64,000 bases of DNA from contig JASANH010000715.1 of assembly GCA_030248295.1 (NCBI GenBank), positions 186,001 through 250,000 of the forward strand, given 5' to 3'. Within the stretch, counting starts at the first letter, position 1. Every line of letters starts with the position of its first letter. Shown here piece by piece: positions 1 through 64,000 of this stretch. The notes under the pieces were generated by a model. It searched no databases. It was given only the letters and a program-made list of their open reading frames with translations, and was not told the DNA's origin. The DNA comes from Mesodorylaimus sp. YZB2_4. Lineage: Eukaryota > Nematoda > Enoplea > Dorylaimida > Dorylaimidae. Made by a program: the position numbers and the translations under genes.

Positions 1-1015
1 CCACATCCCACTTTTATGAGTGAATTCGATGGTGCTAGTGGTTGCTTTTTTTGCAACCTCGATTTTCACAAACATATCACAAAAAAGGTTTTTTCCAAAA
101 TAATTGGGCGATATCAACCATAACTTATTCGATCACTAGTACGTAAACTTTGAATTTCCCGCCCGCGCGCCGCTTTTGACATTAGCGATTTGGGCGGGTC
201 ACTCTGGGAACCCGCAAAAAATGTTGACCTTTTTACATTAAGAAAAAGGAATATATCAGTACAAATAAGACCAAAAAATAAAAAAGGTGGATATTTTTTT
301 TTGCGGTTTCCACAGAAAGTCCGCCCAAACTGCTCCAATGTCATAAGCGACGTGCGGGCGGGAAATTTAAAAGTGCGCACTTGGCACTTGGTGACCTGCG
401 CTATCTTCGCATCTGTTTCCAACAAAAAAAATTCAAATTTTATCCGAAAAGAAAACCATTTTGATGTTATTTTTATACGAAAATGAATGTCTTTTCGTCA
501 TATGTTCTACAATATTTTCAAAAATGGAGTTTTTTGGGTAACCCTTCATGGTTGGCTGCAGCTTTTGCATAGTTCGATATCAAAAGTATGGACAGGAGAG
601 GGCAGGGTTGCGTTAAAAGCTAGATGGTCGGGGGGAAGCATATTCCAAGCTGGGCAAACCTAGTCTTGTCGTTACCTTACAAAAGGCCTGAAAGTCCTCA
701 ACTTGAGGGGCACGTTCAACTTCGGCGCCCAATATCTCTAGATAGGTGAGAGATAGACACTTTTAAAAACAAGCATTCGATTCTCCATTCATTTGCGAAC
801 ACGCTGATGTGTCGCTGATTGTATAAGACCTAAAGATCAGTGAGTTATGGCCAATATCGCCCAACCACACTAAAAAAACGCGTTTCCGATAACTCTGTGG
901 GAATGGAGTTTGCAGCAAATAGGCACTGTTGCATCACTATCACCCCTCATGGGTGCATCATATTCACACATAAAAGTCGGGTGAGAAGTTAAAAATTCAA
1001 GCTTGCCTAAAAATT
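1..1015. repeat. Dispersed repeat R1, copy A
   Basis: This stretch is similar to 61715-62485. Shared blocks include the start (TTTTATG..GAATTCGATG), a middle block ending in GGCACTTGGTGACC, and a long block around 724-865 (GGCGCCCAATATCTC onward) that ends in GTGAGTTATGGCC. The copies differ by point changes and indels. This copy carries about 240 extra bases, including a GCGGGCGGGAAATT inverted repeat (150-185 against 335-371). No protein was recognised in it. An old non-coding transposon is likely, but the family was not identified. Confidence 0.7.
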
Positions 1016-3112
1016 TTACCGCATTAACGTAACTTTTACCATTTTCTTTCTTTAAAAAAACCAAAATGCTGATAAAACCTAATTCAAGTCGTAAAATCGA
1101 AAGTTTTCAGGAAAAAAGGCCTACATTAAGCCACAACGAAATCTGGTACTGAAGAAAAGAAAATCAGGATCTACAAATTCGAGGTTCTTTCGGAAACTGC
1201 GAGCTGTAAGTGCTGCTGGGAGACTTTTGTCAAAAATACTTCACTTTGACAGTAGCACCAGCGTGGAAGACGGAATGCGAAAGCCTGACTTTAGGACTCA
1301 TAGTGGCGGAAAATTTATCTGCGAAGTTAACAGACAAGGGAAGCCAAGCGGATAAAGAAAAATAGAGCTTACCCTCTAGCTTCAAGATTCTTAGTCAGAT
1401 TAACAAAAAAAACAGTTTTTAGTCAATTAAATAAGTTTTTACTTTTTTCGAAGCGAAGAACTCCCTACATTTAAATTCCCGCCAAAAACTTAGAGCGCCC
1501 AAGTTTAAAAAGCACACATCCGCGCAAGTAGGCTAAAAAATTTGGCGCGATTTTAAACTCTCTAAAGGCAAAAAAACAATAAAAAATGTTTTTTAAGGTG
1601 CACAATTTTTTACGCTACTTTTACACAGAGAATTGCAGCAATATTTTTCCCAAGCTCATGTCAAGGTTCTTTTTAGAAAAGAAGCACTCATTACATTTGA
1701 ATTCCCGTCGAAAGTTAAAAATGCGCCACCAAAAAGCAAACATCCGCGCAAGTATGTTTACAATTTTGGCGCGAATTTAAACCATTTAGACATGATCTCT
1801 CGTGACGCTATGAGTAGCCAAAAATATTACAAAGAAATTTTGTCAATGCGCACAATTATTGCCCTCCCTTTTACACAGAGAACTGGCGTCAATATTTTAC
1901 TGAAGTTCATGGCAATCAATCCTTGAACTTCAATTAACCTTTTCCACTCCAAACGGTTTTTTTATCAAGACTCACTTTGAACATGTTTTCGTCGATTTTA
2001 AAACTAGATTAATCAGGTCTATCCGAAGATTGATATTGCCAATTGGCAAGATTTTGGCAACTTGTTTAGCTTTTCCACATTCTTGTCAGCTGTTTCCGCC
2101 GTTTGACTAGAGTCAAGTAAAAATAGCTTGTTCACCTTGCATCTAGGTATCAGGGCGAGTAAAAATACCAAAGTACTTGCGAAAGGTTCTAATTTGTAAA
2201 CACACGACTTTTAGTCTTTTCCGTGACTTGACTAATGTAAGCACTTTTAGAAAAGTTGAAAAAGCCTGAAAGCGTTTTTTCAGATGATGACGCGCATAAA
2301 TTCGATCCGGGTTAGTGAGTGAGCAAAACAAAATTTCGCGAATGTTGTGGCATGAAAAAGACGTCTTCAGCTTTTAAGTTTTAAGGAAAACACCTTTTGC
2401 GGGGAAAAACTATTGAGGGGGTCGAAAAGTTGAAAAATCTTGTTTACTCTACGGTTTTCAAAATACTGTTGCATGCATAGGCCATGAATGCTTGGTTTGA
2501 AAACACTGGTGGGCTAAGGTTTCGTGCGTGCTGGGTCAAAAAATGTTTAACTACTTTTGATTTCCATGCAATTCACAGTCCAGCTCGCTCAAAATTTTTG
2601 TTTAAAAAAGTCACTTGCAAAACAACAAAAAAATTAACGAATTTGTTAGCTTGGCAATAACTGCTGGTTCGTTGGGCAATAATTGTACCTGATTTATATC
2701 ACATAAAGAAGACTAGACGCATAAATCAGGAATAATTGCTGTGTTATTTCCGCCTAAGCACTCACAAATTTTCTACATTTCTAGAGATGTAAATTTTTTC
2801 TGCTGCTGCTAAAATCGCCCATGTTTTTTTTGGAAAAAGAATTTAGCCACCGTGAATTAAAAAAAACCAGCGATTTGCGCTTTGAGGGTGATTTGTTTGA
2901 GGCAAAATTGAATTCCCGCCAAAAGTTAAACCGCACATCCGAGTACTGTAGGTTTAAAACCTTGGCGCGAATTCAAATTTTTCTGTCGTGGTCTCTAAAG
3001 AAGCCAAAAGTGTATGAATTGTGTTCTTTATTGCCAGGTCAAACATTTTCCTATAACGCAACCCTTTACTTTTGGGTCTTCCGCTGGGCTGCGATTGGTT
3101 TATAAGACTTAC
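1016..3112. other. No gene recognised; AT-rich spacer or intron
   Basis: No ORF here has splice sites or recognisable content. Several copies of the GAATTCCCGCCAAAA-type motif occur (about 1470, 1700 and 2910). The segment next to 3113 must be the intron downstream of the Ser/Gln-rich exon on the minus strand. The exon that would follow was not found. Confidence 0.5.
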
Positions 3113-4348
3113 CTTCAACGAAGTTGACAATTGGGCTGATGTTGTGTTCAAATTAGTGCTATTTGATAATTGACTGACTGAGCCAGTAACCCCCTCCTCC
3201 ATTTCCCCTCCACTTTGGCTATCCCGATGTGCTGGCGATAAATGTTGCTTCAATTTCGACGCGTATCGACCAAGTGACGACGTGCTATAGGCGGTGGATT
3301 GTTGAGTTTTCACCACCTTACACCCACGTTTTTCATGTTGTTGGCCATCGATGATGATTGAAGGAGGATCGTGGTCGGAGTTGGTTATTTGCGCATTGGA
3401 TGGTATTGGAGTGGAAAGGCGTTGTTCCGGAACCGTGATCGTCTCATCCACACTGGGCACTTTGGACTGAGTCTTTTCAAGTTGATCTTGTTTTTCTTGT
3501 CGTCGTCGATGTTTGTCTGAGTTTGTGGTAAAAAATCGAGACATAAAACTTGTTGGATGAGTGATTCCGGATTTTGAATTCTTGACTTTAGTATTTTTCT
3601 CAATTTGTTCTTGATTTGTATTATTAGTGACACTTTGAACAGTCTGAGGTGGCGGCATTGTAGGAGCTAATAAGTCGGCTTTTGTTGATTCAGTGGTGGA
3701 AATAGTTTGGTTTGTAATTTTAACTTGACGATAATAAGTTTCGTCTGGACAACAATTCGATTCGTGTCTATTATTTGAATTTTTACGTCGACTTTTCCAA
3801 CAACTAGACGTAACCGATCCTTGAGCCGAGTTTTGTGTTGTGGATATTCGTCGTGGAAATGAATCTAAAAATTTCGTAGACGATTTTAAACTAAATTTTG
3901 GCGACGAACTAGCTCGTGGTAAATCGCCAGCCGATGCGCACAATCTGGCACGAGTAGGTAAATTTGTAGAATAGGAGACAATTTGGGAAGATTTTCTTTT
4001 CGAATGCCCGTTTTCAATACTCGTAGAAAACAATGCGCGTAGGCTGATGGAATTTTGGTTAGTGGACGAATAATGAGTCCTCGGCAACGACGATACGCTA
4101 TTGGTTGACTCTTTTCCGCTAGAACCAAGAGAAAGCGTTTGAATTTGTGCCTGTTGCTGCTGCTGGCGATCGTTTTGCAATTTTTGAACGGCTGCAACTC
4201 GCCGATGTATAGTGACGTAAGAGGGCGGTATGGATGTATTGAAGTCGGTGGCGGGTAGGGCGGTCGTCGTTGTGACTTGGGCAAAGTTTGCACAAGTTGG
4301 ATAAAGGCCCGAGGCAATTGACGCTTTTCTTCTATCCTTCGTGTACAT
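3113..4348 (-). CDS. Ser/Gln/Thr-rich exon of an unidentified protein
   Basis: This is one exon of 412 codons read on the minus strand. It starts at an ATG at 4348, with an in-frame TAG just upstream at 4367-4369, and ends at a strong donor (AAG|GTAAGT) at 3113 in phase 0. Continuing past the donor adds only about 53 intron-coded residues before a stop, so splicing is the better reading. The protein is low complexity: Ser/Thr-rich, a QQQQQ run near residue 62, and Lys/Arg-rich patches such as KSRRKNSNNR and KHRRRQEKQDQ. No signal peptide, membrane segment or known domain was seen. It resembles the disordered region of a cytoplasmic scaffold or signalling protein, which is inference from composition only. 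The 3' exons were not found. Confidence 0.6.
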
Positions 4349-4366
4349 TGCGGCACGGTTGCACGG

Positions 4367-4507
4367 CTAGTTTGGCATTTTAGTTAGCTCTTCAACGCTT
4401 TCAGGTGATGGGAGCCGACTAGTACGCCCATCGACGAGCAGCTGTTCGAGGCGGCTTGTTTGCGTAACGTTCCTCCTTCGACGAGGCCAATCGGCGAAAA
4501 CGGGTGC
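4367..4507 (-). other. Upstream in-frame ORF, possible 5' exon part or 5' UTR
   Basis: A good acceptor (TTTTAG|GGCACC) lies at 4508. From it, 46 codons read in the same frame as the 3113-4348 exon until a single TAG at 4367-4369, followed by six open codons to the ATG at 4348. Composition looks coding (for example RLPSPESVEELTK). It may be 5' UTR, a separate small exon, or an exon interrupted by the TAG. Confidence 0.3.
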
Positions 4508-4570
4508 CCTAAAACGTAAACATTGAGGATTTACACCCTGCCTCCCAGACCCTATGTACAAGAAATGCAT

Positions 4571-6210
4571 TTCAAACGGCTAATAAGTGGTTTTAGCTAT
4601 GATTATTTTTCAAAGATAAGATGCCACCTGTCGCTTTACCCGAGCCAGCTATTATTGGAATGCAGGCAGTTTATGAGATGGCCGGGTCGTTTTTGACAAA
4701 TGACCAAGGCATTGGATTTCGAAGGGCGAGGGAAGAGGTGGGCGAGTGACAATAAAATCAGTTAACTCAGAGGAAACAGGTGCCTGAACAGGCTCGGATA
4801 GGGGATTGAGGAAGTGGAAAAACTTTGAACTTAACGGTTAGTCACATTTGAGTCGGGCACAGGCGCAAGAGGGCCGACCGAATGGCCTTGAAGTTATTTG
4901 TTTTGACAAATACGAGTACTAGGACCCGCATTGAAGGTCGTGGGAACGTAACGATCTGATCATCGCGTCGATTAGGATCGGTACATTAGTGACATGGGAC
5001 AGGAAGGAATGGACTGGATAGAAAAAAGATGGTCTTACGTCATTCTGTTCTACAGGGCAAAGTCGCGATGTGGCAATATGGACAAAATGCCCCTTGGTAC
5101 CAGGCCTTATTAGCTGTGATAATGATCAAATAACACAGGGCCCAAATATCCGGATATTTGCCCCGTGATGAGAGATAGGCATACAAACGGGCCCCTTTGT
5201 ATAAAATACAAAGTTTGGTGACTTTAACCGCTTTAAACTTTGATCACCTCACCCAGATTTTCAAGAATGCGTTCTATGATACCGAAAAACATTTTGCGAC
5301 CCGTGCAAGGGGCTGAAACTATATTTTACGCACCCCATGCAAACATGAAGCAACAGTGGGCTAGTGAAGATTAGGCATATATAGCAATTGACCTGATGAA
5401 AGCCGTTAAAGCAATATGACACCTTCAACCAAACAAACTGATGTCTGAAACCATATTTTACCCACTTCGCACACTAGTCTTGCACTTCCGGTTTTGCCAA
5501 GGCGCTGAAACTGACCTGGCGTGAATGATGTCGGGACAAGTGAACTAAGGACCAGAAATACCACAATATTGCCTCTGGTGTGTAAAATATAGTTTCAGAT
5601 TAGGACTTTCCAAACTGCTAAAAGACAAGTAGGAGAAAACACCGCTTGAAGTAAAGGCCACCTCTTCTGGGAAGCGGCGCGTCTATAAGTATTTCCTTTT
5701 GCAAAGATTATCAAAGTCAGAACGAGCTAACTAGATTGACAGAGATATTTCAAGTTTTACCGACAACGTTGCCCGATTATAAGCAAAGAAAACTGATAAG
5801 CATGGCTAACAGGAAAATACAAACCCAACATACACGGGACGACGCACTGTACACTACACTGTACATCTGACGAATTTCTTAGACCGCCCGCCATACAATA
5901 CACATTGGTCATGGGAGCGATAGTGCATTTGAGCAATCCGAAATTGCATCTTACCAAAGCACGCATCAGTGCGCCTAATCCGCTATCATGGTCCGGCACA
6001 AAAGGCACACAAAAAACCGGCATTCCTTTGCCGCTCAACCAACCAAAATGGGTCCACCCCAGAAAAACTCTGTACTACGTCCGCCATTGACTGGTGGTCG
6101 ACACGCGTCAATGGAATCATTATTCTTGGCCAGTGTGATTGCAAAAATTACATTCTTATAAGTGAGAAAGACCGAATTCTTGCCCTTCCTGAAGGATACG
6201 AAAAAGTGTT
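4571..6210. other. No gene recognised; repeat-bearing spacer
   Basis: Nothing coding is recognised. The stretch holds three copies of the CTGAAACTATATTTTACAC motif (listed separately) and the start of a local duplication at about 6040. Confidence 0.5.
5313..5597. repeat. Repeat family A: three motif copies about 133 bp apart
   Basis: CTGAAACTATATTTTACGCA lies at 5313-5332 and CTGAAACCATATTTTACCCA at 5445-5464. The reverse complement, GTGTAAAATATAGTTTCAG, lies at 5579-5597. The spacings are 132 and 134 bp. The same 19-20-mer recurs at 11933, 12041, 29588, 34576, 34711, 35180-36290 and 61545. The inverted ends and near-constant spacing suggest a small non-autonomous foldback element (MITE). 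Confidence 0.6.
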
Positions 6211-6663
6211 GTGGCCGATTTACCTCCGCTCCTTTCACCGAAGCCGGAAACTGACCGAAAAATACATCCGCCCACCGAGGTGCATCCAAGGACCATCCCC
6301 CACTCACACTCTGAAATTGACGGTCACGACGAACGCGACATATTTGCAAGGAAAGTCAACATTTTGAAAATGACTTTTTCAAAGTTACGACCCGAGAGGG
6401 CGGACAGGCGAAAATTATCGTGTAAAAAATACTTTTTCGAGGACAAGTTAAACGTTTTGAAAAATCTAAATGATATTCAAAAAAATTGCACTCTCGGTGA
6501 CTTCATCACGACCAGACCAAACTCTTTCGAGTGCACACTGTCGCCAGTGACAGGACGCACCCCCCTACTCCGCCTCATACCTGAACAAAACATACACGAA
6601 TATGAACAGGAGACGGACCACTCCCAAATATGGATATGTCACTTTTTATTCGTTGAGAAGTAA
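6211..6663 (+). CDS. Uncertain 150-codon ORF
   Basis: This is an open frame of 150 codons that starts inside the local repeat. The middle is Lys-rich and the end is acidic. There is no signal peptide, membrane segment or known motif, and no convincing splice or promoter signals. The only support is an open frame in AT-rich sequence. It could be a short species-specific gene, a remnant of a mobile element or chance. Confidence 0.15.
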   Translation: MADLPPLLSPKPETDRKIHPPTEVHPRTIPHSHSEIDGHDERDIFARKVNILKMTFSKLRPERADRRKLSCKKYFFEDKLNVLKNLNDIQKNCTLGDFITTRPNSFECTLSPVTGRTPLLRLIPEQNIHEYEQETDHSQIWICHFLFVEK

Positions 6664-6764
6664 AATTGATGAACGTCTTGTTTGACCTTGACATTATTAG
6701 GAAAGAAAGTTTGACTGCAGGTTCATTATTCTTATCGCAGGGTGAAACAATGGAGAAGGAGGAG

Positions 6765-6895
6765 ATGGTTGTGGCCTAGCGGTTAAGGCGTTTGCTCTCA
6801 CGCTGGGTGGGGAGTGTTCGACTCCGCCTGGGGAAAAACTTATTGTCAAATGTTAAGCCCTCGAGTGCGCTATAATGCTTGGCTTAAGAGAAAGG
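6765..6895 (+). mobile_element. tRNA-derived SINE (family S1), copy 1
   Basis: A pol III A-box-like segment (TTGTGGCCTAGCGGTTAAGG) is followed by CTCTCACGCTGGGTG and a B-box-like GTTCGACTCC, then the S1 tail AAGCCCTCGAGTGCGCT..GCTTGGCT. Other copies lie at 17684, 26338, 32343 (minus) and 60543. The head resembles a class II (Ser/Leu-like) tRNA. It is too diverged to be a working tRNA. Confidence 0.75.
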
Positions 6896-7211
6896 GCGAC
6901 AAGACGTCTGGCGGACGAATCAGAATATGAGGAGCTGGGACTGACGAGCAGGCAAATCAACTAACCAGAATGGCTCTACCAGAAAAACAATGTACCACTA
7001 CCGCCATTGACTGGTTATCGACAAGCGATTCTCGGCCAGTGTCATTGCAAAAATTACACTCACATGAGTGAGAAAGAGAGAACCGCTGCTCTGTTCACTC
7101 ACTCTAGCGGACCTAGCGGTGGTGGAACTACATGACACACAATGTCACGCATAGCACGACGAAGGATTGCAGGGGGAGTGGAATTACGACAGCTGTTCTT
7201 TTAGTGTTTTC

Positions 7212-7415
7212 ATGTTAGCCGTGCATCCTACAGGGGAAAATCTCTGACCTTCTGAAAATCGTGGCAGCAACCAAGCGACGATACTGACTGTGCTGAGATC
7301 AGTGAGCACGGCGGGTTCAAATCCCACTCAAGGAAAACTTTCTGTGTCTTTTGATTTAACGATTACTTCTCTGGCTTAGATTCAGAAACTGTGAAAATAC
7401 GACTGCACGGCTAAG
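7212..7415. repeat. Repeat family B: short element with GTTAGCCGTGCA ends
   Basis: ATGTTAGCCGTGCA at 7212-7225 is matched by the inverted TGCACGGCTAA at 7403-7413. The inside holds a B-box-like GGCGGGTTCAAATCCCACT (about 7310-7328). Similar elements are at 19312-19445 and 34141-34277, and a single end is at 48441. Confidence 0.5.
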
Positions 7416-8290
7416 AGAATTCGACTTTTCGGTGTCTCACTGCAGTCTGACAAAATGGTTTAAAATTCTTAAGCTTGCTTCCCGATTTGAAAATCTTTGC
7501 ACTAAAAATATAACCGCGGGAATTCAAATTTTTAAATAGCTACAACTCTTCTGCCAGTAACCTGCCGTTTAAGTTTTAAAAATTTACACAAAGCTAAAGC
7601 AAACAAATCCTAGTAGTCTCTAACGACAAAAGAGTGTGAGAGTGAAAAAGTATATTGAATCGTGAAAACTCGTATCCAGGAAGCTCGTCGAGGTAAAGAG
7701 CAGGAAATTAAGTAAACGTGTCACTAAATTGACACAAATCGATGAAGCTTTCTTGCCCGAGCTACTCTACAATAAATGTCGACAGTCGAGTAGCCACGGC
7801 AAAAATGTGCTATTTATGGATCATAGAACTGTGGAATGCAATCAGAAGAAATTGGAAAGGATAGACCAAATTATTCCGCTAAAAATCTAGTGTTTTCCCG
7901 CAAAATATTTTAAAAATACTACGCATAGTTTGCTGCTCGTGCTAGTTTGCTGCATTCCATGCAGAAAAAGCGAGGAAAAAATCTGCGCAATAAAACTTCG
8001 CAAAATTTTCGGAAAACAAAAGCAAATCCTCAAAATGCGCGATTCAATCATTCTTTAGCCGCCCTATTCCCAAATCCCAGACACGCCAACAGGAGTCCCG
8101 TCCAGTCGTATCAGAATTGAACCTCAAAAATAGCCGACAGCTCGCTTCCTTCCTGGGCAAACATAAAAGCGAGAAAAACAAGCTTAATCGTTCTTTCCAA
8201 CAGGCCTTGGCCTGCCACCTCTCGGCTTACCCTGGCCAATAAGAGGATACAGCCGGTGCTCGTGCCCAATGACGCCTGGTCATATATGGC
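7416..8290. other. No gene recognised
   Basis: AT-rich sequence with no long open frame supported by splice sites. Nothing specific was recognised. Confidence 0.5.
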
Positions 8291-8338
8291 CTAAAGGAAG
8301 GCACAGATTCGAGCTCCGATTAGCACACGCTCACTTAC

Positions 8339-8479
8339 ACCAGTTTCTCGGCTGTAGTGGGCTGCGAAGGAAGAAATGTCAGAGACCTCTAAGAAAAGAG
8401 TATCTTGTCGATTTCCGACGTCAATAAAGACTAAACGAGCCTTTCTAGTTTCTTGCACAACTAATGCATAATCCGACAT
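8339..8479 (-). CDS. Possible internal or first exon, product unknown
   Basis: An open frame on the minus strand starts at an ATG at 8479 and reaches a good donor (GGT|GTAAGTGAG) at 8339 in phase 0, giving 47 codons. The peptide (for example KARLVFIDVGNRQDTLFLEV) has an alternating beta-strand-like pattern and looks coding. No partner exon was found on either side, and the family was not recognised. Confidence 0.3.
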
Positions 8480-8499
8480 CAAACTTACTCGAGACACGA

Positions 8500-10177
8500 C
8501 AGAACGAAATTAGATTCCAGCGAAGTAGCGACTGCGAAGCACGCTTTCTGAAAAATAGCGGAATAAAATATGCAGTTTGAAAAAGCACTTAACATTTGTC
8601 ATTTTTTGCACATCGATTCGCCACTTCTAAAATGCAAGTCCACATTTGAAGCAAATATTCAATTTCGTGAAAGAATTGTGCATAGTGGAGAGGAAAAGCG
8701 AGGATAGGCGACTGAGATTGAGACATCGATCGAAGTCAATTCGAGTAGTAACCTAGCCTGGATGTACCACAGGGAATGGATGATATACTCCTCACATCTC
8801 GCTTCATCATTTCAATTTCCGGCGTACCACAAGGATAATCAGAGCCGGAGTCTGGTTACACTCTAATGCTTCGTTTTTTGAGCCCAGCCGCGTTTTTTAA
8901 CGAAGAAGACGAATGGTTTTTGCGAGCACAAAGTATTAGCCACACGATTTGTATGAGGCGAAGATAAAGTGATATTTGGGTACAAATGGGGATGTAGGCT
9001 GGCGAAGCAGTCGGGTCTGAATTTGTTTTCGTCTAGCCTATAGCAAATTAAAAGAATTTTTTTGCTTATTTTCAGTCAAACAAATTTTTTAAGGACCTTA
9101 AAATTGTCCTTATGTTTGATTTGATGTTTAGTTGTGAGTTTCCCGCCATTTTATTGGTTTGAAATTGTTATACTCTACGAGTTTTCCTTCATTTAGACTA
9201 TTTCACCGTGCATATCGAGATATTGCGACTATTTAAACTCTGCGCAATATCCGTTCAAAAAAACAAATTGTCAGTGCTTATCCACAAAAGAGAGACCTAT
9301 CCGATCAGTGCATTTGGCTCAAGTGTCCTGGAAGCTGAAAACAATTGGTCTCATATTGCAAACAGGGCGTATCATGAATACTTGCAGGCGCTAGGTCATG
9401 TATTTTATACGTCCATTTCGGCAGGTAAATGCTCACGCAATTTCGAAATACTGTACTTTCCCGCCACATATCGTCCCTTCGCATCAGGGGGGGGGGGGCG
9501 CCGGATGTTTCACGATCAGTAGGTCGAATTATCAAACACTGTGCGGGAATCGTGTCATCGTCAGTGGGGAGCGTCTCATAATCGGTTTTTGTATGTCCAA
9601 GATTCTGGGAAGTGGTGGAACGCTACTTGAGAGGTGGCGTAGCGAGTAGATTACTTCAGACCTGCTTTTTGCATTGCGTATTCGCCTTATACAGCGGATA
9701 TACTAAAACTGCTAATTTAATCATCCTTCCAACAAACCATGGTTTTGCTCACGTAAGAGCGTCGAAAACTGTTTTGTACTATCGGTTTTCAGTTTGTGCT
9801 GCGCTAAGCAATTCACGCTGCCATGCGTGCTGCACATTGAAAGATGCTGTACATAAAGACCACGCTCACAGTCTGTAATTTCAGCTATTCAAAAGTTTCT
9901 ATATCCATGTAAATGTCATTAAAATAACACTTATCGAATGTGCCATAAACAATATCCATTCTGGGTCCAGCTTGATTTATTTTTGAGTTCAAGGGCACAT
10001 CATTCACACATCATCCAGTCAAGACAGGCACATCGCTCGATAGGCCTGTCTTGACTGGACCAGAGAGAGAGTGTGAAATAGTCCGCATAGCGTCGCAGAC
10101 CTGCGAGGTCATTTCGATGTGTCTGTCTGCTGCTGGTTAGTCGATTCTCCTGCGCTCGTCGACAACTGATTGAAATC
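8500..10177. other. No gene recognised; spacer with a poly-G run
   Basis: The open frames here are short and lack splice support. A run of about ten G lies near 9487. A hairpin at 10015-10058 is listed separately. Confidence 0.5.
10015..10058. repeat. Perfect 15-bp hairpin upstream of the 10178 gene
   Basis: CCAGTCAAGACAGGC (10015-10029) and its exact reverse complement (10044-10058) enclose a 14-base loop. It lies 120 bp before the start codon of the next gene, so it could sit in its promoter or 5' UTR. Confidence 0.7.
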
Positions 10178-10897
10178 ATGAAAGTGTGCATCATTGCGAG
10201 CCTGCGCACTCTGCAACTCGTGATCACTGGATGCATGGCCACGTTGGTTTTCGCGAGGTTCGCGTTCAAGAATCCGTCGATCAGTCACAGCTTCGACAAC
10301 AGCACTTCAGTGGTCGACGAGAAGACAGCGATCTCCACGTACAAGTTCTTCCGCGAACCTGAACCGCATTTGAACGTCAGCGACGACGAGCTGCTGCGTT
10401 TCTGGCGTTTGCCTTCCATGACTCAAATCTCGCCAGAAAAGCGATCGATCGGAATCTGTCGTCTGGCCGCGCAACGAAAATTGGAAAAGGAATGGGAGCC
10501 GTGCATTCGCGTGTGTGTGTGGTGGTTGTAGGTCATCTTGGTCGTGGGTATTATCGACCAATATTTCGAATTTTTCAGTAATCAGATAAAAAATGTGGAA
10601 TCTTAGTGGTCCAATCCGTTCTCAGCACCCTTGAACAGCCGTCTGTACCCGTTTTGGTACCCGTTGGCGCGCAGTCTGCTGCGGAATGTGCTCGGTGCCC
10701 TCTACAACATCCAAGTCGATGGTCTCGGCCTGAAATACACTCTGGAAGGGGATATTCTACCGAATCGCTACTACTCTTCCACGCCGACCACGTGGACTGC
10801 GCTGTTCAGCCTGTGCCTGATCCTCTGCCCGATCACCATCGCGGAATGCGGATGTCTGCTATTGCGCTCTTTGATATATGCGAAGAAATCCATCTGA
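10178..10897 (+). CDS. Small protein with two membrane segments, family unknown
   Basis: Two exons are inferred: 10178-10510 and 10607-10897, joined in phase 0 at CGC|GTGTGT and CTTAG|TGG, giving 207 residues. Another donor in the GT-repeat six bases on is possible. Residues about 8-28 (LRTLQLVITGCMATLVFARF) form a hydrophobic segment that could be a membrane anchor or uncleaved signal. A second segment (TWTALFSLCLILCPITIAEC) lies near the C-terminus and is followed by a short basic tail. The middle contains the acidic stretch NVSDDELLRFW and the Arg-rich PLARSLLRNVLG. An AATAAA lies at 11145-11150, about 250 bp after the stop. I do not recognise the family. GC content is higher than in the flanks, which supports coding. 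Confidence 0.6.
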
Positions 10898-11612
10898 TAA
10901 AGTTCTGAAAGCAGGAAAGAATGCATTTCATGTAATGTGGCTGATGATCGGTGATGCACTTCGGCTGTTGCAGTAAAGGTACAATCACAGCGCTTGTTCC
11001 AATTCCCCTCTCTTTTTCGCGAATCATCTCGATGATAATGCGGTCAAAACGCCTCTACAAGGTTTGTAAATTACAGTACTTGTTTCGTAAAAACTGCGCC
11101 ATCAATTAGCAACGAGCAAAATTATTTTAAAAACCAGAGCTGTCAATAAAAACCGACTTTTCCACTTGCACCGTTTTTCCGTTAACCCCTCTCAAACGAC
11201 GTCGTATGAGCAAACCCCAACCTTTTAACCGATTTTTGACTATCAGCTCTAGTTTCTACTGTAGATCATATTCGGTAGACCTTTAGAAAAGCGTATTTGG
11301 GATTCTTAGTTCGATCACCCGGAACTGGTGTTTGAGTCTAGATACGATTCCCCCCCCCCCCCTTGGCATAAGACCTCCAATTTGTACGGGCCAAAACCAG
11401 GACGACCCCGAAATTCGAATTGAAATGTGGGCACTAGACCAAAGTTTAGAATTGGAGTGCTTTATTTGTTTCGATTCACTTCTGAAAACTACAGCGTAGC
11501 GAAAATCGCATGACGCTTTTGTTAAAACATTTTTAAGAACTGATCTTTCCCAATCATTACTTCAGAAAACTGTTTTTTCAGCAGCCACTACTTCAAGAAT
11601 AAAAAAAACATT

Positions 11613-14600
11613 TCAAGACATTTCTCCGATAGGATCAGCTTCGTGCGTTGGCTCCGCTTGATGTGGCGTCGAAGCTGGCACAGACGCAACGCCGTATTCA
11701 TAGACAGGCATACCTGGCGGAGTAGCGCCGACGACACCTTGTGATTGTCGTGGTTGAGATATATATCGGCTGCAAAAGTAGCCCAAATACAACAAATTAG
11801 TCAGACTGCTTATGGACATAAAAATTGTTAAAGTCATGACGACAAATGCCAGTTGTCCCCAATGAGTATCAAACGTTTCCACAGGCTCCTAAAAACAGAA
11901 AGCAGGCACGTTTTTTACATTTCTAGGAAAATCTGAAACTACATTTTACACAACCGAGAAGTAATATCGCAAATGTCGCGCGTTGATGGTTTCAGCTTTG
12001 GGCATTTTTCAAAGCCAGAGGAAGCTTGGATTCTGGCAAATGTGTGACATATAGTTTCAGACGAGAAAATTCTTCAATAGACCATTTCAGTGTTTTCCAG
12101 AAATTTGAAAATCGTACAAAATTTCCTACTGTAGTCAATCTTCCTATTGCAAACCTGCCCGAGTACTGCTCCAAATTGTGCGCGGATGCGCGTACGTATA
12201 CTCTAGTGCCTATATTATATTATACTGTGGAGCAATTTAATTTCACGGATTTCGCAGTTCGTCGTCGACCGCGAAAATTTCTTTCCGCGAGTATGTACTG
12301 TACAAAACATAGCTCGGACAGTAAAATTAATTTTAGAGTGTGTCACTTGAAAGATTGGAGGGAAAAATAAATCAAAACAGTTCGCTACTCTGGTCTGACT
12401 GATGTTGTGACCATTGCCGCTTCGGGGGGGAAGGGGATGAAGTTCTTTGGGGTGTGGCTTGGGCAGTTGGCTGGATAAGAACAGGCTGCTGAGTGAGATT
12501 AGTGCTCTCCCTTCGGGGGAAGCCACGTCTCCTTGTGGTCCTGAACTGTTGGGTGAGCCAAGGACTTCGATTAGCATACTCTCGAGGGGTCTCTGCGGTC
12601 GTCGTTTCCTTTGGTTCATGCTGGAAAAGGCCAGGAGTTGACTCCGGGGCAGGTACTTGGTTTGTTGGCGGTTTAGTGTGTGGGTAAGATCTAGGACTGT
12701 TGACACATCGTCGTGCATTACTGTGCTCGGAAAGGATCCTCTGGTGGTGACTTTGGTCTTTATTGCGCCATCAACAGTGGAACCGTTCGCCAGCGCGGGC
12801 ATCTCAGGATCGGAAGCATTCGACTAGCAGCCAGGCCAGTGTATGATTGCACAGAGCAGTTTTAGGCACACAGAGGCGCGCCAAACACGTCTGAAGGCTC
12901 CTGCATACTAGGCGCGTGGCCGCGTGCGTGCGTGGCGGTCGGTCACGTGATCACGCGGCCACGCCACGCACCGCGTCGAAGTATGCCACTCGAAAAAGTT
13001 GGGCTCGCGCCTTTGTTACATGTGTTTATTTTTTATAAATTAAAAAGCATTTCCGACTGATTTTCAAACTATCGATCTGCCGCAAGCACGAAATACGGCA
13101 TTTCGATTTTACGAGTGTGACTGCAAAACCATCCCCAATAGCAGACTCATTTGCTACGAGGCGTTCACGCAAGGTGGCGTCACGTGTTCACGCGACCCCC
13201 CTATTCTCTCACGCACGCGCTATCTTCACGCACGCGCGCTCGCATGCCCGCACGCGTTTACGCGCCCAGTATGCAGGAGCCTTGAGGGGTTGTGGAGGAA
13301 TCGGGGTCTTAGTGATCGCGTAGCCTTTTTACCAGGCTGGGGCTATTGAAGACCTTGGACCGCTCGCTTGTAAGATCAGCCCGAACCCGCCGGCATGAGA
13401 GCAAAGAAGAGCTGTCACACTTTCGCAAACAACGCCCAAAACACTGATTGATGCACAAGCTGGTTATGGCTTGTTTCGAGTGGACCAATTCAGCAGTTAG
13501 GATCGCTGAAAATTCAAAGGATTAAAGGATTGACGACCACCGCTCATAAACTTTATGCAACATGCTCCCCGCTTTTCTGAAGCAGTTTTTGTTTCTTGCA
13601 AAACGCCTAAATTAACCCCTCAGACATGGGTGGATTTTCAGATAATTCTGGATCTGCTAGAATTCTTGGCTAAATCGACTCGTATAATAGCCGCTATATA
13701 GCAATGAAATTTGATGGTAAAGATAGGGAAAGTGATGTGACGAAAAACAGGCATGGATTCACTGTAAGTTATCAATCCAATACTTGCAGCGAGGCGAGGA
13801 AAGCTACTATGTACATAGTGCGTACGTAAGAAAGAAAAAGCGAAAACCGACGTAGCAATGGACAATGCACTGCCTACTGTCGAGATGCGCGTCAACATGA
13901 GCAGCACGAAATTTTAGTTAAAAAGTTCGATTAAGCACATAACCGCGAAATTTTCTTTCCGCGAACATGACCAAAATTGGAAAGCCGCGAAACTTTCTTG
14001 CCGAGTTATTAAGATATAGCTTTATTTATCCGACCATTCTGGACGCGGTAACACGATGGGTGTGTTCGAAAGAACCTGACATAGGAAGGAGCTCGCGATT
14101 AGAGGTCACCGTCAAAACTTTTTCTAATCAGAATATCGTGAGATATCGAATGGGTTATTTCACATCGCGAGAAGAACAAACAGTGATTGGCGAATCTCGC
14201 CCGTCCAACACGGGGGCCCGCGCGCGGGTTTCAATTATGCGGCTTTTGAGAAACAGTGAAATGGTCAATTTTCGACGTTGAATAGGGAAGTTACTTACGG
14301 CAATTCCACTAGTCATATTCATATGCATCATGTGAGGTTCCGTTGCAAACAGCGCTTTTGACACGAAAATGTACACCGGAATCCAACCAATGGTGATCAC
14401 GACGCCGATAATAGTGACTACTGTATAAATAGCGATCTTCTCCTCAAATTGTTTCGATGATACGCACACAATGCTCATGACCAAATAAACAACCGTAACC
14501 AGTCCGAGAATGACCAGGAATAACATTAGTTGATTGCACGCAGTCGTTGGCGTTTCTCGATGGCACCAAACCTCATCGACGGTTATTGGATGCGGTGGAA

Positions 14601-14697
14601 TAGCAGCCATGATGAGCACAGCGAGTGCAATGGGTAGGTTCATTGATGCAAACATGATCAAGATTGAACGTAAGCGACAATGAGCTTCTCGTTTCAT
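11613..14697 (-). CDS. Four-transmembrane-segment protein, family unknown
   Basis: Two minus-strand exons, 14697-14299 and 11888-11613, join in phase 0 (GCC|GTAAGT and TTTTTAG|GAG) to give 224 residues. There are four hydrophobic segments: one near residue 12 (SILIMFASMNLPIALAVLIM), two in the middle (LFLVILGLVTVVYLVMSIV and YTVVTIIGVVITIGWIPVYI) and a last one in exon 2 (AFVVMTLTIFMSISSLTNLL). Two Cys lie in the first loop (VWCHRETPTTACNQ). The tail is Pro/Glu-rich and hydrophilic. The four-segment layout resembles small tetraspan or MARVEL-like nematode proteins, but no family motif was recognised. The start codon follows a TTTAG by six bases, which fits a spliced-leader acceptor. An AATAAA lies at 11466-11461. 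The 2.4-kb intron holds mobile elements. Confidence 0.75.
11933..12060. repeat. Repeat family A, 128-bp inverted pair
   Basis: CTGAAACTACATTTTACACA (11933-11952) and the inverted GTGTGACATATAGTTTCAG (12042-12060) bound a 128-bp unit in the intron of the four-membrane-segment gene. Confidence 0.6.
12894..13283. mobile_element. 390-bp element with 23-bp inverted ends, CACGC-rich
   Basis: The left end AAGGCTCCTGCATACTAGGC (12894 onward) is matched by the right end ..CAGTATGCAGGAGCCTT (to 13283), a 23-bp TIR with one or two differences. Flanks share TGA, a possible target duplication. The interior has many CACGCACGCG units and an inner perfect 13-bp inverted repeat (12914-12926 and 12952-12964). 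It lies in the intron of the 11613-14697 gene. No ORF encodes a transposase, so it is non-autonomous. Confidence 0.7.
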
Positions 14698-16413
14698 TGC
14701 GGGCTAAATCGATAAGACGAATGCACGGAATTGGGATTCACAGACACCGCACAAGATTGACACCGAGCTGCGCGACCCCGTTTCCAACGAAATGTGTGAG
14801 AGCGTAGAGTAACTTGGCCTGACTGAAACCACAGTGATTTTCACGCTTTACACTGTTTTATTGGCTTGGCTTTATTGGTTCTATTTGCGATGTAAACTTC
14901 TTTAGCCAAGCTGCTGGCTTGGCCAGTCAAGCTGATTGACTGCAGATTATCAGCTTCTGCAGCTGTCTGTATTGAACGAAAATTATTGTGAGGAACATGG
15001 CTCAGCCAATGTGAACCCGCCGTGTTTGGCAGGGCTTTTAATTTTTCAGACTTTTGTCGAATTCCGGGATTTTAGAGCTCTCAGAAATCTGCAGTATATG
15101 TCAAATTAATATCCATATCTTTTCAGAAAATACATGATGTAAGTATTCATATCTGTATATATATCTATACCTTTCTGGGACATAAATATCTAAATACTAA
15201 GACATTTTCGCGCTATATACGAATGTAATATATATATACATACATATCTATATAATATAAATATATATATCCCCAGATGTATATAAATATATATATATAT
15301 TTTTTTGGGGATATAAAAAAATCATATATATATTCATGGAATATGCAGAATATATACATATCTATATCTCTGGAAGACAGTGATATCTAATTTATTTGAA
15401 AACGAATTTATAATGTATATCTTTATATATATTCCTGGGATATGGGGACATGGGCTATACATACATGTATTCACTGCATATTTTTGTGGGATATAGATAT
15501 CTAAATCAAGATATATATTATCTTCGTGGCGCTTAAAGTATATATATATATATATATCTATATCTTAAGGGTTAATTGATATCTAAGTCATATAGAGAAT
15601 TATATATATATATACATATATCTTCCTGAGATACTGTACATATACATGTAAATCCACTTTATACTTTTGCGGAATATAAATATCTAAATCATATATATCA
15701 TATCTTCATAGGATATACAGCATATATGCGGCATATAGATAAGTAAATCATATCTAAATTTTTCAAAGTTCATATGAACATACGTTTGCCTCAAGTTGCC
15801 CGCCGCACTCCGCAGCGTCAAAAATGACAGGCTGATTTTCGATCCCAAAGGGCAATCTCACATCCAGATTATCGAGACCTCTCGTCACGAGCTCTGAGTA
15901 ACCTTTAAAGGTCTTCAAGTGACGGACTTTTTATCTATGTAAGTTTCTCATAAGTGGTTTTCAGCGGGAAATTTAAATTTGGGGTTTATTATGTGAAGGC
16001 ATAATTCAAGAGGTATCGAAGAAAACACTTTTCTTCCGTCAATCTTGATTAGCTGTCTCTACGGTTATGTCAAATGACTCAAGGGGCCAGTGTACATATC
16101 TAGTAGGGCTCGCTACTTCATGATTTACCATTTTTCCAAAGTCCCATGCAAAGATCTAAAATAATGGCTTGGAAAAGTGATTGACACACGTTGACATTTT
16201 GTGTTTAGGTTTCGCCTATTCTGTCTATTATCGTATTTTATCACCCTTTGCGTCATCACTTTCAAAAATTTCTAAAGCAAAATCTGGAAATATCAAATAA
16301 TTGACTTGGGTCTGACAGACTCATGATTCACAATTGGCGTTTAGTTGCCATTTCTATCCCATGTCTGCAACATTTGAAGATGCAAATGTTTCACGTTATT
16401 GTCTGGTTTACGG
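14698..16413. repeat. Spacer with a degenerate AT-rich tandem block at 15110-15780
   Basis: No gene is recognised. From about 15110 to 15780 the sequence is TATATA/ATATCT-rich, with a loose repeated unit of the form GGATATAAATATCTAAATCA spaced irregularly by roughly 60-150 bp. The rest is unremarkable AT-rich spacer. Confidence 0.6.
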
Positions 16414-16423
16414 CTATATATAT
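16414..16423 (+). promoter_or_regulatory. TATA box of the 16-Cys secreted protein gene
   Basis: CTATATATAT lies about 75 bp before the ATG at 16493, which would put the start of transcription near 16441-16450. The TTTTTTTTCAATTTAG just after it could instead be a spliced-leader acceptor. Confidence 0.45.
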
Positions 16424-16492
16424 CTTTTTTTTCAATTTAGGCTAGCAGTCATCGAGTAGTTGTCAGCAGACTTTTTTTGAACCAGGTAGAAA

Positions 16493-17238
16493 ATGTTGGC
16501 TAAGCTAGTGGCTGTCATTGTGATTGGTGCCGTTGTGATCAAGGCACAACCACCCCAACAGTTCCCCAACCAAGTGGCGCCAGGACAATCGCCATTGGGC
16601 AATTTCCCTCAGTTGAATGCTTCGGGTCAGGTGAGAAGGATATGTACTCTATCCGTGGCCTATGACCTAAGGGTGTTGAGTCGGGGTTGCCCCGAGTTTT
16701 TGATGGTGCTTTAAAACTTTCAGGCGCTAATCACAATTCTATGAGGTTCCACCAAGACAAAAACCACAATGTCGGACCTCGATGCGCTGTGGGGATTTAG
16801 CTCATGGGTTTGGCATCTCATGCCATAAGTTGCCAATATGGATGCCTAAAGTAGGAACAGAATTGTGATTTTCATTTTCAGGGCCAGCAGTGCGAGCCCG
16901 CCAGCCAGACCACAGTGCACCACGTGTGCCTTGTGGCCTGCGACTGCCTGTGCTCTCGAGTCCGTGGTTCGGTCTGGTTGGAACTGTGCTACACGCCGTG
17001 CGTAGAATTGGTCATTTCGAATCGTGCCGTGTGCTATGTATCGAACACCATCGGCTTCCCAGCCTTGCAACCATTCGCCAACTGCCCGCTCGGTAGCTCG
17101 GGTGCTGACGTGTGTCGCAAGTCGTGCTCCTGTTGTGGGACCTTGTCCAACGAATGTATCCAATCGTGTCAAGGAGGGCTGCTGGCTTATTTGACTTTAA
17201 ACGAATGCCAACGTGCTGACAACTTGTTGAATGGTTGA
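16493..17238 (+). CDS. Secreted 16-cysteine protein with a duplicated Cys module
   Basis: Two exons, 16493-16630 and 16882-17238, join in phase 0 (CAG|GTGAGA and TTTTCAG|GGC) to give 164 residues. Residues 1-18 are a clear signal peptide (MLAKLVAVIVIGAVVIKA), followed by a Pro/Gln-rich spacer. The mature part has 16 Cys. Two modules share the pattern C-x3-C-x-C-x(0,1)-C, then C-x3-C: CLVACDCLC with CYTPC, and CRKSCSCC with CIQSC. Four more Cys lie between and around them. Pairs of C-x3-C are typical of helical hairpin folds, but the family was not recognised and no function is assigned. AATAAA at 17299-17304 is a likely poly(A) signal, 60 bp after the stop. The gene is convergent with the PDF-1-like gene. 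Confidence 0.8.
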
Positions 17239-17436
17239 ATAAGGTGACACCACATTGCACAGGCATGGTGCTGCCATGATTTTCCAATTTCTACAGCTAA
17301 TAAAATACAGCATCAGTTCTGGCAACATGTTGGATTCAGTCACAAAACTGGTTCTTGTCAAACGTCCTCATGTCCTTACACAGCCCCATGCTCGTACGCT
17401 ACCATCAGCGTCATACTAGTACACCACTTGGCTATA

Positions 17437-18732
17437 TCACTTTCCAGCAGCTCTTAACTTGTCGAAGTCTTTCATCGATAGTAGCCCTTGAATCAGTTCT
17501 GCATTGGCCCTTTTCTGCTTCTTATCATTCGATAGGACTTTTTTGGGAGAATCATCCAATTTTTGTAAAGCTTCGCGAAGTAATTCTATCTCCACGGCTT
17601 TCGCTAATAGGAGCACAGCGTGCTATAAAATAAAAGATCATGTGAGTGATAGATCAGAAGACCAGTCAGGTTATTATGCACCCCGAGTCGTAGCATAAGG
17701 TGTCTGCCTCTCACGCTAGGTGCGGACTAACAGGGTGGGTTCGACTCCCGCCTGGGGAAAAAGTTTTTGTCGAATAATTTTTTCCTTAGCCCTCGAGTGC
17801 GCTGTACAGTGCTTGGCTATGAATAAAAGATAAGATGACATGACGGGTTATAATCATGTACATTATCAGACACCACGATTATAATGCATAACCTGAATAT
17901 GTATTCAGACAGAGAGAAGGGATACTTTTAGATGCCATATAAGGTAATAACCAGACGCCAAGGGTATCCCAGTATCAAATCTTAGGGCTTTGCAGATATC
18001 AGGAATGAGCAAATCCCAGATATAACATGCTTTTGTTAGAGTAAAAGGCCTCGCTTGATTTAAAAAACTTCAACAGTCCAGCCGTGGAATTTCAGAATAT
18101 AGAACTGTCCGTTTTCCTGACTAAAAACTCCAATTACGCCCTGCATTCTTTCTTATCCAATTTTTCCCGCCTGTTTATCACCACGCTGTCGGCGTAATAA
18201 TTTAGGTACTTTTCTTTGATGATAAACGTTCAGTAAGAAGAGAGAAAAAAGAAGGTGGTGGGCGCGCCAACATGACTTTTGTGATTGAGGTACCCATGTT
18301 TCACAAAACGGCAAACTGCTTGCCAGGTGACCGATTCATGATAGATGTAAAATGGAGGGTGTCATGGAACTCACAAAAGACAGGGTCCATCACCTGAGTT
18401 ATGTCTTAAATGACTGAGGGTACAGAATTTGAAATTGGATCCTTACCTGACATACAACTAGGCATGTAGGGAGATAAACTATACTGTAGTCATCAACTCA
18501 CTGCCTAATATTCAACCATCTGACAGGCTGATTACCTGGGTGACCCTTTTCGGTCCCAGCTAACTAATCCAAGCAAAGACAGTGTGAAGTACAAACTTAC
18601 TCTCCTGTCCAACTCTCCCATCTCTGAACCCACGTGCCATCTTTCCCGACTGCCAGCTGGTGCCGCCATGCACCAGGACACAATGGTGCAGAACATAATC
18701 GCTGCAACTGAAACCTTCAGGCCACGCTCCAT
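17437..18732 (-). CDS. pdf-1: PDF-1-like neuropeptide precursor
   Basis: Two minus-strand exons, 18732-18601 and 17622-17437, join in phase 0 (AGA|GTAAGT and TTTATAG|CAC) to give 105 residues. Residues about 1-23 (MERGLKVSVAAIMFCTIVSW then CMA) are a signal peptide. A helical spacer follows (AVLLLAKAVEIELLREALQK). The dibasic site KKQKR is followed by one peptide at 17508-17443 that starts ANAELIQGLLSMKDF and ends KLRAAG, then K and stop. ANAELIxGLLSM closely matches nematode PDF-1 peptides. The Gly before the final Lys is a likely amidation donor. In the family, PDF peptides are secreted neuromodulators that act on a class B GPCR and control locomotion and arousal. The intron holds a SINE. 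A TATAAA lies about 50 bp before the ATG. Confidence 0.9.
17684..17835 (+). mobile_element. tRNA-derived SINE (family S1), copy 2
   Basis: GTGTCTGCCTCTCACGCTAG, then GGTTCGACTCCCGCC (B box) and the tail TTAGCCCTCGAGTGCGCTGT..GCTTGGCTATGAATAAAAGATAAG. It is inserted in the intron of the PDF-1-like gene, in the opposite orientation to it. Confidence 0.8.
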
Positions 18733-18780
18733 TCTTGCACTTTTACCTGCAAAGACCAGTCATTATGCATTTTCTATGAT

Positions 18781-18786
18781 TTTATA
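18781..18786 (-). promoter_or_regulatory. TATA box of the PDF-1-like gene
   Basis: TATAAA on the minus strand (within CGATATAAAATC), 49-54 bp before the ATG at 18732. This gives a short 5' UTR if transcription starts about 30 bp downstream. Confidence 0.45.
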
Positions 18787-19311
18787 TCGATTAGACAAGA
18801 ATGCCTTGAATGGCAGGAAGGACAAGTTACTTGAGGCTCGCAAAGACAGGAGTTCTGAGTACTCGAGAAAGTGCAGACGGAAATGTGGGCACTATTGAAT
18901 TTAGCTAATGAAATAACCGGCTGTGCTGAGCACGCCCCCGCAATTAATGCCGTACGAAATGTGCTGACGTCTCAAATGAGGCAAGGGCACACTATGTGGA
19001 GTGCGCATGACATCGACGGGTGCTCGATTATGTTATCATTAATTCATCACAAGGTTTCCGAAGCGTGAAATCCTTAGGAAACATCCGGTGCTTGGCATGT
19101 TACACTGCGATTTGTGAAAAAACATGCAGCTTATGAAATAATTTCTAGAAAATTCCTGTAATGCGTGTTGGTTATGTGCTAGAGTAACATCCGATGCATT
19201 TGGCATTTTACACTAGGATGTGGTTGTGTTGGGAAAAACATATATAGATGAAAGAATTATCCTTCACTGACTGCTCGAATGGTTATGCTTATTTGAGGAA
19301 TATATGTTCTC

Positions 19312-19445
19312 CTGTTAGCCGTGCTGCTCGCAATGCTGTTTTCTAGGATATTGATCCCCAGGAGGCTTGCACCTTTGCTAAAATGTCTTTCTATGATTGG
19401 TCACTGTGTAAGAAAGTTGGGATTGATAAGCCGCACGGCTAACAG
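19312..19445. repeat. Repeat family B element between the two PDF genes
   Basis: CTGTTAGCCGTGC at 19312-19324 and the exact inverted copy GCACGGCTAACAG at 19433-19445 enclose 108 bp. The same ends bound 34141-34277. Confidence 0.65.
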
Positions 19446-19723
19446 AAAATATGACAAAAGATATGGAGATATGGACCGAGCAACAGAGGGTCAACAGACT
19501 GCAGAATGCATGGTGCTCTTTATTTATAATCGCCACATAAAACTAAGCTTTTCTTTTTGCCATATGAAACCAACAGAATTCACCTGTTTTCTACTTCATA
19601 CCCGAGGTACCTTCATACCCTAGAAATCACACCCGCTTGTAGTGGATATCAATCAAAAATATACAGTCTTGATGGTTCCCTACTGCAGATATTGTACAGC
19701 CTCCACTCCTACACAATCCATAT

Positions 19724-19942
19724 CTAACCAGCTTTTTCTAAATCAGGTATTTTCCCATAATCTCGAAGAATATGATTCACAACTTCCGCATTTCTTTTTT
19801 GTGCCTCGATGGAAGAGGATTGAATTTGTTTTGGGGATTTGGCCAATGGACCAAATCTAACACGACCTCGAATGTAATTCATAAGCGTAGATGGATCGAA
19901 GTAGATCATACCGGACGCTGCACGTTTGTTCATCACGACCAG
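19724..19942 (-). CDS. pdf-2: PDF-2-like neuropeptide precursor, last exon
   Basis: The frame opens on the minus strand at an acceptor-like CTTCAG|CTG (exon from 19942) and runs to a stop at 19724. Open frame continues further upstream, so the exact exon edge is uncertain. The dibasic QKR is followed by one peptide at 19792-19727 that starts NAEVVNHILRDYGK and ends DLEKAG, then stop. NAEVVNHIL is the hallmark of nematode PDF-2. The terminal Gly is a likely amidation donor. The spacer before it contains a second basic site (NYIRGRVRFG). The signal-peptide exon must lie further right on the minus strand and was not found. The gene is a tandem neighbour of the PDF-1-like gene on the same strand, about 1 kb upstream of it. 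This is consistent with an old duplication of one ancestral PDF gene. Confidence 0.85.
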   Translation of the reverse strand: MVVMNKRAASGMIYFDPSTLMNYIRGRVRFGPLAKSPKQIQSSSIEAQKRNAEVVNHILRDYGKIPDLEKAG

Positions 19943-19969
19943 CTGAAGAGCATGATTTATGAAGTGTAG

Positions 19970-22780
19970 GCTACATTGGCAGAACAGTCTGCTGGAAGCA
20001 TAAGATGCGCAGTACTGCGCTGAATTGCGGACGCTCTGATGAATCGAATACTGTTGACTGTACCTGCCACAAGTTTTAGTTAGGCTTATAAGAAGTTCTA
20101 ATCGTATGCGATGGTTTCGAGGTCATAGATGCATGTGGCAGCCTGCTGCGTGCCTACTGAACATAAACATTACTCATTTTACAAGACAGTTTTCCAAAAC
20201 GAGTCTAAAAACCAGGGTAATTGTGAATGTAAATCGATATACTGAACAATTATATTTGAAGAGCGTATACTGTACTTAATCGATATATATGGATACTTTT
20301 ATGGCTTCCATTTATATACACTACATATGCCATCATACAAAATAAATACCGTAATATTATACATATATATATATATGTATAGAACATATTATAATACAAA
20401 ACATGAGGATATACAGTATACTTTTATGGGACATTTATACTATAATTGTACTTCAAATTTATTTGTATATACAGTATATAGATCAAGTACTAGTTTATCA
20501 GTCATATACTAACATATATCTGATTGATGAGCAAGTTTCACTGGGTAGTCATATACGGGTATTATATCTCTCAAAAACTATACCCTTCACCCTCGAATGG
20601 CCAGAGAGATAAAAGTTTTTGCTCTCAGATTTAAAAAAATTCTTCGAACTTCAAACATGTTGTCTGAATACATAAATTCCTGGTTTCTAGAGCCTCAAAG
20701 CAAGATTTCAAGCATCACAAAAGCAGCATAGTGTACTATGCTGCTCACAAAAAATTTTTGGTGGTTTTTTTATTATCATTTTCTATTGGCTATTGGCTCC
20801 TTCATTCCGAAAACCCACTTTAACCATGTGGCATGCTCAGAAGGCATAAAAGTTATGCAGGTAGCCTTACCTTGGACACATCAGAAATTGATCGTCCGTG
20901 CTTGAAAATTAAGATGTGTGAAAATATTGTCTTTGGAGCTAGAAGTCTATTCCTTGATAAGGAAATGTTGATGTATAGCATACTTTTCAAGGACTGCAGT
21001 GTGCTAGTTTATCTCACAGCTCTAATGTTCCTATGCCCCCGCACATGCACCGCATATGCCCCCGTATAAGTATTCAGTTCAAGATATAGACCTCATAACA
21101 CCTCACTTTAAAGAGTGCATGCAGTATGCCTGTCACATATATGGTATATGTATACCTCTAAAGTATGCCTCTCACACACGGTATACAGCACATAAATTTG
21201 ACATCTACCAGCGCACATGTACTGTAGGCATGCTCTTGCATAAACGTGCGCATAAACTACAGTAGGTATCCGTGTATGGGAAAACCTGAAAAGCTTATGC
21301 CCTTCCTAAAATTATTGGTCTATTCACTGAGGCTAAACTCTTGACGGATGTTTTAAAATCATCCCATAAAGACTCTTTGACTAACTGGCGCGCCCAAGAG
21401 TGCCTTTGATCCTCCCGTAAATCCCAGCTAATACTTACAGGTCGCCCCTTGTCTGATTCCTACCTAGACTCCCATTTCACGTCTCTCCAGGGTGCTTCTA
21501 GCAGGCACCACATACAGTATATACACGGCATAGTCTGATATTGCATCGGCTTTTAATTATATCATCCAAATATGCCTCATTTACCTGAACCAAATTTTTT
21601 CTCCTTCATTTTGAACACCATCCGTTTTGACACGACAATACACACTTACAACATAAAACTTGGGGGAAACTGCACGTCTTACACGATCCTAATCTCTGTT
21701 TGTCCTTCCTACTCGTTTCGTCTCGCCTGCCTTAACCAACCCAGCCAAGACGCTTACTCACATTTCGTTCCAAAGTATGGACCGCAGCCAAATGGCAAGC
21801 GAACACGCAAAATATAAACGAATAGGTCGTCTTTTCACACATTTTGTGCCAGTCAGTGTCAAGTGTAGGCAAAGAAGCGTTTTATGTAACTTTTAGTTGA
21901 ACAAAAAACACCAAGAATAACCGTTGTTTTATAACTAGCAGCGAAGCGACAGGGGGAAAGCATGTATAGCGGTAAGAACTCTGTTCAAAATCTAACGAAG
22001 CTATGACGACAATGCTTCATTCGTTAAGAATAAAAGAACTAATTAACGAACGAGCTAAAATTATTTTAACGGCCTTGACTTGTTTTTATCGAATCTTCGT
22101 GCCGTCACACCCTCGTTCATTAAGGCTTATTATGACTGGCGCAATCACTGCTTTCATAAAGGTCAGAATATGTTGAATGGATAGGGCAGACAAAGGCGCG
22201 GGTAGAAAATAAATGACTGACTTCACGCCCACTTAGCACCATGCCAACAGGCTTCTTTCTCATCTCCACTAATTGCATGGAAAATTATTTCTCAAGAGTC
22301 GAGACTTTTCCATAGCACTCGCCCGCAATATGAGCTTGTGTGTTACGAAGAGAGAAACAGCACTTTGTATCATGTTTAGGCAAGGGGTCACATAAATTAT
22401 ACAGGTATCTTTCGTATGGTGTCGACTGTGGACGTGTATACATTGTAATAGAATTTGAAGTTGAAAATTGAAACAGACCGTATGTTGTCGGTGGGTTAAA
22501 AATTTCAGTGAGCTCATACATTATATGAAACGATAAGTGTTCACATTTTTTCACCTGTGTATGTACTGTAGCCGTATTACATATATGCATGCACCGTATA
22601 TACATACCGTATATCCGTATATATATACTGTATCTGAATAATCTATATAAATTTATGTACTTGGTATTTATGTACAGTGAATGCGAAAAATATATGCATA
22701 TATGTACCCATATTGTATGTGTGCACTGAGAAACGTTGTAACATTACAATTATTTTCTGTATTACACAGAAATTTTTGAG
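19970..22780. other. No gene recognised; spacer with AT-rich blocks
   Basis: The first exon of the PDF-2-like gene should be in here, but no signal peptide with a matching donor was found. TATA-rich low-complexity blocks lie at about 20280-20520 and 22560-22720. No other features are supported. Confidence 0.45.
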
Positions 22781-22784
22781 ACTT

Positions 22785-23455
22785 TGAGCCCTTTGATGAC
22801 TTTGGCTTCTTCGGAGAACAAATGATTCTTGTCAGGAGTTTTTAACGCGTCCATGATGCAGATGATGTCGACCGGATTGGCGCTTTGTTGTTAATTCGAC
22901 GGCAGAGGTGGCAGCACCAAGACCAAAAGCAGGAACGCAGTCAACGAGGCCATCTTTTCCGATTTCGCTTCAGAAGTTTCTTCGGCGAGGCTGATTTGGA
23001 AGACAAAGTAGCGCTAGGCGGTCAGGAAAGACAGGACAACGCAACAGACAACCGCGCACGTGGACAGCTAACCGTAAGCTGGAAATGAAAACCAGGCGGC
23101 TGGGCTTGGAGGAACTCTGAAGAGTGCAATGGAAAGTAGAGATGCCCCTTGTTTCCCTCGAGCAACCAAGGAAATACCTTGAGCGCGATGCGAGATGTGG
23201 GATTTGTGTGGAGTGTGATGCACCGAGCTTGGTCAGAGGAATGTGATGCGCTTGGGGTGGATGGATAGAATGTGACGGATGTCAGGCATATTCGGGATTG
23301 TATTTTTTAGATTATCTCACTGAAAAGACTTGCTCCTAATGATTCATCAAAGATGAAATCCGACAATCTGCTGCTCTGTGCACTGTAGCTGCTGTACTGT
23401 TCATCATTACTCATTTCATCAAATGCGCTGAACGTAATTCCCCAATACTGTAGTT
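22785..23455 (-). pseudogene. Broken 5' duplicate of the vWA membrane protein gene
   Basis: About 670 bp match the promoter, 5' UTR and first about 50 codons of the intact gene (25645-26313). The start codon context is kept (ATG at 22953). The signal peptide and the NPVDIICIMDA strand are readable, but a TAA at 22893-22891 replaces the Gln codon of the intact copy. Similarity stops within the vWA domain near 22785, so most of the gene is absent. The duplicate lies 2.85 kb downstream of its source in the same orientation. It is a partial tandem duplication that was never complete or was later deleted. Confidence 0.85.
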
Positions 23456-24364
23456 GCATAGATTAAGTTATTTTTCGAGAAACTTTTCGATGGGCCTCGC
23501 CCACAATATGAGTTTATGTGTTACTGGGAAGAGAGCATATTTTATCACCTTAACGCAAGAGTGTCACATACGCACAGACAGTAGTGGGCAGAAGTAAGGC
23601 GCGCTTCTGACTTTTTCACTTATAGCAGCACCTTCAGGCGTTTCCGACATCACAAAATGTACACAGCTCAAAAACCTGAGTGTATTTCTCTATATGATGG
23701 CAAATAAATTCCTGCGCGAGATGGAGTTCCAAAAAATCTGGAAAAGTTGCTTCGACAAAAGCGAGGCTCGTTTTCTTTTCTCTTGTTCACTAAATAGTCG
23801 TGTTTTTCCTTAAACACACACACACAAATTGCATGAGGCGAGATAGGGACCGTAAAGCTTGAGTATTTGATAGCATAACCAAATTTTTTTCTATATGATA
23901 CGATTTGTTTCTCACTGACTGAGGAATTTCGGCCCACGTCTTTAAATGGCATCGAATAGCTGGTTGCAATTCTGGTATATGATCACTCGAATAGGTATAT
24001 CTTTCGACCTCATCCCACAACTTTTTAATCGCAAACGCGCTGAAGCTGGATATGTGCACATAACATTTCCACAGTACAGTCTATGGATTCATGCGATATA
24101 TATGCCCATGTCTGTACAACGTACAGTACTAGAGCTGCCATTATTTTCTACATGATATATGATTTTTGTGTGAGACAAGTTTTTGTATGCTGTAGTTAGA
24201 TCAACTTGTGTCAACAAAATTGATGGTTGTGCATTTCAGGAAAAAAGACCAGCTCATCGGCACATTTCAGCACATCAAGACAACACAACGAGACACAACT
24301 GCGTGGATCACACGCTCGTGCGATCACCACACCTGCATTTGATTTTTGGGATCCTTTCACTTTT
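23456..24364. other. No gene recognised; spacer
   Basis: The DNA between the broken and intact vWA copies has no supported coding frame. It would carry the 3' UTR of the intact gene. A short CA run lies near 23815. Confidence 0.45.
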
Positions 24365-25816
24365 TCACTTTTTCTTGCCAGCAGTCGCCTTGGCGCTTTT
24401 TGGACGAACGCTGTCCATCTTGCTCACGAGGCTGGCTTCGACGCTTTGGTCCATGAAGTCGCGCGGAGTAGACGTGCCGGCGTGGACGCTCTCTGATTTC
24501 AGACGGATCGACGCCTTGTTCGTGTGCACACCCGCCTTGATGACAGATTTTTCTTTCATCTTCGCAGCTTCAGCCTGACGTTTGCTTTGCTTGCGCTTGA
24601 CAGTCAGGACAGCCGCGACGACGATGACCAGCAGAAGGAAGCAGGCGCACACGATCAATACGATTGCCCATATCGGGAACTCGGACGACGAGTCTGGGCC
24701 ATCAGTGACCGGACCCGCAGCATATGGCGCAGAGGGTGACTTCTTTGATTCCTGAGACATCGATCGCTCAGAGGATGACTTCGGCTCGCTGGGAGAGGTC
24801 TGGGTTTCCGCTCCCTGCTCAGAGTCTGATGCAGAAGGTCCGGAAGCGAGTCCTGGCGTCGTTGCTTCCACATCTGACTGGGGCGATGTCTGCGTCGTCA
24901 TGTTCACTGTCGACGATGGGGACGCTGGGGTCGCTCCGCATTCGATTTCTTTTCCTGGGCAATTTTCGTACACCCATTTCACCTCGGGAGGTCCAGTCCG
25001 CTTGACCACCACTTTCTTTCCTGGATCGACGCTTTGACAGTTTCCAGCTTCCCACTGGTATTTCTCGCACGTGGCCTCGCACTGGTTCTCGCTGCATGGA
25101 CCTGGAGTTCCCCTTTGTATGCAATATTCGCTGCCGGGGAACAGACCTGCAGCGCACTTTTGCTCGTTTTCGAAAAAGCAAATTTCTTTGCACCCATACG
25201 CGTCGAGGATTTTGCCATAGACAGTGGGGGCCACTTTCTCCTCCTCATCAAACGAGAAGATTCGCTTGCGGTCGCCGGTGATGGAAGCGAGAAAATTCAT
25301 GTCATGATCCTCGACCCCTGCTCCGCAGACGCTGTAGATCTCTGCCCCTTTATTTCGCAATTGTTGCGCGACACTTTGCAGTTGGCCACGATAAAACAAT
25401 GGTACGATTTCCCAGCCCGAGTGGAAGAAGATGACGATTTTTTTTGCGTTTGGACGAGCATTGACCAAAACTTTGTCCCTGACCACTTCGAATGCCACGT
25501 GTGATTCGGAGCCGCGGGTTATTTGTTCGATCTTTGCTTGTCGAACTTGATTCGGGTCAGCCGTGAAAGGAAGAACAATCTCTACTGACTCCGCGTATAT
25601 GACGACGGCGACGCGGGCGTGCTCTGGGCCAATTTGAATCCTTTCTGGCAGCCCTTTGATGACTTTGGCTTCTTCGAAGAACAAATGATTCTTGCCGGGA
25701 TTGTCGGACGCGTCCATGATGCAGATGATGTCGACCGGATTGGCGCTTTGGTGTTGATTCGACAGCAGAGGACGCAGCACCAAGACCAGAAACAAGAACG
25801 CAGTCAACGAGGCCAT
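24365..25816 (-). CDS. Type I membrane protein with a von Willebrand A domain
   Basis: Single exon. The frame opens at 25918, but the ATG at 25816 is preferred because it starts a proper signal peptide (MASLTAFLFLVLVL..). The protein is 483 residues. The vWA fold is seen from NPVDIICIMDASDNPG, through the central VAVVIYAESVEIVLPF, to KKIVIFFHSGWE and later strands. The metal site is altered: the usual D-x-S-x-S reads D-A-S-D-N, so metal binding may be weakened. A Cys-rich segment follows (CKEICFFENEQKCAAG through CPGKEIEC), then a long Ser/Pro/Thr mucin-like stalk, one membrane helix (IWAIVLIVCACFLLLVIVVA) and a basic cytoplasmic tail. In the family, vWA domains bind ligands or matrix, and the ligand here is unknown. 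A 5' duplicate lies downstream. GC content is high for the region. Confidence 0.85.
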   Translation of the reverse strand: MASLTAFLFLVLVLRPLLSNQHQSANPVDIICIMDASDNPGKNHLFFEEAKVIKGLPERIQIGPEHARVAVVIYAESVEIVLPFTADPNQVRQAKIEQITRGSESHVAFEVVRDKVLVNARPNAKKIVIFFHSGWEIVPLFYRGQLQSVAQQLRNKGAEIYSVCGAGVEDHDMNFLASITGDRKRIFSFDEEEKVAPTVYGKILDAYGCKEICFFENEQKCAAGLFPGSEYCIQRGTPGPCSENQCEATCEKYQWEAGNCQSVDPGKKVVVKRTGPPEVKWVYENCPGKEIECGATPASPSSTVNMTTQTSPQSDVEATTPGLASGPSASDSEQGAETQTSPSEPKSSSERSMSQESKKSPSAPYAAGPVTDGPDSSSEFPIWAIVLIVCACFLLLVIVVAAVLTVKRKQSKRQAEAAKMKEKSVIKAGVHTNKASIRLKSESVHAGTSTPRDFMDQSVEASLVSKMDSVRPKSAKATAGKKK

Positions 25817-26337
25817 TTTTTCAGATTTCTCTTCAGAAGTTTTCTTTGACAAGGCAAACTTGAAAGACAAAGCAGCGCTAGGCGTGAACTTCGTGAAAGA
25901 CAAGGCGATGCGAGACAACCGCGCAGGTAGACAGCTTAGCTGGAAATGAGAGCCAGGCGCACAGGCTTGGAGGAACTGTGAAGAGAGCAGTGTAACGTTA
26001 AAGTTGACTCGCCTGTCCTGTGCCTGCTAGAACCAAGGAAATCTCTTGGGCGAGATGCAAAAATGGTAGTTTTGTGGAGTGTAATGCACCGAGCTTGGTC
26101 ACTGCAATGTGATGCGTTTGGGGAGAATGGATAGAACGGGACGCATATCAGCCAGGCTTGGCATTGTATTTTTTAGATCATCTCAATTGAAATTATGTGC
26201 TGCTGATAATTCATTGCAGATATCATCCGACAATCTACTGCGCTTTGGTACTGCAGTTACTGCATCGTGTATTATTGCTCTTTCTATGAAATGCGTTGAA
26301 CTTAATTTTCCAATAGATAGAAAACCGGATCGCAAAA

Positions 26338-26450
26338 CCTTACGCTGTGACCTGGTGGGTTAAACGTGTGCCTTGCACACTAAGTGCGTAAAAACGCTGA
26401 AGTGTTCGACTCGCGGCTTATTGGATCATTTAAGTGCGCATGAGGATTTG
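26338..26450 (+). mobile_element. tRNA-derived SINE (family S1), diverged copy 3
   Basis: CTGTGACCTGGTGGGTTAAA, then GTGCCTTGCACAC and GTGTTCGACTCGC match the S1 head with many changes. The tail is short and degraded. Confidence 0.5.
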
Positions 26451-26744
26451 GTGATGTGGTGAAACATGAACATGAGCTCCTGCACCCAGCAGAGTATTAG
26501 ACTATTCACAACCCAAGCCCTGCCAGTGCTTCCTGTTCTTCAGTTACAGGTGAAAAGCATGCAAAAAACACGAATATGTAACAATGTGCAACATTTAGAA
26601 TTATTTCATCATCGTCTTTACCATGGATACTGTACAGGCACTAAAGTGAGCACGCCACATTGTAATACATGATGAAGCACCTAATCATAGTATAGCCCGC
26701 ACTACGGTTAACTCGAACTTGTGATTTGTCATAATTGACATACG

Positions 26745-29700
26745 TTACACAGTAACTGGATCCGACATCCATGCGAAGAATTCGAGCAGCTGAAAAGAGA
26801 AAAGTGTATTTTATACTTGGAACAAGAGGGGGAGGAATGAACAGCAAGTTCGATAAGATGCATTATCTGACTTTATCATTGTATCAATTAACTCATAGCA
26901 TATTTGTGTACAATGCAGGAGCTTATTCTATGAACATACAGCGCCCTGAATTTCAAGCAACAATATGTAAATGGTGTTTCAGCGCCCTAGTTTTAGAACT
27001 ACTGCAGGTTAGTCAGATATGGCGAATGTTGTAACAATTAGAACTCAGCAATTCACATAATGTATTACATAGTTACCATATGTCTCTTAATATGCATGTG
27101 AATCCATATAGTGAATATACTTCTAATGAGCTCTGGATATACAGTGTATCTTATATCAAAAATATGTATGTATTATAAACAGAAACATATTATATACTAC
27201 ATTATAGAAACTGATATGAATGAAATATATATACATAAATATGTACAAAATATTCATCATAAAAAAAGCTATAAAAATATACAGCATCAAGTTTTGTACA
27301 TCATCAATATGTTTTGTACGGTACAGTTTTGTACAGTACCAATATGTGTGTTATTTTCTGCAAAAAATTATGTACAAAAATTGTCTTTTTCTACAAAATC
27401 CCTGTTTAGATGCGGACATTCGAAGAGATTTCATAATAAGTGTATACTTATTATAACCATATAACTAGTCTATTCAAAAACTATATCTATGGATCCAAGA
27501 AATGAAGTGTAGTAATACATAAGTTATTGGTATATGCTCCGCCTACATGTAGTCACTTGCACTGCAGTGTCTTCCTTGAAATTACAATGCAAATATTGCT
27601 GTAAAAGTAATGGTAAATTTTAGTAAAGCAGCTATATGTATACAACACCATAAACGGTGCCGGCAATTTTACAGCTTTGTGATCCTAATTGCATACTTCA
27701 GTATTGAAGATAAGTGCACATGCTTCAAGCTGAAAGCTTAACCTTCTTTGCATGATGTGCATGGAAACTATGAAAAGCTCATAAAACTGTGCATGACTTA
27801 CCGAAGTAGAATCAGACGATCCTTGTTCGCTGCTATCGTCATCAAGACCCTCATCGGGCGAGTCATAATCGATAAACGAGATCAGCCGTTTCTCGTCCCA
27901 TTGTACATGAGATGACTTCTTCAGTTTTTTCAGATAGATCTTCCCATAGGGCCCTTTGCAATGCACGCTAAGACGATCAGAATGCTCGATTGCATATTCG
28001 CCTATACACAAAAACATATATACTGTAGCTGGGTGAAGAGAACAGTGAAGTACAGGTATGGTGGCATGGGGTGAGATTCAGATTGTCACCAGGTACAGAT
28101 GAAGACTTGACAAGATATTGGCAGATATTGGCATTTGACAATATATTGGCAGGTATGAACTAAGCTGGTTTGATAAGTTAGTTATACTCGCACCATACAT
28201 TTGCTGGCCTGGCAACTGAACTGAGGATTAAGAAAAGCGGGAACAGAAATAAAAAAATAGCGCCGAACGGGAATAGAACCCACGGCCATAGTAATCTAAG
28301 GCGTTTCTAATAAAATGCTTCACCATAAGCTCATGTTAATCTACTGCGAGTGGATAGCCTGTACTGCTCATTCCTATTTCTAACCTTATCTTTCTTGGGC
28401 CTGCGTCCTGAGAATTGATACTCTGCTGCAAAATCTTATCTTATCAAATGATAAGATTTTTAAGTTATCAAGCTTGAGACAGCCATAGATCGTTTCTGAT
28501 CAATCATATTCATGTGACTCACGGCTTACAGAATACCATTTTATGGGTGTCAACAAAATTGCCGCGACGACCTCTTGAAATGGGAAATCTGCATATGACT
28601 TACTAAAATCACGTAAATCCTGCCGCACAAGCACGTAATCTTCTGGCACCAGTCGTTTTCTGCATTGGAATAGAATTCGTATAGTGTCCAGGGAATTGGT
28701 TTCGTCAGCGATGACGATAGTTTTGTAAACGTGCTAAAAAGCAGATGGTTTTTTGAAAAGCACTCAATCACACAGAAAATGTGATGCACGCATGGAGAAT
28801 GCGAGTAGGCGAAATTTGAAACCAGTATGACAAATTTTGACGTCACTCCTGCCCTCGTCCAGCGTGGAGAGCAGTCACACGGACACGCATTAATTCAAAA
28901 CCAGAAAAAAGTGAATTGACAGCCAGAAAATAGAGCAAAATTTTGGATTACAGCGAAATGTTGTTTCGCAACCCACACATCTCAAAGTTCCTTTAATCCT
29001 TGTTGAAACCTGTTAAAAAATGCACAAATCAAAAAACCGTTTTCGCAATTCCAGCGAACCAAGCAGAACTTGCCCCCCGGGGGGAAGGGGGGGGATTATG
29101 AAATACTGCTACTCACATTGGCGAACACTTTGCCCGTATGAATCTTGACAAAGATGGGATCTCCGGCATCCAACGAGTAGGTGGCTGGCCCGTGTCGCCA
29201 AAGATGCTGCAGACGTAACAGCTGTTCATCGTCTCGTAAGACAAAGCAGGAATGCGTGTTCTCTGAAAAAGGAATTGCATGTAGGTCAGTGCAGTTTTTG
29301 CTGTAGATTGCGATTTGGTGGCTGTTTTAGCGATTAGGTAGTAGTGATCGTTCTAATGGCAGCTGATCATGTAACAGGAAAGGGATCCGGGACTATTCTC
29401 ATCATCCTTCCCGCGACATAGTGTTCTCTTCCCAAAACTTTTTTGTTGTGCTTTGATTGCCAATCGACTGCTTTCGTTGCAGTCCCTTATTTTTATGATC
29501 CTGACCATCACAAATTCCATTCAAGTACAGTATAAAGCCAGCAGCGTCTGGCTAAACACAGCCTAGTGCTTTCGACAGAAAAACAATCTGAAACTATATT
29601 TTACACACATGCACGTGATCAATGCAAGCACTACATTTGCGCGAGATCAGATTCGCGAAGTATTTATAACTTATTTCACAACTTTATAGGAAACATCCAG

Positions 29701-30812
29701 TTCCCGAAACTTGATTTTACTCACTTACCAATTTAATGTGTTTCATGTGAAGCCGTCTTCAGGTTTTCCTGAGAACTCCCTCCACCAACCATAGGCGGCT
29801 CATGGCGGCTCTTTTTAAAAAGTAGTTTCAGATAGTGGAGCACCATTCCTACCGCTCATACCTAGGATGACCCACGCCGCAACCACATTTTACACAGCTT
29901 GTGCAGTTCTGTTGTGCCTACAGAATGGACTCACGGATCTTGGCCAGTGCCAAAAAATGAGGTGGCAGAAAGCAAAAGACCGGATCAAAAGTGCGTTGGA
30001 ACTTTCCTGGAGAAGTCTACCAACTATCCCAGCCAGCCAACTCCACCTACCCTTAATCTATCCGCCCGCACCAGCCACAATGGCGGTATTATTACAATGT
30101 GGCATCACCCCCTCCCCCGATTTTGAGGCATCACTGATCGTGAGTGATGCGCTGTGGCAAGAACGATGGGTTTTCTTGAAGTTGGTCGAATACACTGCTG
30201 TGATCCAGCGTATAAAGAACTACCAAAGCAGCAGCGATCAGCGTCTCGATTTTATTCCATGCATGTACAGTAGTCACTCATTAAAAGCCTGGGCTCTAGA
30301 GTTAATCCGCCCTTCCTAATCGACGAGATTTCGGTCGGTCCTCGTCTATTAAGTTTGCGAAGGGAAAGCGGCTTCCAGCCAGACCACCCAGGAAGCATGT
30401 GGATGTTTTTTTTGAAACCTCTTTCAATGAGACTATGTGCATTTCAAAAACCCTTTATGACTTCTCTTCCTTCGTTTACCTCACACTCACTGCTCTGGCG
30501 TTGCCACAACGCGCCAACGCCCACAATGTCAGCCACTCAACCAACTCACCTGCTTCAACCAAGACGGATATGGTGAATAAATTTGGATCGACCAAACCCG
30601 GTTTGAAACGTTTTAATACTTTTCTCTTAACGTCGCCCACTGTCGTTGAATCATGCAATTCGACCATGACTGACACCGCGCCCCCCGCCATTAAACAAGG
30701 CGTATGCACACGAATCAAATGCTAAAACCACAAAATACCACACCTTGCACTATGCAAAACCTTACTTCACTTACCTTGCCTTTAATGTGACTCATGCCCA
30801 GCCCACCAAATT
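26745..30812 (-). CDS. Tandem Ras-association-domain protein (5' end not found)
   Basis: Minus-strand exons: 30812-30775, 30721-30550, 29262-29117, 28733-28604, 28001-27802 and probably 26789-26745 (stop). All joins agree in phase and use GT-AG sites. The first one found is only 38 bp. Two ubiquitin-like RA domains follow each other. RA1 runs from HLIRVHTPC through VELHDSTTVGDVKRKVLKRF to DDEQLLRLQHLW. RA2 runs from DPIFVKIHTGKVF through YKTIVIADETNSLDTIRIL to EDYVLVRQDLRDF. An acidic Ser-rich linker (DDDSSEQGSSDSTS) and a short end (LLEFFAWMSDPVTV) follow. RA domains bind small Ras-like GTPases. Two tandem RA domains are known in diacylglycerol kinase theta and afadin, but no kinase or other domain is seen here. 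Earlier exons may lie beyond 30812. The last exon is the least certain. Confidence 0.75.
27060..27480. repeat. AT-rich low-complexity block in an intron
   Basis: TATAT/ACATAT-rich sequence in the last intron of the RA-domain gene, with several GTACAG/TGTACA words. The ORFs here are low-complexity artefacts. Confidence 0.5.
28262..28335 (-). repeat. tRNA-like fragment (possible second SINE family)
   Basis: On the minus strand, CGTGGGTTCTATTCCCGTTC forms a T-arm-like B box. Upstream is a weak A-box region with GCCTTAGATTACTATGG. Similar B-box-bearing fragments are at 54476-54565 and 55985-56050. It does not fold as a complete tRNA. Confidence 0.35.
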
Positions 30813-33800
30813 CTACAATCACCAGAAAGGAAACGAATCAATGACGACGGTACAGAATAAGGCCAATTTCAGTATTGACGTGTAATAATGATGGTACTTT
30901 GTTCTAACACCATTGTCCTAACGACGGGCGCGAATGAGCCTCGGATGGGTGGACACAATCAACAACGAGGCGGCAAACTGTTTTGAGTTTGACCGAGCGA
31001 GGCAACGTATGGTGGCCTCGTCTCAATGAACACCATACCTAGCACTGCGTCTATTGTTTCGTCAACCCACCTGCCCAGTGCCTTTCGACAGGTAACTGGT
31101 GCAACTAAACGAAAATGAAACTAGTCTCGCATTCACGCCAACACATCCTGCTACCCCCGTGCGTGTACATAAGCACGACACGAGCGAGTGGTGTTCAAAG
31201 AAACCCAGTGCCTATCAACTAGCCATATCACAAAAGGATAATCCGATTTTGTGGGACAAAGTGATATAGTGCAGGAGATGGGAGAAGGGACAAATGGTTT
31301 GCTACACTAGGCAGCTGTCGGAGATGAAGCCGATGGCACGAGTGTGTTTAGCAAACTTGGCCACCCACCAACGTGACATCGAAAATTGACTAGGCAAACT
31401 GGATATTGTGCGTGAGTAAATGTAACCACCTCCGCCACTGTTTATATGACGACACATTGAGTGGGGTCTTCGAAGAAATACAATGCCGCTACTGCGGTTT
31501 TGTGAGTAGTCGCGCAGTTGACCAATGTGGGCCAACCCCACTCTGGGATCATATCGTGCTCATCGATCCTTTCAATGGGCTGAATGACGTGACCTGGCCG
31601 GGATCTGATTGCATACACAGGACATGACTTTATGCAATTGTTGACCTAAAATGACGTTTTTTGGGAAGATGACATATGCATATTGCATGTTCTTTTATAT
31701 CATACACAGTTTTGAAGAATAATAATGTCTAAAAACATATATACTATACTGTATAGAGGGCGCGGCATAAGTTCTGTCCCAGCTTTGCCGCGCGCAAAAC
31801 ATCGAAAGATCACGATACACCATTTATTTTATATGTATAATTATACCAAATTAAATTCTTGGTCTAAATAAAAAATATATATGTACTATATAAACGACTG
31901 TAACAGTGAATATATATATAAATATAAACACATGGATAGGCACATATATATAAATATATATACATATATTGCATAAAAAATTTTTTTTGCGTCATCTGCG
32001 TGAAATTTCCTTTCCTCGTTTTGCTTTCCATGTAACTATTTATGCTTGGGTTTTGCAGAACCAAGTCGAGACGTGAACTATCCAAACTGCGCACACGCGA
32101 ATCCATAATTTTGACCGGTAGTGTATAAACATGTATATATTCGTTATAAATATGTATATGTGCACACATATATCACATATATATGTATATATACATACTT
32201 ATTCGTACATATTTGTGTAGACACACATATATATATATAAAACAAATATATATACACATATATATATATATATACTATAAAAATATCTTTAATATATTGT
32301 ACCGCATGTAATATTTTCCATATTTATTTGTCATTCCACACTTTATCCATAGACAAGCACCAGAGAGCGCACTCGAGGGCTAAGGAACACATGTTTGACG
32401 ATCTAACCAGGTGGGGGTCGAACCCTACCGTGTCAGTGCACACCCAGCGTGAGAGACAGACGCCTTGACCCGCTAAGCCACGACCCGAGTACCCCATCTA
32501 ATGGTTTTTTTATTCCAGATCCGTATTTTCCACAAATAAGAATAGATACAGTACTTCATATATTCTGATGCTTAACACAACTGCGAACCCTTGAGCATAA
32601 AAGTTTAGAAATTTTTGACTTTCTGAGTTATATGCAGATTTCTAGGCTTTCGACCATACACTTTCCATGCATGATAGCCGTTTTTTTGTCGGACTCTGAG
32701 TTACTGAGATGACCAGAGCATAAAGTTGCTACGCCCATATGCTCAAAATTTCACAGCATACTGTACAGGTGTTTTGTCTCTTCCATGACGGCGAAATGGC
32801 TCTTAGAAAAATAAATTTTTTCTGCTGCTGAGTCTAGTCTGGCAGAAAGCAGATTTTAAATGTTATAAAAAATATCGATGCCTTTTTAAAAGATAAGACT
32901 TTTAATAAATATATAAAAGCTTGAGCTGTGTATATTTTAAATTTTTTCCTGGATCATTTTTTTCTCGACTGATTCGCACAATTGCATGCCGGAATATCCA
33001 CGCATGGTAAAACGTAATCAGGAAACTTTTCTCAAACTTTTGCTCAAATTACAAAATCCAACTGACTTGCCTCCTCCTCACCTTTAGATGCTGAGTGAGT
33101 AGTACTGTCACCATCAACCATCGCACAGTGCATTGTTTCAAACGGCACCAGAGGGGGCGTTCTCAGCGTCTTATTTCAGACAGCTTCAATAATTTATTTG
33201 GAACAATGTTAATTAAGGTCGATGCTAATAATCGATTAAATACAGTGCGCACGTTTCATTGGTTCACTATTTCGAGTTTCCTTTCGCTAATGACAAAGCT
33301 TGGTTTTTTTTAGAATCCATTTGCGGGCAAAAAATAATCTAGCCTACATGTTTCAAAGTCAGTTCATCATTTTTCTCTTAAGCCACTTTGGCTCACTCTG
33401 GGGAGACGTGCACTCGTAGGCGGTTATTATTAGGTGATTTCAAGTCTCCACTCTATATTTGGGAGTTAGAGGCGTTGGGCAGCTAAGCACGCGAAGCCAT
33501 GGATTATGTACGCATGTTGGGTTTAAAATTTGCCTAATATGGAACGCCTTCAGACCAAAAATTGTGATTAAAGTTCGTCAGGATAATAGAAGACGCCTAA
33601 AATATATTAATTCTAATAAGCTAAACAAGAACAAAGACGTCGAACGACTCCCCGTTGACGCACGGCTTAACGAGGTACTGAAACAAAAAGCTGTAGGAAT
33701 CGGTTTTTCGAACGTCTCGAAATCATGAGCGCCTACGAAGGCGAAGGAGATAACAGGAAAGAAGATTAATTTAGTTAGGTCAGTCACTGTGACCAATGCC

Positions 33801-33990
33801 CAGCGAGGCAAGATGGAGGCGGCCAACATACGCACTGGGGGGTTTTTTTCGTGACTCGAACTCATAACAACGGGGGCCTCGATGATGACTTTCCGAGCGG
33901 AATAATAATTATTCATAAAGACTAGACAAAAGTCAACTCTTTCATTCATAGATCATAGATAAGCAGTGACGATATTTTTCTCCGACAAAT
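30813..33990. other. No gene recognised; spacer with AT-rich block
   Basis: Missing 5' exons of the RA-domain gene may lie in the left part. About 31860-32310 is TATATA/ACATAT low-complexity DNA. A minus-strand SINE at 32343-32492 is listed separately. The right part, before 33991, should hold the promoter of the allatostatin-C-like gene. Confidence 0.45.
32343..32492 (-). mobile_element. tRNA-derived SINE (family S1), copy 4
   Basis: On the minus strand: TCGTGGCTTAGCGGGTCAAG (A box), GTCTCTCACGCTGGGTG, GGGTTCGACCCCCACCTGG (B box) and the tail CCTTAGCCCTCGAGTGCGCT. This is the best-preserved S1 head in the window. Confidence 0.8.
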
Positions 33991-36598
33991 ATGACGACCA
34001 TGATGGCAATATTCGGTGTGTGCGTATTGGCTGCCGTCTTAGTAGGACCAATGGTCGTATCTTCGCAAATGTTGATTCTGAGACCAGTATCTGAGCGAAG
34101 GTATGAAATTTTTGATTCGTCTTGTAGGGCTAAAGGTTTTCTGTTAGCCGTGTGAGTCTCTTATTACAACGCACCTCGATAATAACGTAACCAAAACTCA
34201 GAAGATCTCGGAGTCTCGGCATTGCTGCTACCGCTACCAATAAATCCTATGCTGGGACGTAGCATGCACGGCTAACCTGAAAAGATTCCTTCCACCTACT
34301 GTAGACCTTCTATATGTAAGCTGAGAGGAAAGGTTTTCTGCTTTCACAGAACACTTTCCGCAGTCTTATGTTTCTCTAAAGTTGGTGTTGAACAAAGTCG
34401 GTCGATGGACAAAAAACCGGAGTCCTAGTCGTGTTGAAGCTTGAAGCCATGCATCGCCTGACACTAGTGAAAAACATGCACTTTGAAATAACAGCTTGTC
34501 ATTTTGTGAGACCATGCTCCCTCTACAGTACAGTCATTCGTGTTATCAAAAAATCCACCACTACGGGAACTGAATCTGAAACCATATTTTATACATGCTG
34601 GAAGAATGTGACACTTCTTATCTCGTCTGCAGAGGCGAAAATTTAAACTGTGTAGAGTATAATATGAGCTGGTCAAAACCCAACTACATATTACAAGTCT
34701 GTGATAGGATGGGTAAAATATGGTTTCACATAGGGTTTCGCAGCCGCACACGATGTAAAGTATTTTTAGTATGTGAAGTATGCTTATAAAGTGCGCGGCA
34801 CAACAACAAATATCATCAAGGCTGAAAATAACCAAGATTATCTGTTTTCTTCAGAAAAATTCCATCTCTCTATGCATCTTCTCCGCGCCTAGCCCCTTAG
34901 CAGCTTTCGTTAATGAGAACGTGTTTGAAACAGCCTTGTTTTGAAGGAAGAACTGCCTTGATTGATGTTTTTTGTACCAGCACAGTCGGCAAACGCTGCG
35001 AGGACATATGTAGCAAAAGAATGACCTTCTCCGCATGAGGGCAGGGCGGGGGCGTCGACGACGCGGGGCAGCAGCTCAACATTTCATGCTCCAAGGCATT
35101 TGTTAGAAGAGTTTTCCACTGGTTGGGGGCACCCCCAGTAATTCTGGATGTAGGGGTTCTCAAGTGCCTGTTACATAGGAAAATATAGTCTCAGCGGTTT
35201 AATGTCGCCTTTCCCAAGACAAGAAATGCCACACGTGGTCAGGCACATACAGTCTATTATGAAAACGTGGTAGCGGATCTTGCCTGGCTCAATGCCTGTA
35301 ATGAAAAAGGTCACAGCCTATGATCACAGAAACCTGAAGTTTGACAGTAATAATAAAAAAAAGAAGGAACACTTATTTGCATGTGTTTAGCGAAGCAACA
35401 GCTAGATTGAGTAAACTATTGTTCCTGATGTGCGATTCTTATATGCGTAAAATAGGGTTCCAGTGAATGCAACAGCTTTAAGACGGATGTGTAAAATATA
35501 CTTTCAGACAGGGAACTCGCATGTCTTGCAAATCATTGTTCCTTCTTATTTTAGATTTTATCCGTCAAACTCTAAGTTCCTGTGATCATAGGCTGAGACC
35601 TTTTCCATTACAGGCATAGCCAGGCAAGATCCGCTACCGCGTTGACAGAATATACATACTGTAGTCTTCATGTGCTGACCACGTTCTCCTGTGAAAGGCG
35701 ACATCAAACTGCTAAAACTATATTTTACACACCTCACGCAGCTTGCTGCCTTGCATCTATAGCTCTCTTTTCTTATAGCAGCTGACAGCTTAAGTTTAAC
35801 TACCACAGGCAATCTCCACATAGAGCAGTGGAATCATCACATCACGCAGAGTGCTGCATTTCCACTAACTGGGTAAAATATAGCTTTAACCGTGTTGAAA
35901 TACCATCAGATAATCACATTTGTGTAAAAGGTAGTTCCAGCCGTCAAGCTGTTTCCGTATATGAACCATTCTCTGGTGGATGGGTAAAATATAGTTTCAG
36001 GAAAGGAAATGTTTTCATAGGTGTGTGTGCTCGGAGAAGTAAAATATAGTTTCGGTACACAAACGCACAAATACAGCTTGATAGTGGACATATAAAATGT
36101 AGTTTCAATAAAAGAAATGCTTTCATAGGCAAATGCGTAAAATGTAGTTTCAGCAAATGCGCCATATTCCTAGGTGGGTGCGTAAAATACAGTTTCAGCA
36201 AATGCACAATTTTTCTCGGTAGATGGGTAAACTATGGTTTCTGGAAATAAGCAATTCTCCATAGGTGTGTGCATAAAATACAGTTTCAGCCAGAGCAGCT
36301 ATGCTTGCTGTTTTTTAGAATGCATCTGCGCCAATATGCTATTCTCGTCAACCAAATGCGCAAGAGCGCCAGCCCGAAGCAATCTGCCGTATCCGAATCT
36401 GATCTGGAACGATATGCGAAGGACATCGATGGCACCTACGACACGTCTTATGTGCCCGCGTTTGATCTGTTACCTCCTCGCCACACCCGCCATCAAGGCC
36501 AGTACCAACGTCGAGACACTGTGAAGAACTGCTGGCTATCACCCCTTCAATGTTTGTTATATAAAAGAGTGACGACGAGGGACATCGACAGGCAATGA
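33991..36598 (+). CDS. Allatostatin-C-like neuropeptide precursor
   Basis: Two exons, 33991-34100 and 36319-36598, join in phase 2 (CGAAG|GTATGA and TTTTTTAG|A) to give 129 residues. Exon 1 is a signal peptide (AIFGVCVLAAVLVGPMVVSS) plus a few residues. Exon 2 has a helical spacer (MHLRQYAILVNQMRK). Near the C-terminus the RR site is followed by DTVKNCWLSPLQCLLY and then KR. The C-W-L-S-P-L-Q-C loop matches the C-Y-F-N-P-I-S-C disulfide ring of arthropod allatostatin C, a relative of somatostatin. Two Cys six residues apart with a central Pro are diagnostic. There is no amidation Gly before KR. In the family, the peptide is secreted from neurons and acts on somatostatin-like GPCRs, mostly as an inhibitor. 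The 2.2-kb intron is packed with family A and B repeats. The gene is convergent with selenoprotein T. Confidence 0.85.
34141..34277. repeat. Repeat family B element in the AstC intron
   Basis: CTGTTAGCCGTG at 34141 and the inverted GCACGGCTAAC ending near 34277, 137 bp in total. It is close in length to the 134-bp copy at 19312-19445. Confidence 0.6.
34576..34728. repeat. Repeat family A, 153-bp inverted pair
   Basis: CTGAAACCATATTTTATACA at 34576-34595 and the inverted GGGTAAAATATGGTTTCA near 34711-34728, in the AstC intron. Confidence 0.55.
35180..35732. repeat. Family A foldback with about 190-bp arms
   Basis: The block 35180-35370 is repeated in reverse complement at 35538-35732. Shared words include GTAGCGGATCTTGCCTGGCT, GCCTATGATCACAG and AGAAGGAACA. 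The outer ends are family A motifs (AAAATATAGTCTCAGC on the left, CTAAAACTATATTTTACACA on the right). It could form a long hairpin. Confidence 0.7.
35868..36292 (+). repeat. Minisatellite of the family A motif next to AstC exon 2
   Basis: Nine or so copies of TAAAATATAGTTTCAG start near 35871, 35923, 35979, 36037, 36089, 36135, 36180, 36224 and 36269, so the unit is 44-58 bp. The four last units are most regular (44-46 bp) and often carry GCAAATGC after the core. The array ends 27 bp before the 3' splice site of AstC exon 2. Confidence 0.75.
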
Positions 36599-36883
36599 GT
36601 ACTGGTGAAATTACTTTAATAAGGGTATGTCCTGAATGAGTACCAATTAAAAATTAAAAATCAGTTCATGATTGAATCAAAAATCACAATTTCAAATACA
36701 TTCACCACTTGACCACATGACAGCATCTAACTTAGCCATTCATCATCACAAACCCTTAAACCCAAATTTTGATCATCGTGAATCGAGAAAAATGAATTAG
36801 CGAAAATAATCTAAAGCATCATATTCAACACATTCACTACAGTTTAAACACAAGCGAAAAAAACGCGTAATTTGTGGCTCTGA

Positions 36884-36973
36884 CGAATCGAATCGCTGAA
36901 GCGAACATCGAGTTATCGCTGTCTCAAATCGAGTTTGCAACAATAACTGTCAAAAAATGTAGCGATCGATCGC
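36884..36973 (-). promoter_or_regulatory. SECIS element of selenoprotein T
   Basis: In the 3' region of the SelT gene, about 50 bases after the stop. Helix I pairs 36961-36966 (ATCGCT) with 36892-36897 (AGCGAT), with more pairs below. After an internal loop comes the quartet UGAC (36952-36949) against CGAU (36910-36907), giving U-U, G-A, A-G and C-C. Helix II is 11 bp: AGTTATTGTTG (36948-36938) with CAGCGATAACT (36921-36911), including two G-U pairs. AAA (36936-36934) is at the usual distance of about 13 from the UGA. It is followed by a CTC/GAG mini-stem, so the element is form 2. All parts were read directly from the sequence. Confidence 0.88.
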
Positions 36974-37020
36974 CAACGCCAATTCCCGTCCGCACGTACC
37001 TTGAGAATGAATTTACCTTC

Positions 37021-38000
37021 TTAGAGGATCGTCGCACTGCCGCCGCCGCTCATTTTCATTTGACTGTCCAAAATTTGCAAAAGCTCCGGTGGAGAAGGAA
37101 TGCGACCAGCTTCCAATTTCGACCAAACAGGCACAGCTAAAAAATAAATAAGCAAATTAGCTTAATCTTTAAAAGTTTTCTGGACGCTTTAAGCGTCCTA
37201 AGGAGTCTCATTATCTTTGCTGGGCTACACCTTGAAATTTATAAAATATCTACTTACAATTCAAAGAAATTTCAAAAGCGCCGGTAGAAATTAATTGGCC
37301 TTCAATTGCATTACTAAGAAAAAATGTCATCATACATGCGTAAATCTAAAAAAAGATTCATTTGGTTTTTTAGCATTTATAACTGAATAAGATTTACTTT
37401 ATTTTGTAGAGCCCATTGAAAAATGCCGGGTGTCTGGATACCGATCGTAGTGAAAGGGTCGAAACCGAATAAAATGGCCACGATAAGACCAAGTTTGACA
37501 ACGCTAAGCACTTGAGCCAGCATTGCCTTGTGCGACGGCGGGGGATAATTGTCGCCTTCGATAGTCATCGCGGGATAACGTTCTTGAATTACGCGACTGA
37601 ACTCTTCGAAGACGCGACGATAACCTCAGGAATAACTGAAAACAAGAAACAGTGTTCCCTGATTATTCAATTCGAAGAAATCATTTGAAAGTTGAAAAAA
37701 ACATTTTCTACTATTTAGAGCAACTGAAAGAACATTTAAAAACTGGCGGAATTCAGAAAACAAACAATGGAAATCTTACCAAAACAAAAACTTGAGTGTC
37801 GGTCCACCCATTCTCATCTTCATTCTCGGTTGCGGTACGGAATTTTTTAAGTCGGCAAAACTTTCTTCGCGTTCTTCCATGCGATTCTGTTCGGACGACG
37901 CGTGCGCCATTTGATTATTGGTTTTGTCCGACATTAAATCTCGCCAAGACAAAAATACGGCCACGGCAATTACCGCCGCGGCGGCCGCCGACCGAATCAT
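37021..38000 (-). CDS. SELENOT: Selenoprotein T with UGA-encoded selenocysteine
   Basis: Four minus-strand exons, 38000-37780, 37635-37398, 37345-37258 and 37136-37021, join in consistent phase to give 220 residues. The redox motif is C-Y-S-U-G-Y-R-R-V-F-E-E. The Cys codon is split by intron 1, and U is an in-frame TGA at 37628-37626. Vertebrate SelT has C-V-S-U-G-Y-R-R-V-F-E-E at this place. Further family landmarks are ERYPAMTIEGDNYP, the membrane hairpin (VVKLGLIVAILFGFDPF), GIFQWALQNK, FFLSNAIEGQLISTGAFEI and VPVWSKLEAGRIPSPPELLQ. The N-terminus has a hydrophobic Ala-rich signal anchor. SelT is an ER thioredoxin-like oxidoreductase, abundant in secretory and neuroendocrine cells. The protein is somewhat longer than usual at the N-terminus. 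A SECIS follows the stop. Standard gene callers would stop at the TGA. Confidence 0.92.
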
Positions 38001-38529
38001 ACCACGCGATTGCTGAGACGACTCCAATATGATCCGATTTTGCGTTTGACTTTTTGAAAAATTTTTCAAAGAAACAAGAAATTTAACTCCAATTCGCCGA
38101 AAACGGAATCCGTTTCGGTCAAAATTCCAAACATGGAAAGGAAAAGAAAGACCTAGAAACACGTGTTGCCAGGCGCCCGCGCACACCCGTGTAATAAAAC
38201 TGAGGATTAAATGATATAAGAAGTTTAGGCGGCAAATTTAAACTCTTATAACGATATTGCACAGTCAGCGACGCAGAGCAGATAATGCCTCATTTTTTCA
38301 TGGTTGAACTCAAATTTCACAATTCTACAGTTGTGATGACCCACGTGCCAAGTGCTTTAAATTGCCCTCCGTATCTGAAATTTACTTTTACTCAAGGGTA
38401 ATGTGCCACCAGGGTTTCTCAATCTACACAGTACAGGCATCAAAGCAGGACAGGCCAGTCATAGCGAATCGCTTTTAGAAACAGTTCACGTCGACAAGAA
38501 GCATCAAAAGTACCATTGAGCTGCATGGA

Positions 38530-38620
38530 GTGGCTAAAGGTCAGTCCCAGGTCAGGGTTACCTTTGTTAGAATCTGTAAAGCTAAGTCGGCTGGTTCGAT
38601 TCCCCCTCAAGGCTATTGTT
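38530..38620 (+). repeat. tRNA-like sequence, not a functional tRNA
   Basis: GGAGTGGCTAAAGGTCAG resembles an A box and GGCTGGTTCGATTCCCCC resembles a B box, about 60 bp apart. The acceptor stem does not pair well. It is probably a SINE head or tRNA relic. Confidence 0.3.
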
Positions 38621-38875
38621 TTTGAAAAATGGCTGAGACCATACAGAAAGTTCAAGCTGTCTGTCATGACATTGTCCGTTGTTTGTTGGAGTATGGGCGA
38701 AACCTATCAATCCTTGTGACTGCAACACTGTCCAACTGGAGGTAATGCCAATTTTGAACAAGGCCAAATATATGCCACAGACTGCCAAATACAGTGTACC
38801 ATCTACAGAGACACGTAGAGCACGTCTAGGTCACGAACTGAGACCAGACAAAGGTCTGTCAGGGAGGGATACAGA

Positions 38876-41800
38876 TCAGACCATGCTGTGCCCATCGTCA
38901 GCTCCGTAATAAGGGGTGGCCAAGCGAGCCATGTTAGTACGCTTAGGGATCTGCTGCTGAGCTGCCATCGAGGCCAGTAGTTGCCGACTGGCCGCACTGG
39001 TTGGTGACGGCATGCCGGGGCCTGGTGAATGCACCATCTGACTTTGGATCAAAGGCGCTGCATGATCGAAACGATGAATATTTGCTGTCTGATGGTGAGG
39101 TAGCTTGGGTGAACGCGACAAGGAACGACGCAGCATGCTTCCACGCTTGATCACTTCGGCTTTCAAGGTGTCCACTCTATCCAGGGTTTGATTCAGCGGT
39201 GATTCACCGTCGGGGCGAAGATTGCCGCAGCAGCGAAATGCGCACACGCAGCCTGAAATGACTTGGTTATGAAAAATTGGTTGAAGCCGCCAGGATTTGA
39301 ACCATAACCATCTCCACTGTCTGCACATTGCCCTGCTGTACCTTTTTAATGTCACTGTTGTAACTGAAGGTTGAGCTTGGGCGATCCTACTGCAACTGTC
39401 CACTGTTTGATGTTTCTGCTGTGTCCCTTTTACACTGTTCACTGTTTCTGCTTCACCCAGCTTACACTGTCCTGTCCGCTGATCCTGCATCACCCGCTTC
39501 ACCCGCTTTACACTGCCCACTGTTTCTGCTGTACCCACTTTACACTGCCGACTGTTTTATTGTACCCACTTTACAATGGCCACTGTTTCTGCTGTATGCA
39601 CTTTACACTGTCCGCTGTTTCTGCTGCACCCATTTTACACTGCCCACTGTTTTGTTGCACCCACTTTACACTGACCACTGCTTCCGCTGCACTTACTTTA
39701 CACTGCCCGCTGTTTCTGCTGTACGCACTTTACACGGTCCACTGCTTCTGCTGCACCCGCTTTACACTGTCCGCTTTTCTGCTGTACCCACTTTGCACTG
39801 TCCGCTGTTTCTGCTGTACGCACTTTACACGGTCCACTGCTTCTGCTGCACCCACTTTACACTATCCGCTGTTTCTGCTGTACCCGCTTTACACTTACCA
39901 TTCTGCCTACCTTGCCCTGCGCCCACTCAGCGTATTCCCACCCTCACACTCACTAAATGGTCGTATGAGCAAATCTCACCAGTTATAACGCAGACGAAGA
40001 AGATAGCAACTGCCACTGACACAATCAAGGATAGTTCGCCAATGTCAGTTCGAGTTTCCTTTTTTCCTCGAATTTCTTTGATAATTTCTTTCAACACAAT
40101 GTCCAATGCTCGACGATAATCTCTGCTGTCGATGTGGTGCTGCACCTTGGATTTGATTGCTTCTATTTCATATTGGGTCAAGTACGGCTTCATTTCTCGA
40201 TCAGTCAGTATGTACATCTAGATCAGGGAAGACAGGGTACGTGTACGCACAATTCAGGACCAGGCAGCAGATTACAAAAAATTGGCGTAGAGTTCCGGAA
40301 TAGTCGAGGGGCTTATTTGAGGAGCACACTGCAAGCGGGGTCAGAGAAGGATCATCAGGTATTTTTGGGAGTTCTGGAGCCAGTTTCACAATCACCTAAG
40401 TCATGTCCCAAATATAGGACGCTAAGTCCTATCCTAAATCATTGTGATTTGACTGTCCTACATTCTGGACGTCCAATCCACCTGATTGTGAAATTGGCCA
40501 CATCCAGATGCCAAATTTGGCAGGGCAGACTACCAGCGGCAAGCAGTGCCTTACCAGTTTATGTTCTTCCCATATCAGTATTATAGCTGAATTACCACAG
40601 TCACCCAAAGCCCATCGACCTCTGACCTTGACACAGAATTCGTGAGCCACGTGTATGAAATGTCTGAAAATTATGTGTTATTCTGAGAGTCAGCGGGCAA
40701 TGAGTGCCTACTTACGCAATATCATTAGCTCTGGTGGACACTTTGAGAGACCTTGCGAAGGCCACTGCAACTATGAAGCCGACTTCCACTGTATTGCCCT
40801 CCAGATCTTCGCCCACACACTGACCAATCCGCTTGCACTTACAACCAGTCGCATTTGTCAGCTGGTGCAGCTGAATGTTGAGCGACACTGCTGAAAATGT
40901 GCCAAGTGATAACACTGTGATTGGCACTGTGAATGCTGATAAAAACCAGAGTGATGCCTGTGATAACAGAGTTATGACATGTGTGACCTCAGAGTGACAA
41001 TGACCTTGTGATAAAAGGGTGTGAATGCAGGGTGATAACAAAAAGATAATGAGCATATGATAACAAACTGGACGTATAGTGGCAGTGATAACAGTGATAT
41101 CAGGTGGAATACAGTGGCAGTTTAATGATAGTGACAACATTGATTCAGGTAGGCGAGAGTGCGCATGGACCATCAACCTGATAAGCTTGCCGTAAGTTTC
41201 ATTTCGATCAAACAATTAGAACTGATAACAATTAGTTGGACCTCCTGCATATATTTATGTTATGTGCCTTACCATTCCTTTAGCCACTGAAGACTCACGC
41301 GCTCTGATGGCATGCGAAGATTGTCAGCCTGACAATCATCGCATGACAGCATGTTAACTGATAACTTATCAGTGCACTGTTAAAAGCATATGGCCATCAA
41401 TTGTAATAATTTGATAAGAAAGCATACTGAACGCTGATCAGCACAGATACTGTAAGATTTATGACTTATCGGAAGGTGTTCTACTATTAAAAATGTATTG
41501 CATTTTAATCTATCTCTATTTCTATTTCTATTTTACTCTTGCCGAAGCACATAAATGCACACTTAAAACAGCAAGTGGTATGGTAGTGGTATAATCAGTG
41601 GTATGATCATAGAAGATACATTTCCTTATCAGTAATTTTGTCTGATTAACTGATCCGGTGATTAACTGATTAACTTTTCTTCCCGACTTTAAAAGTTCGC
41701 TCAAGAGTGCGATTAGTCTATTGTCACATTGCCACAAAAGTCTGATTAAGTCAGTCAGTGAGAAGCTGATAAGATATCAATAAACCAGAGATTGCACGAT

Positions 41801-42514
41801 CTATGACCCTATTATGGCCCATCATCAGGGAGCCAGGTGGGACTGATACTGTCCGCGAGACTACTGACAAATATTATGTGATAACAAAAGTGTTGATGCG
41901 GAGATAACAAAACATAATGAAATTTGATAACGCACATGACGTATAGTGACAGTGATAAGGGGGGGAGGTGCGACTGCTATTAAGATTAGCAGAGAGTCTG
42001 ATGCAACTCCCTGACCTCGTCACCCGACCAGATAAGGCTGTCCCCATCGTTTATTGATAAGTGTTATAAGACCGGTTTGTATCAATTGGAAGTCTTATCA
42101 CTCTTATGTGAATCGACGGGCATGCTCATTCAGAAACTTTTTTTTCCCGGCTTTGAAAGTTCGCTCACGAGTGCGATTAGTCTCTTGTCACATTGCCACA
42201 AAAGTCTGATTAAGTCAGTCGGTGATAAGGTGATAAGATATCAGTGCAATCTTACCATCGTTTTTGGAAAGAACATAATCGGGGTCGCACAAATATGAAC
42301 GTAAAGGCAAATGCGAACCACAATCTTTTCTGGTTGGACCTCTTAGATCCGGATAATCTTTGCCATCCCATTTACCAGTGTTATTTAGTAAAGCCACGAT
42401 TGGCATTGTCGAAAATGAGCAATAAATCATAATTATCAACCAAATTTGGTGAAAAGTTTGTCCCAGATTGTATGCCATATTCCACACGAGTTTACCCCCA
42501 CTTTTCAACATCAA
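38876..42514 (-). CDS. molo-1: MOLO-1-like TPM-domain receptor auxiliary protein
   Basis: Five minus-strand exons, 42514-42256, 40890-40716, 40663-40555, 40217-39980 and 39252-38876, agree in phase throughout and give about 385 residues. A signal-like segment (IWLIIMIYCSFSTMPIVALL) is followed by YLCDPDYVLSKND and TGCKCKRIGQC, then a TPM domain: VEVGFIVAVAFARSLK, RGRWALGDCGNSAIILIWEE and EMKPYLTQYEIEAIKSKV to DYRRALDIVLKEI. One membrane helix (LSLIVSVAVAIFFVCVITG) follows with a Cys cluster (CVCAFRCC) that could be palmitoylated, and then a cytoplasmic tail. C. elegans MOLO-1 is a one-pass TPM protein that boosts levamisole-type acetylcholine receptors at body muscle. An upstream Met in exon 1 makes the start slightly uncertain. 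The tail of about 125 residues is rich in Ser, Pro and His. Introns hold a minisatellite and GATAA-rich duplications. Confidence 0.85.
39395..39895 (+). repeat. Minisatellite, about 31-33 bp unit, some 15 copies
   Basis: The unit is of the form CACTTTACACTG..CACTGTTTCTGCTGTAC with point changes. Because many units are 33 bp, two long overlapping frames (205 and 232 codons) stay open on the plus strand, but they are artefacts. The array lies in the last intron of the MOLO-1-like gene. Confidence 0.85.
40905..42250. repeat. GATAA-rich duplicated blocks in intron 1 of the MOLO-1-like gene
   Basis: TGATAAC/GATAAG words recur throughout. A block of about 110 bp at 41673-41780 is repeated at 42137-42250 (shared GAGTGCGATTAGTCT, TTGTCACATTGCCACAAAAG, TCTGATTAAGTCAGTC). 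Another block at 41033-41098 resembles 41878-41960 (TGACGTATAGTG..AGTGATAA). Confidence 0.65.
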
Positions 42515-44218
42515 TCTTTTTTAAACTAGATTCAAGAAAACGAAGTTGTTGAAAACTGAGTCGCGACTTCGACAATATTAAAATTACCCATAAAGTATGT
42601 GAAAAAAATTAAATCTTCACTGGAGAAATGGAATTTTTCAACACGATAGTGATGTAAATTATAGAAATAGGAAGCTGTGTAAGTAATATAGTTGCAGTGG
42701 ATGGAGTGGGACGCACTATAAGTACACGCCCATTAGTACAAATACTATTGGAAAAATGCCCCGCCTCGCTTTGCTCCACCAAAAGAAGAAACGGACGTGG
42801 GAACGGAAATGAAGCAAGCACAGCCTTTAGTCTTCAAGAAAATGCTCTTTCCCCATTGCACACACCCATTCCTCCAACCCTCGAGCCAGGGGGGGGCCGA
42901 AGAAGAGGAAGGCACGTTAAAATGGAAGAAGCAAAGACTAAGGCCAGCTTGGAGGATAGTTTATATAGAAGCCAATGGACAGCTGTTCTCCAAGAATGCC
43001 TGCGCCGGTGCACCAAGCCAAGGAATTTAGGATGGGTTAGAGAGGCGACCTCAGGCGGGCGTTCACGCGTATCGCACGTTTATAATCGAACTCATTTGTC
43101 ACTTCCTGTTTTCGACCTCAATTTGAATAAAGACACTTTTGCTTCTTATTTTCAAAAAAATTTTGAAGTTGTTTGGCGAAGCGAGAACTTTGCTGAGCGT
43201 CTTCGCTGACGACCCGAAAATGATGTGCAGCCGTTCAGGAAAGCTGGTGTGCTTAATTGTTTTTGAGTTGCGCAATGCAGTTTGCGGAAATTACCGGTGG
43301 TTTTAGTGATTGTGAGACGTTTTCCCCACTTGGTCGATTCCCCCTCTGAGACGATTCCCCCACCGTGCATGGTGGGAAAACGACTCACTGAGACATGCGA
43401 CGTTTCCTCACCGGTTTTAGTTGAGCCAATGACAGTGTCTGCTGAGGTTTCCATCATTCGACCACATTCCGATGTGTCATGTGCAAAAATACACTGAATC
43501 TTTCTTCTAGTCAAAAACATGTTTTTTAATACCCCAGCCTGGTTTGCCGTCTACTGCGCAGTTGGCGTTTCATATTTCTATCCTGATGATTTTTGCGGAT
43601 ATACAGTAGAACGATTCACAGATTTAGGCAACTTCAAAATTAAATTTCCCGCGGGCGCCAGCAGCACTTTATAGCACTTTAATCCTTCTCCTCGCTGTCT
43701 TGTGCGGAAAATAAACAAGAATAACCAAAATTAAGCTACTTTGTCTTGGCACAGCTTGTCAATAGTGAGAGCGGGGCCGGGCTAGAAAAGGTCAAAACGT
43801 TCGAAAAATATTTGTAATTGTCATAAGTAATTACAAAAAAATTACTGATTAACCTTTTCAAAGTTCTCAGAAATCTCGAAATGGTCTACGGCATCTTTGG
43901 ATCAGTGCGGCAAAAATTTTTAGAAAATGCTGTGAAACTACACCAGTAGACACTAAATTTGCGATGCAAAAGAGTTTAACCAGGCCCTAAAGACCTGGAA
44001 AACCAAGAAGACGCACATTAATTCGCCCAGATTTCAGGAAACTCGCTGGTTTTAAGCTGCTTATCACAAAGAGGCTGGATAAATTGCCATACAGCCTTCA
44101 AGTCATGAAAATACAGGTTTTTTATTTAGTACTTTCTATTAATTCTTTCTGTCACTTCCATTTTTTGGAGGACATTGTATAGCCCAACTAAAAAGCTGTT
44201 TCTAGCGAAAAATCAGCA
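42515..44218. other. No gene recognised; two overlapping long frames of doubtful status
   Basis: Frames of 170 codons (plus, 42697-43209) and 122 codons (minus, 43152-43520) are open. Neither has a signal peptide, domain or clear splice sites. A TATAAG lies at 42717. The promoter of the MOLO-1-like gene is expected just right of 42514. Confidence 0.4.
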
Positions 44219-46751
44219 TCATGGATACACTATATGCGCCGAAGGCGCTGGATCGATTGCTTAGACACACCACGGTGCTGAAAACGGATGTCACGAATGC
44301 TATTACCCATTTGTGGCACGAATATACAAGATATCAAAAAACGGACAACGGCATCGAGGAGGAAATAGGATGAGTTGGGCCGCTGCCTACGGGGACCTCG
44401 AGTTGTTGAATTTAAAAAATTTTAAATTTGCCGCTCTGCAAGTACAGAGGGCACTTACGTCAGCAAATTAATGTCTGCAGGACGCGGTAGGCAGAGAGAG
44501 AATGATCGAAAAAGAAGAAAAAAGGCTCTGGCTGGTCGTCCTCGTCGTCTTTTAGCTAGTCTATAGTAGTGTCAGACTCTCTGGTGCCCAGGCAAACGCA
44601 TAGCACAGCCGTCTGCAAAACTAGTGGGCACATGTTATATGTATCAGATCACAAATATACATGCTGAAAATCAAAGCCTGCTGTGCGTGCACATATTCCC
44701 CCCTAATCTTATCATACACTTGGTCCTCTCTGGGGTAAGTGCCCTCTGTACTTGCAGAGCGGCAAATTTAAAATTTTTTTAAATTCAACAACTAGAGGTC
44801 CCCGTAGGCAACGGCCCAACTCATCCTATTTCCTCCTCGATGCCGTTGTCCGTTTTTTGATATCTTGTATATTCGTGCCACAAATGGGTAATAGCATTCG
44901 TGACATCCGTTTTCAGCACCGTGGTGTGTCTAAGGCGCGGAACATACTTCTCGTGTAGCCTGTAGCTGTAGCGACTCCAGTCGCGAGCACCGCGCACATT
45001 GGCTATTTTTTCATACTGTAGCTGCTTACCCCAGGTACAGGCTACCGCTCAATGGTACACGACAAGTATGAAGACCCGTTTTTGGTCTCATGTAGCCTGT
45101 ACTTGCGAGCTACATGGCATGTAGTTTCCGGACTACTTCTCGTTTCTGGTCCGTTTTCTACACATGAATGTAGCGGGCTCTCTCGATAAACGAAATTAAT
45201 TCTTTGAAATATTCGGAAATAGTTTTTTGGGGTTATTTTGACTGGTTTTTTAGAATTTGAACGTGGAGAAAATTAGGAACAGTAAGTTTTAAGGTTTTGT
45301 GGCATATTTTTTTATTAAATGCTTGTTTTTTCTAAAATCAGTGAAGTTCGACTTCGCGAGTAACGAATGGGGGCGGAATTTATAGTATGTCGATGGAGAC
45401 GATCTGACGAAAGCCCAGGAGTGGATGACGATGCTGCTTGGAGGCCGCGTTGAATTTTATTTTCGTATATGGCCTGGCAAAGTTATTAACTGAAGAATTT
45501 TTATCTAGTATTGGTCAATTACGTCCACCTGTCAGGGCGGCTCAAGCGACGAAGATATATTATTAACCAGCCTAGTGACTCTAAGGTGTTCCCGATGATC
45601 AAAACGATCAAAACACAGCTGCCAATCGAGGATACGTCCCCGGGGCTCGACTACTGGAATTCCTGAGAAAAAGTGGGTCAAAGATGCGCTTGGGAAAACA
45701 ACGTGGCAAAAATTGGCTAACCGAGTAAGTGGTTTCTGTTGCATTGCTAATGTGATTCCTTTCTTATCCTGGCCTGTTTTCGTATGGTTACGTGGGAGAG
45801 GGGGAGGGAACATTGTCCTAAAAGGTCATGAAAATCGTACCCCATTAGTACCCACACCTATTGTTACTACTTCTTCTCAAATCCAGTAGGTATTCCTTAT
45901 CGGATATTGGGTCTTCCATACGTCTGTAGTACTTGTGTATTCGAACATCCTTAAGTTTCTTTGGATCAGAAAATACCCCAACCTGTACATTTTTTATTTT
46001 CTAGATACCGTTCTGACTCCAGAACTGAAATTCTCACCCTGCATCTCCAAGAGTTTGAATTACCCAGACAGAAGTTTCACTTTGGTTGACTGTGAGTTGA
46101 GCTGAATTTCAAATGGAATTGATGTCAGGTTTCAGTCTGGTCTCATTGGTTAGGTTGATGCATGCGATAGGTGTGATCAGGTTTCAGTGTGATCTCATTG
46201 TTGTCCTAATCGTGAGACTGTTTACGATTTTGCTGATACTATGTTCCCCATTCGTTTCTGCTGGCGCTCTTTTCATTGAAGAAAATGCAGTTGTGAACAG
46301 AGTTCGTGAAAACACTTGACAGTTGTGGGTGCACCAGTAGCCCTAAGTAGCATGGGGATGCGAAATATACATGCGCATAGAATTTTAAAATTAGATGCTG
46401 AGACAGTACACATTTATAGAGTATTTCAATAAACTAGGTAATTCTTTATTTTCCGCTCGAACTCGTCAATTTTTCATTTTTCCCCAGCAGTTAACTAAAC
46501 GCAGCAGTTTGGAGTTTCAAAACTCTTTCCTGGCGGTCCGCCAAAGGCGCACACTCAAAAGTACAGGGTACAGGCCTCTGCTCGAAAAGGTACATGCTAC
46601 CTGCTACGCGCTACAGGCTACACGCGAAGTATGAAGGACCGCTACAGGCTACCCGACTACAGGCTACAGGTACAGCTCAGCGCTACATGAGAAGTATGTT
46701 CCGCGCCAGCAGTCGATCCAGCGCCTTCGGCGCATATAGTGTATCCATGAT
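44219..46751. mobile_element. Large foldback element, interrupted by a second transposon
   Basis: The left arm 44219-44461 is nearly identical to the reverse complement of 44735-44933 plus 46709-46751. Shared words include GCGCCGAAGGCGCTGGATCG, ACACCACGGTGCTGAAAACG, AATGCTATTACCCATTTG and AAGTACAGAGGGCACTTACG. The uninterrupted arm is about 243 bp, and the central loop is 273 bp (44462-44734). The right arm is split at 44933/46708 by the nested element. The high arm identity suggests a young insertion or gene conversion. Confidence 0.88.
44934..46707. mobile_element. Nested 1.77-kb DNA transposon with GGCGCGGAACATACTTCTC ends
   Basis: The left end GGCGCGGAACATACTTCTC (44934) is exactly matched by the inverted right end (to 46707). 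The subterminal regions on both sides are rich in TGTAGCCTGTAG/CTACAGGCTACA repeats, as in many DNA transposons. It splits the right arm of the foldback cleanly: rejoining the flanks restores the arm. No transposase-like ORF was recognised, so it appears non-autonomous. No clear target duplication beyond 1-2 bp was seen. Confidence 0.82.
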
Positions 46752-47961
46752 CAGCATCGCGCGCACTCTACTCAGCAAATTTTGTGGTACGCAGTTCGAA
46801 CCTGTTAAGCAACACAAAATTCGCGGGAATTCAAATTTGCGATTTCTCGATATATTTCTAAGCGTGGTTAACTTTTTCGTATTAAATGTTCGTTTTTAGA
46901 ACTAGTTTTGTAATGTCAAAAATTTTGGCTTAAGCAGTCTTTAAAACGAAAATCGTTAACGCGCAAACAGAATTCACGCAACTTAAAGTCGAGACCTCGG
47001 CTTTCGCGCCAACTCTGTCACGCTAGCATTTGCGCTAAAGAGCCTCTTTTTTCCATGGCGATTTCTCACAAATCAGGCGTTATGAGTCTTATTTCTGTAG
47101 ATTCTCGAAAATAAACAGCAGTCAAAGAGTTCAAAACCCAATATTCGAATTCCCGCTCTTTCCTTGTTTTACTTCTTTTCTAAATCCATTTTCCCTCGCT
47201 TCTATCTGAAATCAAATTCTAAAATTTTAGCCTTTGCGAAAAATGCTTTCTTACTCAAAATTTGAGTTCCCGCTCTTATATTATAAGAATCCCTTGCATG
47301 TTCCGTCCTGTACCAAAAGTGCGTTGTCCTTCGGCGCATTGAAGCAAGACAAAAAGTTGAAAAAATCTTAAACTTCAACACAAAATCGGTGTTCTTTCTT
47401 TCGAATTACTTTTCGTTTTATTTTTTCACCCAAAAAATAATAAACGCTGCCGAATGAGCTGACGTAATATCGCAATTATCATTCTCGGTGCCGCACGGGC
47501 GCAAAACGGCGTGGAATTCAAGAGCTGCCGAAAAAAAGGTAAGCCTAGGCCCAATTTATCCATTTCAAGTTCCGCTTTTTTCCAAAATTTTGCTGTGGCT
47601 TGTTTTGCTAGAGGTGACAAGAGAATTATCTCGGTAATTTTGAATTTTTTATGAATTGCGATCTATTTTTTCGAGTTCTTTAATTATTTCGGGGAAGCGA
47701 CGCATCCTCATGAAAAAATTTGGCGTTTTGTTCGAGGTCAATGAACTCTGACGAAAAACTTTTGACGTTTCTATTCACGCGCATATGCAGTCGATTACGT
47801 ATAGAAGATAATCGCGTTGTGGCCCTAGTTATCTGTTCTTTGTCCAAATCCCCGCCAAGCCGTCATTGTTGACTAGATGACCAATGGTCATTGTGGCATT
47901 TCCGATAATTCTCCTCTTGAAATATAAAACAAGCATAAGAGTTATCTTTTTCTGTTTTCAG
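46752..47961. other. No gene recognised; 5' region of the ankyrin-SAM gene
   Basis: AT-rich with several AATTCCCGC motifs (about 47150 and 47265). The promoter of the next gene should be here. The sequence TTTTCTGTTTTCAG ends at 47961, five bases before the start codon, and is a likely spliced-leader or intron acceptor. Confidence 0.5.
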
Positions 47962-47966
47962 AACTT

Positions 47967-50900
47967 ATGAATACGATGGACCCGGATTTGGACTGGTCTC
48001 TTCAGTAAGTATTCTGCCATATTTTCTTGTATTCAGGATTATCCTAAATTGAGCGTTGAGTAAATAAATATTGATTTTTTCCTTTCAGATCGATCAGTTA
48101 CGAGGACATTGTGCAATCAAGGGAAGAACACGATCGATACGTGGCCGAATTATTAGCGGCTTGTAAAAACGGCGATGTCACGCACGTCACGGATATATTG
48201 GACGATGATAATGCTATCGAATGCGGAATAAATGCCAATAGTTATGATAACGACGATACCACGCCCTTGCAAGTGGCCGCCGCAAATGGACACGTACCCG
48301 TCGTAAGTCTAATCTCAGGGTTCACGTGTGATTTCCTCAAAACAGGGTTGCCTAAAAATTGAGAAAATTCCCTAAAAGCACGGTTGAAAGTATGGAACTA
48401 AACAATTTTACGCCACGCACTGCGTGTGATTGAGGTTTTTCTGTTAGCCCTGCTACTGAACTCTAGAATTCAACAGGCTTTTTCATCTTCTACTCCAATG
48501 CATGGACTTTTTCGTGGTATCTTTCTCCAAAAAAAAAACTGCTCGACTCCGAATCTTGATGAGCTGTATTCAAAGACCCATTCAGCGTCAGCTGAAGTTT
48601 GAATTCCCGCGATTGTGATAGCTTGACTGCTTATGACACTTATGACACCTTATGGTCATTTCTTCTTTTAGATCGAGCTGTTGCTTGCTCGTGGCGCCGA
48701 TCCATTGTTATGCAATCAACTCGGGTGGACCCCTCTAATGCACGCGGCTTATCACGGGCACACCGATGCTGTCGAGTGTTTCGTCAAGCATGGAGTCAAT
48801 GTCAACAGTCGCAGGTAACGTTTGGGCTGGGTTTGTTTTGTGGTTAGCACTGGGTAGGATCCTGACGTTTAGGAATGGATATTCTGCATGAACAAGGCAA
48901 AAGTAGGCTTGGCTGGAAGGTACTGATAGCTCTTCAGGAGTCGGAGGAGAGCTGCATGGCTTATCTATGCTCTCAGGTTTTGTAGTCTTTATCTTGGAGC
49001 TTTCAAAAATCGTCTGCTGAAAAGTGTGCTTCAGTGAGGGAAATAGTTATGCACAAAACAAATGCAAAAAAGTGATCACGACTTTGGCAAGTATGGTCAA
49101 GGTCGCTGGGTTGAAGCGGGTAGTCATGGGTTTTATTCGCATAATTATGGCATAGTCATGTATGTGTGTCTTCTCTTACCCGTTTGAGTGCATGTAAGTG
49201 CTTGGATATGAGGGGGTTAAAGGGGGAGGGCGGCCTGATCTTATCGCGTGTCAGACAGGTCAGGTTTGGGTCGAGTCGAGTGTGTGAGTTGTATTGACTT
49301 TTTACATAGAGTACTGCAGGCTGCCTGAACAATTAACCTGTGCTTGGAGGCCAGAACTTGGTCAGTCAGGTCAGGTCTTAGTCCAGCCCAGATACAATTA
49401 GATCGCTTTTGCTTGCTTCCTGCTTGACCTGAGGTGGGGGGGGGGGGGGCTCGAGAGGAAGCGTTTAATGTCCTGGCCGGCCCAACAGGGAGGAAGGGGT
49501 AACCCCCTACCTCCCCTCCCCTTGCCCATACTTGGATTACGGGGTATATGTTTGCTGGACTCTTTAAAAATATGCTTTGCATATTTTACAACACACCTTA
49601 TTATTTTTTAGTGCGCCATAAAGAGCCGCGATAACTTGCATAGCAAGGCTGGTAGAAAACAAAACATCAGAGGGTCACTCCTTGTGGCGCGCCCGATATA
49701 GTATAGAGCAGCATGTATATAAAAATGTCCACAACATGAAGCATACATTATATACTTGAAAAGAATAACAGATGTTTATGTTATATGGTTACTGGTTATA
49801 TTTGCCTTATGCGCGTATTTTCTCAAAAAATCATAATTCCTACTTTACTCGATGTGCTTGATTCTTTTCTCGTTTTGTGGTATGAATGCGCTTTACATTT
49901 TCCCATATACTAGAGCATTTATACCATCATTTATGAGTTTTATGCTGTAATCACGTCTCACAAATCCAGTAGTTAATCGAGCTGTTATTATCGTATAAGC
50001 TAGGTTCTGGGAGATATATTTGTATGCGACATATAAAAAAATGATACAGATAACGTTATATTGCAAGGCACACAAAAGTTGGGCTGGTTTTACATTATAG
50101 CACGACATATATTTTATTTAACTAATGCATTTTTCTTGCATTATCATCGGATCGGGTTCATGCACAGTGCATATTCAAATACATGTTATCCAGCATCGAC
50201 CGACCCGGGTGTGAGGTCACCAAACCGACCCGACCCGACCCAGGGTCTGGATCGGCCCGACCCGACCCAGGGTCTGGATCGGCCCGACCCGATCCAGAAC
50301 CGACCCGATCCGACCGACCCGACCCAAACCGACCCGATCCACCCGATCCAACGTTGTATTGCGCCCACTCATTTGTTTTCTGGCATGATGCATTGTTTCT
50401 TCAATCGATAACCATCGATACAGCACCCGCAGTCGGGGAGAGCGGCTGACGGATTTCAAACGAAAACGGAGAGGGGAAGGAGGAGGAAAACTTTAGGACT
50501 AGTTACGTTCGTCCCCAGCCGCATGCTGTCTAACCGACAGCGCAGAATTTCACAAACTGTCCAACTGCACCTGCAATATCCCGTTTCGCTTATAGACTTA
50601 CTTCTTAGAGTGGAAGGTGGCCGGTACGAAGACAGCTTTTTAAAATGTTTTTGGGCGGGCCCCCCACCTACTCCAATTTCCTATGGGTTTTGCCAGTTGC
50701 CAGCCAGCACTCATGATGCGGGTGCGGCAGTGTGTGAGGCGATCAACTCTCATGGCAGCTTCCCTCTACGGCCTCACTTGGAGCTGCTCCGCTGGAGCAT
50801 CACCGCCGAGGGCATCCCGCGCCAGACGGCGTTTCTGGATGATAGAGGGCAAGAACGGAGGGCCCCGACTGGAAATTAGGACCAGTTTTCTCAATCGAGG

Positions 50901-53900
50901 GCACCACTTCCACCTCCAATTGAATTCCTGGTGAATCGCCCACAGCCAGTTCTCTGAGAACGGGTCTCCTAAACTGACGTCTTCAGCCAGAATAGAACTG
51001 AGGTGTTTCAATCCGGGTTGCCTCCCCCCCGCCCAATCAACCTCTCCAAGCCGAATGAGCCGCGCTCCTATGTGGACAGAAAGTGGGTGGGGTTGAAACT
51101 TGCAAAAAAACGTCGATGTGATGCATGGGCGGCCAGTCCAGTGGGTTGAAGTGTACCTGCCTGCATGAAGACATGACTGGACGCCAGAGAAAAAATTTTG
51201 GCGGGAGTTCAAAATTCCGATCCGGCCGACCCACAGCTTGGGTCGGTTCCCCCAAACCGATCCGGCCCGGATCGGCGGGTCGGTTTGGCCGGGTCGGTGG
51301 GTCGGCCGATGCTGGCATGTTATATATATATTTGTGTGATATGTTTGTGGATTGTGTTTGTGGGGACACGATTTAGGCGGATTTTATGGGTAATCTAGTT
51401 TTGTTTGCATAACTCATGATTTAATTTAAAAAAGAATTGGTAATCTGATTATGACATTTTTTAGCTTTTTGGAGAACTGTCCATTGAAATTGGCCGCTTG
51501 CGAAGGGCACACTCGTGTTGTGACAATTCTGCTCGATCACGGCAGCCAGTTGGAAACGTACATGTCGCCCGCATTTTCTATTCCATCCGATTATAATTTC
51601 ACTCCTCTCATGGTGGCAACTAAGAACAAGCATGACGATATTGTTCGGATTATGTTGGATAGGTAAGCATTGATGGGCGGGGTTTGTTCCCAGGGCTTTT
51701 TGGCATTGTAGTCAGTGCAGGGATCTGTGCTGTGGTACGTTCTGTAGACACGCTAACCTTAAGCTCCCAAGCGAGCTGAGGTCACTCGCAACTGCAAAGC
51801 ATGTTTAGGCCTTTGTGTCTGCCTGCTATGTATACTTACTTGTTGAGGCTTACTGTAACCGCTGTTCACGCTGTGGGGTTGGTGTAAACAGCAGCCTAGC
51901 ATGCTTGTGTGGATCAGCCCAGCCCAGCCCAACTGCGGCTGCTGTGTGTTGTAGACTTTAATTAATCTGGGCCAAGGCTACTTTGGACTTGCTTAAGCCC
52001 TACGTAAATTAATGGCAAACGAAGGTATCCAATCCCCCTTTGTATTTCCTTGCATTTACAAGCTTGCAAACTTTGAAAGCTGGGGTGCAAAGGTCGCAAC
52101 ACGTTGATTTTTTGAGATAAGAGATCAAACTCGGAGCATCGCGATCGGCGGGATGACGCCCTACTCGGTTATAGTCGATCGCACTCATGTGTGCACCAAA
52201 TTTGCATGATCGCCGCTTTCGTGCGATTTTTCTTGATATTCTTAGCGATAACGTAAGTTGAGGTCAGCGACAATTGAATAGAGAAAAAAGCGCTCTATTA
52301 AGTAAATATGGTGTAAAGGTTTCGTTTCGCTTTTAGTCAAGATTTTTGTAGAAGGAAAATCGATTGAGAGGAGTTGTAAAAGAAAAGATTGCACGCAGTT
52401 GATACTGCACATTTTTCTATACAAAATTGTCGCTGACATGGTGCCGCTTATAGCTGAAAATTTTGGAAAGAACTGGCCGAAAGCTTATTCATGACTAGCT
52501 CTTACGGGTCTGCGTATATTCGACATTAATCCATCGTTCCGCTAACGTGAAGTTGGTCCACAGTTTTGAATTCCCGCCAATTTTCAGTGAAACGATATGA
52601 AGATATCAAGGCAGTGTGCGCACTGATCGATCGACGCGGATTGATATCCCCACATACAGTAGGTTTGCAATAAGAACAGTGCTTAGAATTGGCGGGAATT
52701 CAAAAACAGTGCGCGATCTTCGAATTAACAGAACGGTGGATTAGGCTCAACTTTTCGACATGCAGTCGGCAATGTGTTCGCTTTCCTGTCGATGGCAGTG
52801 TCTGTTGAGGCTACGGTTGGTTTCGTGTTTTACTACACCGCGCTCGAAACGTGGGTATGCGCACTCGATACTGAAGGGACACACCCTACTCACCGAATGA
52901 TTTACCCCCACTGCGGCCCTGGCAGACTCCCATCACCCCTCCCTGGGTGCTGTTTCTTCGAACACTCAGTACACTGTTTTGTATTTTCTTGAGTATGAGT
53001 ACCCCCTGAGTGCCAGAGTATGGACTTGGAGTGTCATTCAGCGAGGTTGTAATGGGTATTGATTGGACGAGTGATCTGTGCGATAACTGTGCTGTGCTGT
53101 CTTTTCAGAGGGGCCGATGTGAATGCCACTATGCGTCATACTGGCATGAGTGTCCTGATGATCGGCGTTTTGTTTGGAGAATTGACAACAGTGCAATTGT
53201 TGTTGGAACGTGGTGCTGATACAGAGATGTCAAATATCAATGGCCAAACTGCCTACGATTTGGCAGTCTTAATGAAGAATCGTGATATTATCGATATACT
53301 GAGGCCGTTGACGAAAGCCAAACCAGAGTCATCGAGTTTTGTGCCTGTCAAACATGGAATTATTGAAGCGATTTATGATGGTATGTGTGGGAGTGGGTCG
53401 TGCTGGGTGTCAGGAGGGTAGCCAGGAATGTTACAGAGGGGGGGTCGAGTAGCTGCAGGGTCTTTAATAGAAGGAAGATACAAAAGATATTGGTCGACTA
53501 GTCGGTATTGCAGGCAGTCTTCAAGGTGGATCTTCTCTTTTGCACAGTGCAGTACATGTTATGTGTTGTGATAGAGCGATAGATTTGTGCAGTAGAACTG
53601 GGCATTTGGTGTTTCAGGTAACAAGTCGGTGGTCGAGGACATGTTGAAGAATGACCCGTCGTTGGCGGACTATGTGAACGTGGATGATGGCTGTACGCCG
53701 TTGATCGTGGCCAGCATGCTGGGTCGGCTGGATATCGTTTCCATGTTGGTTGCTCATGGTGCCAGTCTGGATCGGCAAGATAAGAACGCTGGTTGGACAG
53801 CTTTGATGCAAGCTACTTATCATGGGTAAGATATGGGGGGGGGGGGTGACTGACTAGATGGATGTTGAGGGGACAACCCTTCCCCTTGGGTGCGGGGGTT

Positions 53901-56900
53901 GTGAGGGCACGCCAAAAGTCTTCAGACCTAGTCGTCCATCCATGGCTGAAACATTACCCTGCAGGGCGACGTTTCCTGCTGTCGGCTCCTTGCAGAGGAT
54001 CGATTGCCAGTCGAGTCTCTACAAGCGCATATCTCAAATTTAGGTGCATCTGGTTTGAGCAAGGGGGATAGCGGGTAACCCCCCTCACCTCAGGTCCAGC
54101 CCTGGCCTCCAAGCACAGGCCAATTGTACAGCCAGCCTACAGTACTGTATGTAAACAGTCATACAACTCACTCACTGAAACTCGACCCAAACCTGACCTG
54201 TCTCACACGCGATCAGATCAGGCATAGGCTATCTGATCTGATCTCCCTCTCCTCCCCACCCCACAAAACCCTCCTCTAACCCAGCCGACCTTGCCCATAC
54301 TTGGTTGGGACTAGGTACAGTATATCAAGGCAACTGTCAGTATATAAAAATAGACAAAATTTCATATTCCCGCCTTTTTACATGGATGCCTGCCGGTCTT
54401 GACTTTGTGTAGCCGCGTGCTTGTGTGGCAGCATAGAAATCGGCCAAGTCAACCAGAAATTAGAAGCAAATAAAAAAACGGAAGCCCTGAGCGGGGATCG
54501 AACCCGCGCTGTTGGGGTTCCATATGCAACGTCCTCTTTTTACTATCAGGACCCTCGACACGGGCGGTCATTATCACATGTGGGGTGTGTGAGCTAAAAT
54601 TGTGAGCTGGTAGGAGGTGGGTTCGGAAGGCAAGAATTTTAAAAATTTGAATTTTTATGATAAACTTGATTTGTTTGCAGGAAATCGAGCGTAGCCAAGT
54701 ATTTGATTCATCAAGGCGCTGATGTCAATATTAGATCGTACGATAATTGCGTGACTGCATTCGATTTAGCCGTTGTTCGTAAGTTTTGTTTCGATTTTTC
54801 TTGTTTTGCAAATTTATCGATCTTATTGACTGGATTTGTAGAATCGGTGGAGGATAATGGCCTGTTGTCATTGTTGGCTTATCGAGTAGCTGAACAAAAT
54901 GTGACTAAAACGCACAGGTCTCGTCATTTTTTGGCCTTCTTATTTCGTGGTAATCGGCATAATAATATTGAATCGAGAAAAATGACCGGAGCAACGAAAC
55001 CGATGGTAAGAAATTATAAATTTGAGAAAATTGACCATTGATTTTTCAATCTTTCGTTTCAGACTTGGTGGCGTAAATTTAAAAGTCGTTTTCGTCGAGG
55101 TGTAACAACGGTGCGTCGAAGCGCGAGTGTGGCCAATTTTCATTCTACTCTACGAACTCGATCTTCGCTGAGTGGACAGGAGATGTATGCGATCGGAGAG
55201 ACGTCCAAGTAAGTCCAATGGGGGTCGTACGAGGTTGAAAAACCTGGATTGTTAGGGAATCCGAGAAGGGTCTCGAAAATGTGGGAAAAATGAGAGGATG
55301 CATTTCGAGATTTCAAATTTCGGGCTTCCCGCCTTCTTGGTTCACCTGATGATCATGCTGGGACAGTGAAAGTAATCAGGGAACTCAGGGCAGCCAACCA
55401 AATCCTCCGAGCTAGTCCATGCCTGAAACATCATCCTGACTGGTAACGCTCACAGTGCAGAGTATCGAGTGCCAGTCGAGCCTCCTCCTACAATTGGCCT
55501 ACAGTGTCAGAGCAATGGGAAAAGGTTTTTTAGAGGCTATAGTTTTCAGCTTTGCCTTTTGATAATTACTTCTTAAAAAATTTAATTATGTTCTTTCGAC
55601 AGTAGAGAACTTTGGAAAATGTGGCTTTTTAAGCCAAAATCAGGGAAACTGAGAGAGGATTGCAGTGTGAGGTTTCAGAACTTGAATTACCCGCCTTTTC
55701 TCTGGCGCTGATAATCATGCAGTGAATTAGTAAATCAGTTAGAATTTGGGGTGATAGTGCTGGGATAGTGTGTGTAAAAATCGGATTTTTTGTCTGGAAA
55801 ACGTAGAGAAATCAGGGGAAATGAGTAAGTTTGCTGTGGGGAAAACTTTTCTCACCAAGCCATTGATTAGTCAGCGCGTTGGAGATCGAAACCCAGTCAG
55901 GGCGCTTCTTTTTTCGAAGGAAATTTCTTGGTTTGATTTATTAAATTAAGTGATAAGGGGCAGAAAACTTGAGAAAAAAAGCAAAAAGAGTTGGCCGCGG
56001 TGGGAATCGATCTCGGGATGTAAATGGTGTGGTCACATCCTTTTGTGTTGATGGGGACACTAGGCGGGGATGGTGCGTAAGTGAGCTCGTAAATGTAAAT
56101 GTGGGCTGGACAGGATGGTAAGTGAGGTATATAAATGCAGGCAGGTGGTAATGGCTGATGTTTTTTTGTTAGCAAGTGGTTAAAGACGAAGTACCTTCGA
56201 GAATAGATGTCGGAGTATTGAAAAAAGAGAACAATATTTAGATTCAGCACCCTCATATTATGTGGGGTAGCCAAAATTCTGGACCTCCAGCACAAACGCA
56301 GAAAAAGTCGAAATTCTTGATTGCAAAGGGGGGACCCTTGGAAAATAAAAATATCGACTTCTTCAATTATTGAGACAGCGGTCCATAATTTTGGCTACCC
56401 TCTATAATACGTGGGTGCTGAATCTGGATATCATATTATTTGTTCAATATTTTGACATCGATTCTAGAATGTACTTGTCTGGCTGATAGTTCGATTAAAT
56501 TAGGTGGTGCGACTAAAGTTGCGCCCTGTGTTTTTGGGAGAATCTCTTGTTGGCCATTTCCGCCAGGGGTGTTGGTGTAAATTGCTGATCAGGCTTGAAT
56601 AGGAAATGTGAAACGTTTAAATTTTCGTTGTCTTTTTAGATCGTTGAAGAACAATTTATTTTACAGTTGCGATGATTTGCTACGCGTGCAAACGCTAAGT
56701 CGTTCTTCCTTGGACAGTTCGATTATGCATCGTGTAACGACGAACGCACCTAGTCAACAACAAACGTCGACGTTGGCTGTAAGTCGTGCTGTAGATTAGA
56801 TTAGGTATGGGTAAAGATAGGAAAGAATATTTTCCCGCCAATTTGTAGATTTGAATTTTTAGTGGGGGAAATGTAGTGTAGTTAAACATTGGATTGACGG

Positions 56901-59900
56901 TTGCCCGAAGAAGAGCAGGGGAGTGGGGATGACAGGGACCTTGTATAGCTGACAAGTGTGTAGTTGTGGTGCATCGATCTATTTAGGCTCTGGCGTCTCC
57001 TCGTCAATCGACGGCGATGCTTGCGACGACTGGTTCGTTATCTCCAGTTCCAGTGCCGCCATTTTGCGCTCCATCGTTTTTCACTGTGGATATGTCGAAA
57101 ATGAAATCGGCGAGTGAAATTGGGAAATTTTCGTCTCGCACCCCGCCCTCGTCGTCGTTGGCCAGTGCGTCGACGATGGCTGCCATTTCGTCGAGTACGC
57201 TCAATGTAACTTTATCGTCGATGATGAAAGATACGTCGTTGGAACAAGATAAAGTGAGAAGTACGTCGAGTGCGAGCCCGCCCAAAAGCGAGTATAGTTC
57301 GATGGAGAAAAGTGCCAGCGATTTTTCCAGTTCGGATCATCGATCGATTGCGTCAATCAATGCGGCCAGATTGGTAAGTCGGATGGAGTGCCGTGTGATT
57401 GTGAGGTTTCGCTGCAGTAAGACGGGTGAAGGTGAAGAATTCAAATGTAGAAAATAGCGGGAAATTTAAATATGCGAATTCGCACTCCTGTTTCAGCAAA
57501 TAAGAGATTTTTTTAGGGCACAGGCAAAACCACTCCCTCTCGCATCCCGTTACCGAAGAAAGCCAGCAACGTGACGCTTCCAGTTCCGTTGCCGAAGAAG
57601 GCGAGTAGTGCGTGCGATTTGAGTTTGCCGATCAGACGAGTGACCACGCCCAGTCAGCCGAGCATAAGTACGAGCAGTTCGAGTTCGGGTCCGAGTTATC
57701 GAATGAAAAGACCGCAGGCTTTGTACATCGCTTCGAATAATAGCGCGGCTGGATTCGCTGCCAATCGCAAACCAAGAGGTGAGCACGCTTGAAATAGGGG
57801 TGAGGGGGATCTGCAAAGTCTTGTATGTTTGAATTAGGACTTTGGCGGGAATGTAGGAACCTTGAATTAGACCTCCATATGCACTGGTGATGACACCTTA
57901 GCCTCGGATAGTGCATTGGGGTTATGATGGTGAGTGTACAGTGGGCGTGGTGTAAGGGAGAGTCCTACCTATTGCTATTGCTAGTTACTCTGTGGCCAAA
58001 CACTTACCAGTGCACTTGAACGGCAGAGGACATGTGAACAAAGAACGATAAAACGAACTGAATGTCTTTAAAATCACCTGAGAAACAAGACGTCTGAACG
58101 CATCGAATAAACCAGGAACAATATTACTGGGCACCTTGTCAGTGTTCCAATAATTCTTTAAAACGGAATATTCAAAGCATTGCGCGTAGGCGCTCTTGAA
58201 AACAACCGGTATTTCGAGAAAGTGCTCTTTGACTAACCGCTCGCTAAAGCGTCTCCCTGAGTCCGAAGTGTGGATGTAGCGATTATTCGGATAGTAAGCA
58301 TGATCGTGGTAATATTTGTGTAACTGAATTCCTTTTAACTGCTTAAGGCGTGCCTCCAACGTAGAAAAAACCAAATTCTGCCATAGCCCCTTCATAAGGC
58401 TTGCACCAGTCGGTTAGAATTGATCGGACAGTAAGCTTTTGCACACTTTCAAGATATTGGATGAGATTAGAATGGGTTGGTGACCAAGCGCAGCATCCAT
58501 ATTCGAGCTTCGGGAGGACACACTGCGTGTAGACCACTTTCAGAATTTTACTTGCGAACTTCCCGAACTTTCTTCTGAACGCCCCGATCATCCTTGCTGA
58601 TTTTGCAATTTCGTGACAGTGCTCTGCGAAATGCATGCTCGAAGATAGCGTAGCCCCCAAATACGATATCGCATCAGATAACTGAATCGGTCAACGACAC
58701 AAGCGAATCTGCGGGATTTGGCGAGGGGGCTTCGAATCCAAACGAAAAATGCAAGCTCGCGTTTTGTCAGCATTAAATTCAAGCTCCATGTCCTGAATCT
58801 TGTTCTCGATAAAATTGATTGCTTTCTGTAGTGGTTCTTCCAAACTCGACACTGAGCATCCAGGCGATAAAAGAACAAGGTCGTCGGCGTAAGCTTGCAA
58901 AAGAAACTTCGGGAAGGCTCCACAAAATTTTACTAGCAGCGAATCAATCAGCGCCACGAACAGAATTGGTCCCAGGACAGATCCCTGCGGCACACCAGAC
59001 CCTACTGGAACGGCGTGAGAAATTGCATTTCCCACGATAGTGAACTGGGTGCGACCTTCGAGATATGGAGCCAGCCACCGCAGAAGACGAGGTTGAAGAT
59101 GATGATGCTGTTCCAGCACTTCTAACAGTCTGTTATGCTGGACACGGTCGGACACTTTTTTCAAAGTCAAAGAACACTCCACCATCACATTGAGACGTCG
59201 AATGACGTGGGTGAAAGCCATGTTGGTTTGGAGAAAGCTGCAATTGAGATCTTAAAAGGCGTTGTACGTGCTTCTCCATAACTTTCGGTAATATCTGCAG
59301 CAGAGTAGTAGTAGAGCAGACCCTTGGTCAATGTTGAATGTACTGTACGTAGCCAGGGTCACGCGCGCAGTCGATGGTGCCCACAAACGAATGTGAAGGT
59401 GAAAGGCATGCTAGGATTTTGTGGGTTGGAGACTGAACATGGCAGGCTAATGTTTGACGTCTTCAGGTAACCGCGTGCTCCGTCGTCCTCATTCCTATCA
59501 CGATGCGGCTGTGGAAGGTGGCGTGGCGTTCGGTGTGCCGTTCTCTGGTGCTGGTCGCAAGCCGAAGTTGGGTGAGTCCGGATTGTCCCGTAATTGTGCA
59601 GGATAGTGACGAGTGTTATTTCAGGCGCGCCACCGCCCTTGAATATTGGAAGGCCATGCTCGTACCAGGATCCAACTGTGGCCAACAGTTCACAAACATT
59701 GAACGATTTGCCAATTACTCCGACTAGAAAATCGTTCAATTTTTTCGCCTCCGATTTGCCATCGTCGTTTCAGAGCAAGTAAGTAGCGGCAGTAGGAGGG
59801 AGCGGAGGGCAGTAGGTGGGAGAGAGTGGGCGTTGGATGGGTAGGAATCTGTGAAGGATGCAGAAATTCGTGCCGAATAGGTGATGAGGAGGCCAGACTG

Positions 59901-61024
59901 GAATAAGGTGAGTATTCTGAGAATTTCGCGCCTTTTCATATGTCGATAAGATTATTAGAGAGGATGGATAATAATGGAGTGTGATTGCACAAATAATCTC
60001 ACTTTTTAGATCGCGCGCGAAGTAGTTTTGGTTGCCAGTCACCAAAATCTGAGGCGCCCGCGCTCACCTTGTCTGGAAGAAAGCAATAGCATCAAAAAAT
60101 TGTGTAAAGTTTATCATTTGTGTTGAATGTACTTGTTTTAGATGTTCTTCGAGTCCTCATTTGGCTGCCAGTTTGAGCAATTCGAGCGGGCGCTCGTCTG
60201 TCATCACTCCCGTACGTCGACCGTCGCATGCAGTTAGTCCAACGAATTTCTTCCCGCACGGGGCCATGTTCTTCCCGAATATGGCTCGGGATGGGAAAGG
60301 TAAAAGGTGGTTGGAGGTTAGTTGGAGACTGATGCATGTGATTCGTTGTTTAGATCACTTGCAACACACTTTATGGCAGTTATCGTTGGAGAAGTATGCC
60401 AATGTGTTTCGGGAACAGGAGGTGAGTGGGTGTGCTCCAGGGCAGTCATTTGGGTCAGTACTGGGTTTAAGTTTTAGCCGTGCAGTGCGTCTTATGAACT
60501 GAAGTCTTTGATAGGCAATGCTGAGCATGTAGAGAATGCGCATGCGTCGTGACCTAGTGGGTTAAGGCGTCTGCCTTTCACGCTAGCCGCGCATTTAGAG
60601 GGAAGGGTTCAACTCCTGCCCGGGTCAAAAATAATTGTGAAATATGTGTTGCTTAGCCTTCAAGTGCGCTGTATAGTGCTTGGCTATTGATAAAGTATGA
60701 CACGACATGACATGAGGGTCATCAGATCACGATGACACTTTTGACTGCAAGCGAAGTATTGGAACCTGAAATGTGTGATCAGCAGAAATCCCGTGGGGTG
60801 TGTGCCTTGTATCGAGGATGTGTGTTTTGCAGGTGGATATGGAAACATTCCTTACTCTGACGGACTCGGATTTAAAAGACCTGGGCATAATGGATGCTGC
60901 TCAGCGTAATGAGATTTTGGTGGTGGTGCGCACGTTGAATTTTTGTTTGCAGAATCAGAGGCGTCCCATGAACGATGTGCGGGAGGAGGCGCATAATGAG
61001 AGGGAGGATGAATTGATGGGGTAA
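47967..61024 (+). CDS. Ankyrin-repeat and SAM-domain protein (ANKS3/ANKS6-like)
   Basis: Seventeen exons, all in phase: 47967-48004, 48089-48302, 48672-48814, 51465-51662, 53109-53380, 53618-53825, 54681-54778, 54842-55005, 55063-55208, 56640-56778, 56987-57373, 57517-57778, 59467-59571, 59625-59778, 60142-60299, 60354-60421 and 60833-61024. They give 981 residues. About ten ankyrin repeats occupy the first 400 residues (TTPLQVAAANGHVPVIELLL, GWTPLMHAAYHGHTDAVECF, GCTPLIVASMLGRLDIVSML, GWTALMQATYHG). A long Ser/Pro-rich disordered middle follows. A SAM domain closes the protein (HTLWQLSLEKYANVFREQE, then VDMETFLTLTDSDLKDLGI). This order is that of ANKS3 and ANKS6, scaffold proteins of the ciliary inversin compartment; ANKS6 binds NEK8 and inversin. 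In C. elegans the related MLT-4 acts in moulting. A link to either role is inference. Introns carry many mobile elements. Confidence 0.88.
49236..49560 (-). repeat. Dispersed repeat R2, copy A
   Basis: In reverse complement this matches 54078-54320 (CTCGACCCAAACCTGACCTG, GCCTCCAAGCACAGG, CTTGCCCATACTTGG). It includes a poly-G run of about 15 near 49437. It lies in intron 3 of the ankyrin-SAM gene. Confidence 0.6.
50190..51315. mobile_element. hAT-like non-autonomous transposon, 1.13 kb
   Basis: The ends CCAGCATCGACCGACCC (50190-50206) and GGGTCGGCCGATGCTGG (51299-51315) are inverted repeats with one mismatch. Both sides are flanked by CATGTTAT (50182-50189 and 51316-51323), an 8-bp target duplication typical of hAT elements. 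The subterminal regions are arrays of GACCC/GGGTC units (50210-50345 and 51215-51310). Open frames inside do not resemble a transposase. It is inserted in intron 3 of the ankyrin-SAM gene. Confidence 0.85.
53870..54320 (+). repeat. Dispersed repeat R2, copy B; partial copy at 55390-55515
   Basis: The right part matches 49236-49560 in inverted orientation. The left part (CATGGCTGAAACATTACCCT, GATTGCCAGTCGAGTCTC) matches 55390-55515 (CATGCCTGAAACATCATCCT, GTGCCAGTCGAGCCTC) in direct orientation. All copies are in introns of the ankyrin-SAM gene. Confidence 0.55.
54476..54565 (-). repeat. tRNA-like sequence, probably a relic
   Basis: On the minus strand a perfect T-arm (GCGGGTTCGATCCCCGC) and a 7-bp acceptor stem (GTCCTGA with TCAGGGC) can be drawn. 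The D and anticodon arms do not form normal stems, so a working tRNA is unlikely. A SINE head or tRNA pseudogene is likely. Confidence 0.45.
56240..56424. mobile_element. 185-bp MITE with about 45-bp inverted ends
   Basis: GATTCAGCACCCTCATATTA to ..GGTAGCCAAAATTCTGGACC (56241-56285) is inverted at 56380-56424 with few changes. TA lies just outside both ends. It is in the intron before exon 10 of the ankyrin-SAM gene. Confidence 0.75.
57985..59315 (-). mobile_element. Decayed non-LTR retrotransposon fragment (reverse transcriptase)
   Basis: Minus-strand frames give a reverse transcriptase: PKVMEKHVQRLL and QHGFHPRHST (fingers), VPVGSGVPQGSVLGPILF and the catalytic YADDLVLLSP (palm), then thumb and C-terminal regions in other frames (GKFASKILKVVYTQCVLPKL). 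At least two frameshifts separate the parts, and the endonuclease region is missing. It is a 5'-truncated relic, antisense in the intron between exons 12 and 13 of the ankyrin-SAM gene. The layout is that of a jockey/CR1-type LINE. The exact clade was not determined. Confidence 0.88.
60543..60715 (+). mobile_element. tRNA-derived SINE (family S1), copy 5
   Basis: GTCGTGACCTAGTGGGTTAA, GCGTCTGCCTTTCACGCTAG, GGGTTCAACTCCTGCC and the tail TTAGCCTTCAAGTGCGCTGT..GCTTGGCTATTGATAAAG, with repeated GACATGAC words at its end. It is in the last intron of the ankyrin-SAM gene. Confidence 0.8.
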
Positions 61025-61714
61025 TTATTTGTAATTATGTGTTTTTTATATTCTAGGTTGTAATGGACGATAGGAGCCACTTTTTAAATTTTGGGCACTT
61101 TTTTGTTTTATATCAGGGTTGCACAGTGGTCTTGCCATTTTACGTGGGTGCCTTATTGTACGCGAATTGGTGCTACGTCCGCGTGTCCAGTGAACAGTGA
61201 CTTGTGGCTGATTTGCATGATGGTGCAGCTATCTGTGTATTTATTGTGATTGCATGTGATTAGTGTGTTGCCAGGGGGATGACAGTAAAATGAGCTCCTC
61301 ATGCGGTCTTGGATCGACACGACCAGTGATCGTTGCACAGTGTATGTTAGGACACTGTGGATAGTATGACGGGTAGCCATCGTTAGAACCCTGGTGGGTG
61401 CTGTACCTATGCGGGCATTGTGTGGGTACCTAAATGGACATTGAGTGGGGTATAACATTGGTATCCGGTGGGTTTCTATGTGATACCCCACCCAATGTCC
61501 ACGAAGGCGCTCGAGAGGGGTGCTATTATGGCCCCCACTTTAATCTGAAACCATATTTTACACTCGTCATGCAAAATGCAAAATGTACCTGAAGCTTACA
61601 CCCTGTCGATCATGACCTATCGGCAGCCTGTACAGGCGGAATCAGCAGTGAGTGTGGGGCCATGTTAAGATAGAAATTCTACAAGGGTCGACCATGACTA
61701 ACATTACAACCCCT
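61025..61714. other. No gene recognised; 3' flank of the ankyrin-SAM gene
   Basis: 3' UTR and spacer. A single family A motif (CTGAAACCATATTTTACACT) lies at 61545-61564. GT-rich stretches and a small inverted word (CCACTCAATGTCCA-like) occur near 61440-61500. Confidence 0.5.
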
Positions 61715-62485
61715 CCCCCCGACTTTTATGTGTGGGAATTCGATGCTCCTGATTTAATCGATCTAATTTGTTTGTAAAAAGTAAAAAGGTAGGATATTTA
61801 GCGATTTCGAAACCCCGCCAACACCACTTTGATGTCATAAGCGGCGTGCTGGCGGGAAATTCAAATCTGCGTACTGGGCACTTGGTGACCAATGCTTTCT
61901 TTCCCTCTATTTTTATAATTAGAAGTCGAATTTCAACCAGGAATAAACCAATGCTTTTTTTACGGGTTATTTGGAGTGGAGGGTCTGGTTGGATGATCTG
62001 TTTTATAAGATTTTCAATAGATTTTTCTGAAAACCCTCCATGGTTGACTGCGATTCGCATCTTTATATATCAAATGTGAAGCTAAAGTACAATATAGTCG
62101 ATGGGTGTCACGTTGGAAGCCAGATGGAATGGGCATATTTCAGGCTGGTGAAGCCCCGTCTCCCAGTTAGCATGAAGGAACAGGTCTGAAGTCGTCAACT
62201 TGGAGGGAACCTCCGACTTTGGCGCCCAATATCTCGAGATAGGTGATAGTTAGACACCTTTCGCTACCGGCATTCGATTCCTCATTCATTTGCGAACATG
62301 CTGATGTGTCGCTGATCGGGTAAGACCGGAAGGTCAGTGAGTTATGGCCGATATCGCCCAAGCACTTTCGGAAAAACCGTTTTCTGCAATAATCTCATGG
62401 TTGCAGAAAAAGCACTATCAGCACTGATAGGTGCATCAAATTTATTTAAAAGCGGCGAGTAAAAAATTAAGCTTGGCAGTCTACT
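61715..62485. repeat. Dispersed repeat R1, copy B
   Basis: Matches 1-1015 in the same orientation (see copy A). The best block is 62220-62350 against 724-855. This copy is shorter and lacks the internal inverted repeat. A run of about 14 C lies just after it, near 62526. Confidence 0.7.
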
Positions 62486-62706
62486 GTAAGTTTCGCTTAC
62501 AGAAGGCCTGTTTTAAAGTTCTTCTCCCCCCCCCCCCCCTGAGGTCCAAATGAGTACATCCTTACTGTAGTGTGGCTGTGTATTACAAGCTCATGACACA
62601 GTTTCATACACAGGATCATGATCACTTCATGTCCATGAAAGGCGGCACTATCCTAATTACTGTCACAAAACAGTAGCTATAGTTCACAGCAGTGAAATCA
62701 CTTTGA

Positions 62707-63948
62707 TCAAAGTTCTGTAATTGGTACAGGATATTGTTGCAAAACACGAAAACTACCTTGATTCGATACACTAGGTGTGGAAATAAGTCTCGCCGATCCA
62801 CAGTCGGACATGAGACCACTGTAGTAGCCCGATGTACTGCACGTGGCGTAATGATTTTCATTATCTTCGTATAAAAATCGACCATTTTCGCCAGGATAGT
62901 CACTATATTTGATAGAATATGGTGGAAATCCCGATTCGCTAAGTTTTCTTCGATCGGCTAGCAATCTCCGCACGCAATAAGTATCTTGGTCATTTTGACT
63001 GGCCTCGAGCACGACTGGGATTGGTTTAGTATATCGACATAATTCGGGCAGTCCGGGTGGTGGCGAGTATCGATACTGCAGGGGCGAGACACCATTGTAG
63101 GACGAGGGGGTGCAACAAGCGCACAATAGTTTATGTCGATATCGAAGACAAATAATGATCACAACTGTCAGGACTGATAATGAGGCGAATACTGTTGCCG
63201 CGATAAGAATAATATTTATGGAATTTTTCCACGTGGATGATTGACAATCTTCAAAATCAGGTTCTCCTTCAATTTCGCCTTCTTCTAAATCTTGTACCGA
63301 TTTTAGACTTTCTAATGCGCGTCCACGAAGATGATCGGGTCCTTGACAAATGGCTCCATCAGGTAGCAGTTTTGTGTTTTTTGTGGGGGAATAGATTTTT
63401 CGTAAATTTGATCCAATCCACGATCCAAATTCGCAATCGCATATCCACGGATTCCAGCGGAGATCTAATTCCTCTAAACGCGTCCATGGTAAAAGGGATT
63501 TTGGAAGAGTACTAAAATTATTTCCATACAAATAAACACGACGAAGTGGTAAAAATCGATCATTCTTCTCTTCATATTCGTCGGAAGTGAATTCGAACGC
63601 CATTTGATCGATAAATGATAAAAATCGATTTTCAGTGATCATTAATAATTCCAAATTCGATAATCCACTGAAAGCGTTCACTTCGATCCGTCGCAATTGA
63701 TTACATCGACTGATAATTAGCTGACGTAACTTGGGCAAACCTTCGAAAGTGCTGGTTGGTATGTCTTGCAGCAAATGATTCTCACTGATCGATAATGATC
63801 GTAAATCGGTCAAAGGACGAAAACTTATTGTTGGCACGCGACGTATGCGATTTGAATCGAAGCTAAGCAATTGCAGAGAACGTAATCCGTGAAAAGCACG
63901 CTCGTCCACTGTCTCGATCACGTTGCCAGCCAAGTTCAGAGTGACGAG
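62707..63948 (-). CDS. LRR transmembrane protein, 3' exon (partial gene)
   Basis: This exon runs from an acceptor (TTTTTTAG|CTC) at 63948 to a stop at 62707, 413 residues. Earlier exons lie outside the window. Typical leucine-rich repeats are seen (LVTLNLAGNVIETVDERAF, LRSLQLLSFDSNRIRRVP, LRSLSISENHLLQDIP, LELLMITENRFL). A C-terminal LRR cap follows (LDLRWNPWICDCEFGSW with two later Cys), then one membrane helix (INIILIAATVFASLSVLTVV) and a cytoplasmic tail rich in Tyr and Ser (YNGVSPLQYRYSPP). In animals such proteins act in cell adhesion and neural wiring. The family member could not be named. A further splice near VSNQG is possible, so the last residues are uncertain. Confidence 0.85.
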   Translation of the reverse strand, partial: LVTLNLAGNVIETVDERAFHGLRSLQLLSFDSNRIRRVPTISFRPLTDLRSLSISENHLLQDIPTSTFEGLPKLRQLIISRCNQLRRIEVNAFSGLSNLELLMITENRFLSFIDQMAFEFTSDEYEEKNDRFLPLRRVYLYGNNFSTLPKSLLPWTRLEELDLRWNPWICDCEFGSWIGSNLRKIYSPTKNTKLLPDGAICQGPDHLRGRALESLKSVQDLEEGEIEGEPDFEDCQSSTWKNSINIILIAATVFASLSVLTVVIIICLRYRHKLLCACCTPSSYNGVSPLQYRYSPPPGLPELCRYTKPIPVVLEASQNDQDTYCVRRLLADRRKLSESGFPPYSIKYSDYPGENGRFLYEDNENHYATCSTSGYYSGLMSDCGSARLISTPSVSNQGSFRVLQQYPVPITEL

Positions 63949-64000
63949 CTAAAAAACAAATACAGCGAATCAGTTTCGCATTTAAATTCAAATTTCCCGC

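What the first reader, a model, noticed from the sequence alone, without database searches (positions are those of the whole stretch)
36884..38000. Selenocysteine-encoding SelT with a canonical form-2 SECIS in a nematode-like genome
The SelT gene keeps a TGA at 37628-37626 exactly where vertebrate SelT has Sec (C-x-S-U-G-Y-R-R-V-F-E-E). A full SECIS (quartet, 11-bp helix II, AAA, mini-stem, helix I) sits about 50 nt after the stop. C. elegans SelT homologues have Cys here, and its only known selenoprotein is thioredoxin reductase. The lineage therefore keeps a wider selenoproteome, and ordinary annotation would truncate or skip this exon.
Basis: partly seen in the sequence, partly recalled or inferred. 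Interest (0 to 1): 0.9.

Follow-up and report, generated by a model that had tools for sequence, protein, structure and literature searches.

The report
Nematode selenoprotein T using selenocysteine
This roundworm gene appears to read a stop codon as the rare amino acid selenocysteine, and its genome carries key decoding machinery and a dozen other such genes, although the laboratory worm C. elegans is known for having just one.

Summary
A four-exon selenoprotein T gene lies on the minus strand (38000-37021), with TGA at 37628-37626 in ...FCYS-U-GYRRVFEEF.... A SECIS fold follows at 36981-36875: 11-bp helix II, AAA, mini-stem, long helix I, z -3.6. One departure from "canonical": the base before the quartet is U, where A or sometimes G is usual, and Rfam's SECIS_1 does not report the element. 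The genome (145 Mb) has 133 nematode-type cuticle-collagen domain matches, tRNA-Sec, eEFSec (40, 68), SBP2 (70) and a selenophosphate synthetase that is itself Sec-type (56). Thirteen genes have TGA at a family's Sec site and a SECIS-like hit downstream: SelT, SelW x3, TrxR x2, SelS, SelL (two TGAs), SPS2, GPx x4 (56). SBP2 keeps the SID domain, which C. elegans is reported (recalled) to lack. SelT is thus an ordinary member of a known family. What stands out is a broad selenoproteome in a nematode, which places selenoprotein collapse inside the phylum. No RNA or protein evidence was available.

The parts
37780..38000 (-). SelT exon 1: start ATG, hydrophobic N-terminus, ends in the first two bases of the Cys codon of C-Y-S-U
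   Evidence: splice model and translation
37398..37635 (-). SelT exon 2: carries the Sec codon and the ...GYRRVFEEF... stretch
   Evidence: Pfam Rdx 51.5 bits on the stitched protein
37626..37628 (-). in-frame TGA, read as selenocysteine (codon 77)
37258..37345 (-). SelT exon 3
37021..37136 (-). SelT exon 4 with the TAA stop (37023-37021)
36875..36981 (-). SECIS element downstream of the stop, form 2 (mini-stem); core 36952-36908 (UGAC ... AAA ... CGAU), helix I at its base; pre-quartet base U
   Evidence: not reported by Rfam SECIS_1
36615..36620 (-). ATTAAA, possible polyadenylation signal; would leave the SECIS inside the 3' UTR
   Evidence: motif only

Best explanation
This is a working selenoprotein T gene of a nematode that has kept a large, ancestral-type selenoproteome. 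In the mRNA the SECIS hairpin is bound by SBP2. SBP2 brings in eEFSec with Sec-tRNA(UCA), and the ribosome reads the UGA of the C-Y-S-U redox motif as selenocysteine. Selenium reaches the tRNA through a selenophosphate synthetase that is itself a selenoprotein. The protein is then an ER-type thioredoxin-fold oxidoreductase like vertebrate SELENOT. Shown here: the gene, the TGA, the SECIS fold, and genes for the four machinery parts just named (SBP2, eEFSec, tRNA-Sec, selenophosphate synthetase). Inferred: that UGA is decoded as Sec in vivo, the localisation, and the redox function.
For: Only SelT in the genome that a protein search finds: all 3 matches at E<=10 are this gene's own exons, so no Cys twin was seen. 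TGA at the family's Sec site and an open frame beyond it. Stable SECIS fold downstream. tRNA-Sec 76.4 bits (cut-off 47), anticodon UCA. eEFSec with two eEFSec-specific Pfam domains (124 and 108 bits). SBP2 whose best PDB match is human SBP2, over both the SID core (i-E 1.2e-5) and the RNA-binding domain (i-E 1.1e-24). Twelve further genes with TGA at the Sec site; 13 of 13 have a SECIS hit 66-2264 nt downstream, against 3 hits in 208,062 background strand-bases. Across the 13 SECIS the helix II arms form 129 of 143 standard pairs; with 3' arms swapped between genes the mean is 75.7, the maximum 105, and 0 of 2000 swaps reach 129 (partly circular, because the scanner selects for pairing). The three SelW paralogues show dN 0.12-0.16 against dS 0.36-0.68 over 54 codons downstream of the TGA, as expected if that part is translated.
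Against: No RNA, ribosome or mass-spectrometry data. The SECIS has U before the quartet, where A (or G) is usual (PMC2375036 passages), and Rfam SECIS_1 does not report it even at E<=10, so its efficiency is unknown. An in-frame alternative acceptor exists at 37596; using it would drop the TGA, but also the C-Y-S-U-G-Y-R-R motif region (39 nt). SepSecS and PSTK were not searched. No cuticle-collagen match lies on SelT's own contig C138; its link to the nematode genome rests on five short repeat pieces shared with loci of C75 and C8.
Confidence: 0.92

Rival explanations
1. A decaying SelT: the Sec machinery serves other genes, but this SECIS, with its U before the quartet, no longer works, so SelT is a truncated 76-residue product or a pseudogene.
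For: Pre-quartet base U in 1 of 13 SECIS, A in 8 and G in 4; Rfam SECIS_1 does not report it; two of three background scanner hits also have T there.
Against: The frame is intact for 143 codons after the TGA and the protein fits the family profile; of the 13 helices II only this one and one SelW are fully paired over all 11 positions; fold z -3.6; no second SelT was found.
Confidence: 0.04
2. The TGA is removed by splicing, and a Sec-free SelT isoform is the real product.
For: One in-frame AG acceptor at 37596 would skip 39 nt.
Against: The acceptor used in my model is ...CTTGTTTTCAG; the alternative (GAAGAGTTCAG) lacks a pyrimidine tract and deletes the redox motif (sequence); the other 7 of 8 AG sites listed downstream of the TGA shift the frame. 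A SECIS would then have no purpose.
Confidence: 0.02
3. The SelT contig or several of the Sec genes are contamination from a host, prey or food organism, and the nematode itself has a small selenoproteome.
For: The assembly is unnamed and in 1067 contigs; only 6 of the 15 contigs that hold Sec genes or machinery also carry a cuticle-collagen match; the TrxR matches what I take to be mammalian TrxR1 entries (485 bits) better than the entry that I take to be Brugia TrxR (7p0x, 457 bits) (organisms recalled); an eL8 fragment also matches entries that I take to be vertebrate best.
Against: Both TrxR, one SelW, SelL, tRNA-Sec, eEFSec and SBP2 do share contigs with cuticle-collagen matches; the window shares repeats with C75 and C8, which carry collagens (5 BLAST pieces against 12 loci); one tRNA-Sec over cut-off, one eEFSec, one SPS locus and one SBP2 were found, not two sets.
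Confidence: 0.03

Closest known systems
Selenoprotein T (SELENOT), Rdx family (Pfam PF10262)
   Same: C-x-S-U motif followed by G-Y-R-R-V-F-E-E, hydrophobic insert, C-terminal STGAFEI..VPVWSKLE stretch (human sequence recalled); Rdx profile over cut-off; SECIS after the stop
   Different: From a nematode, where the C. elegans copies are Cys (recalled); SECIS has U before the quartet
Invertebrate large selenoproteomes (sponge to amphioxus; PMC3473315)
   Same: SelT, SelW, TrxR, SelS, SelL, SPS and GPx as Sec proteins are all in its Table 1 (passages seen)
   Different: Those six animals are marine and none is an ecdysozoan; that paper describes massive loss in nematodes and insects
C. elegans / C. 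briggsae single selenoprotein system (PMC2375036, PMC7052493; Taskov 2005 and Otero 2014 not held)
   Same: Same phylum; Sec-TrxR present; a conserved Sec apparatus
   Different: 13 Sec genes found here instead of one; SPS is Sec-type here, whereas PMC4561486 says Cys-type SPS occurs among animals only in nematodes; SBP2 keeps SID (C. elegans reported without it, recalled)

Membership tests
Selenoprotein T | C-x-x-U redox motif at the Rdx position | tested here: met
   F-C-Y-S-TGA-G-Y-R-R-V-F-E-E
Selenoprotein T | Rdx domain over the curated cut-off | tested here: met
   51.5 bits against 22.6 on the stitched protein; the exon-wise genome search with the same profile found only the three SelW loci
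Selenoprotein T | ER signal peptide and membrane-buried hydrophobic insert | not tested
   hydrophobic N-terminus and insert are visible by eye; no predictor run
Eukaryotic SECIS, form 2 | non-Watson-Crick quartet UGAN / NGAN | tested here: met
   UGAC / CGAU
Eukaryotic SECIS, form 2 | unpaired A (or G) just 5' of the quartet | tested here: not met
   U at this place; A mostly, sometimes G per PMC2375036 (passages)
Eukaryotic SECIS, form 2 | helix II of about 11 bp, apical AA(A), extra mini-stem | tested here: met
   11 bp, AAA, 3-bp mini-stem
Eukaryotic SECIS, form 2 | match to Rfam SECIS_1 | tested here: not met
   none at gathering or E<=10; over the genome that model gave 5 hits at E<=10, one over its cut-off: 4 lie just after selenoprotein genes, 1 is false, SelT is not among them
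Sec-decoding organism | tRNA-Sec, eEFSec, SBP2, SPS2 | tested here: met
   40, 68; 39, 47, 70; 38, 42, 56
Sec-decoding organism | SepSecS and PSTK | not tested
SBP2 with Sec-incorporation domain (SID) | SID core LDSS.P..KGKQRE.PK..T..KK.IL.ER upstream of the L7Ae-type RNA-binding domain | tested here: met
   hand-joined exon peptides aligned to human SBP2 508-564 of 7zjw, i-E 1.2e-5; SID boundaries recalled
Nematoda | large family of nematode cuticle collagens (Col_cuticle_N plus Gly-X-Y) | tested here: met
   133 matches; 4 read in detail; that the domain is almost confined to nematodes is recalled

The most novel reading that the evidence does not exclude
This nematode lineage keeps a near-ancestral animal selenoproteome: at least 13 genes, including SelL with a U-G-A-U double Sec, Sec-type SPS2 and four Sec-GPx, served by an SBP2 that still has its SID. 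The SID loss and the A-to-G SECIS change reported (recalled) for Caenorhabditis would then be late events tied to selenoproteome collapse within Nematoda. The SelT SECIS with U before the quartet would be a third, working variant of that position.
Probability: 0.6. Interest if true: 0.55.

Novelty: new member of a known kind. Interest (0 to 1): 0.45.

Why it matters
Nematodes are the textbook case of an animal keeping a whole decoding apparatus for a single UGA codon. A nematode with a broad selenoproteome, Sec-SPS2 and an SBP2 with SID makes it possible to ask which came first inside one phylum: loss of selenoprotein genes, shortening of SBP2, or change of the SECIS. It also suggests that automatic annotation of such worms may miss or truncate many redox genes (not tested here).

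Tried and rejected
Rfam SECIS_1 on the window gave no SECIS, so I wrote a scanner for the SECIS core and measured its background. Rfam SECIS_1 on the genome: 5 hits at E<=10, one over its cut-off; 4 lie just after selenoprotein genes; the fifth (C173) lies inside what reads as a DEG/ENaC channel exon (name recalled) and was rejected. SelK was not found: one match of 19.4 bits, below cut-off 23.3, containing a TAG, with no K-like protein visible; inconclusive. GPx: 7 matches on 6 contigs; four contigs have the Sec TGA, C279 is Cys-type, and C787 is a partial copy whose catalytic exon I could not place. The PDB comparisons of TrxR and eL8 did not favour nematodes; I give them weight only as a caution, because the reference nematodes evolve fast (recalled). 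The PDB gave no SelT structure (two weak Rdx-type relatives) and nothing for the SelL-type protein at E<=1. Automatic stitching failed for two SelW genes and made a wrong join for the third, because it rejects in-frame TGA; it also failed for the TrxR at one exon join and for the first SPS2 exon. I joined those exon peptides by hand. A covariance model of 8 SECIS was built but never used, because it could not be run on this genome. No structure prediction was run.

Literature: ten searches in a library of open-licence PMC papers. Judged by titles and abstract starts, none of the papers listed was about Sec-SelT, Sec-SPS2 or SelL in a nematode; the lists (20 of 30; 25 of 102) were cut, so this is no proof of absence. 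Passages, not whole texts, were seen of PMC3473315, PMC4561486, PMC2375036, PMC6155587, PMC7052493, PMC5330540, PMC4413821 and PMC8914392. The two key papers, Taskov 2005 and Otero 2014, are not held. From recall, Taskov 2005 reports additional selenoproteins in nematodes other than Caenorhabditis and a G-type SECIS, and Otero 2014 reports that C. elegans SBP2 lacks SID.

I lowered the main confidence from 0.93 to 0.92 for the background hits.

Full report
The observation. I read the minus strand of 38700-36500 and rebuilt the gene. Four exons (38000-37780, 37635-37398, 37345-37258, 37136-37021) with GT-AG introns give 220 residues plus a TAA stop, with one in-frame TGA at codon 77, window 37628-37626. 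Around it the protein reads LKFLFCYS-TGA-GYRRVFEEFSRVIQERYP. The frame then runs 143 codons to the TAA and contains the SelT-like stretch STGAFEISLNSVPVWSKLEAG (human SelT recalled). Pfam places the stitched protein in the Rdx family, 51.5 bits against a cut-off of 22.6.

The SECIS. The strand 36985-36870 folds at -39.3 kcal/mol; 200 dinucleotide shuffles average -27.5 and none folds as well (z -3.59). Pair probabilities are 0.98-0.99 for 10 of the 11 pairs of helix II and 0.86-0.87 for the 3-bp mini-stem; helix I is strong at the base. The core is U-UGAC, 11 bp, C-AAA, mini-stem, CGAU. PMC2375036 (passages) says most eukaryotic SECIS have A there and some G. Rfam's SECIS_1 does not report the element. 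My scanner finds 4 distinct cores on the two strands of the window, SelT's being the best (24 against 19, 21, 22).

Does the genome decode Sec? The window lies in a 145,146,385-base genome of 1067 contigs. tRNA-Sec: one match at 76.4 bits (cut-off 47), anticodon UCA; three weaker matches are below cut-off. eEFSec: one match, 592 aa read without an intron, with both eEFSec-specific domains. SBP2: of 9 L7Ae-family matches, L032 is SBP2 and the other 8 read as ribosomal or sno/snRNP proteins (names by recall). Joined SBP2 exon peptides match human SBP2 of 7zjw at E 6.1e-34, in two stretches: the SID core (LDSSVPVLHKGKQRENPKKK.., human 508-564, i-E 1.2e-5) and the RNA-binding domain (i-E 1.1e-24). 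SPS: 4 matches, all on one locus of C283, with TGA at the Sec site (DLRG-TGA-GCKVP) and its own SECIS. SepSecS and PSTK were not searched.

Other selenoproteins. Thirteen genes have TGA at the family's Sec site (the sites by recall of the families): SelT; SelW on C65, C44 and C7; TrxR twice on C1; SelS on C67; a SelL-type protein on C82 with TGA-GGA-GCT-TGA (U-G-A-U); SPS2 on C283; GPx on C424, C539, C145 and C72. All 13 have a SECIS-core hit 66 to 2264 nt downstream of the TGA; SelW on C7 has a second, unlike hit nearer by. The background was 3 distinct hits in 208,062 strand-bases of 18 held loci that I picked as not selenoprotein genes. Pfam puts one stitched member each of SelT, SelW, SelS and TrxR, and two GPx, over the family cut-offs; SelL is placed only by AhpC-TSA_2 (37.7 bits, cut-off 27) plus its double TGA, and SPS2 by AIRS domains plus the selD matches. 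The remaining members were judged by their motifs. The three SelW have dN 0.12-0.16 and dS 0.36-0.68 downstream of the TGA. Of the 13 SECIS, 8 have A, 4 (all GPx) have G and 1 (SelT) has U before the quartet. No second or Cys-type SelT was found. The list is a lower bound: only PF10262, PF00255, PF10961, TIGR00476 and Rfam SECIS_1 were used to look for it, and a model of this genome's own SECIS could not be run on it.

Is it a nematode? 133 Col_cuticle_N matches; the four that I read show AVV.STVAV ... CK.RSRDMW, and those on L045 and L046 continue into a Gly-X-Y stretch in the same frame. The 18S gene on C791 looks enoplean or dorylaimian to me, but that is recall; no rRNA database was available. 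Against: TrxR and an eL8 fragment match PDB entries that I take to be mammalian or other vertebrate better than the nematode entry I could recognise. Of 15 contigs holding Sec genes or machinery, 6 (C1, C3, C8, C44, C75, C82) also carry cuticle-collagen matches. C138, the SelT contig, does not, but the window shares five repeat pieces of 52-101 bases with loci of C75 and C8.

How it works and what it is. The simplest account is standard eukaryotic Sec decoding: SBP2 on the SECIS, eEFSec with Sec-tRNA, UGA read as Sec in the C-Y-S-U motif. The parts are shown; decoding in vivo is inferred. The gene belongs to the SelT family and is not a new kind.

What is known. PMC7052493 and PMC2375036 (passages) give C. 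elegans a single selenoprotein. PMC3473315 (passages) speaks of massive loss in nematodes and lists SelT, SelW, TrxR, SelS, SelL, SPS and GPx as Sec proteins in marine invertebrates. PMC4561486 (passages) says that Cys-type SPS within animals is found only in nematodes; here SPS is Sec-type. PMC2375036 says SelK is Cys in nematodes; here SelK was not found. PMC8914392 (passages) gives GCUG as the filarial TrxR tail; here the two tails read N-C-U-S and K-C-U-S. Taskov 2005 and Otero 2014 were not readable. From recall, the first already reports extra selenoproteins in other nematodes, which lowers the surprise, and the second that C. elegans SBP2 lacks SID, which makes the SID found here the most useful new fact.

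Verdict.

Noticed in passing
L037 (G000:C8:119176-116006, minus): SBP2 gene that keeps a SID core next to its RNA-binding domain; C. elegans SBP2 is reported (recalled) to lack SID.
   Followed up: yes
L010:4898-4909: SelL-type protein with two in-frame TGAs (U-G-A-U) and a SECIS at L010:5431-5475; a family listed for marine invertebrates in PMC3473315.
   Followed up: partly
L034:3160-3162: Selenophosphate synthetase is Sec-type (DLRG-U-GCKVP) with a SECIS at L034:5424-5467; no second SPS locus was found.
   Followed up: yes
L011:4650-4664 and L012:4640-4654: Two thioredoxin reductases on one contig end in N-C-U-S and K-C-U-S instead of G-C-U-G.
   Followed up: no
L049:1911-1909 and L050:924-926: Two GPx genes whose Sec codon sits one base before a GTAAGT donor; the joined codon is Arg in both (U-R-Y-T instead of U-G-L-T, the latter recalled).
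   Followed up: partly
13 SECIS elements: All four GPx SECIS have G before the quartet, eight others have A, SelT alone has U: the base tracks the gene family within one genome.
   Followed up: no
window 58691-59251, minus: Reverse-transcriptase domain (RVT_1, 59.7 bits), part of a retroelement.
   Followed up: no
window 24365-26026 minus; 62707-63948 minus: Long open frames with a von Willebrand A domain and with leucine-rich repeats.
   Followed up: no
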